Shown: positions 1-64,000 of the stretch, piece after piece
How the letters are laid out: each line of letters starts with the position of its first letter
Position numbering within the stretch: position 1 is the stretch's first letter
DNA from: Neisseria subflava
GTDB taxonomy: Bacteria > Pseudomonadota > Gammaproteobacteria > Burkholderiales > Neisseriaceae
NCBI RefSeq assembly: GCF_024205745.1
Contig: NZ_CP073117.1
Coordinates: 1,674,001 to 1,738,000, forward strand
DNA: 64,000 nucleotides
Direction: 5' to 3'
Notes under the pieces: model-generated
Database searches by the model: none
The model's input: only the letters and a program-made list of their open reading frames with translations
Told to the model about the DNA's origin: nothing
Made by a program: the position numbers and the translations under genes

Positions 1-28
1 CCGTCTGAAAAAGGGTTTCAGACGGCCT
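1..28. terminator. inverted DUS pair at window edge
   Basis: Two DUS cores face each other around a short AAGGG centre, which would fold into a strong hairpin. The left copy is cut by the window edge. The gene it terminates is probably outside the window or is the tRNA cluster transcribed from the right. Positions 29-310 are A+T-rich and show no gene that I can support. Confidence 0.6.
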
Positions 29-310
29 CATCATTTTGGGAGGCTTTAAAATTATAAATTTGCCTTTATTCGATAAAAATGGAAATAGCGTTTTTTACAA
101 CAAAGGTTTCAAAAAGGCTTAGTAGGGTAGCAGTGTATCTGCTGGAGTATTTGTAAAAGCTGTTGGGGTACTTAGATGTAAATAGATAAAATGAGATGAT
201 ACTATAACCAGTAAAATCAAAATGACTGGAAGTTTTTTAGTCTATTTATTTTTTTAATTGATGGTTTGAGATTGTACTAGACAAAAAAATAACCGCTTAA
301 AAGCGGTAAA

Positions 311-400
311 TGGTGCCCGGAGCCGGAATCGAACCGGCACGGCCGGTTTAGGGCCGACGGATTTTAAGTCCGTTGTGTCTACCTATTTCACCACCCGGGC
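311..400 (-). tRNA. leuZ: tRNA-Leu(UAA)
   Basis: The minus strand starts GCCCGGG and ends CCCGGGCACCA, so the acceptor stem closes and CCA is encoded. The anticodon loop holds TAA and there is a long variable arm, as in class II leucine tRNAs. It is the last member of the cluster that follows pgsA. Confidence 0.95.
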
Positions 401-421
401 GTAGACAATAAATTGAGATAT

Positions 422-499
422 TGGAGGCGGGGGCGCGGATTTGAACCGGCCTGTATAAGGGTTGCACCCCTTATAGCATAAACACTCTGCCACCCCGCC
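422..499 (-). tRNA. atypical tRNA-like gene between tRNA-Cys and tRNA-Leu
   Basis: The minus strand gives a 7-bp acceptor stem (GGCGGGG with CCCCGCC), a D arm almost the same as in the neighbouring tRNA-Cys, a T arm with GGTTCAAATCC, and encoded CCA. The anticodon arm is odd: ATAAGGG pairs with CCCTTAT, leaving a six-base loop GTGCAA in place of seven, so the anticodon could be read as GCA (Cys) or UGC (Ala). The outer T-stem pairs are also poor. It looks like a diverged copy of tRNA-Cys, either a special tRNA or a pseudogene. Confidence 0.6.
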
Positions 500-509
500 A
501 TGAAATGGA

Positions 510-583
510 TGGAGGCGAGAGTCGGAATCGAACCGGCGTAGACGGATTTGCAATCCGCTGCATAACCACTTTGCTATCTCGCC
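510..583 (-). tRNA. cysT: tRNA-Cys(GCA)
   Basis: The minus strand starts GGCGAGA, has a seven-base loop TTGCAAA with anticodon GCA on a five-pair stem, a T loop TTCGATT, and ends with encoded CCA. It is a normal cysteine tRNA of 74 bases. Confidence 0.95.
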
Positions 584-622
584 AAATAAACTACTTTGGA
601 GTGTTGTTTGTAGTATTGAAAC

Positions 623-698
623 TGGAGCGGGAAACGAGTCTCGAACTCGCGACCTCAACCTTGGCAAGGTTGCGCTCTACCAACTGAGCTATTCCCGC
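623..698 (-). tRNA. glyW: tRNA-Gly(GCC), copy 1
   Basis: The minus strand begins GCGGGAATAGCTCAGTTGG, the anticodon arm is CCTTGCCAAGG with anticodon GCC, and CCA is encoded. It is one of four tandem copies that look identical, separated by short unrelated spacers. Confidence 0.96.
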
Positions 699-719
699 GT
701 ATTCGGATGCATGATTTAA

Positions 720-795
720 TGGAGCGGGAAACGAGTCTCGAACTCGCGACCTCAACCTTGGCAAGGTTGCGCTCTACCAACTGAGCTATTCCCGC
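720..795 (-). tRNA. glyW: tRNA-Gly(GCC), copy 2
   Basis: Same 76-base sequence as the copy at 623-698, including the GCC anticodon and encoded CCA. Confidence 0.96.
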
Positions 796-819
796 ATTTA
801 AGTGCATCTGAAATTAAAC

Positions 820-895
820 TGGAGCGGGAAACGAGTCTCGAACTCGCGACCTCAACCTTGGCAAGGTTGCGCTCTACCAACTGAGCTATTCCCGC
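820..895 (-). tRNA. glyW: tRNA-Gly(GCC), copy 3
   Basis: Same 76-base sequence as the copy at 623-698. Confidence 0.96.
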
Positions 896-929
896 ATATT
901 GAAAAAGAACAATCAACAAGTAATCAGAA

Positions 930-1005
930 TGGAGCGGGAAACGAGTCTCGAACTCGCGACCTCAACCTTGGCAAGGTTGCGCTCTACCAACTGAGCTATT
1001 CCCGC
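930..1005 (-). tRNA. glyW: tRNA-Gly(GCC), copy 4
   Basis: Same 76-base sequence as the copy at 623-698. It is the first tRNA after pgsA in the direction of transcription. Confidence 0.96.
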
Positions 1006-1099
1006 TCTGATATTTGTTGCTTCGTATATCGAAGAAGACGCAATTATTATGGATTTAATCGTGTGCGTCAAGTGTTTTGTTTTTATTTTTTTAAAAATT

Positions 1100-1660
1100 T
1101 TATTTGAATTCTTTCCACGCCATTTTCAGGTAGTAGCACATGGACCAGATGGTTAATACAGATGCTATAAACATCAATATGTTACCAATGAGATAGAAAG
1201 GGTCATTATATTTGTCTGTGCCGATAAGCAAAAGGAAGATGGCGATCATTTGGGCAGTGGTTTTGAATTTACCGATAGTGGCCACTGCAACGCTGCCGCG
1301 TTTGCCCATTTGTGCCATCCATTCGCGCAGGGCGGAAATGGTGATTTCTCGGCCGATAATAATCATGGCGAAGATGGCGTATGTTCTGCCAAGGCTGACG
1401 AGCAGGAGTAGGGCAACGGCAACCATAAGTTTGTCGGCAACGGGGTCGAGGAATGCGCCAAAGTCGGAGGTTTGTTTCCAACGGCGTGCCAAAAAGCCGT
1501 CAAACCAGTCTGTAACAGCTGCAAGTGCAAAGATGATGGCGGCTGTCCAGTTGACGGTTTGTGGTTGAATCCATGTGTTCGGTAAATAGAATAGGATGGT
1601 GAACACGGGGATTAATAGGACGCGCATCCAGGTAAGTAAAATAGGTATGTTCCAAGGCAT
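1100..1660 (-). CDS. pgsA: phosphatidylglycerophosphate synthase PgsA
   Basis: PgsA joins CDP-diacylglycerol and glycerol-3-phosphate to make phosphatidylglycerophosphate, the committed step to phosphatidylglycerol and cardiolipin, in the inner membrane. The protein (186 residues from this start, normal for the family) carries the full CDP-alcohol phosphotransferase motif D-x2-DG-x2-AR-x8-G-x3-D-x3-D at about residues 57-82 and several membrane helices. The chosen ATG has AAAGG about nine bases upstream, and a TATAAT lies some 35 bases further up. The frame stays open upstream with no stop, so a longer fusion protein is possible (see 1661-2263). The glycine tRNAs follow on the same strand. 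Confidence 0.88.
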   Translation of the reverse strand: MPWNIPILLTWMRVLLIPVFTILFYLPNTWIQPQTVNWTAAIIFALAAVTDWFDGFLARRWKQTSDFGAFLDPVADKLMVAVALLLLVSLGRTYAIFAMIIIGREITISALREWMAQMGKRGSVAVATIGKFKTTAQMIAIFLLLIGTDKYNDPFYLIGNILMFIASVLTIWSMCYYLKMAWKEFK

Positions 1661-2263
1661 GGTTTGGGACCTTTTGGACGATGTGTCGGATTGTCCATTA
1701 TAGCTTATTTGCTCGCTGGGCTTTTTTGAGTGTTGTTTTTTTGCCGACAAGTAACGTGGGCATAGGGCTTTGTTATGCGGGTTGTGAAGAAAGTCTGTTA
1801 AGGCCGTCTGAAAAATGGGCTGTTGAGGGGTATAAATATTTTTGGGCAGGTACGTGGCTGCAAAATAGTGGGCAACGAGGTCGGCTTGCTGCTCGATATT
1901 GAGTTGGTTGAAGTGAGGCAAAGGCATGGGATAGGCGTAAGCTTTGCGTTTCCTATATCCGCCTTTGAGCATAATGAATAAACCGGATAACCAAACTTTG
2001 TGACCGAGCTGGTGTTGCCAGACGTGTGTCAGTTCATGAATCAGCCAGATTTTGTAGGCGATGCCGGCTTGAGTGAAATCATCAGGGCAGTGTTTGCGCG
2101 GGAAATATATATTTCCATTGGGGGCGATAGCGGTATTGGGGTTGGGCAGGAAGGGGATGCCACGATATATTTTAATGCGGTTGAAGTCTATGCCGTCGGT
2201 AAAAACCTGTTTTGCCATACGGACTTCGTTTTCGGTCAGTCTGCGCCAATTGGAAAAAATCAT
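1661..2263 (-). CDS. HExxH metal-protein domain, in frame with pgsA
   Basis: This part codes 201 residues from an ATG at 2263 and runs without a stop into PgsA. It has a zinc-protease-like HELTHVWQHQ at about residues 77-86 and a later conserved-looking NIEQQADLVAHYFA, where the glutamate could be a third metal ligand. It resembles small proteins often labelled 'vgr-related' or DUF4157-like; this is a family-level guess. There is no signal peptide. The last 25 or so residues are polar and low in complexity and cover a DUS (about 1801-1812) and the likely pgsA promoter. Either its stop codon was lost, giving a fusion, or it is a decaying gene. Confidence 0.6.
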
Positions 2264-2296
2264 ATTTTAAAGAAGAATATAGGATATAAAGATTTT

Positions 2297-2325
2297 CAGG
2301 CCGTCTGAAAGTTTCAGACGGCCTG
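2297..2325 (-). terminator. inverted AG-DUS terminator after fixH
   Basis: Two full AGGCCGTCTGAA copies face each other across a one- to three-base centre and sit 11 bases after the fixH stop. Confidence 0.8.
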
Positions 2326-2335
2326 AACATGGGAT

Positions 2336-2902
2336 TTATTGTTCTTCTGAAGCGGCTTGTTTGCCGTTGTCGAACAATTTGTCCATAGGCGTCAGATTAA
2401 CTGCGTTGCCTTGGCTGACTATCCATTTGTTTTCAACACGCCACACGCCTGAGGTATCTTCAACACGCAAATACCAATGGTTGGTTTGGGGTAGAGGTTT
2501 GAAGATGGCTTCGTATTCCATACGGCCGTTTTGTGGTTCGGCAGTTACGGCGCGCAGCTTGACGGTTTGGTCGTCAGCTTTGCGTGTCGGGTGCATCAGC
2601 AGCAGGTTTAATGGCTGTTTGGGATCGAATTGTCCGCTGACGAATACTTTGGCGGCATTCATGTCCGGACTGATTAAAACCTGCACCTGAATCTGCCGTT
2701 TAACGGCTTCTTCATCGCGGTGAAGCTGGATTTCGATATGTTTGCCGTCTTTATAGTAATCGTCGGAAACCAAGTCTGTCGTATATTCTTTTGCGACGAA
2801 GAACATAGACACGCTGGCGATAACGACAAAGATGGGACCTGCCATCAGCACCCAAGGCCAAATGTGTTTATACCAAGGCTTAGTGGGATTGGGTTGGGAC
2901 AC
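2336..2902 (-). CDS. fixH: FixH family cbb3 oxidase assembly protein
   Basis: FixH-type proteins help build the cytochrome cbb3 oxidase, probably in copper handling with CcoI. This one is 188 residues with one N-terminal membrane segment (about residues 14-34) followed by a periplasmic domain, which is the FixH layout. The N-terminal WYKHIWPWVLMAGP and the following YYKDGK stretch are typical of the family. It starts five bases after the ccoG stop, so the two are co-transcribed. No oxidase subunit gene is in the window. Confidence 0.88.
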   Translation of the reverse strand: MSQPNPTKPWYKHIWPWVLMAGPIFVVIASVSMFFVAKEYTTDLVSDDYYKDGKHIEIQLHRDEEAVKRQIQVQVLISPDMNAAKVFVSGQFDPKQPLNLLLMHPTRKADDQTVKLRAVTAEPQNGRMEYEAIFKPLPQTNHWYLRVEDTSGVWRVENKWIVSQGNAVNLTPMDKLFDNGKQAASEEQ

Positions 2903-2907
2903 CGTTG

Positions 2908-4392
2908 TTATTCTCCAATAAAGGTTGCTTTTTCATTCAAGACAGTCGGTTCGGCATCAGCGCCATCGGTTTCACGATATGTGAAGGTAAATTCAATCGG
3001 CTGACTGCCTTTTTCGGCGTACTCAGGGAGGGTGGACACTTGAACCGGAATGGTCACGGTTTCGCGTGGCGCAATTTTAATACCGTTTTCTGGCAAGCCG
3101 GTCAAGGCGATATCATCAAAACCTTTGACTGTTGCAGTAACGGTCTGTTCATGTTCACTCTTATTAATGATGCGCAGGTTGTAGGCATTTTCCAACCAGC
3201 CTTGGCTGTTTTCACGCACCATCACACCGCGGTCTTTCAGAATATCCACTTCGATCATTTTACGGGTAGAAATGCCGGTTAAGAAAGCAATAATAACCAC
3301 AAACAATACTGCACCATAACCTGCAACGCGAGGGCGTTTCAGGCGTTTTTTGATGTCGCTTTCAGGGTATTCATGCTCCATTGCGCCTTCGGTGGTGTAA
3401 CGGATCAGGCCGCGCGGATAACCCATTTTGTCCATGATTTCGTCACAAGCGTCGATACAGGCTGCACAACCGATACATTGGTATTGCAGGCCGTCGCGGA
3501 TATCGATGCCGACGGGGCAGACTTGTACGCACATGGTGCAGTTGATACAGTCGCCCAAACCGCTGTCTTCTTTGTTGGCGGTTTTTTTGCGTGCACCGCG
3601 AGGTTCGCCGCGTTCGGTATCGTAGGAAATAATCAGCGTGTCTTTGTCAAACATCGCACTTTGGAAGCGTGCATACGGGCACATATGCAGACACACTTTT
3701 TCGCGCATAATGTGGGCAAAGAAGAAGGTCATGAATCCGTAAAACGCTGCGGCAAACATTGCGCCGCCGCCTGCTGCTCCGGTGAATAAATCGGGAACAA
3801 ACTGGCGGATAGGGACAAACCAGCCTGCAAAAGTGATACCTGTCCACGCACAGACAAGGAAAATCAGTAGATATTTGGTGGCCTTAATGCGGATTTTAGT
3901 AAAGTTCCAAGGCGATTTTTCCAGTTTTAAACGTTTGTTGCGGTCGCCTTCAACCAAGTTGTCGATCCAAAGCATAATTTCGGTGTAAACCGTTTGCGGG
4001 CAAGAATAGCCGCACCACAAACGACCGGCAATGGTTGTCCACCAAAATAGGCCGAAAGCACAAATCATCAACAGCAAGGCAAGGTAAATCAAATCACCCA
4101 TGCCCAGTGACAGGCCGAAAATGAAAAAATGACGGTCAGGGATATTGAATAAAACTGCCTGACGGTTACTCCAGTTAAACCATGGAATTACGTAAAATAC
4201 AAACTGGGTCGCCAATACGGCGGCGATACGAAGTTTGGCAAAGCGTCCTTCTGCTTTTTTCGGATGGATGCGTTCGCCTTCGGGGTGAATTTGAATTACG
4301 CTGGATTTGGGTTTGGAAGGTTTGGGCGGAGTGGCTTTTGCCGTTTTTTCTGTTGAGGGTGTGGTGTTTTCAGCTTGGTTTTCGGGTGACAT
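2908..4392 (-). CDS. ccoG: cytochrome c oxidase accessory protein CcoG (FixG/RdxA)
   Basis: CcoG is a membrane iron-sulphur protein needed for cbb3 oxidase assembly, reported to reduce Cu(II) for insertion. The 494-residue protein has a basic N-terminal tail, several membrane helices, a WCGYSCPQ motif near residue 135, and a dicluster ferredoxin stretch at about 280-320 (CINCTMCVQVCP and CIGCAACIDAC). A periplasmic Ig-like C-terminal part begins near residue 385 after the last helix. It leads the ccoG-fixH unit. The 450 bases upstream hold four DUS copies but no clear FNR site by eye. Confidence 0.95.
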   Translation of the reverse strand: MSPENQAENTTPSTEKTAKATPPKPSKPKSSVIQIHPEGERIHPKKAEGRFAKLRIAAVLATQFVFYVIPWFNWSNRQAVLFNIPDRHFFIFGLSLGMGDLIYLALLLMICAFGLFWWTTIAGRLWCGYSCPQTVYTEIMLWIDNLVEGDRNKRLKLEKSPWNFTKIRIKATKYLLIFLVCAWTGITFAGWFVPIRQFVPDLFTGAAGGGAMFAAAFYGFMTFFFAHIMREKVCLHMCPYARFQSAMFDKDTLIISYDTERGEPRGARKKTANKEDSGLGDCINCTMCVQVCPVGIDIRDGLQYQCIGCAACIDACDEIMDKMGYPRGLIRYTTEGAMEHEYPESDIKKRLKRPRVAGYGAVLFVVIIAFLTGISTRKMIEVDILKDRGVMVRENSQGWLENAYNLRIINKSEHEQTVTATVKGFDDIALTGLPENGIKIAPRETVTIPVQVSTLPEYAEKGSQPIEFTFTYRETDGADAEPTVLNEKATFIGE

Positions 4393-4840
4393 AATCAGTG
4401 TTCCTTAATCGAAGTGCACACAAGCCTTTTGTCATGGTAGTAGTTTGATGTGAGTATTTTCAGACGGCCTTGGGCGTGCATATAAAATCATAACATTTGA
4501 CTCTATGCAAAGCAAAAGCGGGGCTTGCCCTTAACAATAGTTGAGGTACTCCTGTCTCATACAAGGCCGTCTGAAAAGAGCAGTATTCAAAGGCTTACGG
4601 AATAAGTGTAGGTTTATGCTTATAGTGATTTACTATTTATCCGATAAAAAATTTACAACATACTGTTTCAAAACGAAATAACAGTTAATATCATCTATCC
4701 TGTCCATTTCAGACGGCCTATTGGAAATCATGCCGTCTGACAATGCAAATATAAAAGGCTATTCTTGAAAGCACGGCTGATTCAGGCGATAATCGGCACA
4801 CTTTTTCATATTTCCAATCTTGTCCAAGGAAGGTCAAACC
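4393..4840. other. intergenic region between ccoG and tkt
   Basis: The gap holds divergent start signals for ccoG and tkt. I see DUS copies near 4460, 4563 and 4708 and a partial AT-form (ATGCCGTCTGA) near 4730, all apart, so they do not form close hairpins. No open frame here has a ribosome site or a recognisable product. Confidence 0.5.
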
Positions 4841-6820
4841 ATGTCTCAACTGGCAAACGCAATCCGTTTCCTCTCAGTCGATGCCGTACAAAAAGCCAAC
4901 TCCGGCCACCCGGGTGCGCCTATGGGTATGGCGGAAATGGCGGAAGTATTGTGGACGAAGTTCCTCAATCATAATCCGGCCAACCCAAAATTCTACAACC
5001 GCGACCGTTTTGTCCTCTCCAATGGTCATGCCTCCATGATTCTTTACAGCCTGTTGCACCTAACCGGCTACAACGTTTCTATTGATGATCTGAAAAACTT
5101 CCGCCAACTGCACAGTAAAACCCCCGGTCATCCCGAATACGGCTACACCGACGGCGTGGAAACTACAACCGGCCCATTGGGACAAGGTATTGCCAACGCA
5201 GTAGGCATGGCTTTGGCCGAAAAAATCTTGGCTGCCGAATTTAATAAAGACGGTTTGAACATCGTTGACCACCACACCTACGTCTTCATGGGCGACGGTT
5301 GCATGATGGAAGGCGTATCGCATGAGGCCTGCTCGCTTGCCGGTACTTTGGGCTTGGGTAAACTGATTGTTTTATATGATGACAATAATATTTCCATCGA
5401 TGGTAAAGTGGATGGTTGGTTTACCGAAAACATTCCGCAACGTTTTGAAAGTTACGGCTGGCATGTGATTCCAAATGTAAACGGTCATGACACTGATGCC
5501 ATTCAGACGGCCATTGAAGCGGCCAAAGCCGAAACCGGCAAACCTTCCCTGATTTGCTGCAAAACCTTAATCGGCAAAGGCAGTGCCAATAAAGAAGGCA
5601 GCCATAAAACCCACGGTGCGCCTTTGGGTGCGGACGAGATCGAAGCCACGCGCAAACATTTGGGTTGGGCTTATCCTGCGTTTGAAATCCCTCAAGAAAT
5701 CTATGCTGCATGGAATGCAAAAGAAAAAGGCGCGAAACTTGAGGCCGAATGGAACGAACTCTTCGCTCAATATCAAGCCAAATATCCTGCAGAAGCTGCA
5801 GAATTCGTGCGCCGCATGGATAAAAAACTGCCTGAAAACTTCGATGCTTACGTTCAAGCCGCATTGAAAGAAGTGTGTGCCAAAGCGGAAACCATCGCCA
5901 CCCGTAAAGCCAGCCAAAACAGCATCGAAATCTTGGCAAAAGAGCTGCCTGAATTGGTGGGCGGTTCTGCTGACTTGACCCCGTCCAACCTGACTGACTG
6001 GTCAAACAGCGTTTCCGTTACCCGAGAGCACGGCGGCAACTATATTCACTACGGTGTGCGCGAGTTCGGCATGGGCGCAATCATGAACGGCCTTACCCTG
6101 CATGGCGGTGTGAAACCATTCGGCGCGACTTTCCTAATGTTCAGTGAATACGAGCGTAACGCCTTGCGCATGGCTTCGCTGATGAAAATCAACCCTGTAT
6201 TTGTGTTCACCCACGATTCCATCGGTTTGGGTGAAGACGGTCCGACCCACCAACCTATCGAGCAAACTGCCACTTTGCGCCTGATTCCGAATATGGATGT
6301 ATGGCGTCCATGCGATACCGTTGAATCTTTGGTAGCGTGGTCTGAAGCCGTTAAAGCAGCCGATCATCCGTCCAGCCTGATTTTCAGCCGTCAAAACCTG
6401 AAATTCCAAGCACGTGATGAGCAACAGCTGAACGACGTCAAACGCGGTGCTTACGTGATCAGTGAAGCTAAAGGCAATGCGCAAGCTGTTGTAATCGCAA
6501 CCGGTTCTGAAGTTGAATTGGCTCTGGAAGCGCAAAAAGTATTGGCAGAACAAGGTATTGCCGTACGCGTTGTTTCCATGCCTTCTACCAATGTATTCGA
6601 CCGCCAAGATGCCGCCTATAAAGCCGCCGTTCTGCCGGAAAGTTTGCCACGCGTAGCCGTAGAAGCAGGACATGCCGACGGTTGGTACAAATACGTCGGT
6701 CTGAACGGTGCAGTGGTCGGTATCAACCGCTTCGGCGAGTCTGCACCTGCTGATTTGCTGTTTAAAGAATTCGGCTTTACTGTAGACAATGTGGTTGCCA
6801 CTGTTAAATCCGTTTTGTAA
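4841..6820 (+). CDS. tkt: transketolase
   Basis: Transketolase moves two-carbon units between sugar phosphates in the pentose phosphate pathway, using thiamine diphosphate and a divalent metal. The protein is 659 residues, the usual length. The N-terminal domain has the conserved [12 protein letters not shown] stretch and the cofactor motif GDG...DDNN at about 150-185; the middle pyrimidine-binding domain has [11 protein letters not shown], with the catalytic glutamate. I chose the ATG at 4841 because AAGGAAGG lies eight bases upstream and the [12 protein letters not shown] start matches the family. It appears monocistronic, ending in an inverted DUS. Confidence 0.97.
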
Positions 6821-6840
6821 ATCAGATTTTTGATTGAGAT

Positions 6841-6873
6841 AAAAAGGCCGTCTGAAATTTCAGACGGCCTTTT
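6841..6873. terminator. inverted AG-DUS terminator, tkt / clpA
   Basis: Two DUS copies meet at a shared AAATTT centre, flanked by A and T runs, so the hairpin can end transcription from both convergent genes. Confidence 0.85.
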
Positions 6874-6886
6874 ATTTTTCAGTCGG

Positions 6887-9166
6887 TTAAACAGTTTCTG
6901 TTTCAGGTTTAACCTTGCTTTTCTTAAACTTCAACACGGCTTCTTCTTTCGCAGCATCCCAGTCTATCAGCACAAAGCCGCCTTCGGCGAGTTTGCCAAA
7001 CAGGAGTTCGTCGGCGAGCGGTTTGCGGATTTTTTCCTGAATCAGGCGGTTCATTGGGCGTGCGCCCATTTGCGGGTCAAAACCTTTTTCTGCCAGATAT
7101 TTGCGTAATGCCGGCGTGAATTCGGCTTCGACTTTTTTGTCGAGGAGCTGGTGTTCGAGCTGGAGCAGAAATTTGTCCACGACTTTGGCGATGATGGGCT
7201 CGGACAAGGGTGCAAACGGGATAATCGCGTCCAAGCGATTGCGGAACTCGGGCGTGAAGAGTTTGTTGATTGCCTGCATTTCGTCGCCGCGTTCGCGTTT
7301 GGCAGTAAAGCCGAGGCTGGGGCGGCTGAGGCTTTCCGCGCCTGCGTTGGTAGTCATAATCAGAATGACGTTGCGGAAATCGGCGCTCTTACCGTTGTTG
7401 TCGGTCAGTTTGCCTGCGTCCATGACTTGCAGGAGGACGTTGAAAATGTCGGGGTGGGCTTTTTCGATTTCGTCCAAGAGCAACACGCAATGCGGCTGTT
7501 TGTTGACGGCTTCGGTCAAAAGGCCACCTTGTTCAAAGCCGACGTAGCCCGGCGGCGCGCCGATGAGGCGCGATACGGCATGGCGTTCCATGTATTCGGA
7601 CATATCAAAGCGTTGCAGCGGTACGCCCATCGAGTAGGCAAGCTGTTTGGCGACTTCTGTTTTGCCGACGCCGGTCGGGCCGGAGAAGAGGAAGCTGCCT
7701 ATCGGTTTGTCGGGCAGTGCGAGGCCGGAACGCGACATTTTGACGGCGGCAACCAACGCATCGATGGCATTTTCTTGACCGTAAACCATGTTTTTCAAAT
7801 CACGGCCGAGGAATTGCAACACTTGTTTGTCGTCGTGCGACACGGTTTTTTCGGGAATCCGTGCGACTTTGGCGATGACGGTTTCGATTTGTGCTTTACC
7901 AATGACTTTTTTCTGTTTGGATTTGGGCAAAATCCGTTGCGCCGCGCCTGCTTCGTCCATCACGTCTATGGCTTTGTCGGGCAGGAAACGCTCGTTGATG
8001 TAGCGTGCGGAGAGTTCGGCAGCGGCTTCAAGTGCGCCTTGCGTATAGCGGACTTGATGGAAATCTTCAAACATCGGTTTCAAGCCACGCAGAATTTGTA
8101 CGGTTTCGGAAACGGTAGGTTCGACCACGTCGATTTTTTGGAAACGGCGGCTTAATGCGTGGTCTTTATCGAAAATGGTGCGGTATTCGTCGTAAGTGGT
8201 TGCGCCGATACAGCGCAATGAGCCTTTCGCCAATGCGGGTTTAAGCAGGTTGGACGCGTCCATTGTGCCGCCGCTGGTACTGCCCGCGCCGATGATGGTG
8301 TGGATTTCGTCGATAAACAAAATGGCGTGAGGGATTTTTTCGAGCTGTTTCAAGACGGATTTGACCCGAGCTTCAAAGTCGCCGCGGTATTTCGTGCCTG
8401 CCAAAAGCGAACCCATATCCAGCGCATACACTTCGGCATCTTTAAGCGCGTCGGGGATGTCGCCGTTGACGATTTGGTGTGCCAAACCTTCTGCCAGCGC
8501 GGTTTTGCCCACGCCAGCTTCGCCGACCAAAAGCGGATTGTTTTTGCGGCGGCGGCATAGGATTTGCACCAGCCGTTCCATTTCGTGTTTGCGACCAATC
8601 AAAGGGTCGATACGGCCGGCTTTGACTTCGGCGTTGAGGTTGACGGTGTAGTCGGAAAGGGAGCCGGTTTTTTGTTCCGCTTCCTCACCCTCGCGTCCCA
8701 GGCCGTCTGAATCATTGCCATCCTCGTCATCGGGCGAGCCATGGGCAATACAACGCAAGACTTCAAAGCGCGTAATGGATTGCAATTTGAGGAAATAAAC
8801 GGCATGGCTTTCGGATTCGCTCATCATGGCAACCAAAATATCCAAAGGCTCTACTGCGGCTTTGCCGGCAGACTGGGTATGCACCATCGCCCGTTGGATG
8901 ACGCGTTGGAAGCCTAATGTCGGCTGGGTTTCGACCGTATCCAGAAGATGATCGGGAATTTGCGGCGTATTTTCTGCAACGCTGGCCGCAAGCTGCTCGG
9001 ACAGGACTTTCAAATCCGCACCACACAGTTTCAAGACGTTCGGTACCGCCGCATCTTCTTCTATCAGCACCAAAAGCAGGTGTTCCAAGCTGATAAACTC
9101 ATAACGGGCGTTGCGTGCTTCACGGTAGAGCAGTTGCAGGATATGTTCCAATTCGGGTGAAAGCAT
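6887..9166 (-). CDS. clpA: ATP-dependent Clp protease ATPase subunit ClpA
   Basis: ClpA is the double-ring AAA+ unfoldase that feeds proteins to ClpP. The 759 residues show the N-terminal Clp repeat domain (1-145), a first ATPase module with Walker A GEAGVGKTAL near 218 and DEIHT, and a second with GPTGVGKTEV near 498 and LLDEIEKAHPD, followed by a C-terminal sensor domain ending in PMNRLIQEKIRKPLADELLFG. It starts three bases after the clpS stop, so ClpA and its adaptor are made together. ClpP is not in the window. Confidence 0.97.
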   Translation of the reverse strand: MLSPELEHILQLLYREARNARYEFISLEHLLLVLIEEDAAVPNVLKLCGADLKVLSEQLAASVAENTPQIPDHLLDTVETQPTLGFQRVIQRAMVHTQSAGKAAVEPLDILVAMMSESESHAVYFLKLQSITRFEVLRCIAHGSPDDEDGNDSDGLGREGEEAEQKTGSLSDYTVNLNAEVKAGRIDPLIGRKHEMERLVQILCRRRKNNPLLVGEAGVGKTALAEGLAHQIVNGDIPDALKDAEVYALDMGSLLAGTKYRGDFEARVKSVLKQLEKIPHAILFIDEIHTIIGAGSTSGGTMDASNLLKPALAKGSLRCIGATTYDEYRTIFDKDHALSRRFQKIDVVEPTVSETVQILRGLKPMFEDFHQVRYTQGALEAAAELSARYINERFLPDKAIDVMDEAGAAQRILPKSKQKKVIGKAQIETVIAKVARIPEKTVSHDDKQVLQFLGRDLKNMVYGQENAIDALVAAVKMSRSGLALPDKPIGSFLFSGPTGVGKTEVAKQLAYSMGVPLQRFDMSEYMERHAVSRLIGAPPGYVGFEQGGLLTEAVNKQPHCVLLLDEIEKAHPDIFNVLLQVMDAGKLTDNNGKSADFRNVILIMTTNAGAESLSRPSLGFTAKRERGDEMQAINKLFTPEFRNRLDAIIPFAPLSEPIIAKVVDKFLLQLEHQLLDKKVEAEFTPALRKYLAEKGFDPQMGARPMNRLIQEKIRKPLADELLFGKLAEGGFVLIDWDAAKEEAVLKFKKSKVKPETETV

Positions 9167-9169
9167 GAT

Positions 9170-9481
9170 TTAAACCTCTTCGACTATACATTTGAGCGGA
9201 TGCCCTTCAGCTTTGGCACGTTCCATGACCTGATGCTGCTTGGTCTGCGCAATATCGCGCGTGTAGGTGCCGCACAGGCCTTTGCCTTCGTGGTGAACCA
9301 GCAACATGACGGCCACTGCCTGTTCCTGTGCAAGCATAAAGACTTCGGTCAGGATTTCGACAACAAATTCCATGGTGGTGTAATCGTCGTTCAATAAAAA
9401 TACGCCGTAACGTTTCGGCGGCTGTGTGTTGATATCGCTGAGCAGAGTATCGGATTGGTGGTCGGTATTCGGATGGTTCAT
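9170..9481 (-). CDS. clpS: ClpA adaptor protein ClpS
   Basis: ClpS binds the ClpA N-domain and delivers N-degron substrates. The protein is 103 residues, with the conserved YGVFLLNDDYTTMEFV stretch near residue 25, where the ND pair and nearby side chains form the N-end residue pocket, and a C-terminal HPLKCIVEE strand. It lies directly upstream of clpA. Confidence 0.95.
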   Translation of the reverse strand: MNHPNTDHQSDTLLSDINTQPPKRYGVFLLNDDYTTMEFVVEILTEVFMLAQEQAVAVMLLVHHEGKGLCGTYTRDIAQTKQHQVMERAKAEGHPLKCIVEEV

Positions 9482-9737
9482 AATCTTAGGTTTCAGTTTT
9501 CAGACGGCTTGTTTTGATTGCAAACCGTTTTCTGTTGTATTTCGGCAATTTTTTTCTATTTTCCCACTTTTTTGAAAACATAGCTTGACGTTTTGTCTTA
9601 ACAAATGTAAAAAGACGGTTAAGCAGAAGTTGGCACTCGACCGCGTATACAATACGGGGGAGAAACGCTGAACGTTTTAGTTTGCTGTATGCCTTGTTTT
9701 GCTGATTTTGTTAATTTTTAAGTATAGGAAGTTTCTA

Positions 9738-9941
9738 ATGGCAACCGGTATCGTAAAATGGTTTAACGACGCTAAAGGTTTTGGTTTCATCACTCCTGAT
9801 GAAGGTGGCGAAGATTTGTTCGCTCACTTCTCAGCGATCAACATGGAAGGTTTCAAAACCCTGAAAGAAGGCCAACGCGTGTCTTTCGACGTAACCACCG
9901 GCCCTAAAGGCAAACAAGCTGCTAACATTCAAGCTGCTTAA
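9738..9941 (+). CDS. cspA: CspA family cold-shock protein
   Basis: This is a 67-residue single cold-shock domain that binds single-stranded RNA or DNA. It has the RNP1 motif KGFGFI (about 15-20) and RNP2-like DLFAHFS (about 28-34). The start at 9738 gives the standard [10 protein letters not shown]-terminus, with AGGAAG upstream. The upstream gap of about 250 bases is long enough for the extended leader that such genes often use for cold control; a TTGACG at 9585 with TAAAAA 17 bases on is a weak candidate promoter. Confidence 0.96.
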
Positions 9942-9971
9942 TCAAATGCGCGGCGTAAAAGCCGTAAAATC

Positions 9972-9996
9972 ATGGCGGGGTTTCCCGCCATTTTTT
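9972..9996 (+). terminator. Rho-independent terminator of cspA
   Basis: ATGGCGGG and CCCGCCAT form an eight-pair stem with a GTTT loop, followed by a T run. It is one of the few terminators here not built from DUS. Confidence 0.9.
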
Positions 9997-10018
9997 ATGG
10001 GCGTTCGAGTCAAAAATT

Positions 10019-10234
10019 ATGAATCAAAATTCATCTTATCAAAATGCTTTAAAGCAGCTAGACGAGCTTATCCGTTATTTCCGCAGCGAAGGCGAAGTTA
10101 GCTGCGCCGTTGCCGAGCGTGAAGACCAAATCTTGATCCGCCTTGCCGATTTGAAATTGGATTTACGCCCTGAAGATGAAAAAGCCATTGCCGATATAGA
10201 CCGCTTTTACCGCCGCCATGTTTTAAGCGAATAA
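10019..10234 (+). CDS. conserved small protein of unknown function
   Basis: The frame codes 71 residues, charged and mostly helical, with two predicted amphipathic helices and no signal or membrane segment. It opens MNQNSSYQNALKQLDELIRY. I do not recognise a family; the helical look made me consider the exonuclease VII small subunit, but the conserved XseB pattern is absent. It sits between cspA and smpB with coding-type composition and an ATG, but no strong ribosome site. Confidence 0.6.
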   Translation: MNQNSSYQNALKQLDELIRYFRSEGEVSCAVAEREDQILIRLADLKLDLRPEDEKAIADIDRFYRRHVLSE

Positions 10235-10318
10235 ACGTTTCAAAACCGTTTGCCGTTTTATTTTTTAAGCATGCCTGATAAAATAGGCCGTCTGAAAAGT
10301 TTGTAAAGAATCAGCATA

Positions 10319-10765
10319 ATGAGTATTGCCAATAATAAAAAAGCCTTTCACGATTTCTTTATCGAAGACCAAATCGAAGCCGGTATAGTATTGGAGGGAT
10401 GGGAAGTCAAAGCCATCCGCGCTGCACGTGTGCAATTAAAAGAAAGCTATATCTACTGGAAAAAAGACGCATTCTATTTGGTGGGCTGCCACATTACCGC
10501 ATTGCCCACTGCCTCGACACACGTCAAACCCGACCCTGTCCGTCCGCGTAAGTTGTTGTTGAAACAATCGGAAATCAACAAGTTAATCGGTAAAACCGAA
10601 CGCGCCGGTTATACGATTGTGCCTTTAAACCTGCATTACACCCGCGGTAGAATCAAAGTGGAAATCGGTTTGGCCAAGGGTAAGAAACAGCATGACAAAC
10701 GCCAAAGCCTGAAAGAAGCGGATTGGAAGCGTGAGAAACAGCGTTTGATGAAAAACGTACGTTGA
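10319..10765 (+). CDS. smpB: SsrA-binding protein SmpB
   Basis: SmpB binds tmRNA and brings it to stalled ribosomes for trans-translation. The 148-residue protein has the family start ([20 protein letters not shown]), the core [19 protein letters not shown], and the lysine-rich tail [22 protein letters not shown] that enters the ribosome decoding centre. A DUS lies between it and the gene before. The ssrA RNA gene is not seen in this window. Confidence 0.97.
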
Positions 10766-10769
10766 TTTT

Positions 10770-10801
10770 TTCAGACGGCCTTTACATAAAGGCCGTCTGA
10801 A
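10770..10801 (+). terminator. inverted AG-DUS terminator after smpB
   Basis: Two DUS copies face outward from a TTTACATAAA centre; the stem of about 13 pairs lies just after the smpB stop. Confidence 0.8.
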
Positions 10802-10836
10802 TATTTATTGTTTGAAAATTTTAAAAAGGAAAACAG

Positions 10837-11277
10837 ATGAAAACCATGATTTTAGCGGCGGCTTCAGCCGTATTGTTGCTGGGCGCGTGTTCCACTACGG
10901 AACAAAGAGTATTGAAACCTGAAGAGCTGACCAGCATCAAACATGTCTGCATCATTCAAAATGCAAAAGTAAGACCGCATGATTTGGATCGTGCTTTGTC
11001 TAAAGCTTTGGCAAAGCGCGGCATTGGCAGCACTATTGTGACAGCGGATAACCGCGGCAAACTGTATGATTCTTCTTGCCCGTATAACCTGCGTTACAAA
11101 ACCAAAGGCAATAATGAAATCTTGCGTAAAGGCGTATTTGTGTTGAGAAGCACCAAGTATGCGGTTTCTACTGTCAGCTACTCTTTGAATGATGAGAACC
11201 ACTTCCGAACCAACCCTGATTTGGTGAAACAGGCTGAAGGCGTTGTGGCCAAGCTGTTGGAAAAAAACAGCAAATAA
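10837..11277 (+). CDS. small lipoprotein of unknown function
   Basis: The 146-residue protein starts with a lipoprotein signal ending in LLGAC, so cysteine 18 should be lipidated and the protein anchored in the envelope. The mature part has two further cysteines that could pair (near residues 48 and 87) and a mix of strands and helices. AAAAAGGAAAACAG precedes the ATG. I recognise it only as a type of lipoprotein seen next to smpB in Neisseria; the role is unknown. Confidence 0.85.
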   Translation: MKTMILAAASAVLLLGACSTTEQRVLKPEELTSIKHVCIIQNAKVRPHDLDRALSKALAKRGIGSTIVTADNRGKLYDSSCPYNLRYKTKGNNEILRKGVFVLRSTKYAVSTVSYSLNDENHFRTNPDLVKQAEGVVAKLLEKNSK

Positions 11278-11289
11278 AAGCCAGAATAA

Positions 11290-11340
11290 AAAACCGGCTT
11301 GCCATGATATGGAGAATATCGGGCAAGCCGGTTTTATTTT
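11290..11340. terminator. bidirectional terminator
   Basis: AAAACCGGCTTGCC pairs with GGCAAGCCGGTTTT around an 18-base loop, with an A run on one side and T run on the other. It lies between two convergent genes. A variant DUS (TTCAGACAGCC) follows. Confidence 0.85.
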
Positions 11341-11349
11341 CAGACAGCC

Positions 11350-11835
11350 TTAAATGGATTTGATTTTTTCCCAAAGGGTTCTGACCGTACCTTGGTAGTA
11401 GGTTTCGGAAGTGCAATAGACTGTTTCTAAAGCACATTGTCCTTGTGAGCCGTATTTTTTGATACACTGGTTCAAGGCAATTTGATGCACGGTTTTGAAA
11501 CGTGGGGAGGTAATGGCCACTACGTTTTGAGCAGTCAATTTGCCCATGGCTTTAGGGTAGGCAACAGCGATACAGGTGTTGTGCAGAGGGACAACCGTTT
11601 TGCAGCCTGTTGCTTGACCTGCGCTGATACCGGCTAAGGCATCTTGGCCTTTACAGAATGTTTCGAGTTCGGCTGTCGCATCCAGTTGGGTGGCATTTTC
11701 TTTGGTGGTTTTGATTTGCAGCACTTCATTGCTGTCGGCAGGGTTTTGCCACATCGCCAGGTAGCCGTAAGTATCGGCAGCCAGGGCGGCAGGAGTCAGT
11801 GCGCAAAGGATAAGTGTCGTTAGTGTTTTTTTCAT
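11350..11835 (-). CDS. exported small protein, DUF4189-like
   Basis: The 161-residue protein has a clean Sec signal peptide (cut expected after ALAA near residue 20). The mature part has about six cysteines in pairs and alanine-rich stretches such as ENATQLDATAELETFCK followed by CKTVVPLHNTCIAVAY, which resembles the DUF4189 pattern of periplasmic proteins. That assignment is by eye. No operon partner; the ATG is preceded by AGGGAACGAAC. Confidence 0.7.
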   Translation of the reverse strand: MKKTLTTLILCALTPAALAADTYGYLAMWQNPADSNEVLQIKTTKENATQLDATAELETFCKGQDALAGISAGQATGCKTVVPLHNTCIAVAYPKAMGKLTAQNVVAITSPRFKTVHQIALNQCIKKYGSQGQCALETVYCTSETYYQGTVRTLWEKIKSI

Positions 11836-11941
11836 GTTCGTTCCCTGTTTGTTGGGTATTTGTCGTTATTATAAAGCAAAAGTACTTATTTGATATAAAT
11901 TTGCTTTTAAAATGAATATTTGAGTGTGGCAGATAGATTAT

Positions 11942-11967
11942 AGGCCGTCTGAAATTTCAGACGGCCT
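11942..11967 (-). terminator. inverted AG-DUS terminator after trxB
   Basis: Two DUS copies share an AAATTT centre 40 bases after the trxB stop. Confidence 0.75.
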
Positions 11968-12006
11968 TTTGATTATGTTTTAAAGAATAGGGCGTAGCTT
12001 AGAGGC

Positions 12007-13005
<999 letters not shown>

Positions 13006-13065
13006 TCAGACGGCCTGAATTTTACTTGAATTTGCCGCTGTCTGAAATATGTTTGTTGCTTGGGT

Positions 13066-14361
13066 TTAGTGGCTGTCTTTCCATTGATAATATTTTGAGC
13101 CGAGGAAAGAACCGAGTTTGCGCAGGAAAGGCTGGGTAATGATATTGCTGTGGCGTAGTTGCTCAAAAGGTTTCAGACGGCCGTCATCGCCCATGATGGC
13201 TTCGGCAATCGCCAAACCGGCAATGCCGGTAATCGCCATGCCGTGTCCGGAATAGCCTTGGGCGTAGAAAACGGTAGGGGCGAGGCGGCCAAAATGTGGG
13301 GCGAGGTTGCGCGTGATGTCGCATTCGCCACCCCAAGAATGCTCGATTCTGACATCGGCAAGTTGCGGGAAAACTTTCAGCATATCTTGGCGGACGAGTT
13401 CGGTCATGCGGTCAGGATCATCGATAAACTCATTGTCTTTGCCGCCGAAGAGCAGGCGGCCGTCGGCGCTGAGGCGATAGTAGTCGAGGACGTGGCGGTT
13501 GTCGCAGATGGCCATATTGTTGCGGATCAAGTCTTTGGCGCGTTCGCCCAGAGGCTCGGTGGCGATGATAAAGGTGCTGACTGCAATGGCTTTTTGTTCC
13601 AATACTTTGAATTTCGGGTGTAAGCCTGCATAAGTATTGACGGCATAAACGAGGTTTTTGCACTCAACGCTGCCATTGGGCGTGTGTACCAGCCAGCCGT
13701 TATCGCATGGCTCGATACGCGTCATCGGGGATTGCTCAAAAAGTTGTGCGCCTGCATCTGCTGCCGCTTTGGCAATGCCTAGGGTGTAATTGAGCGGGTG
13801 TAAGTGGCCGGATAAAGGATCAAATTGCGCGCCTTGATACATATCGCTGGCAAGTTGCTGCTTCAGCGTGGCTTTATCCCAAAGCTGGTAATGGCTTGCG
13901 CCATAATGTTTTTGGGCGTGTTCGTGCCATTGTTGCAATTCTTCCCAATGCTGAGGACGGACGGCGACGGTAGCGTAGCCGCGTTGCCAATCGCATTGGA
14001 TGTTGTGTTTTTGAATGCGCGAGTTAACCAGTTCAACGGCTTGCAGAGATTGCTGCCAGAACCATTGGGCCTGTTCCAAACCGACTTGTTTTTCGATTTC
14101 TTCCATGCCGCAGGCAAAGTCGCTGATGACTTGTCCGCCGCTTCGGCCTGATGCGCCGAAACCGATACGGGCGGCTTCAAGTACGATGACTTCATGGCCG
14201 TTTTCGGCAAGCGGTAGGGCGGTGCATAAGCCGGACAGGCCGCCGCCGATAACGCAGGTTTCAGTTTTCAGACGGCCTTCAAGAGTCGGATAAGAAGGAT
14301 GTGGATTGGCTGTGCTGACATAGTAGGAAGGAAGGTATTCTTTGAAGCTGGGATTAATCAT
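13066..14361 (-). CDS. FAD-dependent oxidoreductase, DAO family, PuuB-like
   Basis: The 431-residue protein has the dinucleotide motif VIGGGLSGLCTALPLAENGHEV near residue 37 (a DUS sits in the coding sequence just before it) and the family signature GASGRSGGQV. The overall pattern matches gamma-glutamylputrescine oxidase (PuuB/OrdL) and related amine or glycine oxidases. It lies just downstream of the polyamine importer potABC on the same strand, which supports a role in breaking down imported polyamines; no other puu gene is present, so the substrate is inferred. Confidence 0.8.
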   Translation of the reverse strand: MINPSFKEYLPSYYVSTANPHPSYPTLEGRLKTETCVIGGGLSGLCTALPLAENGHEVIVLEAARIGFGASGRSGGQVISDFACGMEEIEKQVGLEQAQWFWQQSLQAVELVNSRIQKHNIQCDWQRGYATVAVRPQHWEELQQWHEHAQKHYGASHYQLWDKATLKQQLASDMYQGAQFDPLSGHLHPLNYTLGIAKAAADAGAQLFEQSPMTRIEPCDNGWLVHTPNGSVECKNLVYAVNTYAGLHPKFKVLEQKAIAVSTFIIATEPLGERAKDLIRNNMAICDNRHVLDYYRLSADGRLLFGGKDNEFIDDPDRMTELVRQDMLKVFPQLADVRIEHSWGGECDITRNLAPHFGRLAPTVFYAQGYSGHGMAITGIAGLAIAEAIMGDDGRLKPFEQLRHSNIITQPFLRKLGSFLGSKYYQWKDSH

Positions 14362-14404
14362 GATTTGAGCTTTAGGTTGGTTTTTACTTCATTGAAAATA
14401 GGTT

Positions 14405-14447
14405 TTCAGACGGCCTGGAATGTGGGTTTGGGTTCAGGCCGTCTGAA
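14405..14447. repeat. inverted AG-DUS pair with long loop
   Basis: TTCAGACGGCCTG and CAGGCCGTCTGAA are separated by 17 bases, between potC and the oxidoreductase. It could form a weak terminator. Confidence 0.6.
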
Positions 14448-14463
14448 AGGATAAGATGCAGTT

Positions 14464-14502
14464 AATAAAACAGGCTGTTCCGACACTTTATCGGACAGCC
14501 TG
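14464..14502 (-). terminator. Rho-independent terminator of potC
   Basis: On the minus strand CAGGCTGTCCGA pairs with TCGGAACAGCCTG around TAAAGTG (one bulge), followed by TTTTATT. Confidence 0.8.
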
Positions 14503-14510
14503 TCTGCATA

Positions 14511-15398
14511 TTAGGCGGCTTTCTCGGCTGCCAATTTTTCTTGGCGGTAGGCTTCGGCAGCCTCGCGTTCCCGTTTGGTTGCCTGACGCATCATCCAATA
14601 GTTGACGACAATCACCAGCGTACCGATGATACCGATCAGGATGGTTGCCAAAACGTTCATCTGAGGGTCAAGGCCAAGTTTGATTTTGGAGAAAATCACT
14701 TGCGGCAATGTCGATGAACCCGGGCCTGACAGGAAGGAGGTAATCACCAAGTCGTCCAAAGACAGGGTAATGCCCAAGAGGAAGCCGGAAGCAATCGCAG
14801 GGGCAATCAGCGGCAGGGTAATCACGAAGAAAATTTTCAGTGGACGGGCACCCAAGTCCATAGCCGCTTCTTCCAAAGATTGATCCAATTCCACCAAGCG
14901 CGAGCGGATAACGACGGTAATGTACGCCATGCAAAGCGTGGTGTGGCCGAGGAAGATGGTGAAGAAACCTCGATCGAAGTAGAGCGATTGCAGCAATTCA
15001 CTGCCTTGCAGGAACATTTGCACCTGAATAATCAACAGCAGCATGGACAAACCGGTAATCACATCAGGCATCACCATAGGCGCGGAAATCATACCGGCAA
15101 ACAGGGTACTGCCGCGGAAGCGCTTGATACGCGCCATGGCGTAACCAGCCAATGTGCCGAGTGCTACTGCGGCAAGCGAGGAAACGATGGCGATACGCAA
15201 TGACAGCCAAGCCGCTTCCAAGATGGTGTCGTTTTCCATCAATGCGCCGTACCATTTGGTTGAAAAACCGCCCCAAACGGTAACCAGCTTGGATTCATTG
15301 AAAGAATAGACGACCAAAACCACCAGCGGAATATAGAGGAATGCCAGCGAGAGCAGGAGCATCAGTTTCAAGAACCAGGATAATTTGGTTTTCTGCAT
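14511..15398 (-). CDS. potC: spermidine/putrescine ABC transporter permease PotC
   Basis: One of the two inner-membrane permeases of the polyamine importer. The 295-residue protein has six likely membrane helices and the EAA loop EEAAMDLGARPLKIFFVITLP near 190 that contacts the ATPase. Its ATG overlaps the potB stop by one base (TAATG), so translation is coupled. The C-terminal tail is charged and extends past the last helix. Confidence 0.94.
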   Translation of the reverse strand: MQKTKLSWFLKLMLLLSLAFLYIPLVVLVVYSFNESKLVTVWGGFSTKWYGALMENDTILEAAWLSLRIAIVSSLAAVALGTLAGYAMARIKRFRGSTLFAGMISAPMVMPDVITGLSMLLLIIQVQMFLQGSELLQSLYFDRGFFTIFLGHTTLCMAYITVVIRSRLVELDQSLEEAAMDLGARPLKIFFVITLPLIAPAIASGFLLGITLSLDDLVITSFLSGPGSSTLPQVIFSKIKLGLDPQMNVLATILIGIIGTLVIVVNYWMMRQATKREREAAEAYRQEKLAAEKAA

Positions 15399-16363
15399 TA
15401 TTTGCCTCCTTCTTCCAATTCGCGGTTTTCATAGTGCTGGAACAGGGCAATTGGTACAACCAGCAGGGCAACCATGACAACGGCGACGGCAGAAGCCAGC
15501 GGCCAGTTGTTTTGGTCAAAGAATGCCTGCCACAAGACTTTACCGATCATCAGGTTTTCAGAACCGCCCACCAATTCAGGAATCACAAATTCGCCGACGG
15601 CCGGAACAAAGACCAGCATAGAGCCTGCGATGATGCCTGTTTTGGATAAAGGCAGGGTAATGGTAAAGAAGGATTTGATCGGACCTGCGCCCAAGTCGGA
15701 AGCGGCTTCGAGCAGACGGTTGTCCAGTTTTACCAGTTGTGTGTACAGCGGCAAAATCATAAACGGCAAATAGGCGTAAACCATCACCAAATTCAGTGAA
15801 AAAGCATTATAGAACAGGTCTAAAGGCTCGCTGATGATTCCATATTTGATTAAGAAATTGTTGATGATGCCGTTGTGACCCAATAAGCCCATCCATGCGT
15901 AAACACGCAACAGGAAAGAGGTCCAGAAAGGCAACATGATTGCCAACAGCAGGCCGTTGCGCGCAGCCGGATTGGCGCGTGAAATGGCATAAGCGGTCGG
16001 ATAACCAATCAACAGGCAGATGATGGTTGTCGTCAGCGCAGTCTTAATCGAAGACCAGTAGGTCATCAAATAGATATTGCTGTTTTCACTGTCGCCAAAC
16101 GGATTGAGCGTATTCCAAAAGTTTTGGAAGATGTCGGCATAGTTCTGATAGCTGATGGCAATGTTCAGACGGCCTAAGTCTTCATCAATCGTCGTCAACG
16201 GCGTAAATGGCGGAATGGCGATTTCTTGTTCGGCAAAGCTGATTTTCAATACGATGGCGAACGGAATCAGAAACAAAATCAAAAGCCAAATATACGGCAC
16301 GGCAATAACTGCACGCTGGCCGGGGCGGCGGAATAGTTTATTTTTCAGTTTTTTAAGGTCCAT
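15398..16363 (-). CDS. potB: spermidine/putrescine ABC transporter permease PotB
   Basis: The second permease of the polyamine importer: 321 residues, six likely helices, with EAA loop LEAASDLGAGPIKSFFTITLP near 215. It lies between potA (15 bases upstream) and potC (overlapping). The N-terminal cytoplasmic part is basic (RRPGQRA). Confidence 0.94.
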   Translation of the reverse strand: MDLKKLKNKLFRRPGQRAVIAVPYIWLLILFLIPFAIVLKISFAEQEIAIPPFTPLTTIDEDLGRLNIAISYQNYADIFQNFWNTLNPFGDSENSNIYLMTYWSSIKTALTTTIICLLIGYPTAYAISRANPAARNGLLLAIMLPFWTSFLLRVYAWMGLLGHNGIINNFLIKYGIISEPLDLFYNAFSLNLVMVYAYLPFMILPLYTQLVKLDNRLLEAASDLGAGPIKSFFTITLPLSKTGIIAGSMLVFVPAVGEFVIPELVGGSENLMIGKVLWQAFFDQNNWPLASAVAVVMVALLVVPIALFQHYENRELEEGGK

Positions 16364-16378
16364 TGCATTTCCCTCAAA

Positions 16379-17503
16379 TTAACTGAACAGAGGCGTAGGT
16401 TGGTTTTCAGGCCAGCTGATATAGACGGTCTCGTCCCAAGTCGGCGGCGTAATGTTGCGCACATACCAATAAGGTGCGGGAACTTGGCTCTTAACGACAC
16501 GGCCGTTGGCAAGTTTGATGTGGTAAATCGCAAAGCTGCCCAGATAGGCAATTTCTTTGACTGTACCTTGGGCCCAGTTGTGCGCGCCTAAGTGTTCCGG
16601 TTTCTCTTTGTGCAAATCAATGTCTTCAGGGCGGATACTGATCCAAATTTCATGGTCGTTCGGAACGCCCAAGCCATGGTCGATGCGGACGTGGTTTTCC
16701 AAGCCGTCACATTTGACGATGGAGAAATCGGCGCGGTCGTCAATGACGACACCGTCAAAAATATTGGTTTCGCCGATAAATTCGGCGGTAAAGCGGCTGT
16801 TAGGGTAATCGTACACATCGCTAGGCGTACCGACTTGGCGCAATTGGCCGTCGGACATAATGGCGATACGGGTAGCCATCGTCATCGCTTCTTCTTGGTC
16901 GTGGGTAACCATGATGCAGGTTACACCGACTTGTTCCAGCGTGTTGACCAATTCCAGTTGGGTTTGTTGGCGCAGTTTTTTATCGAGTGCGCCCAAAGGT
17001 TCGTCAAGCAGCAGGATTTTAGGACGTTTCGCCAGGCTGCGTGCCAAGGCGATACGTTGTTGCTGGCCGCCGGAGAGTTGGTGCGGTTTACGTTTGGCGT
17101 ATTTGGTCATTTGTACCAGACGCAGCATTTCTTCGACGCGGGCGTCGATTTCGCCTTTAGGCATTTTGTCTTGTTTCAGGCCGAAAGCGATGTTTTGTTC
17201 AACGCTCATGTGCGGGAACAGGGCATAGCTTTGGAACATCATGTTGATTGGGCGCTCGTACGGAGCAAGCTTGGTAATGTCTTGGCCGTCGAGAATGATT
17301 TTGCCCTGATTGGGGCTTTCCATGCCTGCCAACATGCGCAGCAGCGTGGATTTGCCACTGCCTGAGCTGCCCAAAAGGGCAAAGATTTCATGTTGGTAAA
17401 TGTCCAAGTCGATGTTATCGACAGCGTAATTGTCACCAAACTTTTTCACCAAGCCTTGGATTTGCAGATAAGGTTTGGCTGAAGACGCAGTGGTTGCGGT
17501 CAT
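16379..17503 (-). CDS. potA: spermidine/putrescine ABC transporter ATPase PotA
   Basis: PotA drives the importer by ATP hydrolysis. The 374 residues carry Walker A GSSGSGKST near 47, Q-loop MMFQSYALFP, signature LSGGQQQRIALARSL near 147, Walker B LLLDEPLGALD, and a C-terminal TOBE regulatory domain from about 245. It is the first gene of potABC. The periplasmic binding protein PotD is not encoded in the window and must lie elsewhere. Confidence 0.95.
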   Translation of the reverse strand: MTATTASSAKPYLQIQGLVKKFGDNYAVDNIDLDIYQHEIFALLGSSGSGKSTLLRMLAGMESPNQGKIILDGQDITKLAPYERPINMMFQSYALFPHMSVEQNIAFGLKQDKMPKGEIDARVEEMLRLVQMTKYAKRKPHQLSGGQQQRIALARSLAKRPKILLLDEPLGALDKKLRQQTQLELVNTLEQVGVTCIMVTHDQEEAMTMATRIAIMSDGQLRQVGTPSDVYDYPNSRFTAEFIGETNIFDGVVIDDRADFSIVKCDGLENHVRIDHGLGVPNDHEIWISIRPEDIDLHKEKPEHLGAHNWAQGTVKEIAYLGSFAIYHIKLANGRVVKSQVPAPYWYVRNITPPTWDETVYISWPENQPTPLFS

Positions 17504-17979
17504 AATGGCAATACTCCAAAAAGAAAGACGAGTACCGGCAAAACGGATTTTCGAATGGGTGATAAAAAGCTGTTTGATTGCTGGCGGGAGTCGGACGGAG
17601 GCCGTCTGAAACTCTTGTAAAGCGCACGGGCAGCGTGGATAGAAAGCAGTTTAAGCCTAAGCTTTTGCTCTCGGCAAACTCGATATTATATTAGCCTAAG
17701 CCTCATAGGGGCAATATGAAATTGCTTGTATCGGCTGATTTGAAACAAATAGGAAAGGAAAGGCAGGCAGGGGAACAGGATAGCGAAAATGGGTAACGTT
17801 GTTTTTCTGCACAAAGGAGTGGTAATTTTATTCATATGTCTTAAAAAATTATTTAAAATAGAATAAAATAAGCAAATTGAATTTATTTGCTAAAACCATA
17901 ATGGATGACGTTTTATATCGGGCGAGGCGGTTTTGCTCAGAATTGAAACTAAATCCGCTATATAAATAAAAGGGAAAAC
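17504..17979. other. intergenic region between potA and radC
   Basis: A divergent gap holding the likely potABC promoter (17685-17714), one AG-DUS near 17600, and an A+T-rich stretch at 17820-17900 with possible -10 boxes for radC. No gene is supported. Confidence 0.5.
17685..17714 (-). promoter_or_regulatory. sigma-70-like promoter for potABC
   Basis: Minus strand TTGCCC, 18-base spacer, TATAAT, about 180 bases before the potA start. The rest of the 476-base gap to radC holds one DUS near 17600 and A+T-rich sequence with no gene. Confidence 0.45.
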
Positions 17980-18654
17980 ATGAGTATCAAAGAATGGCCC
18001 GAAGGGGAGCGACCGCGCGAGAAGCTCTTGGCGCACGGTGCGGCGGCGTTGAGCGATGCGGAGTTGCTGGCGATTTTGTTGCGTGTCGGAACGCGCGGTA
18101 TGAGCGCGGTCGATTTGGCGCGTTATTTGTTAAGCGAGTTTGGCAGTTTGGGGAAGTTGATGAGTGCGGATGCCAAAACACTCGCTGCCTATAAGGGCAT
18201 GGGTTTGGCGAGCTATACTCAATTTGCCGTGGTCAAAGAAATCGGGCGGCGGATTTTGGGTGAAGATTTGCAGGAGCAGATTGTTTTGTCAAACCCGAAA
18301 TCGGTTGCGGATTATCTGCGCCTGCATCTTGGACATGAAAAAATCGAGGTCAGCGTTGCTTTGCTCCTCAACCGTCAAAATCAATTGATTGCGGTACGGG
18401 AATTGTCGCGCGGTACGGTGGCGGAAAATACGGTTTATATTCGTGAAATCGTCAAATTGGCATTGGATGAATATGCCGACAGTTTGATTTTGGCACACAA
18501 TCATCCGGGCGGTTCGGCAAGGCCGTCTGAATCTGATGTGCAGTTTACAGAGCGTTTGAAACAGGCTTTAAGTTTGGTTGATATTACGCTGTTGGACCAT
18601 TTTATCGTAACGGCAAAAGAAACCTGCTCTTTGCGCGAACAGGGCTATATGTAA
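17980..18654 (+). CDS. radC: RadC family JAB-domain protein
   Basis: The 224-residue protein has an N-terminal helix-hairpin-helix-like part (1-100) and a C-terminal JAB/MPN domain with the metal motif HNHPGGSARPSESD (His-x-His-x7-Ser-x2-Asp) near 173-186. The historic link to DNA repair is doubtful and the true role is unsettled. A DUS codes the ARPSE part of the motif region. AAAGGGAAAAC precedes the ATG. Confidence 0.93.
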   Translation: MSIKEWPEGERPREKLLAHGAAALSDAELLAILLRVGTRGMSAVDLARYLLSEFGSLGKLMSADAKTLAAYKGMGLASYTQFAVVKEIGRRILGEDLQEQIVLSNPKSVADYLRLHLGHEKIEVSVALLLNRQNQLIAVRELSRGTVAENTVYIREIVKLALDEYADSLILAHNHPGGSARPSESDVQFTERLKQALSLVDITLLDHFIVTAKETCSLREQGYM

Positions 18655-18663
18655 GGATGAATG

Positions 18664-18710
18664 TTCAGACGGCCTCAGTAGGATTGGTTACCTTGCTGAG
18701 GCCGTCTGAA
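18664..18710. terminator. inverted AG-DUS terminator, radC / lipoprotein
   Basis: TTCAGACGGCCTCAG pairs with CTGAGGCCGTCTGAA around a 17-base loop between convergent genes. Confidence 0.75.
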
Positions 18711-18713
18711 GCA

Positions 18714-18992
18714 TCATTGCGTTACTTCGTCGGAGGACTCTTCCTTATAGATGATTTCTTCCGATTTTGGCTTTTCTTTGCTCTTTTTCTTCTCTTTTTC
18801 TTTATCCTTGTTTTTTTTACTGTCGGGAATGGCGGCATCAATCACTGCCCCCGTTCCTTTGACAACCAATTTTCCGGCAGTCAGGACGGTTGTGGCGGCC
18901 AAATCGACAGCCGCACCTACAACGCAGCCGTTAAGCGTCAGGCAAAGGGCAAGTGCCGGAATCAGGCGTTTTGTGCATCTCAATGACTGCAT
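18714..18992 (-). CDS. small lipoprotein with lysine/glutamate-rich tail
   Basis: The 92-residue protein has a lipobox LTLNGC, so cysteine 23 should be lipidated. A short alanine/valine-rich part (AAVDLAATTVLTAGKLVVKGTGAVIDAAIPD) is followed by a highly charged Lys/Glu tail. It matches what I recall as the NF038104 lipoprotein family of unknown role. I chose the ATG at 18992 because AAGGA lies upstream and the signal peptide is then of normal length. It overlaps the end of the gene before by 13 bases. Confidence 0.75.
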   Translation of the reverse strand: MQSLRCTKRLIPALALCLTLNGCVVGAAVDLAATTVLTAGKLVVKGTGAVIDAAIPDSKKNKDKEKEKKKSKEKPKSEEIIYKEESSDEVTQ

Positions 18993-19312
18993 CCGCAGTG
19001 TCCTTCGTGATGATGACCGCATCCGAGTGCTTCTTGCCAAGCATCATCATCGCCGTCAAATTCTTCAACTTCGTCAAATTCGCCGTTTTCTACCATGCTT
19101 ACCAGCTCTTCCAAGCTTTCTGCGCCTTCTACCCAAAAGCAGGGAATATCGGGTGGTGTGTCGGGGGCAAGCAGGGCGGCTTGTTGGTCGTGCCAAGCAA
19201 TCCAATAGCCGTTTTGAGTTTGTACGAATACGGCATCGGGATGGATGGTTTCGTTTTCGGTATTGACCAGCATTCTGGCAGCGATATCGGTTTGAAAAGG
19301 TAAGGTTTGCAT
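18980..19312 (-). CDS. unknown acidic protein with His/Cys metal-binding tail
   Basis: From the ATG at 19312 this is 110 residues; a longer start at 19351 would add 13. It begins MQTLPFQTDIAARML, is acidic in the middle (EEFDGDDDAW) and ends CGHHHEGHCGCSH, a likely metal-binding tail. I do not recognise a family. It overlaps the lipoprotein gene downstream, so the two are probably co-translated. Neither start has a good ribosome site. Confidence 0.65.
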   Translation of the reverse strand: MQTLPFQTDIAARMLVNTENETIHPDAVFVQTQNGYWIAWHDQQAALLAPDTPPDIPCFWVEGAESLEELVSMVENGEFDEVEEFDGDDDAWQEALGCGHHHEGHCGCSH

Positions 19313-19360
19313 GATGGTTTGAGAATGTGGGAAAAGGAAGTATTGTAACATGGTGAAAAC

Positions 19361-19391
19361 AAACGCACCGTCTGAGTCAGGCGGTGCGTTT
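19361..19391 (-). terminator. Rho-independent terminator of aqpZ
   Basis: AAACGCACCG pairs with CGGTGCGTTT around an 11-base loop; on the minus strand it is followed by GTTTTC. It lies about 70 bases after aqpZ. Confidence 0.65.
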
Positions 19392-19459
19392 GTGTCTCGG
19401 CAACTTGGGTGCGGTCAGTTTAGAGTGTCAGCCGCACCGGAAATGTCATTCCGTCAAGA

Positions 19460-20152
19460 TTATTTGTCGTCGTTAGCCAAAACGAAGCGGTAAATAGCCG
19501 CGCCAACTGCTGCGCCGGCAATAGGAGCCAACCAGAACAACCACAGTTGTTCAACAGCCCAGCCGCCTTGGAACAAGGCAACACCGGTAGAACGTGCAGG
19601 GTTAACGGAAGTATTGGTTACAGGAATACTGATCAAGTGAATCAGGGTCAGACCTAGGCCGATGGCGATAGGAGCGAAGCCGGCCGGAGCCAGTTTGTCG
19701 GTAGGACCCATGATGATGATCAGGAAGAATGCGGTCAGTACGAATTCGATCAGCAAAGCCGCCATCATGTCGTAACCGTTAGGAGAGTGCTCGCCGAAAC
19801 CGTTGCTGGCAAAGCCGGAAGCAACAGCATCAAAACCGGTTTTACCGGAAGCAATCAGATACAGAACGCCAGCAGCAATCGCACCGATCACTTGGGATAC
19901 GATGTAAGGCAACAAGTCTTTACCGTTGAAACGGCCGCCGATGAAAAGGCCGACGGAAACGGCAGGGTTGAAGTGGCCGCCGGAAATGTGGCCGACAGCG
20001 TAAGCCATGGTCAGTACGGTCAAACCGAATGCTAAAGCGACACCGGTAAAGCCAATGCCAAGTTCTGGGTAAGCTGCTGCCAAAACCGCGCTGCCGCAGC
20101 CGCCGAATACCAGCCAGAAAGTGCCGAAAAATTCTGCAAAATATTTTTTCAT
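19460..20152 (-). CDS. aqpZ: aquaporin Z
   Basis: A water channel of 230 residues with six membrane helices and two half-helices carrying the NPA boxes, HFNPAVS near 62 and VNPARS near 185. The residue pattern near the second NPA (VNPARSTG) fits a water-selective channel. It stands alone. The 337 bases upstream hold a few DUS copies and no gene. Confidence 0.95.
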
Positions 20153-20441
20153 TTGTTTTTCCTCGTAAAGGGTGGGGTGTTGCCGAAGGCATGAATCATA
20201 ATAATATTGTTTCTAATCGAAAAATGGATTTATCTGTTTTTTCCGGTCTTGACAAAAGGCCGTCTGAAAATGGCGACAAATGAATAGGGATATATCTGGC
20301 AGGTCGAGTTTTGTTATTGAGGCTGGGTTTATTTAATAGCGAGGCAAATGCCGTTAATGCAAAAGCATTTGATTTTGTAGGTAATATTATTTACAGATTA
20401 TTAATTTGATCAAAATCTCTGAACCCATTATCTGATTTAAA

Positions 20442-20471
20442 AAGGCCGTCTGAAAGTTTTCAGACGGCCTT
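20442..20471 (-). terminator. inverted AG-DUS terminator after ftsK
   Basis: Two DUS copies face each other around AAGTTT, 19 bases after the ftsK stop. Confidence 0.8.
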
Positions 20472-20489
20472 GATTTAAGCGAGGATAAA

Positions 20490-23400
20490 TTAATCCAGAT
20501 GGTCGCTGCTTTGCGCCAAGATGGTGCGGTTGCCGTTGTTTTCCGCCGGGGAAACAATACCGTCGGCTTCCATTTGGTCAATCAGGCGGGCGGCGCGGTT
20601 GTAGCCGATGCGCAGTTGGCGTTGGATATTGGAAATGCTGGCCTTACGCGATTTTAAGACAACGGAAACGGCTTCGTCATACATAGGGTCGAGGTCGCTG
20701 TCGTTGCTACGGCTGGTGCCGGTAAAGTCTTCAGTGGAACCGCTGCTCAAAATATCGTCGATATAGTCAGGTGCGCTGAATTGTTTCAAGTATTCCACGA
20801 CGCGGTGTACTTCGTTGTCTGATGCGAATGCGCCGTGTACGCGTTGCGGATAGACGATGCCGGGCGGCAGGAACAGCATATCGCCTTGGCCGAGCAGATT
20901 TTCCGCACCCATTTGGTCAAGAATCGTGCGGCTGTCGATTTTACTGGACACTTGGAAAGCAATGCGTGTCGGAATATTGGCTTTAATCAGGCCGGTAATG
21001 ACATCCACGCTTGGGCGTTGAGTGGCAAGAATCAAATGGATGCCGGCTGCACGGGCTTTTTGGGCAAGACGGGCAATCAGTTCTTCAATTTTCTTGCCTG
21101 CAGTCATCATCAAGTCGGCAAACTCATCTACCACGACCACGATAAATGGCAGTTTCTCCAATGGTTCAGGATTTTCAGGCGTGAGGCTGAACGGGCTGCC
21201 GATTTTTTCGCCACGCGCGGCGGCTTCGGCAATTTTTTGGTTGAAACCGGCAAGGTTGCGCACGCCCATAAAGCTCATCAGGCGGTAGCGTTTTTCCATT
21301 TCGTTGACGCACCAGTTCAGGGCGTTTGCTGCCAGCTTCATATCGGTCACGACAGGGGCAAGCAGGTGCGGAATGCCTTCGTAAATGCTCAGCTCCAGCA
21401 TTTTCGGGTCAATCATAATCATGCGCACGTCTTCCGGCGTTGCTTTGAAGAGCATGGACAGAATCATGGCGTTCACGCCTACGGATTTACCCGAACCGGT
21501 TGTACCGGCAACCAGCAGATGCGGCGCTTTGGCCAAGTCAGTCACAACAGGCTGGCCGGTAATGTCTTGGCCGAGCGCGAGGGTCAGTTTGGATTTGGAT
21601 TCGGTAAACGCAGGCGAATTGAAGATTTCGCTCAAGCGGATCATTTGGCGTTTCGGATTAGGCAATTCCAAGCCCATGCAGGTTTTGCCGGGGATGGTTT
21701 CCACCACGCGGATGGAAGCCACGCCAAGCGAGCGCGCCAAGTCTTTTTCAAGGTTCAAAACGGCACTGCCGCGCACGCCGACATCAGGTTCGATTTCGTA
21801 GCGCGTAATGACCGGGCCGGAATAGGAGTCCATCACTTTGACTTTGACTTTGAACTCCGCCAGTTTTTCTTCGATGGTAATGCTGTTTTCCAGCAACTGT
21901 TCTTCAGTTTGCGAGGCGCTTGGGTCAAACTGCGGCGGCAGAAGCAGAGCGGTAGTCGGCAGGTATGCCTCGGTAAGTGTTGCCGAAGTTGGAATAGCTA
22001 TGCTTGGTGTATTCTCTTGAATGCTTGGTTCTACGGTTTGAACAGGCGTTTCAACGACTGTTTGTGTATATTCAGACGGCCTTGCGATTGTTTCAACAGA
22101 TTCAACGGGTTCAATAGGTTCAACCGCTTGAATAGCTTCTGCTTCCGGTTGTACAGTTGCTTCCGGCTCACTATCAAACTCTGTTTCTTCGACGGCAGAT
22201 TCACTGATTAAATAATCGTGGATACTGCGTTCAGGCTGATTGCTGACGTGCGCATTGACTTGTGCATCAAAAATCGGCACTTGGATTTTATGTTCAAAAG
22301 TAGGCGGCTCGGGGATATCAATCGGCGCAATCGAGGTTTGGAAAACAGGCGGCTCGGGAATATCGGTTTTAGCCATAGGGACAACCGGTACGGCAGGCGG
22401 CTCGACTACGGTTGCGTTTGGTGCGGCAGGTCGGGAGATATAAGAGGATTTTTTAACAGGCATAGCCGGTTTCGGACGGGACGGCGTTGCCGGTGCGGTA
22501 GGTTGTGGTGCAACAGCTTCCGTGGCAGCTTGTTTACGTGCCCATCTTTCGGCGGCCGCTTCGGTATGGCGAACTTGACGGCGCAGGCTGGCAGGACGGC
22601 TGATTTGTCCCAAGTTGGCCAGAATTTCGTCATTTTCGATGGTGCGCGGAGAGTAATCGCGCAAAGGGGCGACGGCCGCGGCCAGTTTGTGGCGTGCGGC
22701 GGTACGGCGGGCAAGGTTGTCGTGAATATCTTTCGCTTGGATTTCAGAAGGGAATGCCTGCATGGAAGTATAGGGGAGGATGGCTTCTTTTTCGGCAGTT
22801 CTTAAGGCCGTCTGAACGGTTTCGATATGCGGCGCATTGGCTTCTGCCACGCGGACATTATTGGCGCGCGCTAAAGCACGTTCGCGTGTGCGGCGCAAGA
22901 TAGGGTCGTTGTAGTCGATGATTTCCATGCCTGTCATCGGCAGGGATGAGGCGCGCAATAATGGAGTTTCGACTTCGTCTTTGTAAATCGGCGCATTTTT
23001 TTCGGCCAGATACTCGTTCCATTCTTCAACCGCAGCTTCATGCAGGGAACGGGTGGCTTCTTCTAATGTGATTTCTTCAAAATTGCTGTTTTGCACCAAA
23101 GACGGGCTGTATTCGGGCGTTTCCATTTGTGCAAACGGCGTGATTTTGGGAATACGTTCCGGTTTGGCAGATTTGCGGGTTTTAGGCGCAATTTTGATTT
23201 CTTCTTCGGCAGCTGCGATGTGTTCCGGCTCTTCGGCAACTGGCTCTGTTGTGTGCTCTTCTTCTGTTTCGGCGCGTTGCATTTTATTGTGTTCGAGCGC
23301 GGAAAGCAGGCGGATGCGGGCGATTTTATGGTTGTCGGCAGTTCGCTTGTTCATGCTGAACAAACGTTTCAGGCTCTCCAGTTGGTCGGAAAAACCGACC

Positions 23401-23543
23401 GGGCTGTTTTCTTCGTTTATTTCTTGTTCGTCGCCACTGAGTCGGGCCAATTCTTGGCGCCACTTTTGCTCTTGTTTCTGGCGCCACCAGAACAAGCCGG
23501 CTATGACAGCCAGCAGAATTAAAGCCAATATTGTCCAAAGCAT
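20490..23543 (-). CDS. ftsK: FtsK/SpoIIIE-type DNA translocase with one membrane helix
   Basis: A DNA pump that moves chromosome ends at division. The 1017 residues have a single N-terminal membrane helix (about 3-20), where classic FtsK has four, then a long Pro/Glu/Val-rich linker (about 30-560), a RecA-like motor with Walker [11 protein letters not shown] near 683 and DEFADLMM, and a C-terminal winged-helix gamma domain (from about 945) that reads KOPS-type sites. Neisseria often have a second, four-helix FtsK elsewhere; I recall but cannot check that. A DUS lies in the linker-coding part. Confidence 0.92.
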
Positions 23544-23704
23544 GCGTCCATCCCCTTAATTAAACGGCAAAGTCCGTTATTCTAACGCTTTTTTCGGGTA
23601 AACAAAACCAGCCGAAACAAGCTTTAACGGCAAAGGCAGACAGGATTGTCAAAGCTATGGCTTGAGACGCGTATAATAGGCCGTCTGAACATTTTGCGGA
23701 TGAG

Positions 23705-24385
23705 ATGATGATTTTTCAAAACGGATGGTTTCCCGTTGGTGTCGTGATGGCGGCATGGCCTGTGTTGCTGGTGATTTTTGCTTTGTGCGCAAAGCAGGCA
23801 TGGGTGTCGGTATCGCAGCATCGTTCCGCATTTTTGGTGGCTGCCGTGATGTTGCCGCTGGCTTGGAGTTTGAATGCTTCCCCGGAAAGCGGACAACTGG
23901 CCGGCATGAGCTATCATCTGCTTGCTTTAAACCTGACGGCTTTAATGCTGGGCACTTCTGTTGCGTTCTGCCTTGGCGTATTGTTTTTTCTTCCATATTT
24001 GTGGCTTTGGGGCGATTGGCATATGTTCCCCATTAATGCCTTGTCTGTATTGCTTCCGCCTTTGTTGGTGAACTTGGGTTTTCGCTATTGGGTGTCGCGT
24101 TTGCCTGCCAATATCTTTATCTTTATTTTTCTGAATGGTTTTTGGGCTGCGGCTGTCGGAATGGTGTTTACCGGCGTAATTTTGGTCGGTTTGTTGGACT
24201 GGGTGGATGTGTTTGATACATCGGTATTGTGGAAAACTGCCTTTCCTGTTTTCTTCTTAATCGCTTGGGCAGAGGCATTTTTGAGCGGTATTTCAACAGC
24301 CATTTTTATCGCGCTCAAGCCGCAATGGATTTGTACTTTCGATGACGACAGGTATTTGAAATCCGCGCCTAAGATTTGGCAATAA
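23705..24385 (+). CDS. membrane protein, COG3235 / CbiM-like
   Basis: A 226-residue protein, very hydrophobic, with about six or seven membrane helices. The pattern resembles the COG3235 membrane proteins, distantly like CbiM permeases for cobalt or nickel, but no ATPase or CbiN partner is nearby, so transport is not shown. The first half carries AWPVLLVIFALCAKQAW and the second FFLPYLWLWGDWHMF. A TATAAT at 23672 just before a DUS could be its -10 box. Confidence 0.7.
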   Translation: MMIFQNGWFPVGVVMAAWPVLLVIFALCAKQAWVSVSQHRSAFLVAAVMLPLAWSLNASPESGQLAGMSYHLLALNLTALMLGTSVAFCLGVLFFLPYLWLWGDWHMFPINALSVLLPPLLVNLGFRYWVSRLPANIFIFIFLNGFWAAAVGMVFTGVILVGLLDWVDVFDTSVLWKTAFPVFFLIAWAEAFLSGISTAIFIALKPQWICTFDDDRYLKSAPKIWQ

Positions 24386-24466
24386 GATATGAAGGTATCC
24401 TTGCTTGGTCTTCAGACGGCCTAAATGTCCGAATGACCTGTTTTTGAATTGAATTTTTAACTTGTT

Positions 24467-24826
24467 ATGTTTGCTTATATTTTTCCTATTGTTTGCGGTG
24501 CTGCTGTCGGAGCTGTATTGCGTTGGTTGTTTGGCTTGGTGCTGGTGTCTTCTGCGCCTTTTTCTATCGGTACATTGGCGGCAAACTGGCTGGGCGCGCT
24601 GCTGATTGGTGTGTTGGCGGAACTCTTAACCGATCCGCAATGGCGTTTGCTTTGGATTACCGGCTTTCTCGGCAGCTTGACCACATTTTCAAGTTTTTCA
24701 GTGGAGATGGTGGGTTTGATGCAGGCGCAACGTTGGGGCATGGCTGCGATGGCAAGCTGTCTGCATGTTTTTGGTTCGTTTGGTTTGACGGCGCTGGGGA
24801 TTAAATTGGCGCAGATTTGGAAGTAA
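24467..24826 (+). CDS. fluC: fluoride channel FluC (CrcB)
   Basis: A 119-residue fluoride exporter with four membrane helices that works as an inverted dimer. It has the conserved G-x-x-x-R start (GAAVGAVLRW), the N-containing helix AANWLGALLIGVLAE and the FLGSLTTFSSFS stretch with the Phe/Thr/Ser residues that line the pore and hold the central sodium. No fluoride riboswitch is evident in the 80 bases upstream. Confidence 0.93.
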   Translation: MFAYIFPIVCGAAVGAVLRWLFGLVLVSSAPFSIGTLAANWLGALLIGVLAELLTDPQWRLLWITGFLGSLTTFSSFSVEMVGLMQAQRWGMAAMASCLHVFGSFGLTALGIKLAQIWK

Positions 24827-24834
24827 ACAAAAAC

Positions 24835-24868
24835 AACAGGGTGCAAAATAGCACCCTGTTATTTTTTA
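24835..24868. terminator. Rho-independent terminator after fluC
   Basis: AACAGGGTGC pairs with GCACCCTGTT around AAAATA, followed by ATTTTTT. It lies between convergent genes. Confidence 0.9.
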
Positions 24869-24875
24869 TAGGCAT

Positions 24876-25502
24876 TTAATCAATGCCAATAGGTAAACAG
24901 ACAGTTTCTTGACAATAGGTTTTGCCGGATTCACTTAAGTGTGCCGGTTTGTAGGCGGCAAAGGTGTAGGTCAGGTCTGCGCGGAATGTGTCGGGATCGG
25001 CTTCGGCGGTGTCGCAGTTGAGGCCGGTGGGAATATCGAGGGCGACTTTCAGGCCGTCTGAATGATTGAGTTGGCGGCAGAGGACGGCGATTTCTGCTGG
25101 AAGCGCGCCGCTGAAGCCTGTGCCGAATATGCCTTCGATAATGAAGTCGTAGCCGTTTTTCAGACGGCCTTCCAGCTCTTGCTTGGTAATAAATTCAATA
25201 TGGGGCAAACCGTTAAGGCGTTCGCGATTGGTTTGAGCCAAGGGGGAGAGGTTTTCACCGAGTGAAAACAGAATATCGATATGCCAACCTTGCGCCTGCA
25301 TATATCTTGCCATGACTAGGCCGTCGCCGCCGTTGTTGCCTTTGCCACAAACGATCAGGGTGCGTCCGGCTTGAGGATGGCGCCGCATCAGGTCTTGCGC
25401 GGCAGAGCTGCCGGCGTTTTCCATCAGTTGGTCGAAGCTTGTGCCTTTATCGACGGCTGCTTGCTCGCGTTCACGCATTTGGGCGGCGGTATAGACTTTC
25501 AT
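24876..25502 (-). CDS. nnrE: NAD(P)H-hydrate epimerase NnrE
   Basis: Repairs damaged NAD(P)H by interconverting R and S hydrates. The 208-residue protein is the YjeF N-terminal domain alone, without the fused dehydratase NnrD of E. coli YjeF. It has CGKGNNGGDGLVMARY near 51-66 and the later EGIFGTGFSG and DIPTGLNCDT. It follows truB by 22 bases on the same strand. Two DUS copies lie in the coding sequence. Confidence 0.92.
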   Translation of the reverse strand: MKVYTAAQMREREQAAVDKGTSFDQLMENAGSSAAQDLMRRHPQAGRTLIVCGKGNNGGDGLVMARYMQAQGWHIDILFSLGENLSPLAQTNRERLNGLPHIEFITKQELEGRLKNGYDFIIEGIFGTGFSGALPAEIAVLCRQLNHSDGLKVALDIPTGLNCDTAEADPDTFRADLTYTFAAYKPAHLSESGKTYCQETVCLPIGID

Positions 25503-25524
25503 GATCGGCTCTCTTTGCAGGAAG

Positions 25525-26439
25525 TTATTTGTCGGTGGTATTCATCAGGCGCAAGGCTTTCAGACGGCCTATTTCTTTTTGATATTCGACCAGTCCGATA
25601 AATGCGCCGTCTCGGCTGTACACACGGATGGGCTGCTCGGCGGAAATGTCTTCGGTAAACTGGGGGCGCTGGCCGTGTTTGAGCATGGTAACGGCGTAGT
25701 CGTTTAACTCCAGTTTGGGGAAATGTTGCACCAAGACATCGCAAGGCAACAACAGGGCATCGCGTTCGGCTTCGTCCAATTCGGCCAAGGCTTCAAGCGT
25801 GTGGCTTTGGGCAATGGTAAATCCGGCGGTTTCGGTACGGCGCAGGGTGGTCAGGTGGGCGAATGTGCCGATGTGTTTGGCGATGTCTTCGCTGAGGGTG
25901 CGGATGTAAGTGCCCTTGCTGCAACGTACGTCTATCACAGCTTTGGGTGCATCAAACTCAGTGATATCAATGGAGTAAATCGTAATATCGCGCGCTTTGC
26001 GTTCGATAACGATGCCTTTGCGTGCGTATTCGTACAGCGGTTTGCCTTCGTGCTTGAGGGCGGAGAACATCGGCGGCACTTGGCGGATATCGCCTGTTAA
26101 CGCTTGGCAGGCCGTCTGAAATTCGGACAATGAAATATCGGCGCGTGCGGTGGCAACGATTTCACCTTCTGCATCGCCCGTACTGCTGGCTTCGCCCAGT
26201 TTCAGCGTGGCCGTATAGGCTTTGTCGGCATCAATCAGATATTGGGCGAACTTGGTCGCTTCGCCGAAGCAAACAGGCAAAAGCCCTGTGGCCAAAGGAT
26301 CGAGTACGCCGGTATGCCCGGCTTTTTCGGCACGGAACAAGCGTCGCGCTTTTTGCAGGGCTGTGTTGCTGGAAAGGCCTTCGGGTTTGTCGAGGAGAAG
26401 AACGCCGTTGACAGGGCGTTTGGTGGGTTTATTGGTCAT
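25525..26439 (-). CDS. truB: tRNA pseudouridine-55 synthase TruB
   Basis: Makes pseudouridine 55 in the T loop of tRNAs. The 304 residues show the motif AGHTGVLDPLATGLLPVC near 37-52 with the catalytic aspartate, KxYxA-like DKAYTATLKLG, the RCSKGTYIRTL stretch near 178 and a C-terminal PUA-like domain. Part of an rbfA-truB-nnrE row; rbfA-truB is a common pair. Confidence 0.97.
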   Translation of the reverse strand: MTNKPTKRPVNGVLLLDKPEGLSSNTALQKARRLFRAEKAGHTGVLDPLATGLLPVCFGEATKFAQYLIDADKAYTATLKLGEASSTGDAEGEIVATARADISLSEFQTACQALTGDIRQVPPMFSALKHEGKPLYEYARKGIVIERKARDITIYSIDITEFDAPKAVIDVRCSKGTYIRTLSEDIAKHIGTFAHLTTLRRTETAGFTIAQSHTLEALAELDEAERDALLLPCDVLVQHFPKLELNDYAVTMLKHGQRPQFTEDISAEQPIRVYSRDGAFIGLVEYQKEIGRLKALRLMNTTDK

Positions 26440-26462
26440 ATTAATTAGGGAATATTAATGTT

Positions 26463-26492
26463 CAGGCCGTCTGAAAGGGTTCAGACGGCCTG
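26463..26492 (-). terminator. inverted AG-DUS between rbfA and truB
   Basis: Two DUS copies face each other around AGGGT, just after the rbfA stop. It may reduce read-through into truB. Confidence 0.7.
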
Positions 26493-26506
26493 CGTGTTTT
26501 AATCAA

Positions 26507-26878
26507 TCAGTCTTCAACCGGTTTTTCCGCCGCCACTTGGTCGATCAGGCTAGAAATGCTCATGCCGCGTTCGAGTGATTCGTCGTATTTGAAGTGTAGT
26601 TCGGGCGTTTTGAAGAGTTTGATGCGTTTGGCCAATTCGCTGCGCAAATGGCCTTTGGCGTGTTCCAAAGCTTCTTCGGTAATGTCGCGTGTGCTGTCGT
26701 CGAGGACAGTGTAGAACACGGTGGCGTGGCTGTAGTCGCGGGTGACTTCTACTTCGTTAATGGTGATGAAGCCTGCGCGCGGGTCTTTCAGGCCGGTGCG
26801 GACGAGTTCGGCAAGTTCGCGCATGATTTGTTCTTTGACACGGTCTTGGCGGGCGTAGCCGCGTTGGGGTTTTCTCAT
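26507..26878 (-). CDS. rbfA: ribosome-binding factor A
   Basis: RbfA helps mature the 5' end of 16S rRNA in the small subunit and matters in the cold. The 123-residue KH-type protein has the start RVKEQIMRELAELV and the core DPRAGFITINEVEVTRDYSHATV near 34-56. It begins the rbfA-truB-nnrE row. Confidence 0.96.
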   Translation of the reverse strand: MRKPQRGYARQDRVKEQIMRELAELVRTGLKDPRAGFITINEVEVTRDYSHATVFYTVLDDSTRDITEEALEHAKGHLRSELAKRIKLFKTPELHFKYDESLERGMSISSLIDQVAAEKPVED

Positions 26879-26965
26879 GGTTTTCCTTGATGTATGGCAG
26901 GCTGTCGTTTTCAGACGGCCTGCGGTTTGGATTTTGAAAAGCTACCTATTATAACGGAGCACGGT

Positions 26966-28474
26966 TTATTGTGCTTGAACCGAGAAAGGCATATCGATTT
27001 TTTGCCATTGCGCGCTTTCGTAGTCCAGCGCATCGGCGATGAGGGGGTGTTGCTCCAGCCATTGTGCGCTGATGCGCAGGATAAAGCTGTGGTTGTTTTC
27101 ATCGACGCGAAGCTGGGTTTGCGGCGGCAAATCAAGCGGCAGGCGCGAGCGGCAGAAGAGGGCGGCCAGGCGCAGGGACAACACAGCACACCACATGATT
27201 TCGTTGCTGCCGATAATGTCCGCCATTTTCTTAAGGTCGCCGCGATGGCCGATAACCAGCTGCGCCAAAATGGTTTGCTCTTTGCGTGAGAAACCCGGCA
27301 TATCGGCGTTTTCGAGAATGTAGGCGGAGTGTTTGTGATAACCGGTATGGGCAATATCCAAACCGATTTCATGCAGACGGCCTGCGCGGCTGAGGTATTG
27401 GTTCCACAGGGCAAGCTCTTGAACGGTTACGTTTTTGGCGTGGCACAGGCTGTTCATAAAGGCTTGCGCGGTATCGGCAACCCGTTTGGCTTGGTTGAGG
27501 CTGACGTGGTAGCGTTTTTGGAATTCGGCCGTTGTCTGTTCGCGCATGTCGACATTGAGGCTGCGGCCGATTAAGTCGTAGAACACGCCGTCGCGGAGGG
27601 CGGCTTCGGTAACGGTCATTTTGGTTAGCGAGAGTTCTTCAAAAGCGGCCATCATCACGGCCAATCCGCCCGCAAAAACTTCGATGCGTTCGGGTTTGAG
27701 GTTTTCAAATTTGGCTTTTTTAACCGAACCGGCTTCGATAATCCTATCGGCAAGATAACGCATACCTTGGGCGGTAATGTCGGCTTCTTGCGGCAATTCG
27801 GCCGCCAAAACGTCGCGTATGGATTTTGCCGAACCGGACGTACCGATGGCGAAATCCCAACCGGTACGCTTCATCAGTTTGCTGATGCGCTGGATTTCGA
27901 TACGCGCGGCGGAAACGGCGGCTTGGAAATCTTTGGCGGTCACTTTGTTTTGGAAGAAGCGCATGCTGTACGTTACGCAGCCCAAAGGCAGGCTTTCTGT
28001 GATCAGCGGTTGCAAATCCGAGCCGATGACGAATTCGGTCGAGCCGCCGCCAATGTCGATAACCAGCATTTTGTCGCCTTTGGGCGGCAGGGTATGCACT
28101 ACGCCGGTGTAAATCAGACGCGCTTCTTCACGGCCGGCAATGACTTCGATGGGAAAACCCAGCGCCGCTTCGGCACGGGGCAGGAATTGGGCGATGTTTT
28201 TGGCGACGCGGAAAGTGTTGGTGGCCACCACGCGCACGTTTTCAGGCTGGAATCCGCGCAGGCGTTCGCCAAATTTCGCCAAACATTCCAAGGCTTGTTC
28301 TTGAGAGGCTTCGCTCAGGTTCTTTTGTTCGTCCAAGCCGGCGGCAAAGCGAACCATTTGTTTGAACGAGTCGATGACTTTCAGCTGGCCGTTGTTGTTT
28401 TCACAAATTTGCAGGCGGAAACTGTTGGAACCCAAGTCGACGGAGGCTAAAACGTTGGCGGGAGTGGTGGTCAT
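26966..28474 (-). CDS. ppx: exopolyphosphatase Ppx/GppA
   Basis: Removes phosphate from polyphosphate, or from pppGpp. The 502-residue protein has the actin-like phosphate motif ASVDLGSNSFRLQI near 10-23, a second DIGGGSTEFVIG near 142, and a C-terminal HD-type helical domain from about 310, matching the E. coli Ppx layout. It lies alone, divergent from the transglycosylase gene. Confidence 0.94.
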   Translation of the reverse strand: MTTTPANVLASVDLGSNSFRLQICENNNGQLKVIDSFKQMVRFAAGLDEQKNLSEASQEQALECLAKFGERLRGFQPENVRVVATNTFRVAKNIAQFLPRAEAALGFPIEVIAGREEARLIYTGVVHTLPPKGDKMLVIDIGGGSTEFVIGSDLQPLITESLPLGCVTYSMRFFQNKVTAKDFQAAVSAARIEIQRISKLMKRTGWDFAIGTSGSAKSIRDVLAAELPQEADITAQGMRYLADRIIEAGSVKKAKFENLKPERIEVFAGGLAVMMAAFEELSLTKMTVTEAALRDGVFYDLIGRSLNVDMREQTTAEFQKRYHVSLNQAKRVADTAQAFMNSLCHAKNVTVQELALWNQYLSRAGRLHEIGLDIAHTGYHKHSAYILENADMPGFSRKEQTILAQLVIGHRGDLKKMADIIGSNEIMWCAVLSLRLAALFCRSRLPLDLPPQTQLRVDENNHSFILRISAQWLEQHPLIADALDYESAQWQKIDMPFSVQAQ

Positions 28475-28550
28475 AAAAAATACCGTTGATTAGAAAAACC
28501 TAAATGTTACTTGAGGCGGTATCACTTGACAATAAAAGCTATACAGCTCT

Positions 28551-28580
28551 TTGATTCTGCTCATAGATGTATTTTATAAT
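28551..28580 (+). promoter_or_regulatory. sigma-70-like promoter of the transglycosylase gene
   Basis: TTGATT, an 18-base spacer and TATAAT lie about 70 bases before the ATG at 28647. An inverted DUS hairpin (28603-28631) falls between this promoter and the start. Confidence 0.45.
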
Positions 28581-28646
28581 GCCGATTTTAAGCCAATATA
28601 TCAAAGGCCGTCTGAACTTTTCAGACGGCCTAAAAAGAGAAAACAC

Positions 28647-29270
28647 ATGAAATCGGAAAACCAAGATTCCTTATTTTTATCGCGCCGCCGCCTGTTGCAA
28701 GTCGGCGGAGCCATGCTTTTGACACCTGCGACCGCATGGGCGGGGGCGCAACGTGAAGAAACGCTGGCCGATGATGTGGCTTCCGTAATGCGCAGTTCGA
28801 TTAATAGCGCCAGCCCAGCGCGGCTGGTGTTTGCCGATTTGAGGGAAGGGGAACGTTGGTTGGCAGCGATGTCTTCCCGATTGGCACGCTTTATTCCCGA
28901 TGAGGGCGAGCGTCGCCGCCTGTTGGTTAATATTCAATACGAAAGCAGTCGTGCCGGCCTCAACACTCAAGTGATTTTGGGTTTGATTGAAGTGGAAAGC
29001 GCGTTTCGCCAATATGCGATTAGCGGCGTGGGCGCGCGCGGTTTGATGCAGGTGATGCCGTTTTGGAAAAGTTATATCGGTAATCCGTCGCACAACCTTT
29101 TCGACATCCGCACCAATTTGCGCTATGGCTGCACCATTCTGCGCCATTACAATAATATCGAAAAAGGCAATATTGTCCGCGCTTTGGCAAGGTTTAACGG
29201 CAGTTTGGGCAGTAATAAATATCCGAACGCCGTGTTAGGTGCGTGGCGAAATAGATGGCAGTGGGGTTGA
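28647..29270 (+). CDS. lytic transglycosylase, SLT domain
   Basis: Cleaves peptidoglycan strands with formation of anhydromuramic ends. The 207-residue protein has a twin-arginine-like signal (SRRRLLQVGGAML) and a C-terminal SLT domain from about residue 90: catalytic glutamate in GLIEVESAFRQYA, then GARGLMQVMP and the tyrosine-containing NLRYGC. The ATG at 28647 was chosen because AAAAAGAGAA lies upstream and it gives a complete signal peptide; the open frame extends further back without a ribosome site. Confidence 0.9.
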   Translation: MKSENQDSLFLSRRRLLQVGGAMLLTPATAWAGAQREETLADDVASVMRSSINSASPARLVFADLREGERWLAAMSSRLARFIPDEGERRRLLVNIQYESSRAGLNTQVILGLIEVESAFRQYAISGVGARGLMQVMPFWKSYIGNPSHNLFDIRTNLRYGCTILRHYNNIEKGNIVRALARFNGSLGSNKYPNAVLGAWRNRWQWG

Positions 29271-29471
29271 TTCGGGATAAATGGGATAGGGTAGATCTTG
29301 CGTGACGTTGGTTTCTGTTGAAACTGTTTTATATCGATAAAACAGGTTTGCGATAAATGGCTTGCGATTTGACCCCATGCAATTCCTTTGAATCCTGTAT
29401 AATCAGAGAATCTGTTAATTCACACTTTCAGACGGCCTTTCGCAAACTTAAGGCCGTCTGAAACATTATTT

Positions 29472-30854
29472 ATGGCAAGAGATAACCGCATTCAAATGTT
29501 TCCGCACGAGTGGCGTGCCAGTACCACACTTTCCGGCGTTTACGCACTGCGTATGTTGGGGATGTTTTTGGTGTTGCCTGTTTTGGCGATGTATGCCGCT
29601 TCGTTGCCCGGCGCAGAAAACAATAAAGCGCTGGTCGGTATGGCGATGGGTATTTACGGGCTGACACAGGCTTTGCTGCAGCTGCCTTTGGGCATGGCTT
29701 CCGACAAGTTCGGCCGTAAAAAAGTGATTTATGCCGGCTTGATTGTGTTTGCGGCGGGTAGTTTTTTGGCCGCAGTTGCCGACAGCCTACAGATGTTGGT
29801 TGCCGCGCGTGCCATTCAAGGCGCGGGTGCCGTCAGTGCGGCGGTAACGGCTTTGCTGGCGGATTTGACCCGTAATGAAGTGCGGACGCGTGCGATGGCG
29901 ATGATCGGCCTGAGTATCGGCTTGACCTTTTCCGTCAGCCTAGTGCTTGCACCGATGATTGCCAGCTTTATCGGCGTATCCGGCCTGTTTGCGTTGACCG
30001 GTATTCTGACTGTAATCAGTATCGGTGTGGTTGCCTGGATGACGCCTGATCCGGAAGTGTCAAAAATGCACGAAGACACGCAGGCGCAGCCTTCGCGTAT
30101 GGGCGAAGTATTGAAAAACCGCCAACTGCTCAATCTCGATTTCGGTATTTTTGCCTTGCATGCGGCGCAAATGGCTTTATTTACCGCATTGCCGTTTGCC
30201 ATGACGCAGTTGGGTTTGGAAAAAATCCATCACTGGCAAGTCTATCTGCCGTCAACCATTACTGGCCTGATTATTATGGTGCCGCTGATTATTGTCGGCG
30301 AAACGCGCAACAAACTCAAACAAGTGTTTATCCTGGGTATCGTCTGCATTGCTGCGGCGCAAATAGGTTTGCTGTTTGGAATGCACTCGGTATGGTTGAT
30401 TACCGCTTATCTGATTGTTTACTTTATTGGTTTCAATGTATTGGAAGCCAGCCTGCCGTCTATGGTGTCGAAAATCGCTCCGTCCGATTTGAAAGGCACC
30501 GCGATGGGCGTGTATAACACCATGCAGTCGGTCGGCTTGTTTGTCGGCGGCGCAACCGGTGGTTTATTGTTCCAAAAATACGGTTTTGTAGGCGTATTTG
30601 CCTTTTGTAGCGTATTAATGTTGCTGTGGCTGGTATTGGCAGTCATTTCTCCGGCACCGAAACCTGTCAAAAACCTCAGCTATCCGCTTAACGCCGAATG
30701 GCAACAAAATCCGGATTTGCTCTACCAAAAATTGACCGAAATTGAAGGCGTTGAAAGCATCAGCTTTAGCGCAGACAAGCAAACCATTTATATCAAGGCC
30801 TTGCAAAAAGGATTCGACCAAGAGGCCGCCGAAAAAATTATCACAGGAGTGTAA
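29472..30854 (+). CDS. major facilitator transporter, YajR-like
   Basis: A 460-residue exporter-type protein with 12 membrane helices, the motif A loop [16 protein letters not shown] near 74, and after the last helix a small soluble ferredoxin-like domain (about 395-460), which is the YajR arrangement. The substrate is unknown. The gene ends one base before the ssb ATG, with the ssb ribosome site inside its last codons. An inverted DUS pair (29429-29461) sits just upstream. Confidence 0.85.
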
Positions 30855-30855
30855 A

Positions 30856-31383
30856 ATGTCATTGAATAAAGTTATCCTCATCGGCCGCCTCGGCCGCGAC
30901 CCGGAAGTCCGTTATATGCCCAACGGCGAGGCCGTCTGTAACTTCAGCGTTGCCACCAGTGAAACGTGGAACGACCGCAACGGTCAGCGCGTAGAACGTA
31001 CTGAATGGCACAACATCACCATGTACCGCAAACTCGCCGAAATCGCCGGTCAATACCTGCGTAAAGGCAGCCAAGTGTACCTGGAAGGCCGTATCCAAAG
31101 CCGCAAATACCAAGGCAAAGACGGCATCGAGCGCACCGCTTACGACATCATTGCCAATGAGATGAAAATGCTCGGCAGCCGTAACGACAACAGCGGCGGC
31201 GCACCATACGATGACGGCTACAACCAAGGCGGCCATTCAAGCCAAGGCAGTTACCAACAAGCGCCACAACAGCAATACCAATCTGCTCCGGCTCAAGAAC
31301 CTCCAGCCGCCCCAGCCCGTCGTCCTGCCCCGGCACAACCGACCGCTCCGGTTGATGATATTGACGACGATATTCCGTTTTAA
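30856..31383 (+). CDS. ssb: single-stranded DNA-binding protein
   Basis: Coats single-stranded DNA in replication and repair and, in naturally competent Neisseria, may protect incoming strands. The 175 residues have an OB fold (1-112, beginning [19 protein letters not shown]), a Gln/Gly/Pro-rich linker and the acidic tip DDDIPF that recruits partners. ACAGGAG precedes the ATG. A DUS-like GAGGCCGTCTG lies in the coding sequence. Confidence 0.97.
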
Positions 31384-31399
31384 TCATTGAACAAATACA

Positions 31400-31436
31400 A
31401 AAGGCCGTCTGAAAAATATACTTTCAGACGGCCTTT
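31400..31436. terminator. inverted AG-DUS terminator after ssb
   Basis: AAAGGCCGTCTGAAA pairs with TTTCAGACGGCCTTT around AATATAC, between convergent genes. Confidence 0.85.
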
Positions 31437-31457
31437 AAAATGATTTAAAAGAGAATC

Positions 31458-32165
31458 CTACATTTGTACCGAGCCGCTGACGGTTAGGCTGATTTCTTCT
31501 GAACCTGGAGAGGCTGGTACGCCATCTTCTATTCCTGCAGCCATTTCTGCGACGGGGGCTGCCCGTAACATTTTGGCACGTGCGAAATCGCCGCCGACTT
31601 GGCGGTTGCCGATGTGACCCAGGTTGAGTTTAACGATTTTGTAGCTGGAGAAGCCGAGTGTTTGGGCGAGGTTTTGGGCGCGGTCTTTGAAGCGCAGGAT
31701 GACGGCCTTGCTCAGTTGGTCGACGGTTTCTTCGCGTTTTTCTTTGGATACGGAAAATGAGGAGCTTTCCAAAACGGCGATATTGATGCTGTCGGTAATC
31801 AGGCGGTTGAGTGCTTCAAAGTCTTTGCTTTCTACTTTGAAGTAGGCGTGTTCTTCCCAACCGGTTTGGGTGCGTTTGCCGTTGGTGTATTGATAGCGCG
31901 GGGATGCGTTGCGCTCCATCAGTTCGGCTTTAAATTTACTGTTTTGGGAGATTTTGTTGAACTGGTTAAATTTCTTCATGAAGGCTTGGTTGACGGCTTG
32001 ACGGTCTTTGCCTTCTGCGTTGATGCTGAAATGCGCGGTCATGGTATCTCGTGGCACTTCCATGTTGGCGGATTCGGAAAATTCAACGATGTTGTAGTTG
32101 AGGTTTTCTGCTGCTACGGGCAGGGAGGCAGCTAGGAGTAGGGCGGTAAGGGCTGGGCGGAGCAT
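31458..32165 (-). CDS. exported SIMPL-domain (DUF541) protein
   Basis: The 235-residue protein has a signal peptide (cut after VAA near 19-20) and a periplasmic SIMPL domain, with the SANMEVPRDTMTAHFSI start and the LNYN strand pattern. Family members appear in oxidative-stress and outer-membrane contexts, but the role is unclear. I chose the ATG at 32165 because ACAAGGAAAACCAAA precedes it and gives a proper signal; the open frame extends further. Confidence 0.82.
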   Translation of the reverse strand: MLRPALTALLLAASLPVAAENLNYNIVEFSESANMEVPRDTMTAHFSINAEGKDRQAVNQAFMKKFNQFNKISQNSKFKAELMERNASPRYQYTNGKRTQTGWEEHAYFKVESKDFEALNRLITDSINIAVLESSSFSVSKEKREETVDQLSKAVILRFKDRAQNLAQTLGFSSYKIVKLNLGHIGNRQVGGDFARAKMLRAAPVAEMAAGIEDGVPASPGSEEISLTVSGSVQM

Positions 32166-32277
32166 TTTGGTTTTCCTTGTAATGCGGATTTTAAAAAAGT
32201 AATTTAGCATGAAATATGGAAACGTTGGCTTTGGCAAGCGTAATGATTTGTACGGAGTGAGGCCGTCTGAAAAGAAG

Positions 32278-32769
32278 TTACTTTGTATTCATCAAGCCAA
32301 CTTCATGGGGATTGAGGCGGGCTTTTTCTTCTTGGCCTAGGCCGACCAATTTCCGCAAGCGGGTCATGTAGGCGTTGACATCAAGACCACGTCCGTAGCG
32401 TTGTGCTTCCCAGATGGTTTCTGCCAAGGCTTCCATCATATCGTGTTCGGCTTTGACCCAGTCGCCGTTGTAACGGGCGCAAAGTTGTTGGTGGATGGCA
32501 CGGATGCCCGGGGGCTGGTCGATGGCGCTTTGCTCTTGGAGGGAAAGGTGTAGCGACATGTGCAGGAATGGGTTGCTTTCGCCGTCTTCGGGCAACCATT
32601 CTTTATCTAAATATTGTTCGATGTTTTCGAGATAGTGTCCGTATTCGAGATGGGCTTCGATGATGCGCAAAGCTTTTTGTTGCAGGCCGTCCAATTGGAG
32701 CGGTGCAAGCCTGTGTTGCCAGACGTGGGCAAAGAATCGGCGGACATCGTGGGTGTTTACGTCATACAT
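32278..32769 (-). CDS. DUF1841 family protein
   Basis: A cytoplasmic 163-residue, mostly helical protein, starting MYDVNTHDVRRFFAHVW and with NPFLHMSLHLSLQEQ near 72, the pattern of DUF1841 proteins of beta- and gammaproteobacteria. Function unknown. The start at 32769 was chosen by family pattern; the frame extends upstream through a DUS. Confidence 0.85.
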   Translation of the reverse strand: MYDVNTHDVRRFFAHVWQHRLAPLQLDGLQQKALRIIEAHLEYGHYLENIEQYLDKEWLPEDGESNPFLHMSLHLSLQEQSAIDQPPGIRAIHQQLCARYNGDWVKAEHDMMEALAETIWEAQRYGRGLDVNAYMTRLRKLVGLGQEEKARLNPHEVGLMNTK

Positions 32770-32824
32770 GATGGGGGGTGTGATTTGATTTTGGGATATG
32801 TGATTATATAGTGATTGCGATAAA

Positions 32825-32861
32825 AAAGGCCGTCTGAACAATATGTTTTCAGACGGCCTTT
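32825..32861 (-). terminator. inverted AG-DUS terminator after ftsB
   Basis: AAAGGCCGTCTGAA pairs with TTCAGACGGCCTTT around a short loop just after the ftsB stop. Confidence 0.8.
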
Positions 32862-32873
32862 GTTTTGCAGGGT

Positions 32874-33149
32874 TTAGCGGCGGTCGATGATTCGGTAATA
32901 CACTTCGCCGTCTTGAACATAGCCCAATTCGACGCGGGCAATTTCGGCAATAGCCTCTTGTCCGTGTGCCAAGTCTTCAACTTCCGCATTGAGGAAATTG
33001 TTGCGCAAAGTGAGCGTTTGGTTTTTTTCCTCCTGACGGACGAGCTGCTCCTGCAATTCTTCCGTATGCCCGACGCTGCCTTTACCAAACCAAAGGCTGT
33101 ACTGACAGCACAAAAGTGCGAAGGTTAAAATAAAAGTCACCCACTTCAT
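32874..33149 (-). CDS. ftsB: cell division protein FtsB
   Basis: FtsB joins FtsL and FtsQ in the divisome. The 91-residue protein has one membrane helix (3-20), a coiled coil with heptads (about 29-65, EELQEQLVRQEEKNQTLTLRN) and the conserved ARVELGYVQDGEVYYRI end. It follows eno by 23 bases, the usual eno-ftsB pair. Confidence 0.94.
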   Translation of the reverse strand: MKWVTFILTFALLCCQYSLWFGKGSVGHTEELQEQLVRQEEKNQTLTLRNNFLNAEVEDLAHGQEAIAEIARVELGYVQDGEVYYRIIDRR

Positions 33150-33172
33150 ACAATCAATATCCTATATTCTGC

Positions 33173-34552
<1,380 letters not shown>

Positions 34553-34720
34553 TTATACCGTCTTTGCCGGGCATGGCATCGGAGTCGGTATGAAACCGAC
34601 TGTAAGTTTGTTTCACGTCAATATCGCTCAAACAAACATAAGCCGTATAGTGTAACATTTTTTACCCTTTTTAGGGTGAAAAGCTGATTAAATAAGGCAT
34701 AAGGCCGTCTGAAAAACGGA

Positions 34721-35623
<903 letters not shown>

Positions 35624-35782
35624 TCATGATTTCGGCTTTTATCTTAATCCCAAAGGCCGTCTGAAACAATATTTCCAAGCGCTTGAAATCCTGTTAAATC
35701 AGTTAAATGGTTGAAACCAGCCTCATGCAAACGGTAAAATGACGGTTTGCTTCGGCCTCTTCGCCGATTACTAAGGATACCC

Positions 35783-36913
35783 ATGATGAAAATCAGCACC
35801 CAATTCGATGCCGGTTCGGTCGTTGTCAAAGACTTGAGCAACCCTACCGATATCCGCCTCGCCCTGCGTCCCGACAATGCTTCGGAGTTTGCCCAATGGT
35901 TTTACTTCCGTTTGCAGGGTGCGGCCTATCAAAACTGCGTGATGCATTTTGAAAATGCGGCGGACGCTGCGTATCCTTTGGGCTGGGAGGACTATCAGGC
36001 TTGCGCCTCTTACGACCGCCAAAATTGGTTCCGCGTGCCGACCAGCTACGAAAACGGCGTGTTGACCATCAACCATACGCCTTTGTCCAACAGCGTTTAC
36101 TACGCTTATTTCGAGCCTTATTCCCACGAGCAGCATTTGAACCTTTTGGGCGATGCGCAGGGCAGCGGTTTGTGCCGCATCGACGACTTGGGCAGTACCG
36201 TTCAGGGCCGCGATATCAATCTTCTGACCATCGGCAACCAAGTCGAAAGCGATATGAAAGTCTGGATTATCGCCCGTCAACATCCGGGTGAAACCATGGC
36301 GGAATGGTTTGTCGAAGGTTTGCTGGGCCGCCTGCTTGATCCGCAAGATCCGACCGCGCGCATGCTGCTTGACCGCGCGACTTTCTACATTGTGCCGAAT
36401 ATGAATCCGGACGGTTCGGTTTTGGGCAATCTGCGCACCAATGCCGCCGGTGCCAACCTCAACCGCGAATGGGAAACCCCAACTTTGGAGCGAAGCCCCG
36501 AAGTCTTTACCGTCCGCGAAAAAATGATGGAAACCGGCGTAGATTTATTCTTGGATATTCACGGCGATGAAGGCCTGCCGTTTGTCTTTGTGGCCGGTAC
36601 CGAAGGCGTGCCGAACTATAACGAGCGCATCGAAGCCTTAGAAGATCAATTCAAACTTGCGTTGCTCAATGCCAGCCCCGATTTCCAAGACGATTACGGC
36701 TATGACAAAGATGCGCCGGGTCAGGCAAACATGACTTTGGCGACCAACTGGGTCGGCAATCATTTCAACTGCCTTGCCTATACTTTGGAAATGCCGTTTA
36801 AAGACAATGCCAACCTGCCGGACGACGATTTCGGCTGGAACGGCCAACGTTCGCTGCGCTTGGGCGAGGCAATGTTGTCTGCGATTTTGAATGTGGTTGG
36901 CGATTTGCGTTAA
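35783..36913 (+). CDS. M14 metallocarboxypeptidase, cytosolic CCP-like
   Basis: A 376-residue zinc carboxypeptidase without signal peptide. It has an N-terminal beta-rich domain (1-125) and a peptidase domain with the metal ligands in RQHPGETMAEW near 170 and the histidine in DIHGDEG near 262, and a late catalytic glutamate in TLEMPF near 345. The two-domain layout matches bacterial homologues of cytosolic carboxypeptidases (M14D). AAGGATACCC precedes the ATG. The substrate is unknown. Confidence 0.88.
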   Translation: MMKISTQFDAGSVVVKDLSNPTDIRLALRPDNASEFAQWFYFRLQGAAYQNCVMHFENAADAAYPLGWEDYQACASYDRQNWFRVPTSYENGVLTINHTPLSNSVYYAYFEPYSHEQHLNLLGDAQGSGLCRIDDLGSTVQGRDINLLTIGNQVESDMKVWIIARQHPGETMAEWFVEGLLGRLLDPQDPTARMLLDRATFYIVPNMNPDGSVLGNLRTNAAGANLNREWETPTLERSPEVFTVREKMMETGVDLFLDIHGDEGLPFVFVAGTEGVPNYNERIEALEDQFKLALLNASPDFQDDYGYDKDAPGQANMTLATNWVGNHFNCLAYTLEMPFKDNANLPDDDFGWNGQRSLRLGEAMLSAILNVVGDLR

Positions 36914-36932
36914 ACCATCCGACACCGCATAC

Positions 36933-36966
36933 AGGCCGTCTGAAAGTTCAGGCTTTCAGACGGCCT
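36933..36966. terminator. inverted AG-DUS pair
   Basis: AGGCCGTCTGAAAG pairs with CTTTCAGACGGCCT around TTCAGG, after the carboxypeptidase gene and just before lgt. Confidence 0.8.
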
Positions 36967-36987
36967 TTGAGATAAGGAACACACATC

Positions 36988-37848
36988 ATGATAATACATC
37001 CCCAGTTTGATCCGGTGCTGATCAGCATCGGCCCGCTTGCCATCCGCTGGTATGCCTTGAGCTATATCGTCGGCTTTATTCTGTTTACGATTTTGGGCCG
37101 CCGCCGTATCGCACAGGGCAATTCTGTGTTTACCAAAGAAATGCTCGACGATTTCCTGACTTGGGGTATCTTGGGCGTGATCTTGGGCGGCCGTATCGGC
37201 TACGTTTTGTTTTATAAATTTTCCGATTATCTTGCCAACCCGTTGGATATTTTTAAAGTTTGGGAAGGCGGTATGTCGTTTCACGGCGGCTTCTTGGGCG
37301 TGGTCGTTGCCATGTGGCTGTTTGGCCGCAAGCACAACATCAGTATCTTGAAATTGATGGATACCGTTGCGCCGCTGGTACCGCTGGGCTTGGCTTCCGG
37401 CCGTATCGGCAACTTTATCAACGGCGAACTTTGGGGACGCGTGACCGAACTCAATGCTTTTTGGGCGATGGGTTTCCCACAAGCGCGTTACGAAGATGCA
37501 GAAGCTGCGGCGCACAATCCTTTGTGGGCCGAATGGCTGCAACAATACGGTATGCTGCCGCGCCATCCGTCTCAGCTTTACCAGTTTGCCCTTGAAGGCA
37601 TTTGCCTGTTTGTCATCGTTTGGATTTTCTCGAAAAAACCGCGTCCGGCCGGTCAAACGGCGGCATTATTCTTGGGCGGTTACGGTTTGTTCCGCTTTAT
37701 TGCCGAATTTGCCCGTCAGCCTGACGACTATCTCGGCCTGCTGACTTTGGGTTTGTCCATGGGTCAATGGTTGAGCGTGCCGATGATTGTATTGGGTGTG
37801 ATTGGTTTTGTTTGGTTTGGCCGTAAAAACAGTGTTGCCAAAGCATAA
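36988..37848 (+). CDS. lgt: prolipoprotein diacylglyceryl transferase
   Basis: Adds diacylglycerol from phosphatidylglycerol to the lipobox cysteine of prolipoproteins. The 286-residue membrane protein has seven likely helices, [10 protein letters not shown] near 69, the MSFHGGFLG stretch near 95 and the signature [15 protein letters not shown] near 140, with the key arginines. AAGGAACACACATC precedes the ATG. Confidence 0.96.
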
Positions 37849-37862
37849 ATAAAACAATGAAT

Positions 37863-37896
37863 AAAGGCCGTCTGAAAAGGTTTTCAGACGGCCTTT
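37863..37896. terminator. inverted AG-DUS terminator, lgt / trkA
   Basis: AAAGGCCGTCTGAAAA pairs with TTTTCAGACGGCCTTT around two bases, between convergent genes. Confidence 0.85.
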
Positions 37897-37925
37897 TTAT
37901 GGCATTAAGTAAATAGATTTCGGGT

Positions 37926-39337
37926 TTAACCGAAAAAGCCCATTTTGACCTGAATGAGTTTTTCCAACTCCGGCAGAACGCGGCGGCGTGAGACGAAGAA
38001 GATAATGTGGTCGCCGTCTTGCAGGATGGTTTCGGTGTGGTGTCCCATGATGACTTCGCCGGTTTCGCCGCGGACGATGGCGGCGATGTAGCAGTCGCTC
38101 GGCCATTTAATGCCGCTGATACGGCGGCCGACGATGGCGGAAGTGTTTTTGTCGCCGTGTACCACCACTTCAATGGCTTCGGCTGTACCGCGGCGCAAAG
38201 GATGGACGGCAACGACGTCGCCGCGGCGGATGTGGGCGAGAATGGAGCCGATGGTAATCAGGTGGGGGAAACGACGATATCGATTTTGTTACCTTCAAGC
38301 AAATCGACGTAGCTTGAGCGGTTGACAATGGTGATTACGCGTTTGGCGCCAAGGTTTTTTGCCAACAGGCTGGACATGATGTTGTTTTCGTCATCATTGG
38401 TCAACGCGCAGAAGACGTCGATTTCGTCGATGTATTCTTCGTCCAGCAGGGTTTCGTCGGTGGCGGAACCTTGCAGGACGAGGGTGTTGTCCAGATTCTC
38501 AGCCAGCCATTCGGCGCGCTGGGGTTTGTATTCAATGATTTTGATGTCATATTTGGACTCGAGCTGCTTGGCGAGGCGGTAGCCGATATTGCCGCCGCCG
38601 GCAATCATAATACGGCGGGTACGCGCTTCTTTCGGACGCAATTCGCGCATGATGGCTTCAACGCTGTTGATGTCGGCGGCAAACAGGACTTCATCGCCTT
38701 CGATGATGACGGTTTGCGGGGTGGGGACGATCAGGCGGTTGTTGCGGTAGATGGCGCAGATTTGGCAGTCCACACCTTCGGGCAGGTGCTGGTTGATGTC
38801 GATAATTTCACGGTCGATCAGCAAACCGCCTTTGCGGGCTTGAACAATCACCATGCGGACTTGGTCGTTGGCAAAGCTGAGTACCTGCAATGAGCTGGTG
38901 TAGTTGAGCAGGCCGACAAGTTGTTCGGTAACCAGTTGTTCGGGGCTGATGGTTTCGGTAATGCCGAAGATATTGAGGCTGCCTTCTTCGGGTTTGTCGC
39001 TGCCGGCAACTGGATATTCGAGGTATTCGCTTGAGCGTACGCGTGCAATGCGGCTGGGGATGTTAAATAGGTCGGCGGCGATTTTGGAAGCAACGATGTT
39101 GGTTTCGTCGCTGCGGGTCAGGGCAAGCAGGAGGTCGGAGTCTGCCGCACCTGCTTGTTCGAGGGTAAAGGGCGATGCGCCGTTGCCGACGATGGTTTGG
39201 ACATCGAGACGGCTGCTGATACGGTTGAGCGCTTTTTCGTCGATGTCGATAATAGTGACGTCGTTGCTGGGAACGGAGGCAAGGTTTTGGGCGACGGTCG
39301 AACCGACTTGGCCGCTGCCGAGGATGAGTATTTTCAC
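37926..39337 (-). pseudogene. trkA: potassium uptake regulator TrkA, frameshifted
   Basis: TrkA is the NAD-binding RCK regulator of the Trk potassium channel. The first frame (39337 down to 38258) gives 359 residues with two Rossmann motifs, GSGQVGSTVA at 7-16 and AGGGNIGYRLA near 239, then stops after DIVVSPT. The rest of the protein, ITIGSILAHIRRGDVVAVHP through the last RCK_C domain, continues in another frame to 37926. Near 38262-38266 the minus strand reads TTTCCCCCACC; one more C would restore ...SPHLITIG. So one base is missing in a C run: a real lesion, phase variation or a read error. Confidence 0.75.
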
Positions 39338-39379
39338 GGTAATTTGAGTGTGTTCGGTAAAAATGAAATTGTAACAAAA

Positions 39380-39412
39380 GGCCGTCTGAAATTGGAGTTT
39401 TCAGACGGCCTG
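39380..39412 (-). terminator. inverted AG-DUS terminator after the dicarboxylate transporter
   Basis: AGGCCGTCTGAA and TTCAGACGGCCT flank ATTGGAGTT, about 20 bases after the stop at 39434. Confidence 0.75.
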
Positions 39413-39433
39413 AGGTTTAAATAAGCCAGAGGG

Positions 39434-40885
39434 TTACCAGTAGCCCAAAACTTTCCACCACAAGATACCGACAGTGCAGAATATCAGGATTTCAAGCACG
39501 CTCATGATGAAGCCGGCTTTCCACCATTCGGTCATGGTTACATAGTTGGAGCCGTAAATGACAGGTGCAGAACCGGTGGCATAGTGGGTCAGCGACATCA
39601 TGATGCCGGTAGCGGCTGCCATAATCAGGGCAAACAGCATCGGTGGTGCGCCCAAGGCCAAGCCTGCGCCGTAGAATGCGCCGAACATGGCGGTAACGTG
39701 TGCCGTACCGCTGGCGAAAACGTAGTGGGCGTAGAGGTAGGCCAGCATCAACAGGGCACAACCAGCTTCCCAACCCAAACCCATGTGGGCGATACCGCTT
39801 TGCATGGAGTCAGACAACCAACTGATGAGGCCCAGTTTGTTGAGGAAGTTTGCCATCATAACCAAGGCCGCAAACCAAACGATGGTGTCCCATGCGCTTT
39901 TTTCTTTTAGCGCGTCATCCCAAGTCAGTACGCCGGTTAAAAGGCACAGGCTCAAGCCGAGGAAGGTGGTGGCGGTAGCGTCAACTTTCATACCGAACAG
40001 CATCTCGGGAATACCCGCCCACAACAGCAGCAGAACCAGGAAAATACCCAGCATGATTTTTTCTTCACGCTTCATCGGCCCCATGGCAGCCAAATGCTCT
40101 TTTGCCAATGCAGTGGCGTTAGGAGTTTGTTTGATTTCAGGAGGATACAGGAAATACAGCACCAGCGGCATCAGCAGCATAGCAAGCAGGCCGGGTACGA
40201 CCATTGCCAAGAACCATGTGCCCCAAGAGAGTTGGATTTGCGAATTGGTGGCTTTGGCAACCAATTCGACTACCAGTGGATTAGGGGCGGTGGCAGTGAT
40301 AAAAATCAGACAGGTAATTACGTTGGAGTGGAAGTTGACCAGTGAAAGGTATTTACCGATTTTGCCTTCCGTACCTTTTTCAGGGTCGGAGTCGAAGCTC
40401 AGTGCGATGGATTTCATGATCGGATGCACGATGGCACCGCCGCGCGCGGTATTACTTGGCGTTACCGGACCGATGACCAAGTCGGCTAATGCTAGGCTGT
40501 AACCTACGCCCAGCGTGCGTTTTCCGAAGAGGGAAATCAAGAGGTAGCCGATACGCATACCCAAGCCGGTTTTCAACAGGCCGCGCGAGATGATGATGGC
40601 GATACCGATCATCCAGATGAGTGAGTTGTTGAGGCTGCTCAAAGCGTCTTTGGTTGCGTCTGCGGTTTTTTCGTTGGTTACGCCGGTCAGTGCAACCAAG
40701 GTAATGCCCAAAATCGCCATGGCACCGATAGGCATGGCTTTGCCGATAATGCCGGCAATGATGCCGATGAACAATGCCAAAAGATGCCATGCGTCAGGCG
40801 ATACGCCTTGAGGAACGGGGATAACGAACCAGATAAGCAGCGTCAGCACAAGTGAGACCGCAGCAGGAATTGGCTTGAAGCCCAT
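39434..40885 (-). CDS. DASS family dicarboxylate/citrate transporter
   Basis: A 483-residue membrane protein with about 12-14 helices. It has the divalent-anion:sodium symporter features: the first SNT-type motif PSNTARGGAIVHP near 149 and a later loop TAHVTAMFGAFYGAG and ATGSAPVIYGS. The sequence is closest in feel to CitT/YbhI-type and chloroplast 2-oxoglutarate/malate exchangers. The fumarate-related genes upstream on the same strand suggest C4-dicarboxylate exchange, such as malate or fumarate for succinate; the substrate is inferred. Confidence 0.85.
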   Translation of the reverse strand: MGFKPIPAAVSLVLTLLIWFVIPVPQGVSPDAWHLLALFIGIIAGIIGKAMPIGAMAILGITLVALTGVTNEKTADATKDALSSLNNSLIWMIGIAIIISRGLLKTGLGMRIGYLLISLFGKRTLGVGYSLALADLVIGPVTPSNTARGGAIVHPIMKSIALSFDSDPEKGTEGKIGKYLSLVNFHSNVITCLIFITATAPNPLVVELVAKATNSQIQLSWGTWFLAMVVPGLLAMLLMPLVLYFLYPPEIKQTPNATALAKEHLAAMGPMKREEKIMLGIFLVLLLLWAGIPEMLFGMKVDATATTFLGLSLCLLTGVLTWDDALKEKSAWDTIVWFAALVMMANFLNKLGLISWLSDSMQSGIAHMGLGWEAGCALLMLAYLYAHYVFASGTAHVTAMFGAFYGAGLALGAPPMLFALIMAAATGIMMSLTHYATGSAPVIYGSNYVTMTEWWKAGFIMSVLEILIFCTVGILWWKVLGYW

Positions 40886-40956
40886 GTTGAATCTCCTAAT
40901 TTGAGGTATTGGGGAAATCGGAGTTCAGACGACGTGTGCCTGATTTCGGCGGGAAC

Positions 40957-40968
40957 AGGTCGTCTGAA
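40957..40968 (+). repeat. variant DUS of mucosa/sicca type
   Basis: AGGTCGTCTGAA, with T in place of C at position 4 of the local form. Near-copies ending ACGT lie at about 40925 and 41045, and a full copy on the other strand at 41273-41284. Confidence 0.75.
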
Positions 40969-41077
40969 ACGTATTTGGGTGTGGTTATTTTTATGTTTTT
41001 CTTTTGGGTGTTTGGGTAATGCGTATTTTTGTGTTGCCATCTTTTTCAGACGACGTTTCTTGAGCTTTTACGTTTTG

Positions 41078-41196
41078 CCCTCTCCCTAACCCTCTCCCAC
41101 GGGGAGAGGGGATAATGGCGCTGAAAATCAACCATTATCGGATTTTCTGCAATCTTTTCCCTTTCCCCGTGGGAGAGGGTTAGGGAGAGGGTAAAA
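41078..41196. repeat. nested palindromic repeat element (REP/MITE-like)
   Basis: The outer arms are about 37 bases each and begin CCCTCTCCCTAACCC on the plus strand, mirrored by GGGTTAGGGAGAGGG on the right; each arm itself folds through CCACGGGG. The centre holds a second inverted pair, GATAATGG and CCATTATC. It lies between the dicarboxylate transporter and the NuoF-like gene. CCCTAACCCTCTCCC palindromes occur across proteobacteria; no transposase is present. The gap 40886-41320 otherwise holds only DUS copies. Confidence 0.75.
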
Positions 41197-41320
41197 CCTC
41201 AGATTTAGTAGGTTCGGTTGTGAAACCCAACAAAGAATTAAATGTTGGTTCATGTCCCAAGCTACGAGCATTTTCAGACGACCTCCTATATAGAAAAGGC
41301 CGTCTGAAAACAACGCTGTT

Positions 41321-42574
41321 TTACTCTTGTTCTTGCGGCAGGCCGTACTCTTCGGGGAAGGTGCGCAGCGAGCTTTGCAACACGGTAACCGCGCCGTCAA
41401 TCAAACCGCAACGGCCGCTTCGTGGCAACAGTTGGCACAGGCTTTGCAAGGCGCGAAGGTCGTCAGAAGTGCCGATGCCGGTGTCCACGCGGTTGAGCAG
41501 GCGGGAAAGCTGGAATGTGCCGCCTTTGCAAGGCGGACATTGACCGCATGAGTTGGAAGCAAAAAATTCCACATATTCGGCTACTTTGCGCACCACGCTG
41601 GTACCTTCGGAAATCACAATCATCGCGCCGGTACCGAGGCTGGATTTGCGTTCGCGTACGGAAACGAAGTCCAAAGGCACATCCAAATCTTTGACAGTTA
41701 AAAGCGTGTTTGACGGGCCGCCGGTAAATACGGCTTTAAACGTACGGCCTTCAAGCATACCGCCGCCGTGATCGTAAATCAGTGATTGCAGGGTCGTGCC
41801 CATTGGCAGTTCGTACAGCCCCGGATTCAATACGTCACCGGAGAGTGAGTAGAGTTTTGTGCCTGCGGCATCGCCCAAACCCAAAGATTTGTACCATTCC
41901 GCGCCTTTGGCAAGGATTTGCGGAATATTGGCGAAGGTTTCGGTATTGTTGATAAGGGTCGGCTCACCGTTGACACCGCTTTCGGCAGGGAAAGGCGGCT
42001 TGCGGCGAGGGAAGGGGAAACCGCCTTCCAACCATGAAATCACAGCGGTTTCTTCGCCGCCAATATAACGGCCTGAAGTTTCAACCAGTTGCAAGTCCAA
42101 AGGTTTACCCAAGTAGTTTTCGATGCGGATAAACAAATCGCTGTTTTTCCATTGCTCAATGGCCGGTGTGATGGAAGCGATGGATTCGGTTTGATGCGGG
42201 TTGACGTACAAAATCGCTTTGTTGGCACGGCAGGCAACGGCGGCAATCAGGACGCCTTCGATGACTTGGTGCGGCGTATTTGCCAGCAGTACACGGTCTT
42301 TAAATGTACCTGGTTCGTCTTCGTTGGCATTGCAGACGACGTATTTGTCGCCATTTTTGCTTTGGGCGGCAACGGCGGCCTCCCATTTGCGCCAAGTTGG
42401 GAAACCTGCACCACCCATACCGCAAAGATTGGCATCTTGCAGTTTGGAAACAATGCTTTGAGGATCGGCAAGCGCAGCCAGCAGGCCTTCGCCGCCGCCG
42501 ACTTTGCGCCACGCGGCTAAATCTGCGCCGACTTGGCGGGAAGGATGCAGTAAGTTTTGATTGGCTTGATTCAT
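41321..42574 (-). CDS. NuoF-like NADH:acceptor flavoprotein
   Basis: The 417-residue protein resembles NuoF, the NADH- and FMN-binding subunit of complex I: GMGGAGFPTWRKW near 54, the glycine-rich VCNANEDEPGTFKDR near 79, GRYIGGEETAVISWLEG near 165, and C-terminal SCGQCPPCKGG with a later cysteine for a 4Fe-4S cluster. It is not in a nuo operon; its ATG overlaps the stop of the FrdA-like gene (ATGA) and it has GGAGCAACAATC upstream. I infer it feeds NADH electrons to, or takes them from, the FrdAB-like pair. Confidence 0.82.
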   Translation of the reverse strand: MNQANQNLLHPSRQVGADLAAWRKVGGGEGLLAALADPQSIVSKLQDANLCGMGGAGFPTWRKWEAAVAAQSKNGDKYVVCNANEDEPGTFKDRVLLANTPHQVIEGVLIAAVACRANKAILYVNPHQTESIASITPAIEQWKNSDLFIRIENYLGKPLDLQLVETSGRYIGGEETAVISWLEGGFPFPRRKPPFPAESGVNGEPTLINNTETFANIPQILAKGAEWYKSLGLGDAAGTKLYSLSGDVLNPGLYELPMGTTLQSLIYDHGGGMLEGRTFKAVFTGGPSNTLLTVKDLDVPLDFVSVRERKSSLGTGAMIVISEGTSVVRKVAEYVEFFASNSCGQCPPCKGGTFQLSRLLNRVDTGIGTSDDLRALQSLCQLLPRSGRCGLIDGAVTVLQSSLRTFPEEYGLPQEQE

Positions 42575-44199
42575 GATTGTTGCTCCTGCAAACCGGCGTG
42601 TTCGCGCAAATCGAATTTGCCGTAGTCGGGATATAAAACGGGGGCTTTGATGTCGCTGGTCAGACCGGCACGGGTCATTTCGCGTTGCAGGTTGTGGACG
42701 TGCCCGACACCGCCGCGTACTTTTTTCAGCGGCAGGCCGCAATTTGCCGCGGCTTTACCGGCACGGCGGCCGAAGCTGATAATGTCCAAAAGCGCATTGC
42801 CCATCAGACGGTTGCGGCCGTGAATGCCGCCGGTTACTTCGCCGGCACAATAGAGGCCTTCGACGCAGGTTGCGCCGTCACCGTTGATTTCGATACCGCC
42901 GTTTTGATAGTGCAGGGTCGGATGAATCATGACCGGCTCAACAGCAGGGTCAATGCCGCATTTGTGGGCAACGTGGCCGAGTGTTACCAAACGGTTCAAT
43001 ACGTCAGGGTCGTTAGCAATCAGGCGCGGGGTATCGAGGAATACGCCGACTTGTCCGTCGCGTACTACGCCGCGGCCTTCACGGCATTCGCGCAAAATCG
43101 CAGCGGCAACAACGTCGCGCGGTTGCAATTCGTCAACGAAACGTTCGCCCAAACCGTTGACCAGCTTGGTGCCTGCGGAGCGCACGGCTTCGGAAATCAG
43201 CGCGCCTGCCAAGTGTGGAGGGTGAGCAACGCCGGTCGGGTGGTATTGGAAAGAATCGACATCGCGCAGTTTGGCGCCGATACGGTAAGCCATTACCAGG
43301 CCGTCTGCAGTCGCGCCATAATGGTTGGAAGTAGCGAAACCTTGCAAATGCAGGCGTCCGCTGCCGCCGGTTGCCAATACCACGGCTTTGGCGTGAACCA
43401 ACACCAAAGAGCGTTTTTCCAAATCGTATAAAATCGCACCGACGCAGCGGCCGTGTTCATCCGACAATAATTCGATGGCGGGGTGGCGGTTGAGCTGGGT
43501 GATGTTTTCGTCGAGTTCGACTGCCTCGCGCAGTACGCGCATCATTTCGAGGCCGGTAAAGTCGCGGTAGCTCAAAATGCGCGGCACGGTCGTACCGCCT
43601 GCACGTTTGCGGCTCAACATACCGTTGCTGTCCGCGCCTTTGGCAAGGTCGAAAGTCATGCCCAAACCAATCAGCCAGCGGATGGCGGACGGCGCGTCGG
43701 TAACCATTTGCGCCACCAATTCTTTCTTGCCTGCGTTGTGGCCGCCTTTGATGGTGTCGTCAAAGTGCTGCTGCAAGCTGTCTTCCGCGCCGACAGCAGC
43801 CTGAATGCCGCCTTCGGCCATCACGGTATTGCTGTCGCCGATACGCAGTTTGTTCGCCATGATGACGCGCGCGCCTGCTTCAGTCGCTGACAATGCCGCT
43901 GCTGCGCCTGCACCGCCGCCGCCAATGACCAATACGTCAGTGTTCAAATGTTCAGCGCCTGACAAATTATAGTCGTCAATCAGAGGCTGACTGATTAAGA
44001 GTTTGGCCAAATCAGGATGGCAGTAATCGCCTTGGTTTGGGCCGATAGGCAGTTTTACACGCGCATCGGCCTGATAGTCAGGATGAAATTGGCTCAGTAA
44101 TTCGTTTTTTTCCGGCAGGTCGCCACGCAGTTCCAATGAAGAAGCACGCAGGTTGGCAAGGGCGGTTTCGTAGTCTATGCCTTGGATTTTGTTAACCAT
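42571..44199 (-). CDS. FrdA/SdhA-like flavoprotein, soluble type
   Basis: The 542 residues have an extra N-terminal part (1-85), then a Rossmann motif VIGGGGAGAAAAL near 92 and the fumarate reductase/succinate dehydrogenase active-site motifs: FQYHPTG near 314, ISEAVRSAG near 330, LQPRDVVAAA with the proton-donor arginine, and MIHPTLHYQNGGIE. In the SHTVAAEGG position of E. coli FrdA it reads SNTVMAEGG, so the histidine that binds FAD covalently is absent. This suggests non-covalent FAD, as in NadB and soluble reductases. Middle gene of three. Confidence 0.85.
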   Translation of the reverse strand: MVNKIQGIDYETALANLRASSLELRGDLPEKNELLSQFHPDYQADARVKLPIGPNQGDYCHPDLAKLLISQPLIDDYNLSGAEHLNTDVLVIGGGGAGAAAALSATEAGARVIMANKLRIGDSNTVMAEGGIQAAVGAEDSLQQHFDDTIKGGHNAGKKELVAQMVTDAPSAIRWLIGLGMTFDLAKGADSNGMLSRKRAGGTTVPRILSYRDFTGLEMMRVLREAVELDENITQLNRHPAIELLSDEHGRCVGAILYDLEKRSLVLVHAKAVVLATGGSGRLHLQGFATSNHYGATADGLVMAYRIGAKLRDVDSFQYHPTGVAHPPHLAGALISEAVRSAGTKLVNGLGERFVDELQPRDVVAAAILRECREGRGVVRDGQVGVFLDTPRLIANDPDVLNRLVTLGHVAHKCGIDPAVEPVMIHPTLHYQNGGIEINGDGATCVEGLYCAGEVTGGIHGRNRLMGNALLDIISFGRRAGKAAANCGLPLKKVRGGVGHVHNLQREMTRAGLTSDIKAPVLYPDYGKFDLREHAGLQEQQS

Positions 44200-44837
44200 T
44201 ACACTGACTCCTCTTCAAATTCGACTTTCATTTTGCCGCTGTCAATTTCGCGCAGGCGGCGCATCAAATCCACAGGACGCAATGTACGCGCTGCTTTCAT
44301 ACGGCGGGCGAACAGGCCCAAGTGGTTCGGACGGATGTGTTCGGGGCAGGAGAGGGTGCAGAGGTTGCACATCACACATTGGTCAAAGGTCAGCGCAGCC
44401 GCGCCGAAATCGCCGGAAACTACTTGAGCTACGCCGTTTTCCACTTGCAAACCTTTAGGACAGGCGCGATTACAGCCGCCGCAATGGCGGCAGTTTTGCG
44501 CTTCAGGGAAGGCTTTGGCGGTATCGTTCAACCAGTTCCAGCCATCACCAATTTCGCTGACGTCGTAATATTGGATGTGCTCGGGGATAAAGTAATCCAA
44601 GAAGCTGACCTGCATGCCTTCTTCAACTTTGGTCTCGCATGCCAGTGCGGTGGTGACTTCACGTTCGCCTTCTTTACGAATCATGCAGCGACAGGAACCG
44701 CATACGCCTTGACCCATACAGCCGACATTGGCAGTAATCGCATTGCCTGAACGGGCATAGGCTTGGATGATTGACGAGTCGGCGGAAGCTTTGACTTCAT
44801 GGCCGTCTATGGTCAGGGTTAACAAATTTTCACTCAT
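44199..44837 (-). CDS. FrdB/SdhB-like iron-sulphur protein
   Basis: The 212-residue protein has an N-terminal 2Fe-2S domain (CMGQGVCGSC near 39-48, with a partner cysteine near 67) and two C-terminal CxxCxxCxxxCP motifs (CRHCGGCNRACP near 117, CVMCNLCTLSCP near 153), for two 4Fe-4S clusters. Classic FrdB has one 3Fe-4S. It leads the three-gene operon, and its stop overlaps the next ATG by one base. No membrane-anchor gene (FrdC/D type) follows. Confidence 0.85.
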   Translation of the reverse strand: MSENLLTLTIDGHEVKASADSSIIQAYARSGNAITANVGCMGQGVCGSCRCMIRKEGEREVTTALACETKVEEGMQVSFLDYFIPEHIQYYDVSEIGDGWNWLNDTAKAFPEAQNCRHCGGCNRACPKGLQVENGVAQVVSGDFGAAALTFDQCVMCNLCTLSCPEHIRPNHLGLFARRMKAARTLRPVDLMRRLREIDSGKMKVEFEEESV

Positions 44838-45690
44838 GGTTTGTTCCTGTGAAATTGGAAGTTGGAATAGTGGATAATTTGATTAATTGTATTTTTATTA
44901 CATCTATCGTGCGCGAGGAAATATCCAAGTCATTTACTCAGAAATTCTTTTAAAATCAATATTTATTTGTATGGATCGAAGTGTATCAGAATTTAGAGGT
45001 TTTGATGATAGGGGTAATCTAAGGTTTTATAGAGGAGGGATTACAAACAAAATATGCCTATTATTTAGACAAATTTATCATAATTATTTGATTTAAAAAG
45101 TAAAATAAAATTACTTTTTTAGTATAAATTTTAAAATATTTGTCTATTTGCTAGTAAAAATCATTATTGTATATTAGGTAATTTTACATAGCTTGTTGTA
45201 TATATTGAATAATATTTAGGTATATGGGCGAGTGAAAAGACTGTTATAAAATTTCAGAAAATCAAACAAGTTTGATATCAGTCAAGAAGGTTGAGGGAGA
45301 AAATGACACAGGTTTTACAATTGTGTATTGTATTGGAAGATAAGAAAGGCCGTCTGAAATTTAGGTAGTTTCCTTTTAAATACAAGCTACTAAATTTCTT
45401 TCTCAGATGCTTAAGGTAAATATTTTCAGACGGCCTTGAAATAAGATTATTATTTAAAAATAATGTAATTTTATTTCTATGTAAGTGAATAGTCAGTGGA
45501 TATAGATTATCAATAACCAAGTGATTTAATGCGATATTAAATTTCATTTAAATCAATAAGGTATGAAAATGATATTGTCTGGGTCATTCATTTGAAAGCA
45601 CTATTACACTATTGAAGGCCGTCTGCAAAAATTGGTCTCTTAAGAAATAAACAAATCCTCCCTACCATGACTCCGAAAAGGAACACAATC
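44838..45690. other. long A+T-rich divergent region
   Basis: These 850 bases separate the FrdB-like gene and the fumarase gene, which point apart. They hold two inverted AG-DUS copies about 65 bases apart (45348 and 45426), an FNR-like box at 45272, and many TATAAT-like stretches. A 69-codon frame at 44887-45096 has no ribosome site and I do not accept it. The function is probably regulation of both sides. Confidence 0.5.
45272..45285. promoter_or_regulatory. possible FNR box
   Basis: TTGATATCAGTCAA matches the FNR consensus TTGAT-N4-ATCAA at nine of ten fixed bases. It lies between genes whose products fit oxygen-limited growth, but about 400 bases from either start, so its target is uncertain. 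Confidence 0.3.
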
Positions 45691-47214
45691 ATGACCGTCA
45701 TCAAGCAAGAAGACTTTATCCAAAGTATTTTCGATGCTTTCCAATTCATCAGCTACTACCATCCTAAAGACTACATTCAGGCTTTGTACAAGGCTTATCA
45801 AAAAGAAGAAAACCCTGCCGCCAAAGATGCGATGGCGCAGATTTTGGTCAATAGCCGTATGTGTGCAGAAGGCCATCGTCCGATTTGTCAGGATACCGGT
45901 ATCGCGACCGTATTCTTGAAAGTGGGCATGGATGTACAGTGGGATGCCGAGATGAGCGTACAGGAAATGGTTAACGAAGGCGTACGCCGTGCATACACCT
46001 ATCCTGACAACAAACTGCGCGCCTCCGTATTGGCCGATCCGGCTGGCAAACGTCAAAATACCAAAGATAACACCCCTGCCGTTGTACACATGGAAATCGT
46101 GAAAGGCGACAAAGTCGAAGTCACTTGCGCAGCCAAAGGCGGCGGTTCTGAAAACAAAACCAAAGTGGCCATGCTCAACCCTTCAGACAATATCGTTGAT
46201 TGGGTATTGAAAACCGTTCCTCAAATGGGTGCAGGCTGGTGTCCTCCGGGCATCTTGGGTATCGGTATCGGCGGTACGCCTGAAAAAGCAGTGTTGATGG
46301 CCAAAGAAAGCCTGATGAGCCATATCGATATTCAGGAACTCAAAGAAAAAGCCGATTCAGGTGCAGAATTGTCTACAACCGAAGCCCTGCGCTTGGAACT
46401 CTACAAAAAAGTAAATGCCTTGGGTATCGGCGCACAAGGTTTGGGCGGTTTGAGCACCGTGCTGGATGTCAAAATCCTTGACTACCCAACCCACGCGGCT
46501 TCTAAACCGATTGCCATGATTCCAAACTGCGCGGCTACCCGCCACATCGAATTTGAATTGGACGGCTCAGGCCCGGCTAAATTGGAAGCCCCATCTTTGG
46601 AAGATTGGCCGGATCTGACTTACAGCCCTGACAACGGCAAACGTGTCGATGTCAACAATCTGACCAAAGAAGAAGTGGCTACATGGAAAACCGGCGACGT
46701 ATTGTTGCTAAACGGTAAAATCCTGACCGGCCGCGATGCCGCGCACAAACGTTTGGTTGATATGCTCAACAAAGGTGAAGAATTGCCGGTAGATTTCACC
46801 AACAAACTGATTTACTACGTCGGCCCGGTTGATCCAGTCCGTGATGAAGTTGTTGGTCCGGCCGGTCCGACTACTTCCACCCGTATGGATAAATTTACCC
46901 GCCAAATGCTGGAACAAACCGGCCTCTTGGGTATGATCGGTAAATCCGAACGCGGCGCAGCAACTTGCCAAGCCATTGCCGATAATAAAGCCGTTTACCT
47001 GATGGCTGTCGGCGGCGCGGCATATCTGGTTGCCAAAGCCATTAAAGCATCTAAAGTCTTGGCATTCCCAGAATTGGGCATGGAAGCGATTTACGAATTT
47101 GAAGTCAAAGATATGCCTGTGACCGTTGCGGTGGATAGCAACGGCGAATCGGTTCACGCCATTGCGCCAAAACAATGGCAGGCCAAAATCGGTATTATTC
47201 CGGTTGAAGCTTGA
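45691..47214 (+). CDS. fumarate hydratase, class I (iron-sulphur)
   Basis: Interconverts malate and fumarate with a 4Fe-4S cluster. The 507 residues show the N-terminal domain with CAEGHRPICQDTG near 58-70, AKGGGSENKTK near 148, IPNCAATRHIEF near 275 and the C-terminal domain with GPTTSTRMDKF and GAATCQAI. It is the FumA/FumB type, slightly shorter than E. coli FumA (548). I chose the ATG at 45691 because AAAAGGAACACAATC precedes it. Its position next to the FrdAB-like genes supports a malate-to-succinate route. Confidence 0.94.
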   Translation: MTVIKQEDFIQSIFDAFQFISYYHPKDYIQALYKAYQKEENPAAKDAMAQILVNSRMCAEGHRPICQDTGIATVFLKVGMDVQWDAEMSVQEMVNEGVRRAYTYPDNKLRASVLADPAGKRQNTKDNTPAVVHMEIVKGDKVEVTCAAKGGGSENKTKVAMLNPSDNIVDWVLKTVPQMGAGWCPPGILGIGIGGTPEKAVLMAKESLMSHIDIQELKEKADSGAELSTTEALRLELYKKVNALGIGAQGLGGLSTVLDVKILDYPTHAASKPIAMIPNCAATRHIEFELDGSGPAKLEAPSLEDWPDLTYSPDNGKRVDVNNLTKEEVATWKTGDVLLLNGKILTGRDAAHKRLVDMLNKGEELPVDFTNKLIYYVGPVDPVRDEVVGPAGPTTSTRMDKFTRQMLEQTGLLGMIGKSERGAATCQAIADNKAVYLMAVGGAAYLVAKAIKASKVLAFPELGMEAIYEFEVKDMPVTVAVDSNGESVHAIAPKQWQAKIGIIPVEA

Positions 47215-47231
47215 TATTTGACTGAATAATC

Positions 47232-47267
47232 AAAGGCCGTCTGAACGATTTCAGACGGCCTTTTTTT
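47232..47267 (+). terminator. inverted AG-DUS terminator after fumarase
   Basis: AAAGGCCGTCTGAA pairs with TTCAGACGGCCTTT around CGA or so, followed by a long T run. Confidence 0.88.
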
Positions 47268-47368
47268 GCTTACAAATAATTCAAATGTTTTCAAACGAGT
47301 AAATTTCCCTTTCTAAAAAGCACTTGTCAAAATCAGCGTTTGAAACTAGAATTCACAGCTTATCGAGT

Positions 47369-47445
47369 CGGAGTGTGGCGCAGTCTGGTAGCGCACTTGC
47401 ATGGGGTGCAAGGGGTCGAAGGTTCGAATCCTTTCACTCCGACCA
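47369..47445 (+). tRNA. tRNA-Pro(GGG)
   Basis: The 77-base gene starts CGGAGTGTGGCGCAG, the C1 and D-arm typical of proline tRNAs. The anticodon arm CTTGC-ATGGGGT-GCAAG has anticodon GGG, the T loop is TTCGAAT, the acceptor closes with CACTCCG and CCA is encoded. Confidence 0.95.
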
Positions 47446-47454
47446 AAGAATTGG

Positions 47455-47485
47455 AAAGAGCCGTTTTGAAAACGGCTCTTTTTTC
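47455..47485 (+). terminator. Rho-independent terminator of tRNA-Pro
   Basis: GAGCCGTTTT pairs with AAAACGGCTC, flanked by AAA and a TTTTTT run, 10 bases after the tRNA. Confidence 0.9.
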
Positions 47486-47554
47486 GTTTGGATGATTTAT
47501 CTGAATAATGTGTCCGAATGGATTTTAAAACTTAATACCAATGGCATCTGAAAC

Positions 47555-47582
47555 AAAACCTGCTTTCTGAAAAGCAGGTTTT
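47555..47582 (-). terminator. Rho-independent terminator of the FNT gene
   Basis: AAAACCTGCTTT pairs with AAAGCAGGTTTT around CTGA, 19 bases after the stop at 47601. Confidence 0.8.
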
Positions 47583-47600
47583 GTTGTTTTCAAAGCAGAA

Positions 47601-48392
47601 CTATTCGGTACTATCCTTCAGCGTGTCTTTATAAGTATAAAGATACGATGCGCCGACAAAGGATGCGCCACCGATGACATTGCCCAGGAATACGGGAATC
47701 ATGTTGAAGAAAAATTGCCCCCACGTGATGTTTGCACCTGCCAAAATACCTGCTGGGATAACGAACATATTGGCGACAAGGTGTTGGAAGCCGTTTAATA
47801 CGAAAATCATGACAGGGAACCAAATGGCCAGCATTCGTCCGGTTGTGTTTTTAGCAGCAAAGTGCAGCCATGCGCCCATGCAGACCATCCAGTTACATGC
47901 GACCGCCGATACGAAAGCGCGGCCGAAATCCATATGGACTTTTGCTTCCGCCACGGCAATGGTTTTTTCTGCCATGCTGCCTTCAATCATGCCGACATAG
48001 TATCCGAGGAAAAAAGCCATTGCCAGCGTGCCCACCAAATTGCCCATGCAAACGATCACCCAGTTGCGCAGCAGCATTTTGGAGGAAATCCGTCCGGCCA
48101 ATCTGCCTAAAGACATGATCATCATGTTGCTGGTTACCAGCTCGCCGCCGCCAAGCAGGATGCAAATCAAGGCGATTGGGAACACGGCGGCGCCGAGTAA
48201 AGTGGCAAAACCGCCCCATTCGTGCGGAATGCCGCTGACTACTTTTAAATAGGCAAGATAACCGAAGCCGATGTATCCGCCGGCTAAAACGCTCAAGATT
48301 GCCAGTGTGGGGATGCTGGATTGTGCTTTGGCGCAGCTTTTGTCGAGAACAACCTGTAAAATTTCCTGTGGGTATAAATCGCGCGAAGCCAT
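47601..48392 (-). CDS. formate/nitrite transporter (FNT family)
   Basis: A pentameric channel for small anions such as formate or nitrite. The 263-residue protein has six membrane helices, the N-terminal family box GGGYIG-like LAGGYIGFGYL near 36, LGGGELVTSN near 80 and the gating histidine in NGFQHLVANMF near 206. FocA and NirC cannot be told apart by eye. AAGGAACATC precedes the ATG. It stands alone downstream of tRNA-Pro on the other strand. Confidence 0.9.
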   Translation of the reverse strand: MASRDLYPQEILQVVLDKSCAKAQSSIPTLAILSVLAGGYIGFGYLAYLKVVSGIPHEWGGFATLLGAAVFPIALICILLGGGELVTSNMMIMSLGRLAGRISSKMLLRNWVIVCMGNLVGTLAMAFFLGYYVGMIEGSMAEKTIAVAEAKVHMDFGRAFVSAVACNWMVCMGAWLHFAAKNTTGRMLAIWFPVMIFVLNGFQHLVANMFVIPAGILAGANITWGQFFFNMIPVFLGNVIGGASFVGASYLYTYKDTLKDSTE

Positions 48393-48586
48393 GATGTTCC
48401 TTAAAGTAGGTTGAGGAGGAAACGCCGTTTCAAAAGTGGCGCAAACTGTCGCGGTAGGGCAGTGTTATAGGGAGCCGGTGTACGATCTTTGTCTTATCAA
48501 TCAGCCTAAATTAAACCTAAAAAACAGATACTTCGCCTTGCTTCAGCTCAAAAGAAATATTATTACATTTTGCTTCTGTATTAAAA

Positions 48587-48621
48587 AAGGCCGTCTGAAC
48601 GTTGAGGTTTCAGACGGCCTT
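48587..48621 (-). terminator. inverted AG-DUS terminator
   Basis: AAGGCCGTCTGAA and TTCAGACGGCCTT lie just after the thioesterase stop. The gap from here to the FNT gene (48393) holds nothing else that I can name. Confidence 0.75.
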
Positions 48622-48638
48622 GTTTTGATTTTTTAAAC

Positions 48639-49073
48639 TTACAAATGAGCCAGCTTTGCATTGCCTTCGCGAGGAATAGGGCGCGGATTGCCTTGTGAAT
48701 CGATGGCGACGTAAGTGAACACGGCTTCGGTGACCAGTTGGCGGTCTTCTGTTACCATATCGTTCATCAAAGTCTTCACCCACACTTCGATTTTCAGTTG
48801 CAAAGAAGTATTGCCTACGCGGACGCAATGACCGTAGCAGCACACGACGTTGCCAACTTTTACCGGTCTGATGAAATTCATTTCTTGAACGGCCACGGTT
48901 ACAATTCGTCCCTGTGCGATTTCTGCCGCCAAAATACCGCCGCCCAGATCCATTTGCGACATAATCCAGCCGCCGAAGATATCCTGATTGGGATTGGTAT
49001 CGCGGGGCATGGCTACCGTACGCAATAAAAGTTGTCCTTCGGGTGCAGCATGTGTTTGTTTGTTGTCAGCCAT
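48639..49073 (-). CDS. acyl-CoA thioesterase, YciA-like hotdog protein
   Basis: Hydrolyses acyl-CoA to free acid and CoA. The 144-residue hotdog-fold protein has the family start LLLRTVAMPRDTNPNQDIFGG near 16-36, with the catalytic aspartate region GGWIMSQMDLGGG, and the strand VAVQEMNFIRPVKVGNVV near 63. The start at 49073 has CAGGATTATTT upstream. Confidence 0.92.
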   Translation of the reverse strand: MADNKQTHAAPEGQLLLRTVAMPRDTNPNQDIFGGWIMSQMDLGGGILAAEIAQGRIVTVAVQEMNFIRPVKVGNVVCCYGHCVRVGNTSLQLKIEVWVKTLMNDMVTEDRQLVTEAVFTYVAIDSQGNPRPIPREGNAKLAHL

Positions 49074-49197
49074 AAATAATCCTGTCAAAAAAGTGCTATT
49101 TTACGCCATTTGTAGCGATAAACCTATGTAGGCCGTCTGAAAAATCAGCAGGCAAAGTGTTACAATCAACATATTCATCAGACAAAGGAGAAAGCTC

Positions 49198-50127
49198 ATG
49201 CATCCGATTCAAGAACCACGAAATAGCGGCCTTTTGCGCGTATCCGACATTCACGAAATCTACTGGGAAGAATCAGGAAATCCTGATGGACACCCCGTGA
49301 TTTTCCTGCATGGCGGCCCCGGAGCAGGGGCATCACCGGCCTGTCGCGGCTTTTTCAATCCAGAGCATTTCCGCATCGTCATTATCGACCAACGCGGTTG
49401 TGGACGCTCCAAACCCTATGCTTGTGTTGAAGACAACACCACATGGGACTTGGTTGCCGATATTGAAAAAGTACGCGAAATGCTCGGTATCCAAAAATGG
49501 CTGGTTTTCGGAGGCTCATGGGGCAGCACCTTGTCGCTGACTTATGCCGAAACCCATCCCGATCGCGTCAGCGGCTTAGTTTTGCGCGGTATTTTCCTGT
49601 GCAGGCCGTCTGAAATGGCATGGTTGAATGAAGCAGGCGGCGTCAGCCAAATTTATCCGGCTCAATGGCAAAAATTCATTGCCCCCGTAGCCGAAAATAA
49701 ACGCCAAGCCCTAATTAAAGCCTACCATGAAATGCTGTTCAGCGAAGATGAAGCCACACGCCTCAAAGCGGCTAAATCATGGGCAGACTGGGAAAGCTAT
49801 CTTATTCAGTTTGAACCTAAAGACGTAGATGAAGACCCGCAAGCCTCCCTTGCCATTGCAAGAATGGAAAATCATTACTTCGTGAACGAAGGCTGGTTGC
49901 AGGGCGATAAAGCCATCTTGGCAAACATCGACAAAATCCGCCATATCCCAACCATCATCGTCCAAGGCCGCTACGACCTATGCACCCCGATGCAAAGCGC
50001 GTGGGAGCTCTCGCAAGCCTTCCCTGAAGCAGAATTGAGAATCGTCCAAGCAGGCCACTCTTCTTTTGATCCTTCGCTTTCCGAGGCTTTAGTGAAAGCA
50101 GTGGAGGATATTAGAAGCAAGTTATAA
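49198..50127 (+). CDS. pip: proline iminopeptidase
   Basis: Removes N-terminal proline from peptides; an alpha/beta hydrolase. The 309 residues have the oxyanion box LHGGPGAGASP near 40, the nucleophile GGSWGST near 108-114, aspartate in GRYDLCTP near 260 and histidine in AGHSSFD near 288. ACAAAGGAGAAAGCTC precedes the ATG. An AG-DUS codes RPSEM near residue 138. This is the last normal core gene before the CRISPR locus. Confidence 0.95.
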   Translation: MHPIQEPRNSGLLRVSDIHEIYWEESGNPDGHPVIFLHGGPGAGASPACRGFFNPEHFRIVIIDQRGCGRSKPYACVEDNTTWDLVADIEKVREMLGIQKWLVFGGSWGSTLSLTYAETHPDRVSGLVLRGIFLCRPSEMAWLNEAGGVSQIYPAQWQKFIAPVAENKRQALIKAYHEMLFSEDEATRLKAAKSWADWESYLIQFEPKDVDEDPQASLAIARMENHYFVNEGWLQGDKAILANIDKIRHIPTIIVQGRYDLCTPMQSAWELSQAFPEAELRIVQAGHSSFDPSLSEALVKAVEDIRSKL

Positions 50128-50143
50128 AGGTTAATAAATGACA

Positions 50144-50172
50144 ATGCCGTCTGAAAAAGTTTCAGACGGCAT
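50144..50172 (+). terminator. inverted AT-form DUS terminator after pip
   Basis: ATGCCGTCTGAA and TTCAGACGGCAT face each other around AAAGT, followed by a T run. This is the AT dialect of meningococcus, not the AG form used elsewhere in the window. Confidence 0.85.
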
Positions 50173-50280
50173 TTTTTAGTTAGAGTAAATGTAATTTAAA
50201 TATATTTAAGAAATTATATTGCAGTTGAATATTTGCAAGTATATGATTGGTGGTAAGTCACAGTAATAATATTGTATGTC

Positions 50281-52887
50281 ATGAAATTTACTTTTATTGC
50301 ACATGTTCGTCAAACGGATAAGTGTCCTCAATCTGTTCAAACCCATTTAATAGAAACGTCAGAACTTGCAAAAATATTTGCTCGAAAACTAAATTTAGAA
50401 CCAGTGGGTGAGTTGCTCGGCCTCATGCATGATTTCGGTAAATATTCCCGAAAATTCCAGAAATATATCCACGATGAAACCAGTTTGTTTAATCCTGATT
50501 TGGATGATGAAGAAAGTACCCCTAACGGCAGTAAAGTGGATCATTCCACCGCTGGTGCGCAATGGGTTTACCGCGAATTGAGAAAATCTGATAAATCTAA
50601 TAAACATGGAGATGAAATTAAAGATAAGGGCATCGGTGAACTGTGTGGACAGATATTAGGTTTGTGTATTGCCTCACACCACGGTGAAGGTTTGATTGAC
50701 TGTTTGGATGGAGAAGGTAATCCGAAATGGATTGAGCGGTTTAATAAAACTGATGAACTGACGCATTTGGCGGAATGCGAGCAAAATGCCGATGAAGTCG
50801 TTCAACAGAAAGCACGTGAATTGGCAGGAGAAAACCTAATTCGCAGCCTGCGGAATGCGGTGAAGTTGATTCTTTCCGACTCAACAGTCAATGACAAAAT
50901 CAAAGAGTTTTATCTCGGCTGCCTAACCCGCTTTCTATTTAGTTGCCTGATTGATGCCGACCGTATCAACAGCTCGGATTTTGAACGGGAAGCGCAGAAA
51001 AAAGTCCGTCGCTTGAGCGAAAAACCAGATTGGCAATCGGCGATTGATAAATTGGAAACGCATTTGGCGGGTTTCGGAAACCGTTATCCTGCTGATAAAA
51101 TCCGCCGCCAAATATCTGATGATTGTCTAAAAAGGGCAAAAGATTCCCAAGATAGGGAAGGAGACCCTCAAGGCATTTATACACTCACAGTGCCGACCGG
51201 CGGCGGCAAAACATTGGCCAGTCTGCGCTATGCCCTCCATCATGCGCAAAAGCACAATCTCGACCGTATTATCTACATCATTCCCTATACTTCCATCATT
51301 GATCAAAATGCGGAAGAAGTTCGTAAAATTTATTGTTTAGATTTGAAAGAAGATGACAATGGTGAATTTCATTCATGTAGAGAATGTTCAGAATGTGAGA
51401 AGTGGGTGCTCGAACACCATTCCAATTTAGAACCTGAAAAACAAAGCTGGCAGGACAAACTGCTGTCCGAAAACTGGGACAAGCCTATTGTGTTTACTAC
51501 CATGGTGCAGTTTTTGGACGCATGGTTTGGCGGCGGCACACGCGGCGCGCGGCACATCCATCCGATGACCAATGCGGTGCTGATTTTTGACGAAATTCAA
51601 ACCCTGCCTGTGAAATGCGTACATTTGTTTTGCAACGTATTGAACTGGCTGACGACATTTGGCAAAAGCACGGCGATTTTGTGTACGGCGACGCAGCCTT
51701 TGCTCGGCGAATCAGGCTTGCAGAATTTCCCAAAAGATAAAAGGGAAAGCATTGCCGCGCGCGGTTTGTTAAGGTTACCTGCACATGCCGAAATCATGGG
51801 AACTGATGAGCAAAGAGAAGAGCTTTATAAAAAGTTATCCCGCGTGGAAATTCGATTTAACGAAAAAGTGGGAGGCTGGAATGTAGAAGAAGCAGGCGCG
51901 TTCTTGCTGGAACAGTTTCAGACGACTCCAAGCTGCCTATTTATCGTCAATACCAAAAAATGGGCGCAGGAGCTTTATCAATATTCCCAAAGGCAGAATG
52001 TGCCGCCCGAGGCCTTGTTTCATTTAAGCACCAACCAATGCGCAGCACACCGCAAAGAGATTTTTGATACCATCAAAGCTCGTCTGAAAAACAAAGAACC
52101 TGTTATCTGCATCAGCACCCAGTTAATTGAAGCCGGTGTGGATATTTCCATGGCTTGCGTGATTCGTGCCTTAGGTGGGCTGGATAGCATTGCTCAAGCA
52201 GCGGGGCGTTGTAACCGCCACGGCGAGAAGGAAGGCAAGGGGCAGGTTTGGGTGTTGAATTTGCAGGAACAGGATTTTACGCGGATATTGCCCGATATTC
52301 AGGCAGGCAAGAACCATGCCGAACGTGTGTTTCGCGATTTTGCTGGACAGGATATTTTGCAGCCTGCCGCGATGGAACGTTATTTTGAATACTATTTTTA
52401 CCAGCGCAGCGATGAAATGGTTTATCAAATAGGAACAAAGGGGGAAGATAATTTATTGAATTTATTAAGTGATAATTGTCGCAACAAAGGCGCATCAGAT
52501 AAAAAAAGCGGTATGTTAAAAAATCATCTTTTAAGAAAAAATGATTTTTATCCTTTATTAATGCAGTCATTCAAAAGTGCGGGACGGGCTTTCCAAGCCA
52601 TTGACGCGCCGACCCGCGCCGTGATTGTGCCGTATGGCGAAGGCAGGGATTTGATTGCTTCGCTTTGTGGCGAATGGGACCCGAAAGAAATGTACCGCAC
52701 GCTGGCTAAAGCGCAGCGCTACAGTGTGAATGTGTTTCCGAATGTGTGGAAACAACTGCAAGAAAATCAAGCCTTGCAAGAGGTGCAGGCAGGTTTGGGC
52801 ATTTATTATTTGAAAGACGGGCATTACACCGATGAATACGGCTTGTCGGTGGATGAAACCGGCATCATGCCTACATACACTTTTTAG
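50281..52887 (+). CDS. cas3: type I-C CRISPR nuclease-helicase Cas3
   Basis: Cas3 is recruited by Cascade to unwind and cut target DNA. The 868 residues have an N-terminal HD nuclease domain (LMHDFGKYSRKFQ near 44, DHSTAGAQW near 85, ASHHGEG near 125) and an SF2 helicase: Walker A VPTGGGKTLAS near 302, IPYTSIIDQN, Walker B FDEIQTLP near 438 (DEIQ in place of DEAH), CTATQPLL, LIEAGVDIS and QAAGRCNRHGE near 640. The ATG at 50281 lacks a clear ribosome site; a TTG at 50272 is possible. First gene of the cas operon. Confidence 0.95.
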   Translation: MKFTFIAHVRQTDKCPQSVQTHLIETSELAKIFARKLNLEPVGELLGLMHDFGKYSRKFQKYIHDETSLFNPDLDDEESTPNGSKVDHSTAGAQWVYRELRKSDKSNKHGDEIKDKGIGELCGQILGLCIASHHGEGLIDCLDGEGNPKWIERFNKTDELTHLAECEQNADEVVQQKARELAGENLIRSLRNAVKLILSDSTVNDKIKEFYLGCLTRFLFSCLIDADRINSSDFEREAQKKVRRLSEKPDWQSAIDKLETHLAGFGNRYPADKIRRQISDDCLKRAKDSQDREGDPQGIYTLTVPTGGGKTLASLRYALHHAQKHNLDRIIYIIPYTSIIDQNAEEVRKIYCLDLKEDDNGEFHSCRECSECEKWVLEHHSNLEPEKQSWQDKLLSENWDKPIVFTTMVQFLDAWFGGGTRGARHIHPMTNAVLIFDEIQTLPVKCVHLFCNVLNWLTTFGKSTAILCTATQPLLGESGLQNFPKDKRESIAARGLLRLPAHAEIMGTDEQREELYKKLSRVEIRFNEKVGGWNVEEAGAFLLEQFQTTPSCLFIVNTKKWAQELYQYSQRQNVPPEALFHLSTNQCAAHRKEIFDTIKARLKNKEPVICISTQLIEAGVDISMACVIRALGGLDSIAQAAGRCNRHGEKEGKGQVWVLNLQEQDFTRILPDIQAGKNHAERVFRDFAGQDILQPAAMERYFEYYFYQRSDEMVYQIGTKGEDNLLNLLSDNCRNKGASDKKSGMLKNHLLRKNDFYPLLMQSFKSAGRAFQAIDAPTRAVIVPYGEGRDLIASLCGEWDPKEMYRTLAKAQRYSVNVFPNVWKQLQENQALQEVQAGLGIYYLKDGHYTDEYGLSVDETGIMPTYTF

Positions 52888-52900
52888 ATAAAGGAGCAAT

Positions 52901-53650
52901 ATGAACAGCACAATCACTTTCCGCGTATGGGGGCGGCAAGCGTTGTTTACCGATCCCGTTACCAAAATTGGCGGCGAAAAATTCAGCTATCAAGTGCCGA
53001 CTTACGAAGCGGTAAAAGGCATTTTGAAAAGTATTTATTGGAAACCCACTTTGATTTGGCACATCGATAAAATCCGTGTCATGAAGCCGATTCGTACGCA
53101 AAGTAAATCCATCAAACCAAGGCAATGGGAATCACCAAAAGGTATCGATCATACGCTTGCGATTTACACCTTTCTGCAAGATGTGGAATATCAAGTACAA
53201 GCACATTTTACTTGGAACGAATACTGGCAAGAACTCAAAGACGACCGCAATCTCGGCAAACATATGGCGATTGCGAAACGGATGCTGGAGCACGGCGGAC
53301 GACAGGATATTTTCTTGGGCACACGCGATTGTCAGGGCTATGTGGAGCCGTGCGAATTTGGCAGCCCAAGTCGAGATGGAAAAGCAGGCTTTTTCGATGG
53401 ATACGGCAACTTGGATTTCGGTCTGATGTTCCACAGCTTCGGCTATCCTGAAGAAACTGGAAAGCCCGAATTGGTCAGCCGTTTTTGGATGGCGAATATG
53501 CAAGACGGTGTAATTGAGTTTCCAAGCATCGACGATACAGAAGGTCGTCTGAAAACCCGATTTATCCGTAAAATGCAGCCTGAAAAACCGTTTAAGCGCG
53601 GCGAAAATGTCAAGCCTGTGGAAGACGAAGCCAAGGAGCTGGAATTATGA
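52901..53650 (+). CDS. cas5c: type I-C Cas5 (pre-crRNA endonuclease)
   Basis: In type I-C, Cas5 cuts the pre-crRNA in each repeat and caps the crRNA 5' handle, replacing Cas6, which is absent here. The 249-residue protein has the family start FRVWGRQALFTDPVTKIGGEK, the glycine-containing YQVPTYEAVKGILKSIYWKP and the ARKFRG-like CEFGSP region. AAAGGAGCAAT precedes the ATG. A mucosa-type DUS (53542-53553) codes EGRLK. It overlaps cas8c by four bases (ATGA). Confidence 0.94.
   Translation: MNSTITFRVWGRQALFTDPVTKIGGEKFSYQVPTYEAVKGILKSIYWKPTLIWHIDKIRVMKPIRTQSKSIKPRQWESPKGIDHTLAIYTFLQDVEYQVQAHFTWNEYWQELKDDRNLGKHMAIAKRMLEHGGRQDIFLGTRDCQGYVEPCEFGSPSRDGKAGFFDGYGNLDFGLMFHSFGYPEETGKPELVSRFWMANMQDGVIEFPSIDDTEGRLKTRFIRKMQPEKPFKRGENVKPVEDEAKELEL
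53542..53553 (+). repeat. variant DUS of mucosa/sicca type in cas5c
   Basis: AGGTCGTCTGAA inside the coding sequence. It differs from the host form at one base. Confidence 0.8.
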
Positions 53651-55692
53651 GCTGGATGCAGAAATTGTATCAGACATATAACGAAGTTGAAAAAAGTGCT
53701 GATTTATTAGACTTAGATAAAGAAACTCTTGCGCCACTATGGCATAGTCCGCAAACCGCACATATCAAAATTGTTTTGAGTGCTGATGGTGATTTTATTT
53801 CCGCTGAAGTATTACCAGACAAAACAATAGTGATGCTGCCTGTAACGGAAGATTCTGAAGGGCGTACAAGCGGCTATAGACCCCATGCATTATGTGACAG
53901 TATCCAATATGTTGCAAAGGATTTGGGCCATATAGGCAAAGAAAAAATTCAAATCGAGACAACAGATAAGAAAGGAAATAAAAAACTTAAAGAAAAGACT
54001 ATAGAGTGCGCAACCTTTGACTTATATATAAAGCAATTGGATGCGTGGTGTATGGATATGGAGACGAAAAATCCTAAAGTTCTTGCCATACAGAAATATG
54101 TACACAAAGGAACGGTTTTAGCGGATTTGATTAAAGCAAAAGTGGTGCCGATAGACAGCAGTGGAAAACTTTTGGAATCTTGGAGTAAGAAAGACGGCGA
54201 TATACAAGATAAACCTAAATTATTGGATGTGTTGGGACAAAATCCCGAAATTCGCAAAGCTTTAGTTATTTGGTCGGTGCAAACACATGATTTGGTTTCT
54301 GAAACTTGGAAAGATAAAGAGGTTCAACAAAGTTGGAGCAAACATTATCAAGATACTCTGATCAGTCGATTTTGTTCAGTAACTGGTAAAGAACAGAAAA
54401 TCCGCGAGAGTCACCCTGCTAAGTTAACTTATTCAGGTGATAAAGCAAAACTTATTTCTTCTAATGACAAAACAGGTTTTACTTATTTAGGTCGTTTTGA
54501 AGAGGCTAATCAAGCAGTTGCCATATCTGCCGAAGTTTCACATAAGGCGCATGCTGCATTACGCTGGTTAATCGAACGTCAAGGTATCCGCAATGATAAT
54601 CAAGTAACTGTTGTATGGGCAACCAGATTTGCGAATGCTGATGAGGATAAAGTCTTGTCTTTACCGTATCGGGCTGAAACAGATATTTATGCTGCATTAT
54701 TTGCCGAGGATAATATTAATGAAGCTGCTGATTTTGGTTTTGATGCGGCAAAGATCATGAAGAAAAGGTTGTACGGATATAGAGCAAAATTGCAAGACAA
54801 TGATCAGATATCCTTACTTGTTTTAGATGGAACAAGTCCAGGGAAGGGGCGTGCTGCATTAACTTACTATCAAGAGTGCTTACCTAAAGATTATTTTGCT
54901 AACCTAGATGCCTGGATAGACGACTTTTCTTGGTATCAACGTTATAAGCCTAAAGAAGGTAAACCTTGGTTATTTGTAGCCCCATCTATAGAGCGTATTG
55001 CAGATACGATTCTTAGCAAATCTGAATTGGAGGATAAGAGTAAGAAAGCCAAAAAACAACTCTACGCCCGTTTGCTTCCCGTAATTGCCGGCGGAAAAAA
55101 TGTGCCGATTCCTTATGATTTGGTGCAAAAAAGTTTTCAGACTGCTTGCAATCCCAACGGCAGCGAATATTGGGAGTGGCAACGAAATATCGGCGTTGCC
55201 TGCGCTTTATACAAAGGTTGGTATGTCCGTCATCACGATTTAGATTTATCAGAAAGGAAAACTTACTTTATGAGTTTAGAAAAAACAAATCAGTCGCGCG
55301 ACTATTTATATGGGCGCTTGCTTGCACAAGCAGAAAGTTTGGAGTGGTATGCCTTATATTTGCAAAATGGCAAAAAAGCACCTACTCGAGCAACCAATGC
55401 AGAGCGCTATTTTCAACAATTTGCACAGCGCCCTTATAGCACATGGCTAAATATTGAAAGTGTCAAACTTGTGCCATATAAAAACTATTTGACCAGCTTG
55501 GAAAAAGATTTTTATAAACAAGCTATTGGAGAAATTATGGATCTATTCGAAAACGATGACTTTATGTGCGATGATAAATTAAGCGGTGAATTTCTGCTTG
55601 GATATCATTGCCAAAAAATGGAAATCAACCGACAAATTGCTGAGCGTAAAGCTGCCAAGGCCAAGCAAAAGAAAACCGAAACCGCTAAATAA
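53647..55692 (+). CDS. cas8c: type I-C large subunit Cas8c (Csd1)
   Basis: The large Cascade subunit that recognises the PAM and helps load target DNA. The 681-residue protein starts MSWMQKLYQTYNEVEKS and shows the Csd1 pattern, including LVLDGTSPGKGRAALTYYQECLPKDYF near 395 and QRNIGVACALYKGWYV near 515, and ends in a Lys/Ala-rich tail. Its start overlaps the end of cas5c. The last 140 residues may also be made alone as Cas11c from an internal start at 55270. Confidence 0.94.
   Translation: MSWMQKLYQTYNEVEKSADLLDLDKETLAPLWHSPQTAHIKIVLSADGDFISAEVLPDKTIVMLPVTEDSEGRTSGYRPHALCDSIQYVAKDLGHIGKEKIQIETTDKKGNKKLKEKTIECATFDLYIKQLDAWCMDMETKNPKVLAIQKYVHKGTVLADLIKAKVVPIDSSGKLLESWSKKDGDIQDKPKLLDVLGQNPEIRKALVIWSVQTHDLVSETWKDKEVQQSWSKHYQDTLISRFCSVTGKEQKIRESHPAKLTYSGDKAKLISSNDKTGFTYLGRFEEANQAVAISAEVSHKAHAALRWLIERQGIRNDNQVTVVWATRFANADEDKVLSLPYRAETDIYAALFAEDNINEAADFGFDAAKIMKKRLYGYRAKLQDNDQISLLVLDGTSPGKGRAALTYYQECLPKDYFANLDAWIDDFSWYQRYKPKEGKPWLFVAPSIERIADTILSKSELEDKSKKAKKQLYARLLPVIAGGKNVPIPYDLVQKSFQTACNPNGSEYWEWQRNIGVACALYKGWYVRHHDLDLSERKTYFMSLEKTNQSRDYLYGRLLAQAESLEWYALYLQNGKKAPTRATNAERYFQQFAQRPYSTWLNIESVKLVPYKNYLTSLEKDFYKQAIGEIMDLFENDDFMCDDKLSGEFLLGYHCQKMEINRQIAERKAAKAKQKKTETAK
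55270..55692 (+). CDS. cas11c: internal start: probable small subunit Cas11c
   Basis: Inside cas8c and in the same frame, an ATG at 55270 (cas8c Met 542) follows AGAAAGGA with 11 bases between. It would give a 140-residue helical protein, MSLEKTNQSRDYLYGRL onward. Type I-C systems are known to make the small Cascade subunit Cas11c from such an internal start of cas8c, so this is the expected place and size. The proof here is only the ribosome-site-like sequence and position. Confidence 0.65.
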   Translation: MSLEKTNQSRDYLYGRLLAQAESLEWYALYLQNGKKAPTRATNAERYFQQFAQRPYSTWLNIESVKLVPYKNYLTSLEKDFYKQAIGEIMDLFENDDFMCDDKLSGEFLLGYHCQKMEINRQIAERKAAKAKQKKTETAK

Positions 55693-55715
55693 CCTAACAT
55701 TGAAAGGAAAACAAC

Positions 55716-56624
55716 ATGAGCTTAACCAAAAAAATCGATTTCGCCTTAATTATCGGTGTACAAAATGCCAATCCCAACGGAGATCCTTTAAATGGCAACC
55801 GCCCGCGTGCTGATTTTTTTAATATCGGTGAGATAACAGATGTTTGCTTAAAGAGAAAAATTCGTGATCGCTTGCAAGAAAATGGGGAAGTTATTTTCGT
55901 ACAATCAGATGAAAAGAAAACTGACGGGATGACGAGCTTAAAAAATCGTGCTGAATCAGAAGAGTTTGGTTTAGGTAAGAGTGCTTTTGAATTTAAAAAA
56001 GGTGATAAAGATAAGAATAAGAAAAAGGATCAAACGAAAAGTGCAGCATGTGCAAAATGGTTTGATGTGCGAACCTTTGGGCAGGTATTTGCGTTTGGGA
56101 AAGGTCAGAATGAAGATGGTGTCTCTATTCCTATCCGAGGGCCGGTTACTATTCAATCTGCTTTTAGTGTTCAACCAATACGCATCATTGATAATCAAAT
56201 TGTGAAAAGTGTTGATAGCGATGATACTGAAGGAAAAAAAGCAAGAATGGGTATGAAATACCGTATAGATAAAGGTATTTACGTCGCCTTCGGCGCCATG
56301 TCGCCACAACTTGCCGAGCGCACCGGCTTTTCAGACGACGATGCCGAAAAAATCAAAGCCGTTCTCACCAAACTCTTTGAAGGCGACGCATCATCTGCCC
56401 GCCCCGAAGGCAGCATGCAGGTGCTGAAACTTATCTGGTGGGAACATAACAGCAAAGCAGGGCAATATTCTTCCGCTAAAGTGCATGGTAAGTTAAAAGA
56501 AATTATTGAAGAAAAAATAAAAAATAAATCCATTGATGGATTGATTGGGGACATAACCGAAGAAAAACTTACCGTTACGGGAAATGGAGCGTCATTGAAA
56601 CCCGAAATCCTTGATGGTTTTTAA
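55716..56624 (+). CDS. cas7c: type I-C backbone subunit Cas7c (Csd2)
   Basis: Six or so copies coat the crRNA in Cascade. The 302-residue protein has the family start KIDFALIIGVQNANPNGDPLNGNRPR, the FDVRTFGQVFAFG stretch near 121 and IPIRGPVTIQSAFSVQPI near 138. GAAAGGAAAACAAC precedes the ATG. Codon use changes partway: the first part is A+T-rich, while the part after about 56280 is G+C-rich, a sign of mosaic origin. Confidence 0.95.
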   Translation: MSLTKKIDFALIIGVQNANPNGDPLNGNRPRADFFNIGEITDVCLKRKIRDRLQENGEVIFVQSDEKKTDGMTSLKNRAESEEFGLGKSAFEFKKGDKDKNKKKDQTKSAACAKWFDVRTFGQVFAFGKGQNEDGVSIPIRGPVTIQSAFSVQPIRIIDNQIVKSVDSDDTEGKKARMGMKYRIDKGIYVAFGAMSPQLAERTGFSDDDAEKIKAVLTKLFEGDASSARPEGSMQVLKLIWWEHNSKAGQYSSAKVHGKLKEIIEEKIKNKSIDGLIGDITEEKLTVTGNGASLKPEILDGF

Positions 56625-56645
56625 CTTCTAAAAACGTTCAAAAAG

Positions 56646-57299
56646 ATGACCGCACTTTTAACCGAAACCCAAGGGGAAAATCAGGATACGCACCTGATTC
56701 CCCTTTCCGCCCTGCAACACTACGCCTTCTGCCCGCGCCAATGTGCGTTGATTCACAACGAGCAGGCGTGGGCGGAGAATTATTTGACCGCGGAGGGAAA
56801 GGCGCTGCATGAGCGGGTGGATTCGGGCGAGCCGGAAACGCGCAAGGGCGTGCGCTTTGAGCGGACAGTGCATGTGTCGGCGGAGAAACTGGGCATCAGC
56901 GGCGTGTTGGATTTGGTGGAAGTGGATACGAAAACAGGTCGTCTGAAACCCGTGGAATACAAACGCGGCAAACCCAAACCCGACCCGATGGACGAAATCC
57001 AGCTTTGCGCCCAAGGTTTGTGTTTGGAAGAAATGACGGGGCAAACCGTCTCTGAGGGCGCGCTGTGGTATATGCAAACCCGCCACCGCGTCCCCGTCGT
57101 GTTTTCAGACGACCTGCGCGCCCAAACCCTCGCCACCATCGCCGCCGTGCGCGAACTCTTGGGCAGTGGACTAACCCCGCCGCCCAACTACGGCAAACGC
57201 TGCAAAGCCTGCTCGCTGGTGGAGATTTGCCAGCCGGAGTTGCTGGGGAAACGGGATAGGAGTGTGGGGTATGTGGCGGGGTTGTTTGGGGAAGATTAA
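56646..57299 (+). CDS. cas4: CRISPR adaptation nuclease Cas4
   Basis: Cas4 trims pre-spacers and selects the PAM end before Cas1-Cas2 integration. The 217 residues have an iron-sulphur cluster held by FCPRQC near 28-33 and CKACSLVEIC near 188-198, and a RecB-type nuclease site with ISGVLDLVEV near 80 and the PVEYKRGK lysine near 103. Two mucosa-type DUS copies lie in the gene (56936-56947 and 57104-57115). It is G+C-rich, unlike the reverse transcriptase gene after it. Confidence 0.94.
   Translation: MTALLTETQGENQDTHLIPLSALQHYAFCPRQCALIHNEQAWAENYLTAEGKALHERVDSGEPETRKGVRFERTVHVSAEKLGISGVLDLVEVDTKTGRLKPVEYKRGKPKPDPMDEIQLCAQGLCLEEMTGQTVSEGALWYMQTRHRVPVVFSDDLRAQTLATIAAVRELLGSGLTPPPNYGKRCKACSLVEICQPELLGKRDRSVGYVAGLFGED
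56936..56947 (+). repeat. variant DUS of mucosa/sicca type in cas4
   Basis: AGGTCGTCTGAA, coding part of TGRLKP. A second copy on the other strand is at 57104-57115. Confidence 0.8.
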
Positions 57300-57348
57300 A
57301 AAATAAATAATAGATGTGTAAGTACTTTTATGATGGGATAAACAATAA

Positions 57349-58833
57349 ATGAGTCGAAAAAGCATTTTAGAACTGAACGCTAATGAAGCAAGGCAATTCT
57401 TTTTGAAACATGAAAGCTATTGCAACATTGATTTACCTAAATATTTTTCATTCTCTGAATTATTAGAGAAAATATCTAATGAATATTCAGGGAAATCGTT
57501 GGGAGATTTTTCAGACAAAAAGAAAATGACGAATTTAGATGATGTGAATTATCTTTTATATGCCAATAAAGATGGGAAATTATCATGGAGACCATTGCAG
57601 ATCATAAATCCTCTAGTATATGTGGCATTAATACATAAAATTACTGAACAGAAAAATTGGAAAAAAATACAGGCAAGATTTAAGAATTTTAGTAAAAATG
57701 AAAAAATAAAATGTTTAAGCATACCTGTTCAATCGGAAAATAAACAATCTGACAAAGCTCAGCAAATTTCAAATTGGTGGGAACAAGTAGAACAGCAGTC
57801 TATTTTGCTCTCATTGGAGTATGACTACGTTTTTGATACAGATGTAGCAGATTGTTATGGTTCAATTTATACACACTCTATTGCCTGGGCTGTTGATGGA
57901 AGAAAAAAAGCTAAAAATAATCGAAAAAATAATTTGCTTGGCAATTTTATAGATGCAACCATACAAAATGCCCAGTATGGGCAGACTAATGGTATTCCAC
58001 AAGGCTCGGTGTTGATGGACTTTATAGCTGAGATTGTCTTAGGTTATATAGATTTGATTCTCACAATAGCGCTAAAAAAATGTAAAGTTAAGCAGTATCA
58101 GATTTTACGTTATCGTGATGATTATCGAATTTTTGTTTGCAATTCTAATGATGGTGAGATGCTTCTGAAATTGCTTTCCGAAATTATGATGCCTTTTGGA
58201 TTCAAGTTGAATTCGAGCAAAACCAAAGGAAGTCAAGATGTTATTACTCAATCGATAAAAAAGGACAAACTGGCTTGGTTAGCTATTCCTCAAAATAATA
58301 GAATCAGTTTACAAAAGCAACTTCTACTTATTAGACAGCATAGTATTAATCATGCTAATTCTGGTAGTTTAAATACCGCATTAAATAAATTTGATAAACA
58401 GATAGAGAGAATTAGAAATAAAAAAGGAAAGGTGCATAATATAGAGCAGCTTATTAGTATTGCAACAGATATTGCATACCATAATCCGAAAGTAATACCA
58501 GTGTGTTGCGCAATCATTAGTAAACTACTTTCAGAATTGGACGATAGCAAGCAAATATCTTTATTGGTTCATAGAAAATTAAGTAGAATGCCTAATTCAG
58601 GATTTGCACAGATTTGGTTGCAAAGAATGTTGAAAGATAATTTAAGTGAATTTAAGTTTTCTGAAAAAATATGTGAATTACAGAATAGCCAGATAAGTTT
58701 ATGGAATTATAGCTGGGCAAAGGGTAGAAATATGCTAAATATATTAAATAACACATCTATTTTCCTACAAGCAGAATTTGATAAATTAGATAATATTATT
58801 CCTAATAATGAAATTGACCTTTTTGATTATTAG
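57349..58833 (+). CDS. stand-alone reverse transcriptase inside the cas operon
   Basis: The 494-residue protein has the RT core: an early SWRPLQIINPLVYVALIHKI stretch near 79-98, motif A DTDVADCYGSIYTHS (Asp 165), motif B NGIPQGS at 214-220, motif C YRDD at 255-258 and GFKLNSSKTK near 284. The last 165 residues look helical, with repeat-like HNPKVIPVCCAIISKLL. That helical end recalls the Abi and unknown-group (DRT) defence RTs, not group II introns: no maturase or endonuclease domain is seen. It lies between cas4 (49 bases) and cas1 (63 bases), on the same strand, is strongly A+T-rich and has no DUS. It is not fused to Cas1. Confidence 0.88.
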   Translation: MSRKSILELNANEARQFFLKHESYCNIDLPKYFSFSELLEKISNEYSGKSLGDFSDKKKMTNLDDVNYLLYANKDGKLSWRPLQIINPLVYVALIHKITEQKNWKKIQARFKNFSKNEKIKCLSIPVQSENKQSDKAQQISNWWEQVEQQSILLSLEYDYVFDTDVADCYGSIYTHSIAWAVDGRKKAKNNRKNNLLGNFIDATIQNAQYGQTNGIPQGSVLMDFIAEIVLGYIDLILTIALKKCKVKQYQILRYRDDYRIFVCNSNDGEMLLKLLSEIMMPFGFKLNSSKTKGSQDVITQSIKKDKLAWLAIPQNNRISLQKQLLLIRQHSINHANSGSLNTALNKFDKQIERIRNKKGKVHNIEQLISIATDIAYHNPKVIPVCCAIISKLLSELDDSKQISLLVHRKLSRMPNSGFAQIWLQRMLKDNLSEFKFSEKICELQNSQISLWNYSWAKGRNMLNILNNTSIFLQAEFDKLDNIIPNNEIDLFDY

Positions 58834-58896
58834 AAAATAAATAATTTTCAGCTAATCCTCTAACCAAAACGGAATCTAACCACAAGGAGCTTCCCC

Positions 58897-59910
58897 ATGC
58901 GCAAACTGCAAAACACGCTCTATATCACCACCCAAGGCAGCTATCTGCATAAGGAGCGGGAGACGCTGGTGGTGGAGCAGGAGCGTAAGAAGGTGGCGCA
59001 GTTGCCGGTGCATTCCATCGGGCATATTTTCTGTTTTGGCAATGTGCTGGTGTCGCCTTTTCTGCTTGGGTTTTGCAGTGAAAATAATGTGAATTTGGCG
59101 TTTTTTACCGAAAACGGGCGTTTTTTGGGGCGGCTTCAGGGACGGCAGAGCGGCAATGTGCTGCTGCGTCGGGCGCAGTATCGGGTGTCGGAGCAAAATC
59201 CTGTGCCGATTGCGCGCAATATCATTGCGGCGAAGATTCAGGCGAGTAAACGGGTGCTTCAGCGGCAAATTCGCAATTACGGCGAGAATGCGGCGATTCA
59301 AAGGGCGGTCGATTCTTTGAACATTTCGCTGCGGCAGTTGAAGGGCGCGGCGGAGCTGGACGTGGTACGCGGTATTGAAGGCGATGCAGCGGCGCGTTAT
59401 TTCGGCGTGTTTGGGCGGCTTTTGAGCGAAAAAAGCAGCTTTTCTTTTGACGGACGCAACCGCCGTCCGCCCAGAGACGGGGTGAACGCGCTATTGTCGT
59501 TTGTTTACAGCATCTTGGGCAAGGACATCAGCGGCGCGCTGCAAGGCGTGGGGCTGGATCCGCAGGTAGGCTTTCTGCACGCCGACCGACCGGGTCGCGA
59601 CAGTTTGGCGCAGGATATTTTGGAAGAATTCCGCGCATGGTGGGCGGACAGGCTGGTGTTGTCGCTGATTAACCGCGGGCAAATCAAACCGCAGGATTTT
59701 GTTACCGAAGCAAGCGGCGCGGTAAGCTTAAAAGCCGATGCGCGTAAGCTGTTGTTCCAAGCTTTGCAGGTGAAAAAGCAGGAGAAAATCGTACATCCGT
59801 TTTTGGGTGAAGAAGTAGAAATCGGGCTGCTGCCGTATATTCAGGCAATGCTGTTGGCGCGCCATTTGCGCGGAGATTTGGTAGAATATCCGCCGTTTTT
59901 GATGAGATAG
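58897..59910 (+). CDS. cas1: CRISPR integrase Cas1 (type I-C)
   Basis: Cas1 integrates new spacers at the leader end of the array with Cas2. The 337-residue protein has an N-terminal beta domain (1-105) and a helical catalytic domain with the metal ligands glutamate in VRGIEGDAAARYFG near 160, histidine in GFLHADRPGRDSL near 227 and acidic residues in LAQDILEEFRAWW near 240-245. ACAAGGAGCTTCCCC precedes the ATG. It is separated from cas2 by a mucosa-type DUS hairpin. Confidence 0.96.
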   Translation: MRKLQNTLYITTQGSYLHKERETLVVEQERKKVAQLPVHSIGHIFCFGNVLVSPFLLGFCSENNVNLAFFTENGRFLGRLQGRQSGNVLLRRAQYRVSEQNPVPIARNIIAAKIQASKRVLQRQIRNYGENAAIQRAVDSLNISLRQLKGAAELDVVRGIEGDAAARYFGVFGRLLSEKSSFSFDGRNRRPPRDGVNALLSFVYSILGKDISGALQGVGLDPQVGFLHADRPGRDSLAQDILEEFRAWWADRLVLSLINRGQIKPQDFVTEASGAVSLKADARKLLFQALQVKKQEKIVHPFLGEEVEIGLLPYIQAMLLARHLRGDLVEYPPFLMR

Positions 59911-59916
59911 GCTTGC

Positions 59917-59955
59917 AGGTCGTCTGAAAACGGGTTGGATGTTTTCAGACGACCT
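59917..59955 (+). terminator. inverted mucosa-type DUS hairpin between cas1 and cas2
   Basis: AGGTCGTCTGAAAAC pairs perfectly with GTTTTCAGACGACCT around GGGTTGGAT. It has the form of other DUS terminators here but in the foreign dialect, and it would lower cas2 expression if active. Confidence 0.75.
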
Positions 59956-59983
59956 TTAAGGCAGCCTGCACATGGGAATACAA

Positions 59984-60277
59984 ATGCTGATGCTGATTAC
60001 TTACGATATTTCGCTGGAAGACGCGGAAGGACAGGCAAGGCTGCGGCGCGTGGCGAAATTGTGTCTGGACTACGGCGTGCGTGTGCAGTATTCAGTGTTC
60101 GAATGCGACATCGCACCTGATCAGTGGGTTGTTTTAAAAGACAAACTTTTGAAAACCTACAACCCTGAAACCGACAGCCTGCGCTTTTACCATCTAGGCA
60201 GCAAATGGCGACGCAAAGTGGAACACCACGGCGCGAAACCGGCGGTGGATGTGTTTAAGGATACGTTGATTGTGTGA
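59984..60277 (+). CDS. cas2: CRISPR integration factor Cas2
   Basis: Cas2 forms the central dimer of the integration complex. From the ATG at 59984 it is 97 residues, the normal type I-C length, starting MLMLITYDIS and with the RVQYSVFECDI strand near 33. An ATG at 59972 would add four residues; I prefer 59984 because the family starts MLxLITYD and GGGA lies just upstream. Confidence 0.94.
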   Translation: MLMLITYDISLEDAEGQARLRRVAKLCLDYGVRVQYSVFECDIAPDQWVVLKDKLLKTYNPETDSLRFYHLGSKWRRKVEHHGAKPAVDVFKDTLIV

Positions 60278-60466
60278 ATCGCCAACCTGCGGTTCTCATG
60301 AAAATGCGGCAGGTTTGGCGAATTGGGATTGTTCTTTAACAATCAGGATATTGTGAATGCGGGTGTAACAGAAAAGGCTGTGTTATACTCGCATTTCTGC
60401 TTTTCTTGAGAGTTTAGCGAGATTAGGTTTACGAAACCTGATGGAGCAAGGCTTTTAAGAGAGGCA
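60278..60466 (+). promoter_or_regulatory. CRISPR leader
   Basis: The 189 bases between cas2 and the first repeat contain an extended -10 promoter, TGTTATACT at 60381-60389, about 80 bases before the array, with no good -35. The array is transcribed on the plus strand, with repeats ending GTTGAAAC as in other type I-C systems, so this is the leader end where new spacers enter. Confidence 0.7.
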
Positions 60467-63400
60467 CCAGCCGCCTTCAGGCGGCTGTGTGTTGAAACCG
60501 CCAACAATCGGCAAACCGATACAGCCTGCCTTCCAGCCGCCTTCAGGCGGCTGTGTGTTGAAACTGTTACTGATGAAAGTACCGAACGCCATGATGAATC
60601 CAGCCGCCTTCAGGCGGCTGTGTGTTGAAACTGGTGTTTGCGGAAGATATTGTGAACTGGATTCCCAGCCGCCTTCAGGCGGCTGTGTGTTGAAACTACA
60701 AAATCCGGCATAGACGACAAGTCCATTTTGCCAGCCGCCTTCAGGCGGCTGTGTGTTGAAACGCTAAACGGATTGCAGGGGGCAGTCTTGGTATGCCCAG
60801 CCGCCTTCAGGCGGCTGTGTGTTGAAACTCCAGTGCCATAGCTGTACCGTCGTCGGCGTAGATCCAGCCGCCTTCAGGCGGCTGTGTGTTGAAACATAAT
60901 TTGACTCCTAAGATTTTGGATTCATGCGCCCAGCCGCCTTCAGGCGGCTGTGTGTTGAAACAACGAAGTCTTTGGCCGGTCGCAACTGCGTTGCCCAGCC
61001 GCCTTCAGGCGGCTGTGTGTTGAAACGTCCTCTGTGGCAAGAAGCCAGCCAGCCATTGTTCCAGCCGCCTTCAGGCGGCTGTGTGTTGAAACCTCTTGGC
61101 CGGTGCGTTGGTTATTACCAAAACGTGCCAGCCGCCTTCAGGCGGCTGTGTGTTGAAACTTGAATAAGCTGGTTTGTCTTCTGTTGGAACAGACCAGCCG
61201 CCTTCAGGCGGCTGTGTGTTGAAACCATCTTTTTTGTTGGTCAAAATGAACCACTAGACAGCCAGCCGCCTTCAGGCGGCTGTGTGTTGAAACTATTGGT
61301 TAATGTCTGTATAGTCAATTTCCGCGACCCAGCCGCCTTCAGGCGGCTGTGTGTTGAAACAGTGAGTAACCTATTCAAAGGATATTAAAATGACCCAGCC
61401 GCCTTCAGGCGGCTGTGTGTTGAAACCTCTTCGGTCACACCACCGATACTGCGCAGGACCCAGCCGCCTTCAGGCGGCTGTGTGTTGAAACAATCGCGTC
61501 ATAGTAGTACACGTCAATACCACGCGCCCAGCCGCCTTCAGGCGGCTGTGTGTTGAAACCATCAGGTGGCTGGCGTGTTCGGTGGCGCAGTCACCAGCCG
61601 CCTTCAGGCGGCTGTGTGTTGAAACTAAAACCTGCTGGATGGGCGGCTCGACGGTGTACCAGCCGCCTTCAGGCGGCTGTGTGTTGAAACTGCCGAGCGT
61701 ACATTCTCACGCTCCCGACGCTCACCCAGCCGCCTTCAGGCGGCTGTGTGTTGAAACATCGATTGAAGAATCCTCCTGAAAATATCTTTAAATCCAGCCG
61801 CCTTCAGGCGGCTGTGTGTTGAAACAATCGTAATGCCGACACCACGGACTACACCAATACCCAGCCGCCTTCAGGCGGCTGTGTGTTGAAACCTTGCAGA
61901 ATCTTGAGGCGTTGCTCGGTGTTGATCCAGCCGCCTTCAGGCGGCTGTGTGTTGAAACATATGATTTAAATGAACAAAAATTATATGATAAAACCAGCCG
62001 CCTTCAGGCGGCTGTGTGTTGAAACATTAGCAAACAGTATCCAATATAATGTTTGGAAAGCCCAGCCGCCTTCAGGCGGCTGTGTGTTGAAACTAGTTCT
62101 TCTAAGTTTTTCTTATCTTTACCTTTGGCCCAGCCGCCTTCAGGCGGCTGTGTGTTGAAACAAGACAATGTTTCTGCAACAATTGTTGATGTTGACCAGC
62201 CGCCTTCAGGCGGCTGTGTGTTGAAACTTTTGTTTTGTTTAACCGTGTTGAATCACATGGTTCCAGCCGCCTTCAGGCGGCTGTGTGTTGAAACGACTGG
62301 GAGGAGGGTGTATATGAGGAAACTGTAACCAGCCGCCTTCAGGCGGCTGTGTGTTGAAACGGCAATCCTGAAGCCATGCACTTCGCGCCTGATGACTCCA
62401 GCCGCCTTCAGGCGGCTGTGTGTTGAAACTAAATATAGGTCAATCTAAGTATGCTTTATTGTCCCAGCCGCCTTCAGGCGGCTGTGTGTTGAAACTCGCG
62501 CTGAAGCTGATTGGTTATTTGGTATCAACGGCCAGCCGCCTTCAGGCGGCTGTGTGTTGAAACTCTTATCCCGAAGAAGTCGCGCGTAATCGAGACCCCA
62601 GCCGCCTTCAGGCGGCTGTGTGTTGAAACGCTCTGCTTTGCCCGCAGATTGGCAAAAGGTTTACGCCAGCCGCCTTCAGGCGGCTGTGTGTTGAAACAGT
62701 CATCACTTGTTTGATTTGGTATTTGACCCAGACCAGCCGCCTTCAGGCGGCTGTGTGTTGAAACGATTTCCTCTTGCTCTTCGGCGCGCTCGCCTGCTCC
62801 AGCCGCCTTCAGGCGGCTGTGTGTTGAAACCAACCATACAGCCATCAATGCCCAACTTCTCGACCCAGCCGCCTTCAGGCGGCTGTGTGTTGAAACAATG
62901 CACTCATACGGCTGCTGGCGGTAATGTGCCGCCAGCCGCCTTCAGGCGGCTGTGTGTTGAAACCTACCTTATCCAAAGTGGTCATATTGACCTGTCCAGC
63001 CGCCTTCAGGCGGCTGTGTGTTGAAACAGACGATCGTCGGGGTGGTTATTGCCGTGGTCGGCCAGCCGCCTTCAGGCGGCTGTGTGTTGAAACGACCGAT
63101 AGAGAGGTGAACAAGACTTATTTTGCCAGCCAGCCGCCTTCAGGCGGCTGTGTGTTGAAACGAATCGCAGTAATCACGCCATTTGTAACCGTACACCCAG
63201 CCGCCTTCAGGCGGCTGTGTGTTGAAACCGTATTGACGAGCAGGAGACCCCATATCAAGGTCCCAGCCGCCTTCAGGCGGCTGTGTGTTGAAACATCGTA
63301 AACGTCTTTCAACGGCGGCTGTTTCGTCCCAGCCGCCTTCAGGCGGCTGTGTGTTGAAACTCGAATAGCGAAGCCAGCCTACCATCATTACACCCCAGCC

Positions 63401-64000
63401 GCCTTCAGGCGGCTGTGTGTTGAAACGGCACGAGTGCGGACGTGATGGAATGCAGTGTGTCCCAGCCGCCTTCAGGCGGCTGTGTGTTGAAACCCCTTAA
63501 TTGCCTCTGATGGCGCGGCGGTCGCCCCAGCCGCCTTCAGGCGGCTGTGTGTTGAAACCGTAATATCCGCGACGGCCTGCTGCGTCAGCCCACCAGCCGC
63601 CTTCAGGCGGCTGTGTGTTGAAACAAGACAAAATCAAAGCCAAAGCCGCCATGATTCCCCAGCCGCCTTCAGGCGGCTGTGTGTTGAAACTTGATCATAT
63701 AAGCTCCCGAGTCGGCGTGATAAGCCCAGCCGCCTTCAGGCGGCTGTGTGTTGAAACACTAAACTTTAAAAAAAGGACAAAAAATGAAGACCCAGCCGCC
63801 TTCAGGCGGCTGTGTGTTGAAACACAACCCCCCGTGCAACAGTGGTTAATCTGTCCGCCAGCCGCCTTCAGGCGGCTGTGTGTTGAAACAAAAAGCTGCG
63901 AAGCGCAGGCGATGTATTGGGGCACCAGCCGCCTTCAGGCGGCTGTGTGTTGAAACTGCAAGGCATCTTCGGAGACGATGCCGAGACGCTCCAGCCGCCT
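60467..64000 (+). CRISPR. type I-C CRISPR array, 53 full repeats, continues past window
   Basis: A 32-base repeat starting CCAGCCGCCTTCAGGCGGCT and ending GTGTGTTGAAAC recurs 53 times in full from 60467, with a cut 54th copy at 63991. All copies look identical. Spacers are 32-37 bases and all different by eye. In RNA, CAGCCGCC pairs with GGCGGCTG around a TTCA loop, the hairpin recognised by Cas5c, leaving an 11-base 5' handle GTGTTGAAAC-type after cutting. No repeat decay is seen, so the true end of the array lies beyond the window. Confidence 0.99.

Follow-up and report, generated by a model that had tools for sequence, protein, structure and literature searches.

Group II-like CRISPR reverse transcriptases (RTs) belong to type III loci and are often fused to Cas1. 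This picture of the type III class comes in part from the accessible text of PMC8934634, which, citing Toro et al. 2019, also states that Haemophilus haemolyticus has a type I-C locus with an RT related to Abi-P2; there the gene is presented as a CRISPR-associated RT, and that portion of the paper mentions neither the position of the gene nor a variable slot. Abi-P2 itself is an abortive-infection RT of P2-like prophages (structure 7r08; PADLOC AbiP2, DRT group), and its published members, in the accessible part of PMC9508834, are prophage-borne. According to the same part, protein-primed, template-independent DNA synthesis and phage exclusion are reported for Abi-P2 and AbiK, and the orf570 product confers resistance to phage T5 (PMC9508834). 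The Abi-P2 construct described there comprises residues 1-541 of the EC30 prophage protein; Abi-P2 synthesizes DNA, the Y61F substitution abolishes the synthesis while Y46F does not, and Tyr61 is reported as the primer (PMC9508834). Core-genome defence hotspots, e.g. in Pseudomonas, combine conserved flanks with swappable defence genes (PMC10250203).

In the window, which is the whole 64,000-nucleotide stretch of Neisseria subflava DNA analysed here, an RT gene lies inside a type I-C operon with the order cas3-cas5-cas8c-cas7-cas4-RT-cas1-cas2-array, the cas genes and the RT all being on the + strand. The seven cas genes match curated models, which indicate type I-C wherever they are subtype-specific; in the profile search, cas5c, csd1, csd2 and cas1_DVULG were all above cut-off, and the cas genes stand in the order cas3-cas5-cas8-cas7-cas4-cas1-cas2. 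The features are as follows (for the slot, see below).

50272..52887, + strand: cas3 (type I-C helicase/HD nuclease); Pfam Cas3_HD and Cas3-like_C_2, TIGR01587, TIGR01596; the ATG at 50281 is a possible start
52901..53650, + strand: cas5c; TIGR01876, 232 bits (cut-off 85)
53647..55692, + strand: cas8c (Csd1); TIGR01863, 290 bits (cut-off 219)
55716..56624, + strand: cas7c (Csd2); TIGR02589, 296 bits (cut-off 182)
56646..57299, + strand: cas4, left wall of the slot; TIGR00372, 144 bits (cut-off 65); PADLOC Cas4c, 274 bits; flank comparison
57349..58833, + strand: RT assigned to Abi-P2 by homology, occupant of the slot; PADLOC AbiP2, 661.5 bits; 7r08, E 3.9e-93; residue conservation
58834..58896, + strand: cas1-proximal border of the slot; sequence and border comparison; to the eye, a degenerate form of the element that bears exact uptake motifs at the border of other loci
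58897..59910, + strand: cas1c, right wall of the slot; TIGR03640, 495 bits (cut-off 385)
59972..60277, + strand: cas2; Pfam CRISPR_Cas2, TIGR01573; choice of start codon uncertain
60467..64000, no strand assigned: type I-C CRISPR array; 53 identical 32-nt repeats in the window, continuing past its end

The RT is an intact ORF of 494 aa, 49 nt from the end of cas4 (57299) and 63 nt from the start of cas1 (58897), and its G+C content is 0.31 against 0.59 in cas4 and 0.55 in cas1. These values reproduce what the preliminary description had reported, namely a stand-alone RT between cas4 and cas1 of a type I-C operon at exactly these coordinates, on the strand of the cas genes, with gaps of 49 and 63 bases and an A+T bias between two G+C-rich genes. 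Its call of RT motifs with YRDD was equally sound (Pfam RVT_1, E 3.3e-9; YRDD at 255-258; D165), and the gene is the sole RVT_1 match of the genome. In a pattern scan, no terminator-like site was listed on the + strand between cas4 and cas1, and one was listed inside cas1; the scan returned 5 terminator-like sites against 4.0 in shuffles, and 13 promoter-like sites against 7.7 (sd 2.3), three of which lie inside the RT on the + strand. The RT is likely co-transcribed with the cas operon. No Rfam match reached the gathering score across 56600-60600, and the non-coding DNA beside the RT, limited to 49 and 63 nt, leaves little room for a conserved ncRNA of the DRT2/DRT9/DRT10 kind, although an RNA not yet described may be encoded there.

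The PADLOC AbiP2 model matches residues 2-493 of the RT, with Drt6 as the runner-up at 177 bits, and the solved Abi-P2 (7r08) matches residues 4-492 by phmmer in an alignment that reaches the end of 7r08 and covers the C-terminal half of the RT. The catalytic residues D165 and YRDD are at least 95% conserved in 78 rows and invariant in 26 rows. When the 7r08 alignment was mapped by eye, Tyr61 of Abi-P2 fell on Y32 and Tyr46 on F17, so that the priming residue is retained and the dispensable one is replaced; Y32 is kept in 77 of 78 homologues, the remaining row being a gap. The dN/dS ratio is 0.11 between the RTs of the window and N. viridiae, the sole pair with clearly unsaturated dS (dS is saturated in most other RT pairs), and from this one usable pair the RT protein looks intact and under purifying selection. 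By homology, the RT would be a protein-primed DNA polymerase of the Abi-P2 type: it shares with Abi-P2 nearly the full length of the sequence, the catalytic motif and the priming tyrosine, and differs from the prophage-borne members in lying inside a cas operon. We also considered, and rejected, a group II-like CRISPR RT, since group_II_RT_mat gave 61 bits against a cut-off of 300, the locus is type I-C and there is no Cas1 fusion. The likeness to group II-like CRISPR RTs and RT-Cas1 fusions is that the RT adjoins cas1; the RT class and the CRISPR type are others, the protein is unfused and its presence is not conserved. The H. haemolyticus RT shares both the RT group and the CRISPR subtype with the window, and the mention in the preliminary description of Abi-like RTs near type I-C loci is confirmed in print for Haemophilus (PMC8934634, accessible text). 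The RT family and the occurrence of an Abi-P2 RT in type I-C were, accordingly, already known.

A scan for relatives with one genome per species found 95 RTs, of which 80 were kept. By tblastn with the window's eight proteins (E 1e-4), 76 of the 80 are without any cas gene, a count in which short contigs and distant Cas types could hide further cas-linked relatives. The remaining four have cas genes, in N. viridiae (L002), Cricetibacter (L003), N. weixii (L004) and Rodentibacter (L005), and in each of them the RT is placed after cas4. Together with the window RT they form one clade in the RT tree (support 100/98), which the L005 RT entered minus its N-terminal part, and the nearest neighbours of this clade are stand-alone Abi-P2 of Neisseria and Pasteurellaceae genomes; the 16-kb neighbourhoods of the stand-alone Abi-P2 genes L115, L203 and L204 contain no match to the window's cas genes. 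In the survey of type I-C loci for the same placement, which the preliminary description had proposed, the RT is present in 5 of the 84 loci having both cas4 and cas1, in two families, and is absent from 79. Three of the five RT loci are damaged, the RT frame being broken in L005, cas1 being reduced to fragments in L002 and split in L004. Their effector types differ as well, the window and L005 having one Cas7/Cas8 type and L002-L004 another, whose Cas7 is about 36% identical to that of the window.

Some further features of these loci were observed. In the Cricetibacter slot, the ORF after the RT is 198 aa long and has a HEPN match below threshold (L206 4142-4735 and L003 9479-10075, one and the same locus), and a 172-aa ORF also sits between cas1 and cas2 of this locus. 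The Rodentibacter RT (L005 8001-9499) runs out of frame near residue 50 in the assembly, and the 222-aa ORF after it (9669-10337) has no Pfam or PADLOC match. In N. viridiae (L002 9485-11522), cas1 consists of two N-terminal fragments flanking a 299-aa ORF; next comes a second cas4, which is partial, and the genome holds an additional cas1-cas2 locus (L126).

The position of the RT was then set against a survey of 223 genomes, one per species, in which 26 of the 83 Neisseriaceae and 50 of the 140 Pasteurellaceae had a cas1_DVULG match above cut-off. All loci above cut-off and several broken ones were fetched, and four junctions were measured. Of 84 type I-C loci, 67 have 200 bp or more between cas4 and cas1 (median gap 1100), against gaps of this size at 0/78 cas8-cas7, 7/80 cas7-cas4 and 2/83 cas1-cas2 junctions, and filled cas4-cas1 gaps span about 0.3-2.9 kb. 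These counts omit loci without detectable cas4 (L126, L133, L191, L201, and L235 of a class-wide sample) and score the rearranged L146 and L147, which have negative gaps, as unfilled; the duplicate fetches L116, L119 and L206 were removed, L206 being in a count of 94 ORFs and out of the count of 92 ORFs given below. A cargo slot exists, then, between cas4 and cas1 of Neisseriaceae and Pasteurellaceae type I-C operons. The preliminary description had overlooked that the RT is one occupant of this variable slot.

Beyond the two families, an even class-wide sample of 369 genomes gave 31 further type I-C loci from other Gammaproteobacteria (L207-L237), 30 of them with detectable cas4. Here a separation of 200 bp or more was measured for cas4-cas1 in 6/30 and for cas7-cas4 in 14/30, with cas3 itself lying in two of these cas7-cas4 gaps; the gene ends were estimated by extending partial alignments and are accurate only to tens of bases. 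The ten ORFs scanned in these loci included a ParE/antitoxin pair, a HEPN/nucleotidyltransferase pair, Bro-N and RhuM proteins. Both loci above cut-off in Streptococcaceae (97 genomes) are tight. Accessory genes beside cas4 occur more widely, and the strongly filled cas4-cas1 slot is, in this sample, that of the Neisseriaceae/Pasteurellaceae lineage.

Cargo ORFs of at least 50 aa number 92 and fall into 60 clusters, and 52 clusters have a member of at least 100 aa. Among 51 representatives of at least 100 aa, 50 were scanned with Pfam (all except L171_c1) and 30 with PADLOC; 16 of the 50 match a recognised defence family and 34 match none, and 19 of the 50 are without a Pfam match. The recognised cargo comprises OLD/TOPRIM, DarT with DarG, SMODS with SLATT (CBASS-like), a second SLATT family, Shedu, PstI-like and AlwI-like restriction-modification pairs, CAP12-type TIR, GmrSD, and relatives of PD-T4-7 and PDC-S54. 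Less surely defence are PIN, HNH, Fic, NYN-LOTUS, RhuM and Nmad2 proteins and the sub-threshold HEPN match behind the Cricetibacter RT. Counted by slot, 20 of the 67 hold a recognised defence gene, a figure that includes the five RTs (one broken) and members of clusters with a scanned representative and is given without a measured genome background. Conserved flanking genes thus enclose unrelated, interchangeable cargo that includes known defence genes, which is what marks a defence hotspot. The difference from core-genome hotspots such as those of Pseudomonas (PMC10250203) is that the flanks here are CRISPR adaptation genes and that the cargo, ~0.3-2.9 kb, lies inside an operon. In the open-access literature searched, we found no paper on a cas4-cas1 cargo slot; a Pasteurellaceae CRISPR study gives the plain order cas3-cas5-cas8c-cas7-cas4-cas1-cas2, its accessible text leaving a cargo slot unmentioned (PMC13016550), as does that of a second Pasteurellaceae CRISPR study (PMC4771134). 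A defence hotspot placed inside an adaptive-immunity operon is apparently new.

Evidence for exchange of the cargo came from the flanks and from the trees. The last 500 bp of the window's cas4 together with the first 900 bp of its cas1 are 92-95% identical to those of 17 of 21 loci compared (7 Neisseriaceae and 10 Pasteurellaceae), and the slots of these 17 have no detectable similarity to that of the window; the 21 loci were hand-chosen for close flanks, with the four other RT loci included. Among 18 loci with nearly identical Cas1, which form one clade with both families mixed, 3 of 153 pairs share a cargo cluster. Across families, cargo is shared in 23 pairs among the 63 slots with ORFs, and six of these are RT pairs. 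The Cas1 partners of the slot RTs are not monophyletic: forcing the Cas1 proteins of the window, L003 and L005 together was rejected (AU p 0.0003) in a test of three RT-bearing rows, from which L002 and L004 are out for their broken cas1, and whose group was defined by the RT although the Cas1 tree had been viewed before testing. The Cas1 trees omit proteins shorter than 250 aa (12 loci, including L002 and L004) and loci without a start. From the flanks and the trees, we infer that recombination within the conserved 3' end of cas4 and 5' end of cas1 exchanges the cargo. In the RT-bearing loci, the divergence of the slot from the window is about equal to that of the flanks in L003 and L005 and somewhat greater in L002 and L004, so that the RT may have stayed long in some lineages. 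This agreement between the RT region and its flanks may speak against a simple account of the RT as a recent hitchhiker and also fits long residence.

The cas1-side border of the slot contains a cluster of uptake-like motifs of the Hin-USS and DUS types. In 17/65 loci, the last 130 nt ahead of cas1 contain the Hin-type uptake core AAGTGCGGT, against 2/576 other slot windows, and a DUS-like pattern, TTCAG[GA][CT][AG]GC, is present in 18/65 border windows against 3/576; shuffles gave 0.00 for the Hin-USS core and 0.07 for the DUS-like pattern. The border set is made of 65 loci (L176 and L198 were dropped for want of a start), whose rows are related and not independent. Border copies of AAGTGCGGT are always on the cas strand, and 6 of 24 Neisseriaceae loci have one. 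The window's own border holds a degenerate version and no exact uptake core, and, taken over whole slots, USS/DUS motifs are no denser than in the cas genes. The finding in Neisseria loci of an uptake motif of the Pasteurellaceae type ahead of cas1 points to inter-family transfer, and the border motifs could mark a route of gene flow between Neisseria and Pasteurellaceae. The exchange of cargo would then be driven by transformation.

Taken together, the data make it probable that the RT is a self-contained anti-phage gene of the Abi-P2 type, sitting in a cassette-exchange slot between cas4 and cas1, swapped by recombination and unneeded for spacer uptake. The identity that the sequence comparisons make most likely is that of an autonomous defence gene of the Abi type in a slot open to exchange, as opposed to that of a spacer-acquisition enzyme. 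By analogy with Abi-P2 and AbiK, the RT would make DNA primed on Y32 upon infection and thereby defend the cell. The slot takes one or a few genes, almost without exception on the strand of the operon and in good part known defence genes; swaps would proceed by recombination in the cas4 3' and cas1 5' ends, probably following natural transformation, and the uptake motifs clustered just upstream of cas1 may aid them. The cas operon would provide transcription and a conserved landing site, and the RT would be an added second line of defence, dispensable for spacer uptake. The preliminary description had left two roads open, and it is the independent anti-phage RT of the Abi/DRT type, hitchhiking in the operon, that gains from the AbiP2 profile, from the 76 of 80 relatives without a cas gene and from the filling of the same site elsewhere by unrelated genes, known defence genes included. 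The slot offers an explanation of why a type I-C operon can house an Abi-type RT that takes no part in the uptake of RNA spacers, and what looked like a single odd gene becomes part of a pattern in which a CRISPR adaptation operon also serves as an exchange site and many of the cargo genes are immune genes.

An extended form of this account, which we put forward tentatively and hold to be considerably less probable, is that the cas4-cas1 junction of type I-C operons is a dedicated docking site, where naturally transformable members of two families swap entire innate-defence cassettes and whose cas1 end bears the uptake signals of both, and that the adaptation operon controls the cargo, with the RT as a built-in second line backing up or guarding spacer acquisition. 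If this is true, one landing pad would serve two gene pools.

For suicide genes beside cas1, a back-up or guard role has been proposed in general. A coupling of this kind, in which the RT would fire when adaptation or interference is blocked, seems unlikely to us for the window. It would account for the preference of cargo for one junction inside the adaptation module and for the abortive-infection and toxin types found in slots (DarTG, TIR, SMODS/SLATT, Fic, the weak HEPN match, Abi-P2), as well as for the toxin-antitoxin and HEPN/nucleotidyltransferase pairs beside cas4 in other Gammaproteobacteria; the restriction-modification pairs in the slot, however, need no coupling, and the same RT clade stands beside different Cas1 lineages and effector types. 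The slot makes it testable whether genes beside cas1 are coupled to CRISPR adaptation or are mere hitchhikers.

Poorer still are the prospects of an RT that belongs to the adaptation module and makes or tails the DNA inserted by Cas4-Cas1-Cas2, with spacers coming from RNA or from RT products. The position cas4-RT-cas1 on one strand, the single RT clade at this position in five loci of two families and the roughly parallel divergence of RT and flanks in L003 and L005 would all suit such an enzyme, as would the long, homogeneous array, which in the genome has 105 exact repeats (107 in all; G000:C1 1734467-1742757). Against it, the RT is missing from 79 of the 84 related loci that have both cas4 and cas1, the Cas1 partners come from separate lineages, the RT is of the Abi-P2 and not the group II-like class, and the same site takes restriction enzymes, DarTG and others without a known link to adaptation. 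The other road of the preliminary description, spacer uptake from RNA together with Cas4-Cas1-Cas2, found no support and shares the low probability of this reading.

The targets of the spacers are too few to decide on the role of the RT. With up to 6 mismatches, five candidate matches were found outside arrays, all in other Neisseria genomes, and a comparison of the array with phage records gave no match at E 0.01. TTC is the published I-C motif in Haemophilus (PMC13016550, accessible text). Here, sp43 (3 mismatches) has TTC directly upstream, sp37 (1 mismatch) and sp21 (6 mismatches) have CTC directly upstream, sp36 (5 mismatches) has TTC shifted by one base and sp48 (5 mismatches) has no motif. 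The targets of sp21 and sp43 are antisense to the longest overlapping ORF, and sp36 and sp37 have competing ORFs.

That the cas4-cas1 gap merely tolerates insertions, its cargo being random pieces of transferred DNA without a selected role, is also very improbable: in 11 of the 67 slots, ORFs make up less than 75% of the length (and less than half in 8 of these 11), one slot has an IS1595 transposase next to a GmrSD gene and several loci are damaged, but 56 of the 67 are covered to at least 75%, 88 of 92 cargo ORFs lie on the cas strand (which the ORF picker favoured), the one usable pair indicates purifying selection on the RT, and the other junctions of the same operon are rarely filled.

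The slot is also a source of candidate defence genes, given the 34 of 50 scanned representatives without a recognised defence family. Three slots (L127, L167 and L186) share a 226-aa ORF that runs against the cas strand, with a weak DUF1889 match in the one scanned. A cargo family of 570-585 aa recurs in L138 (4177-5931), L159 and L198, and thus in both families; neither Pfam nor PADLOC matched its representative, and it is a candidate new defence gene.
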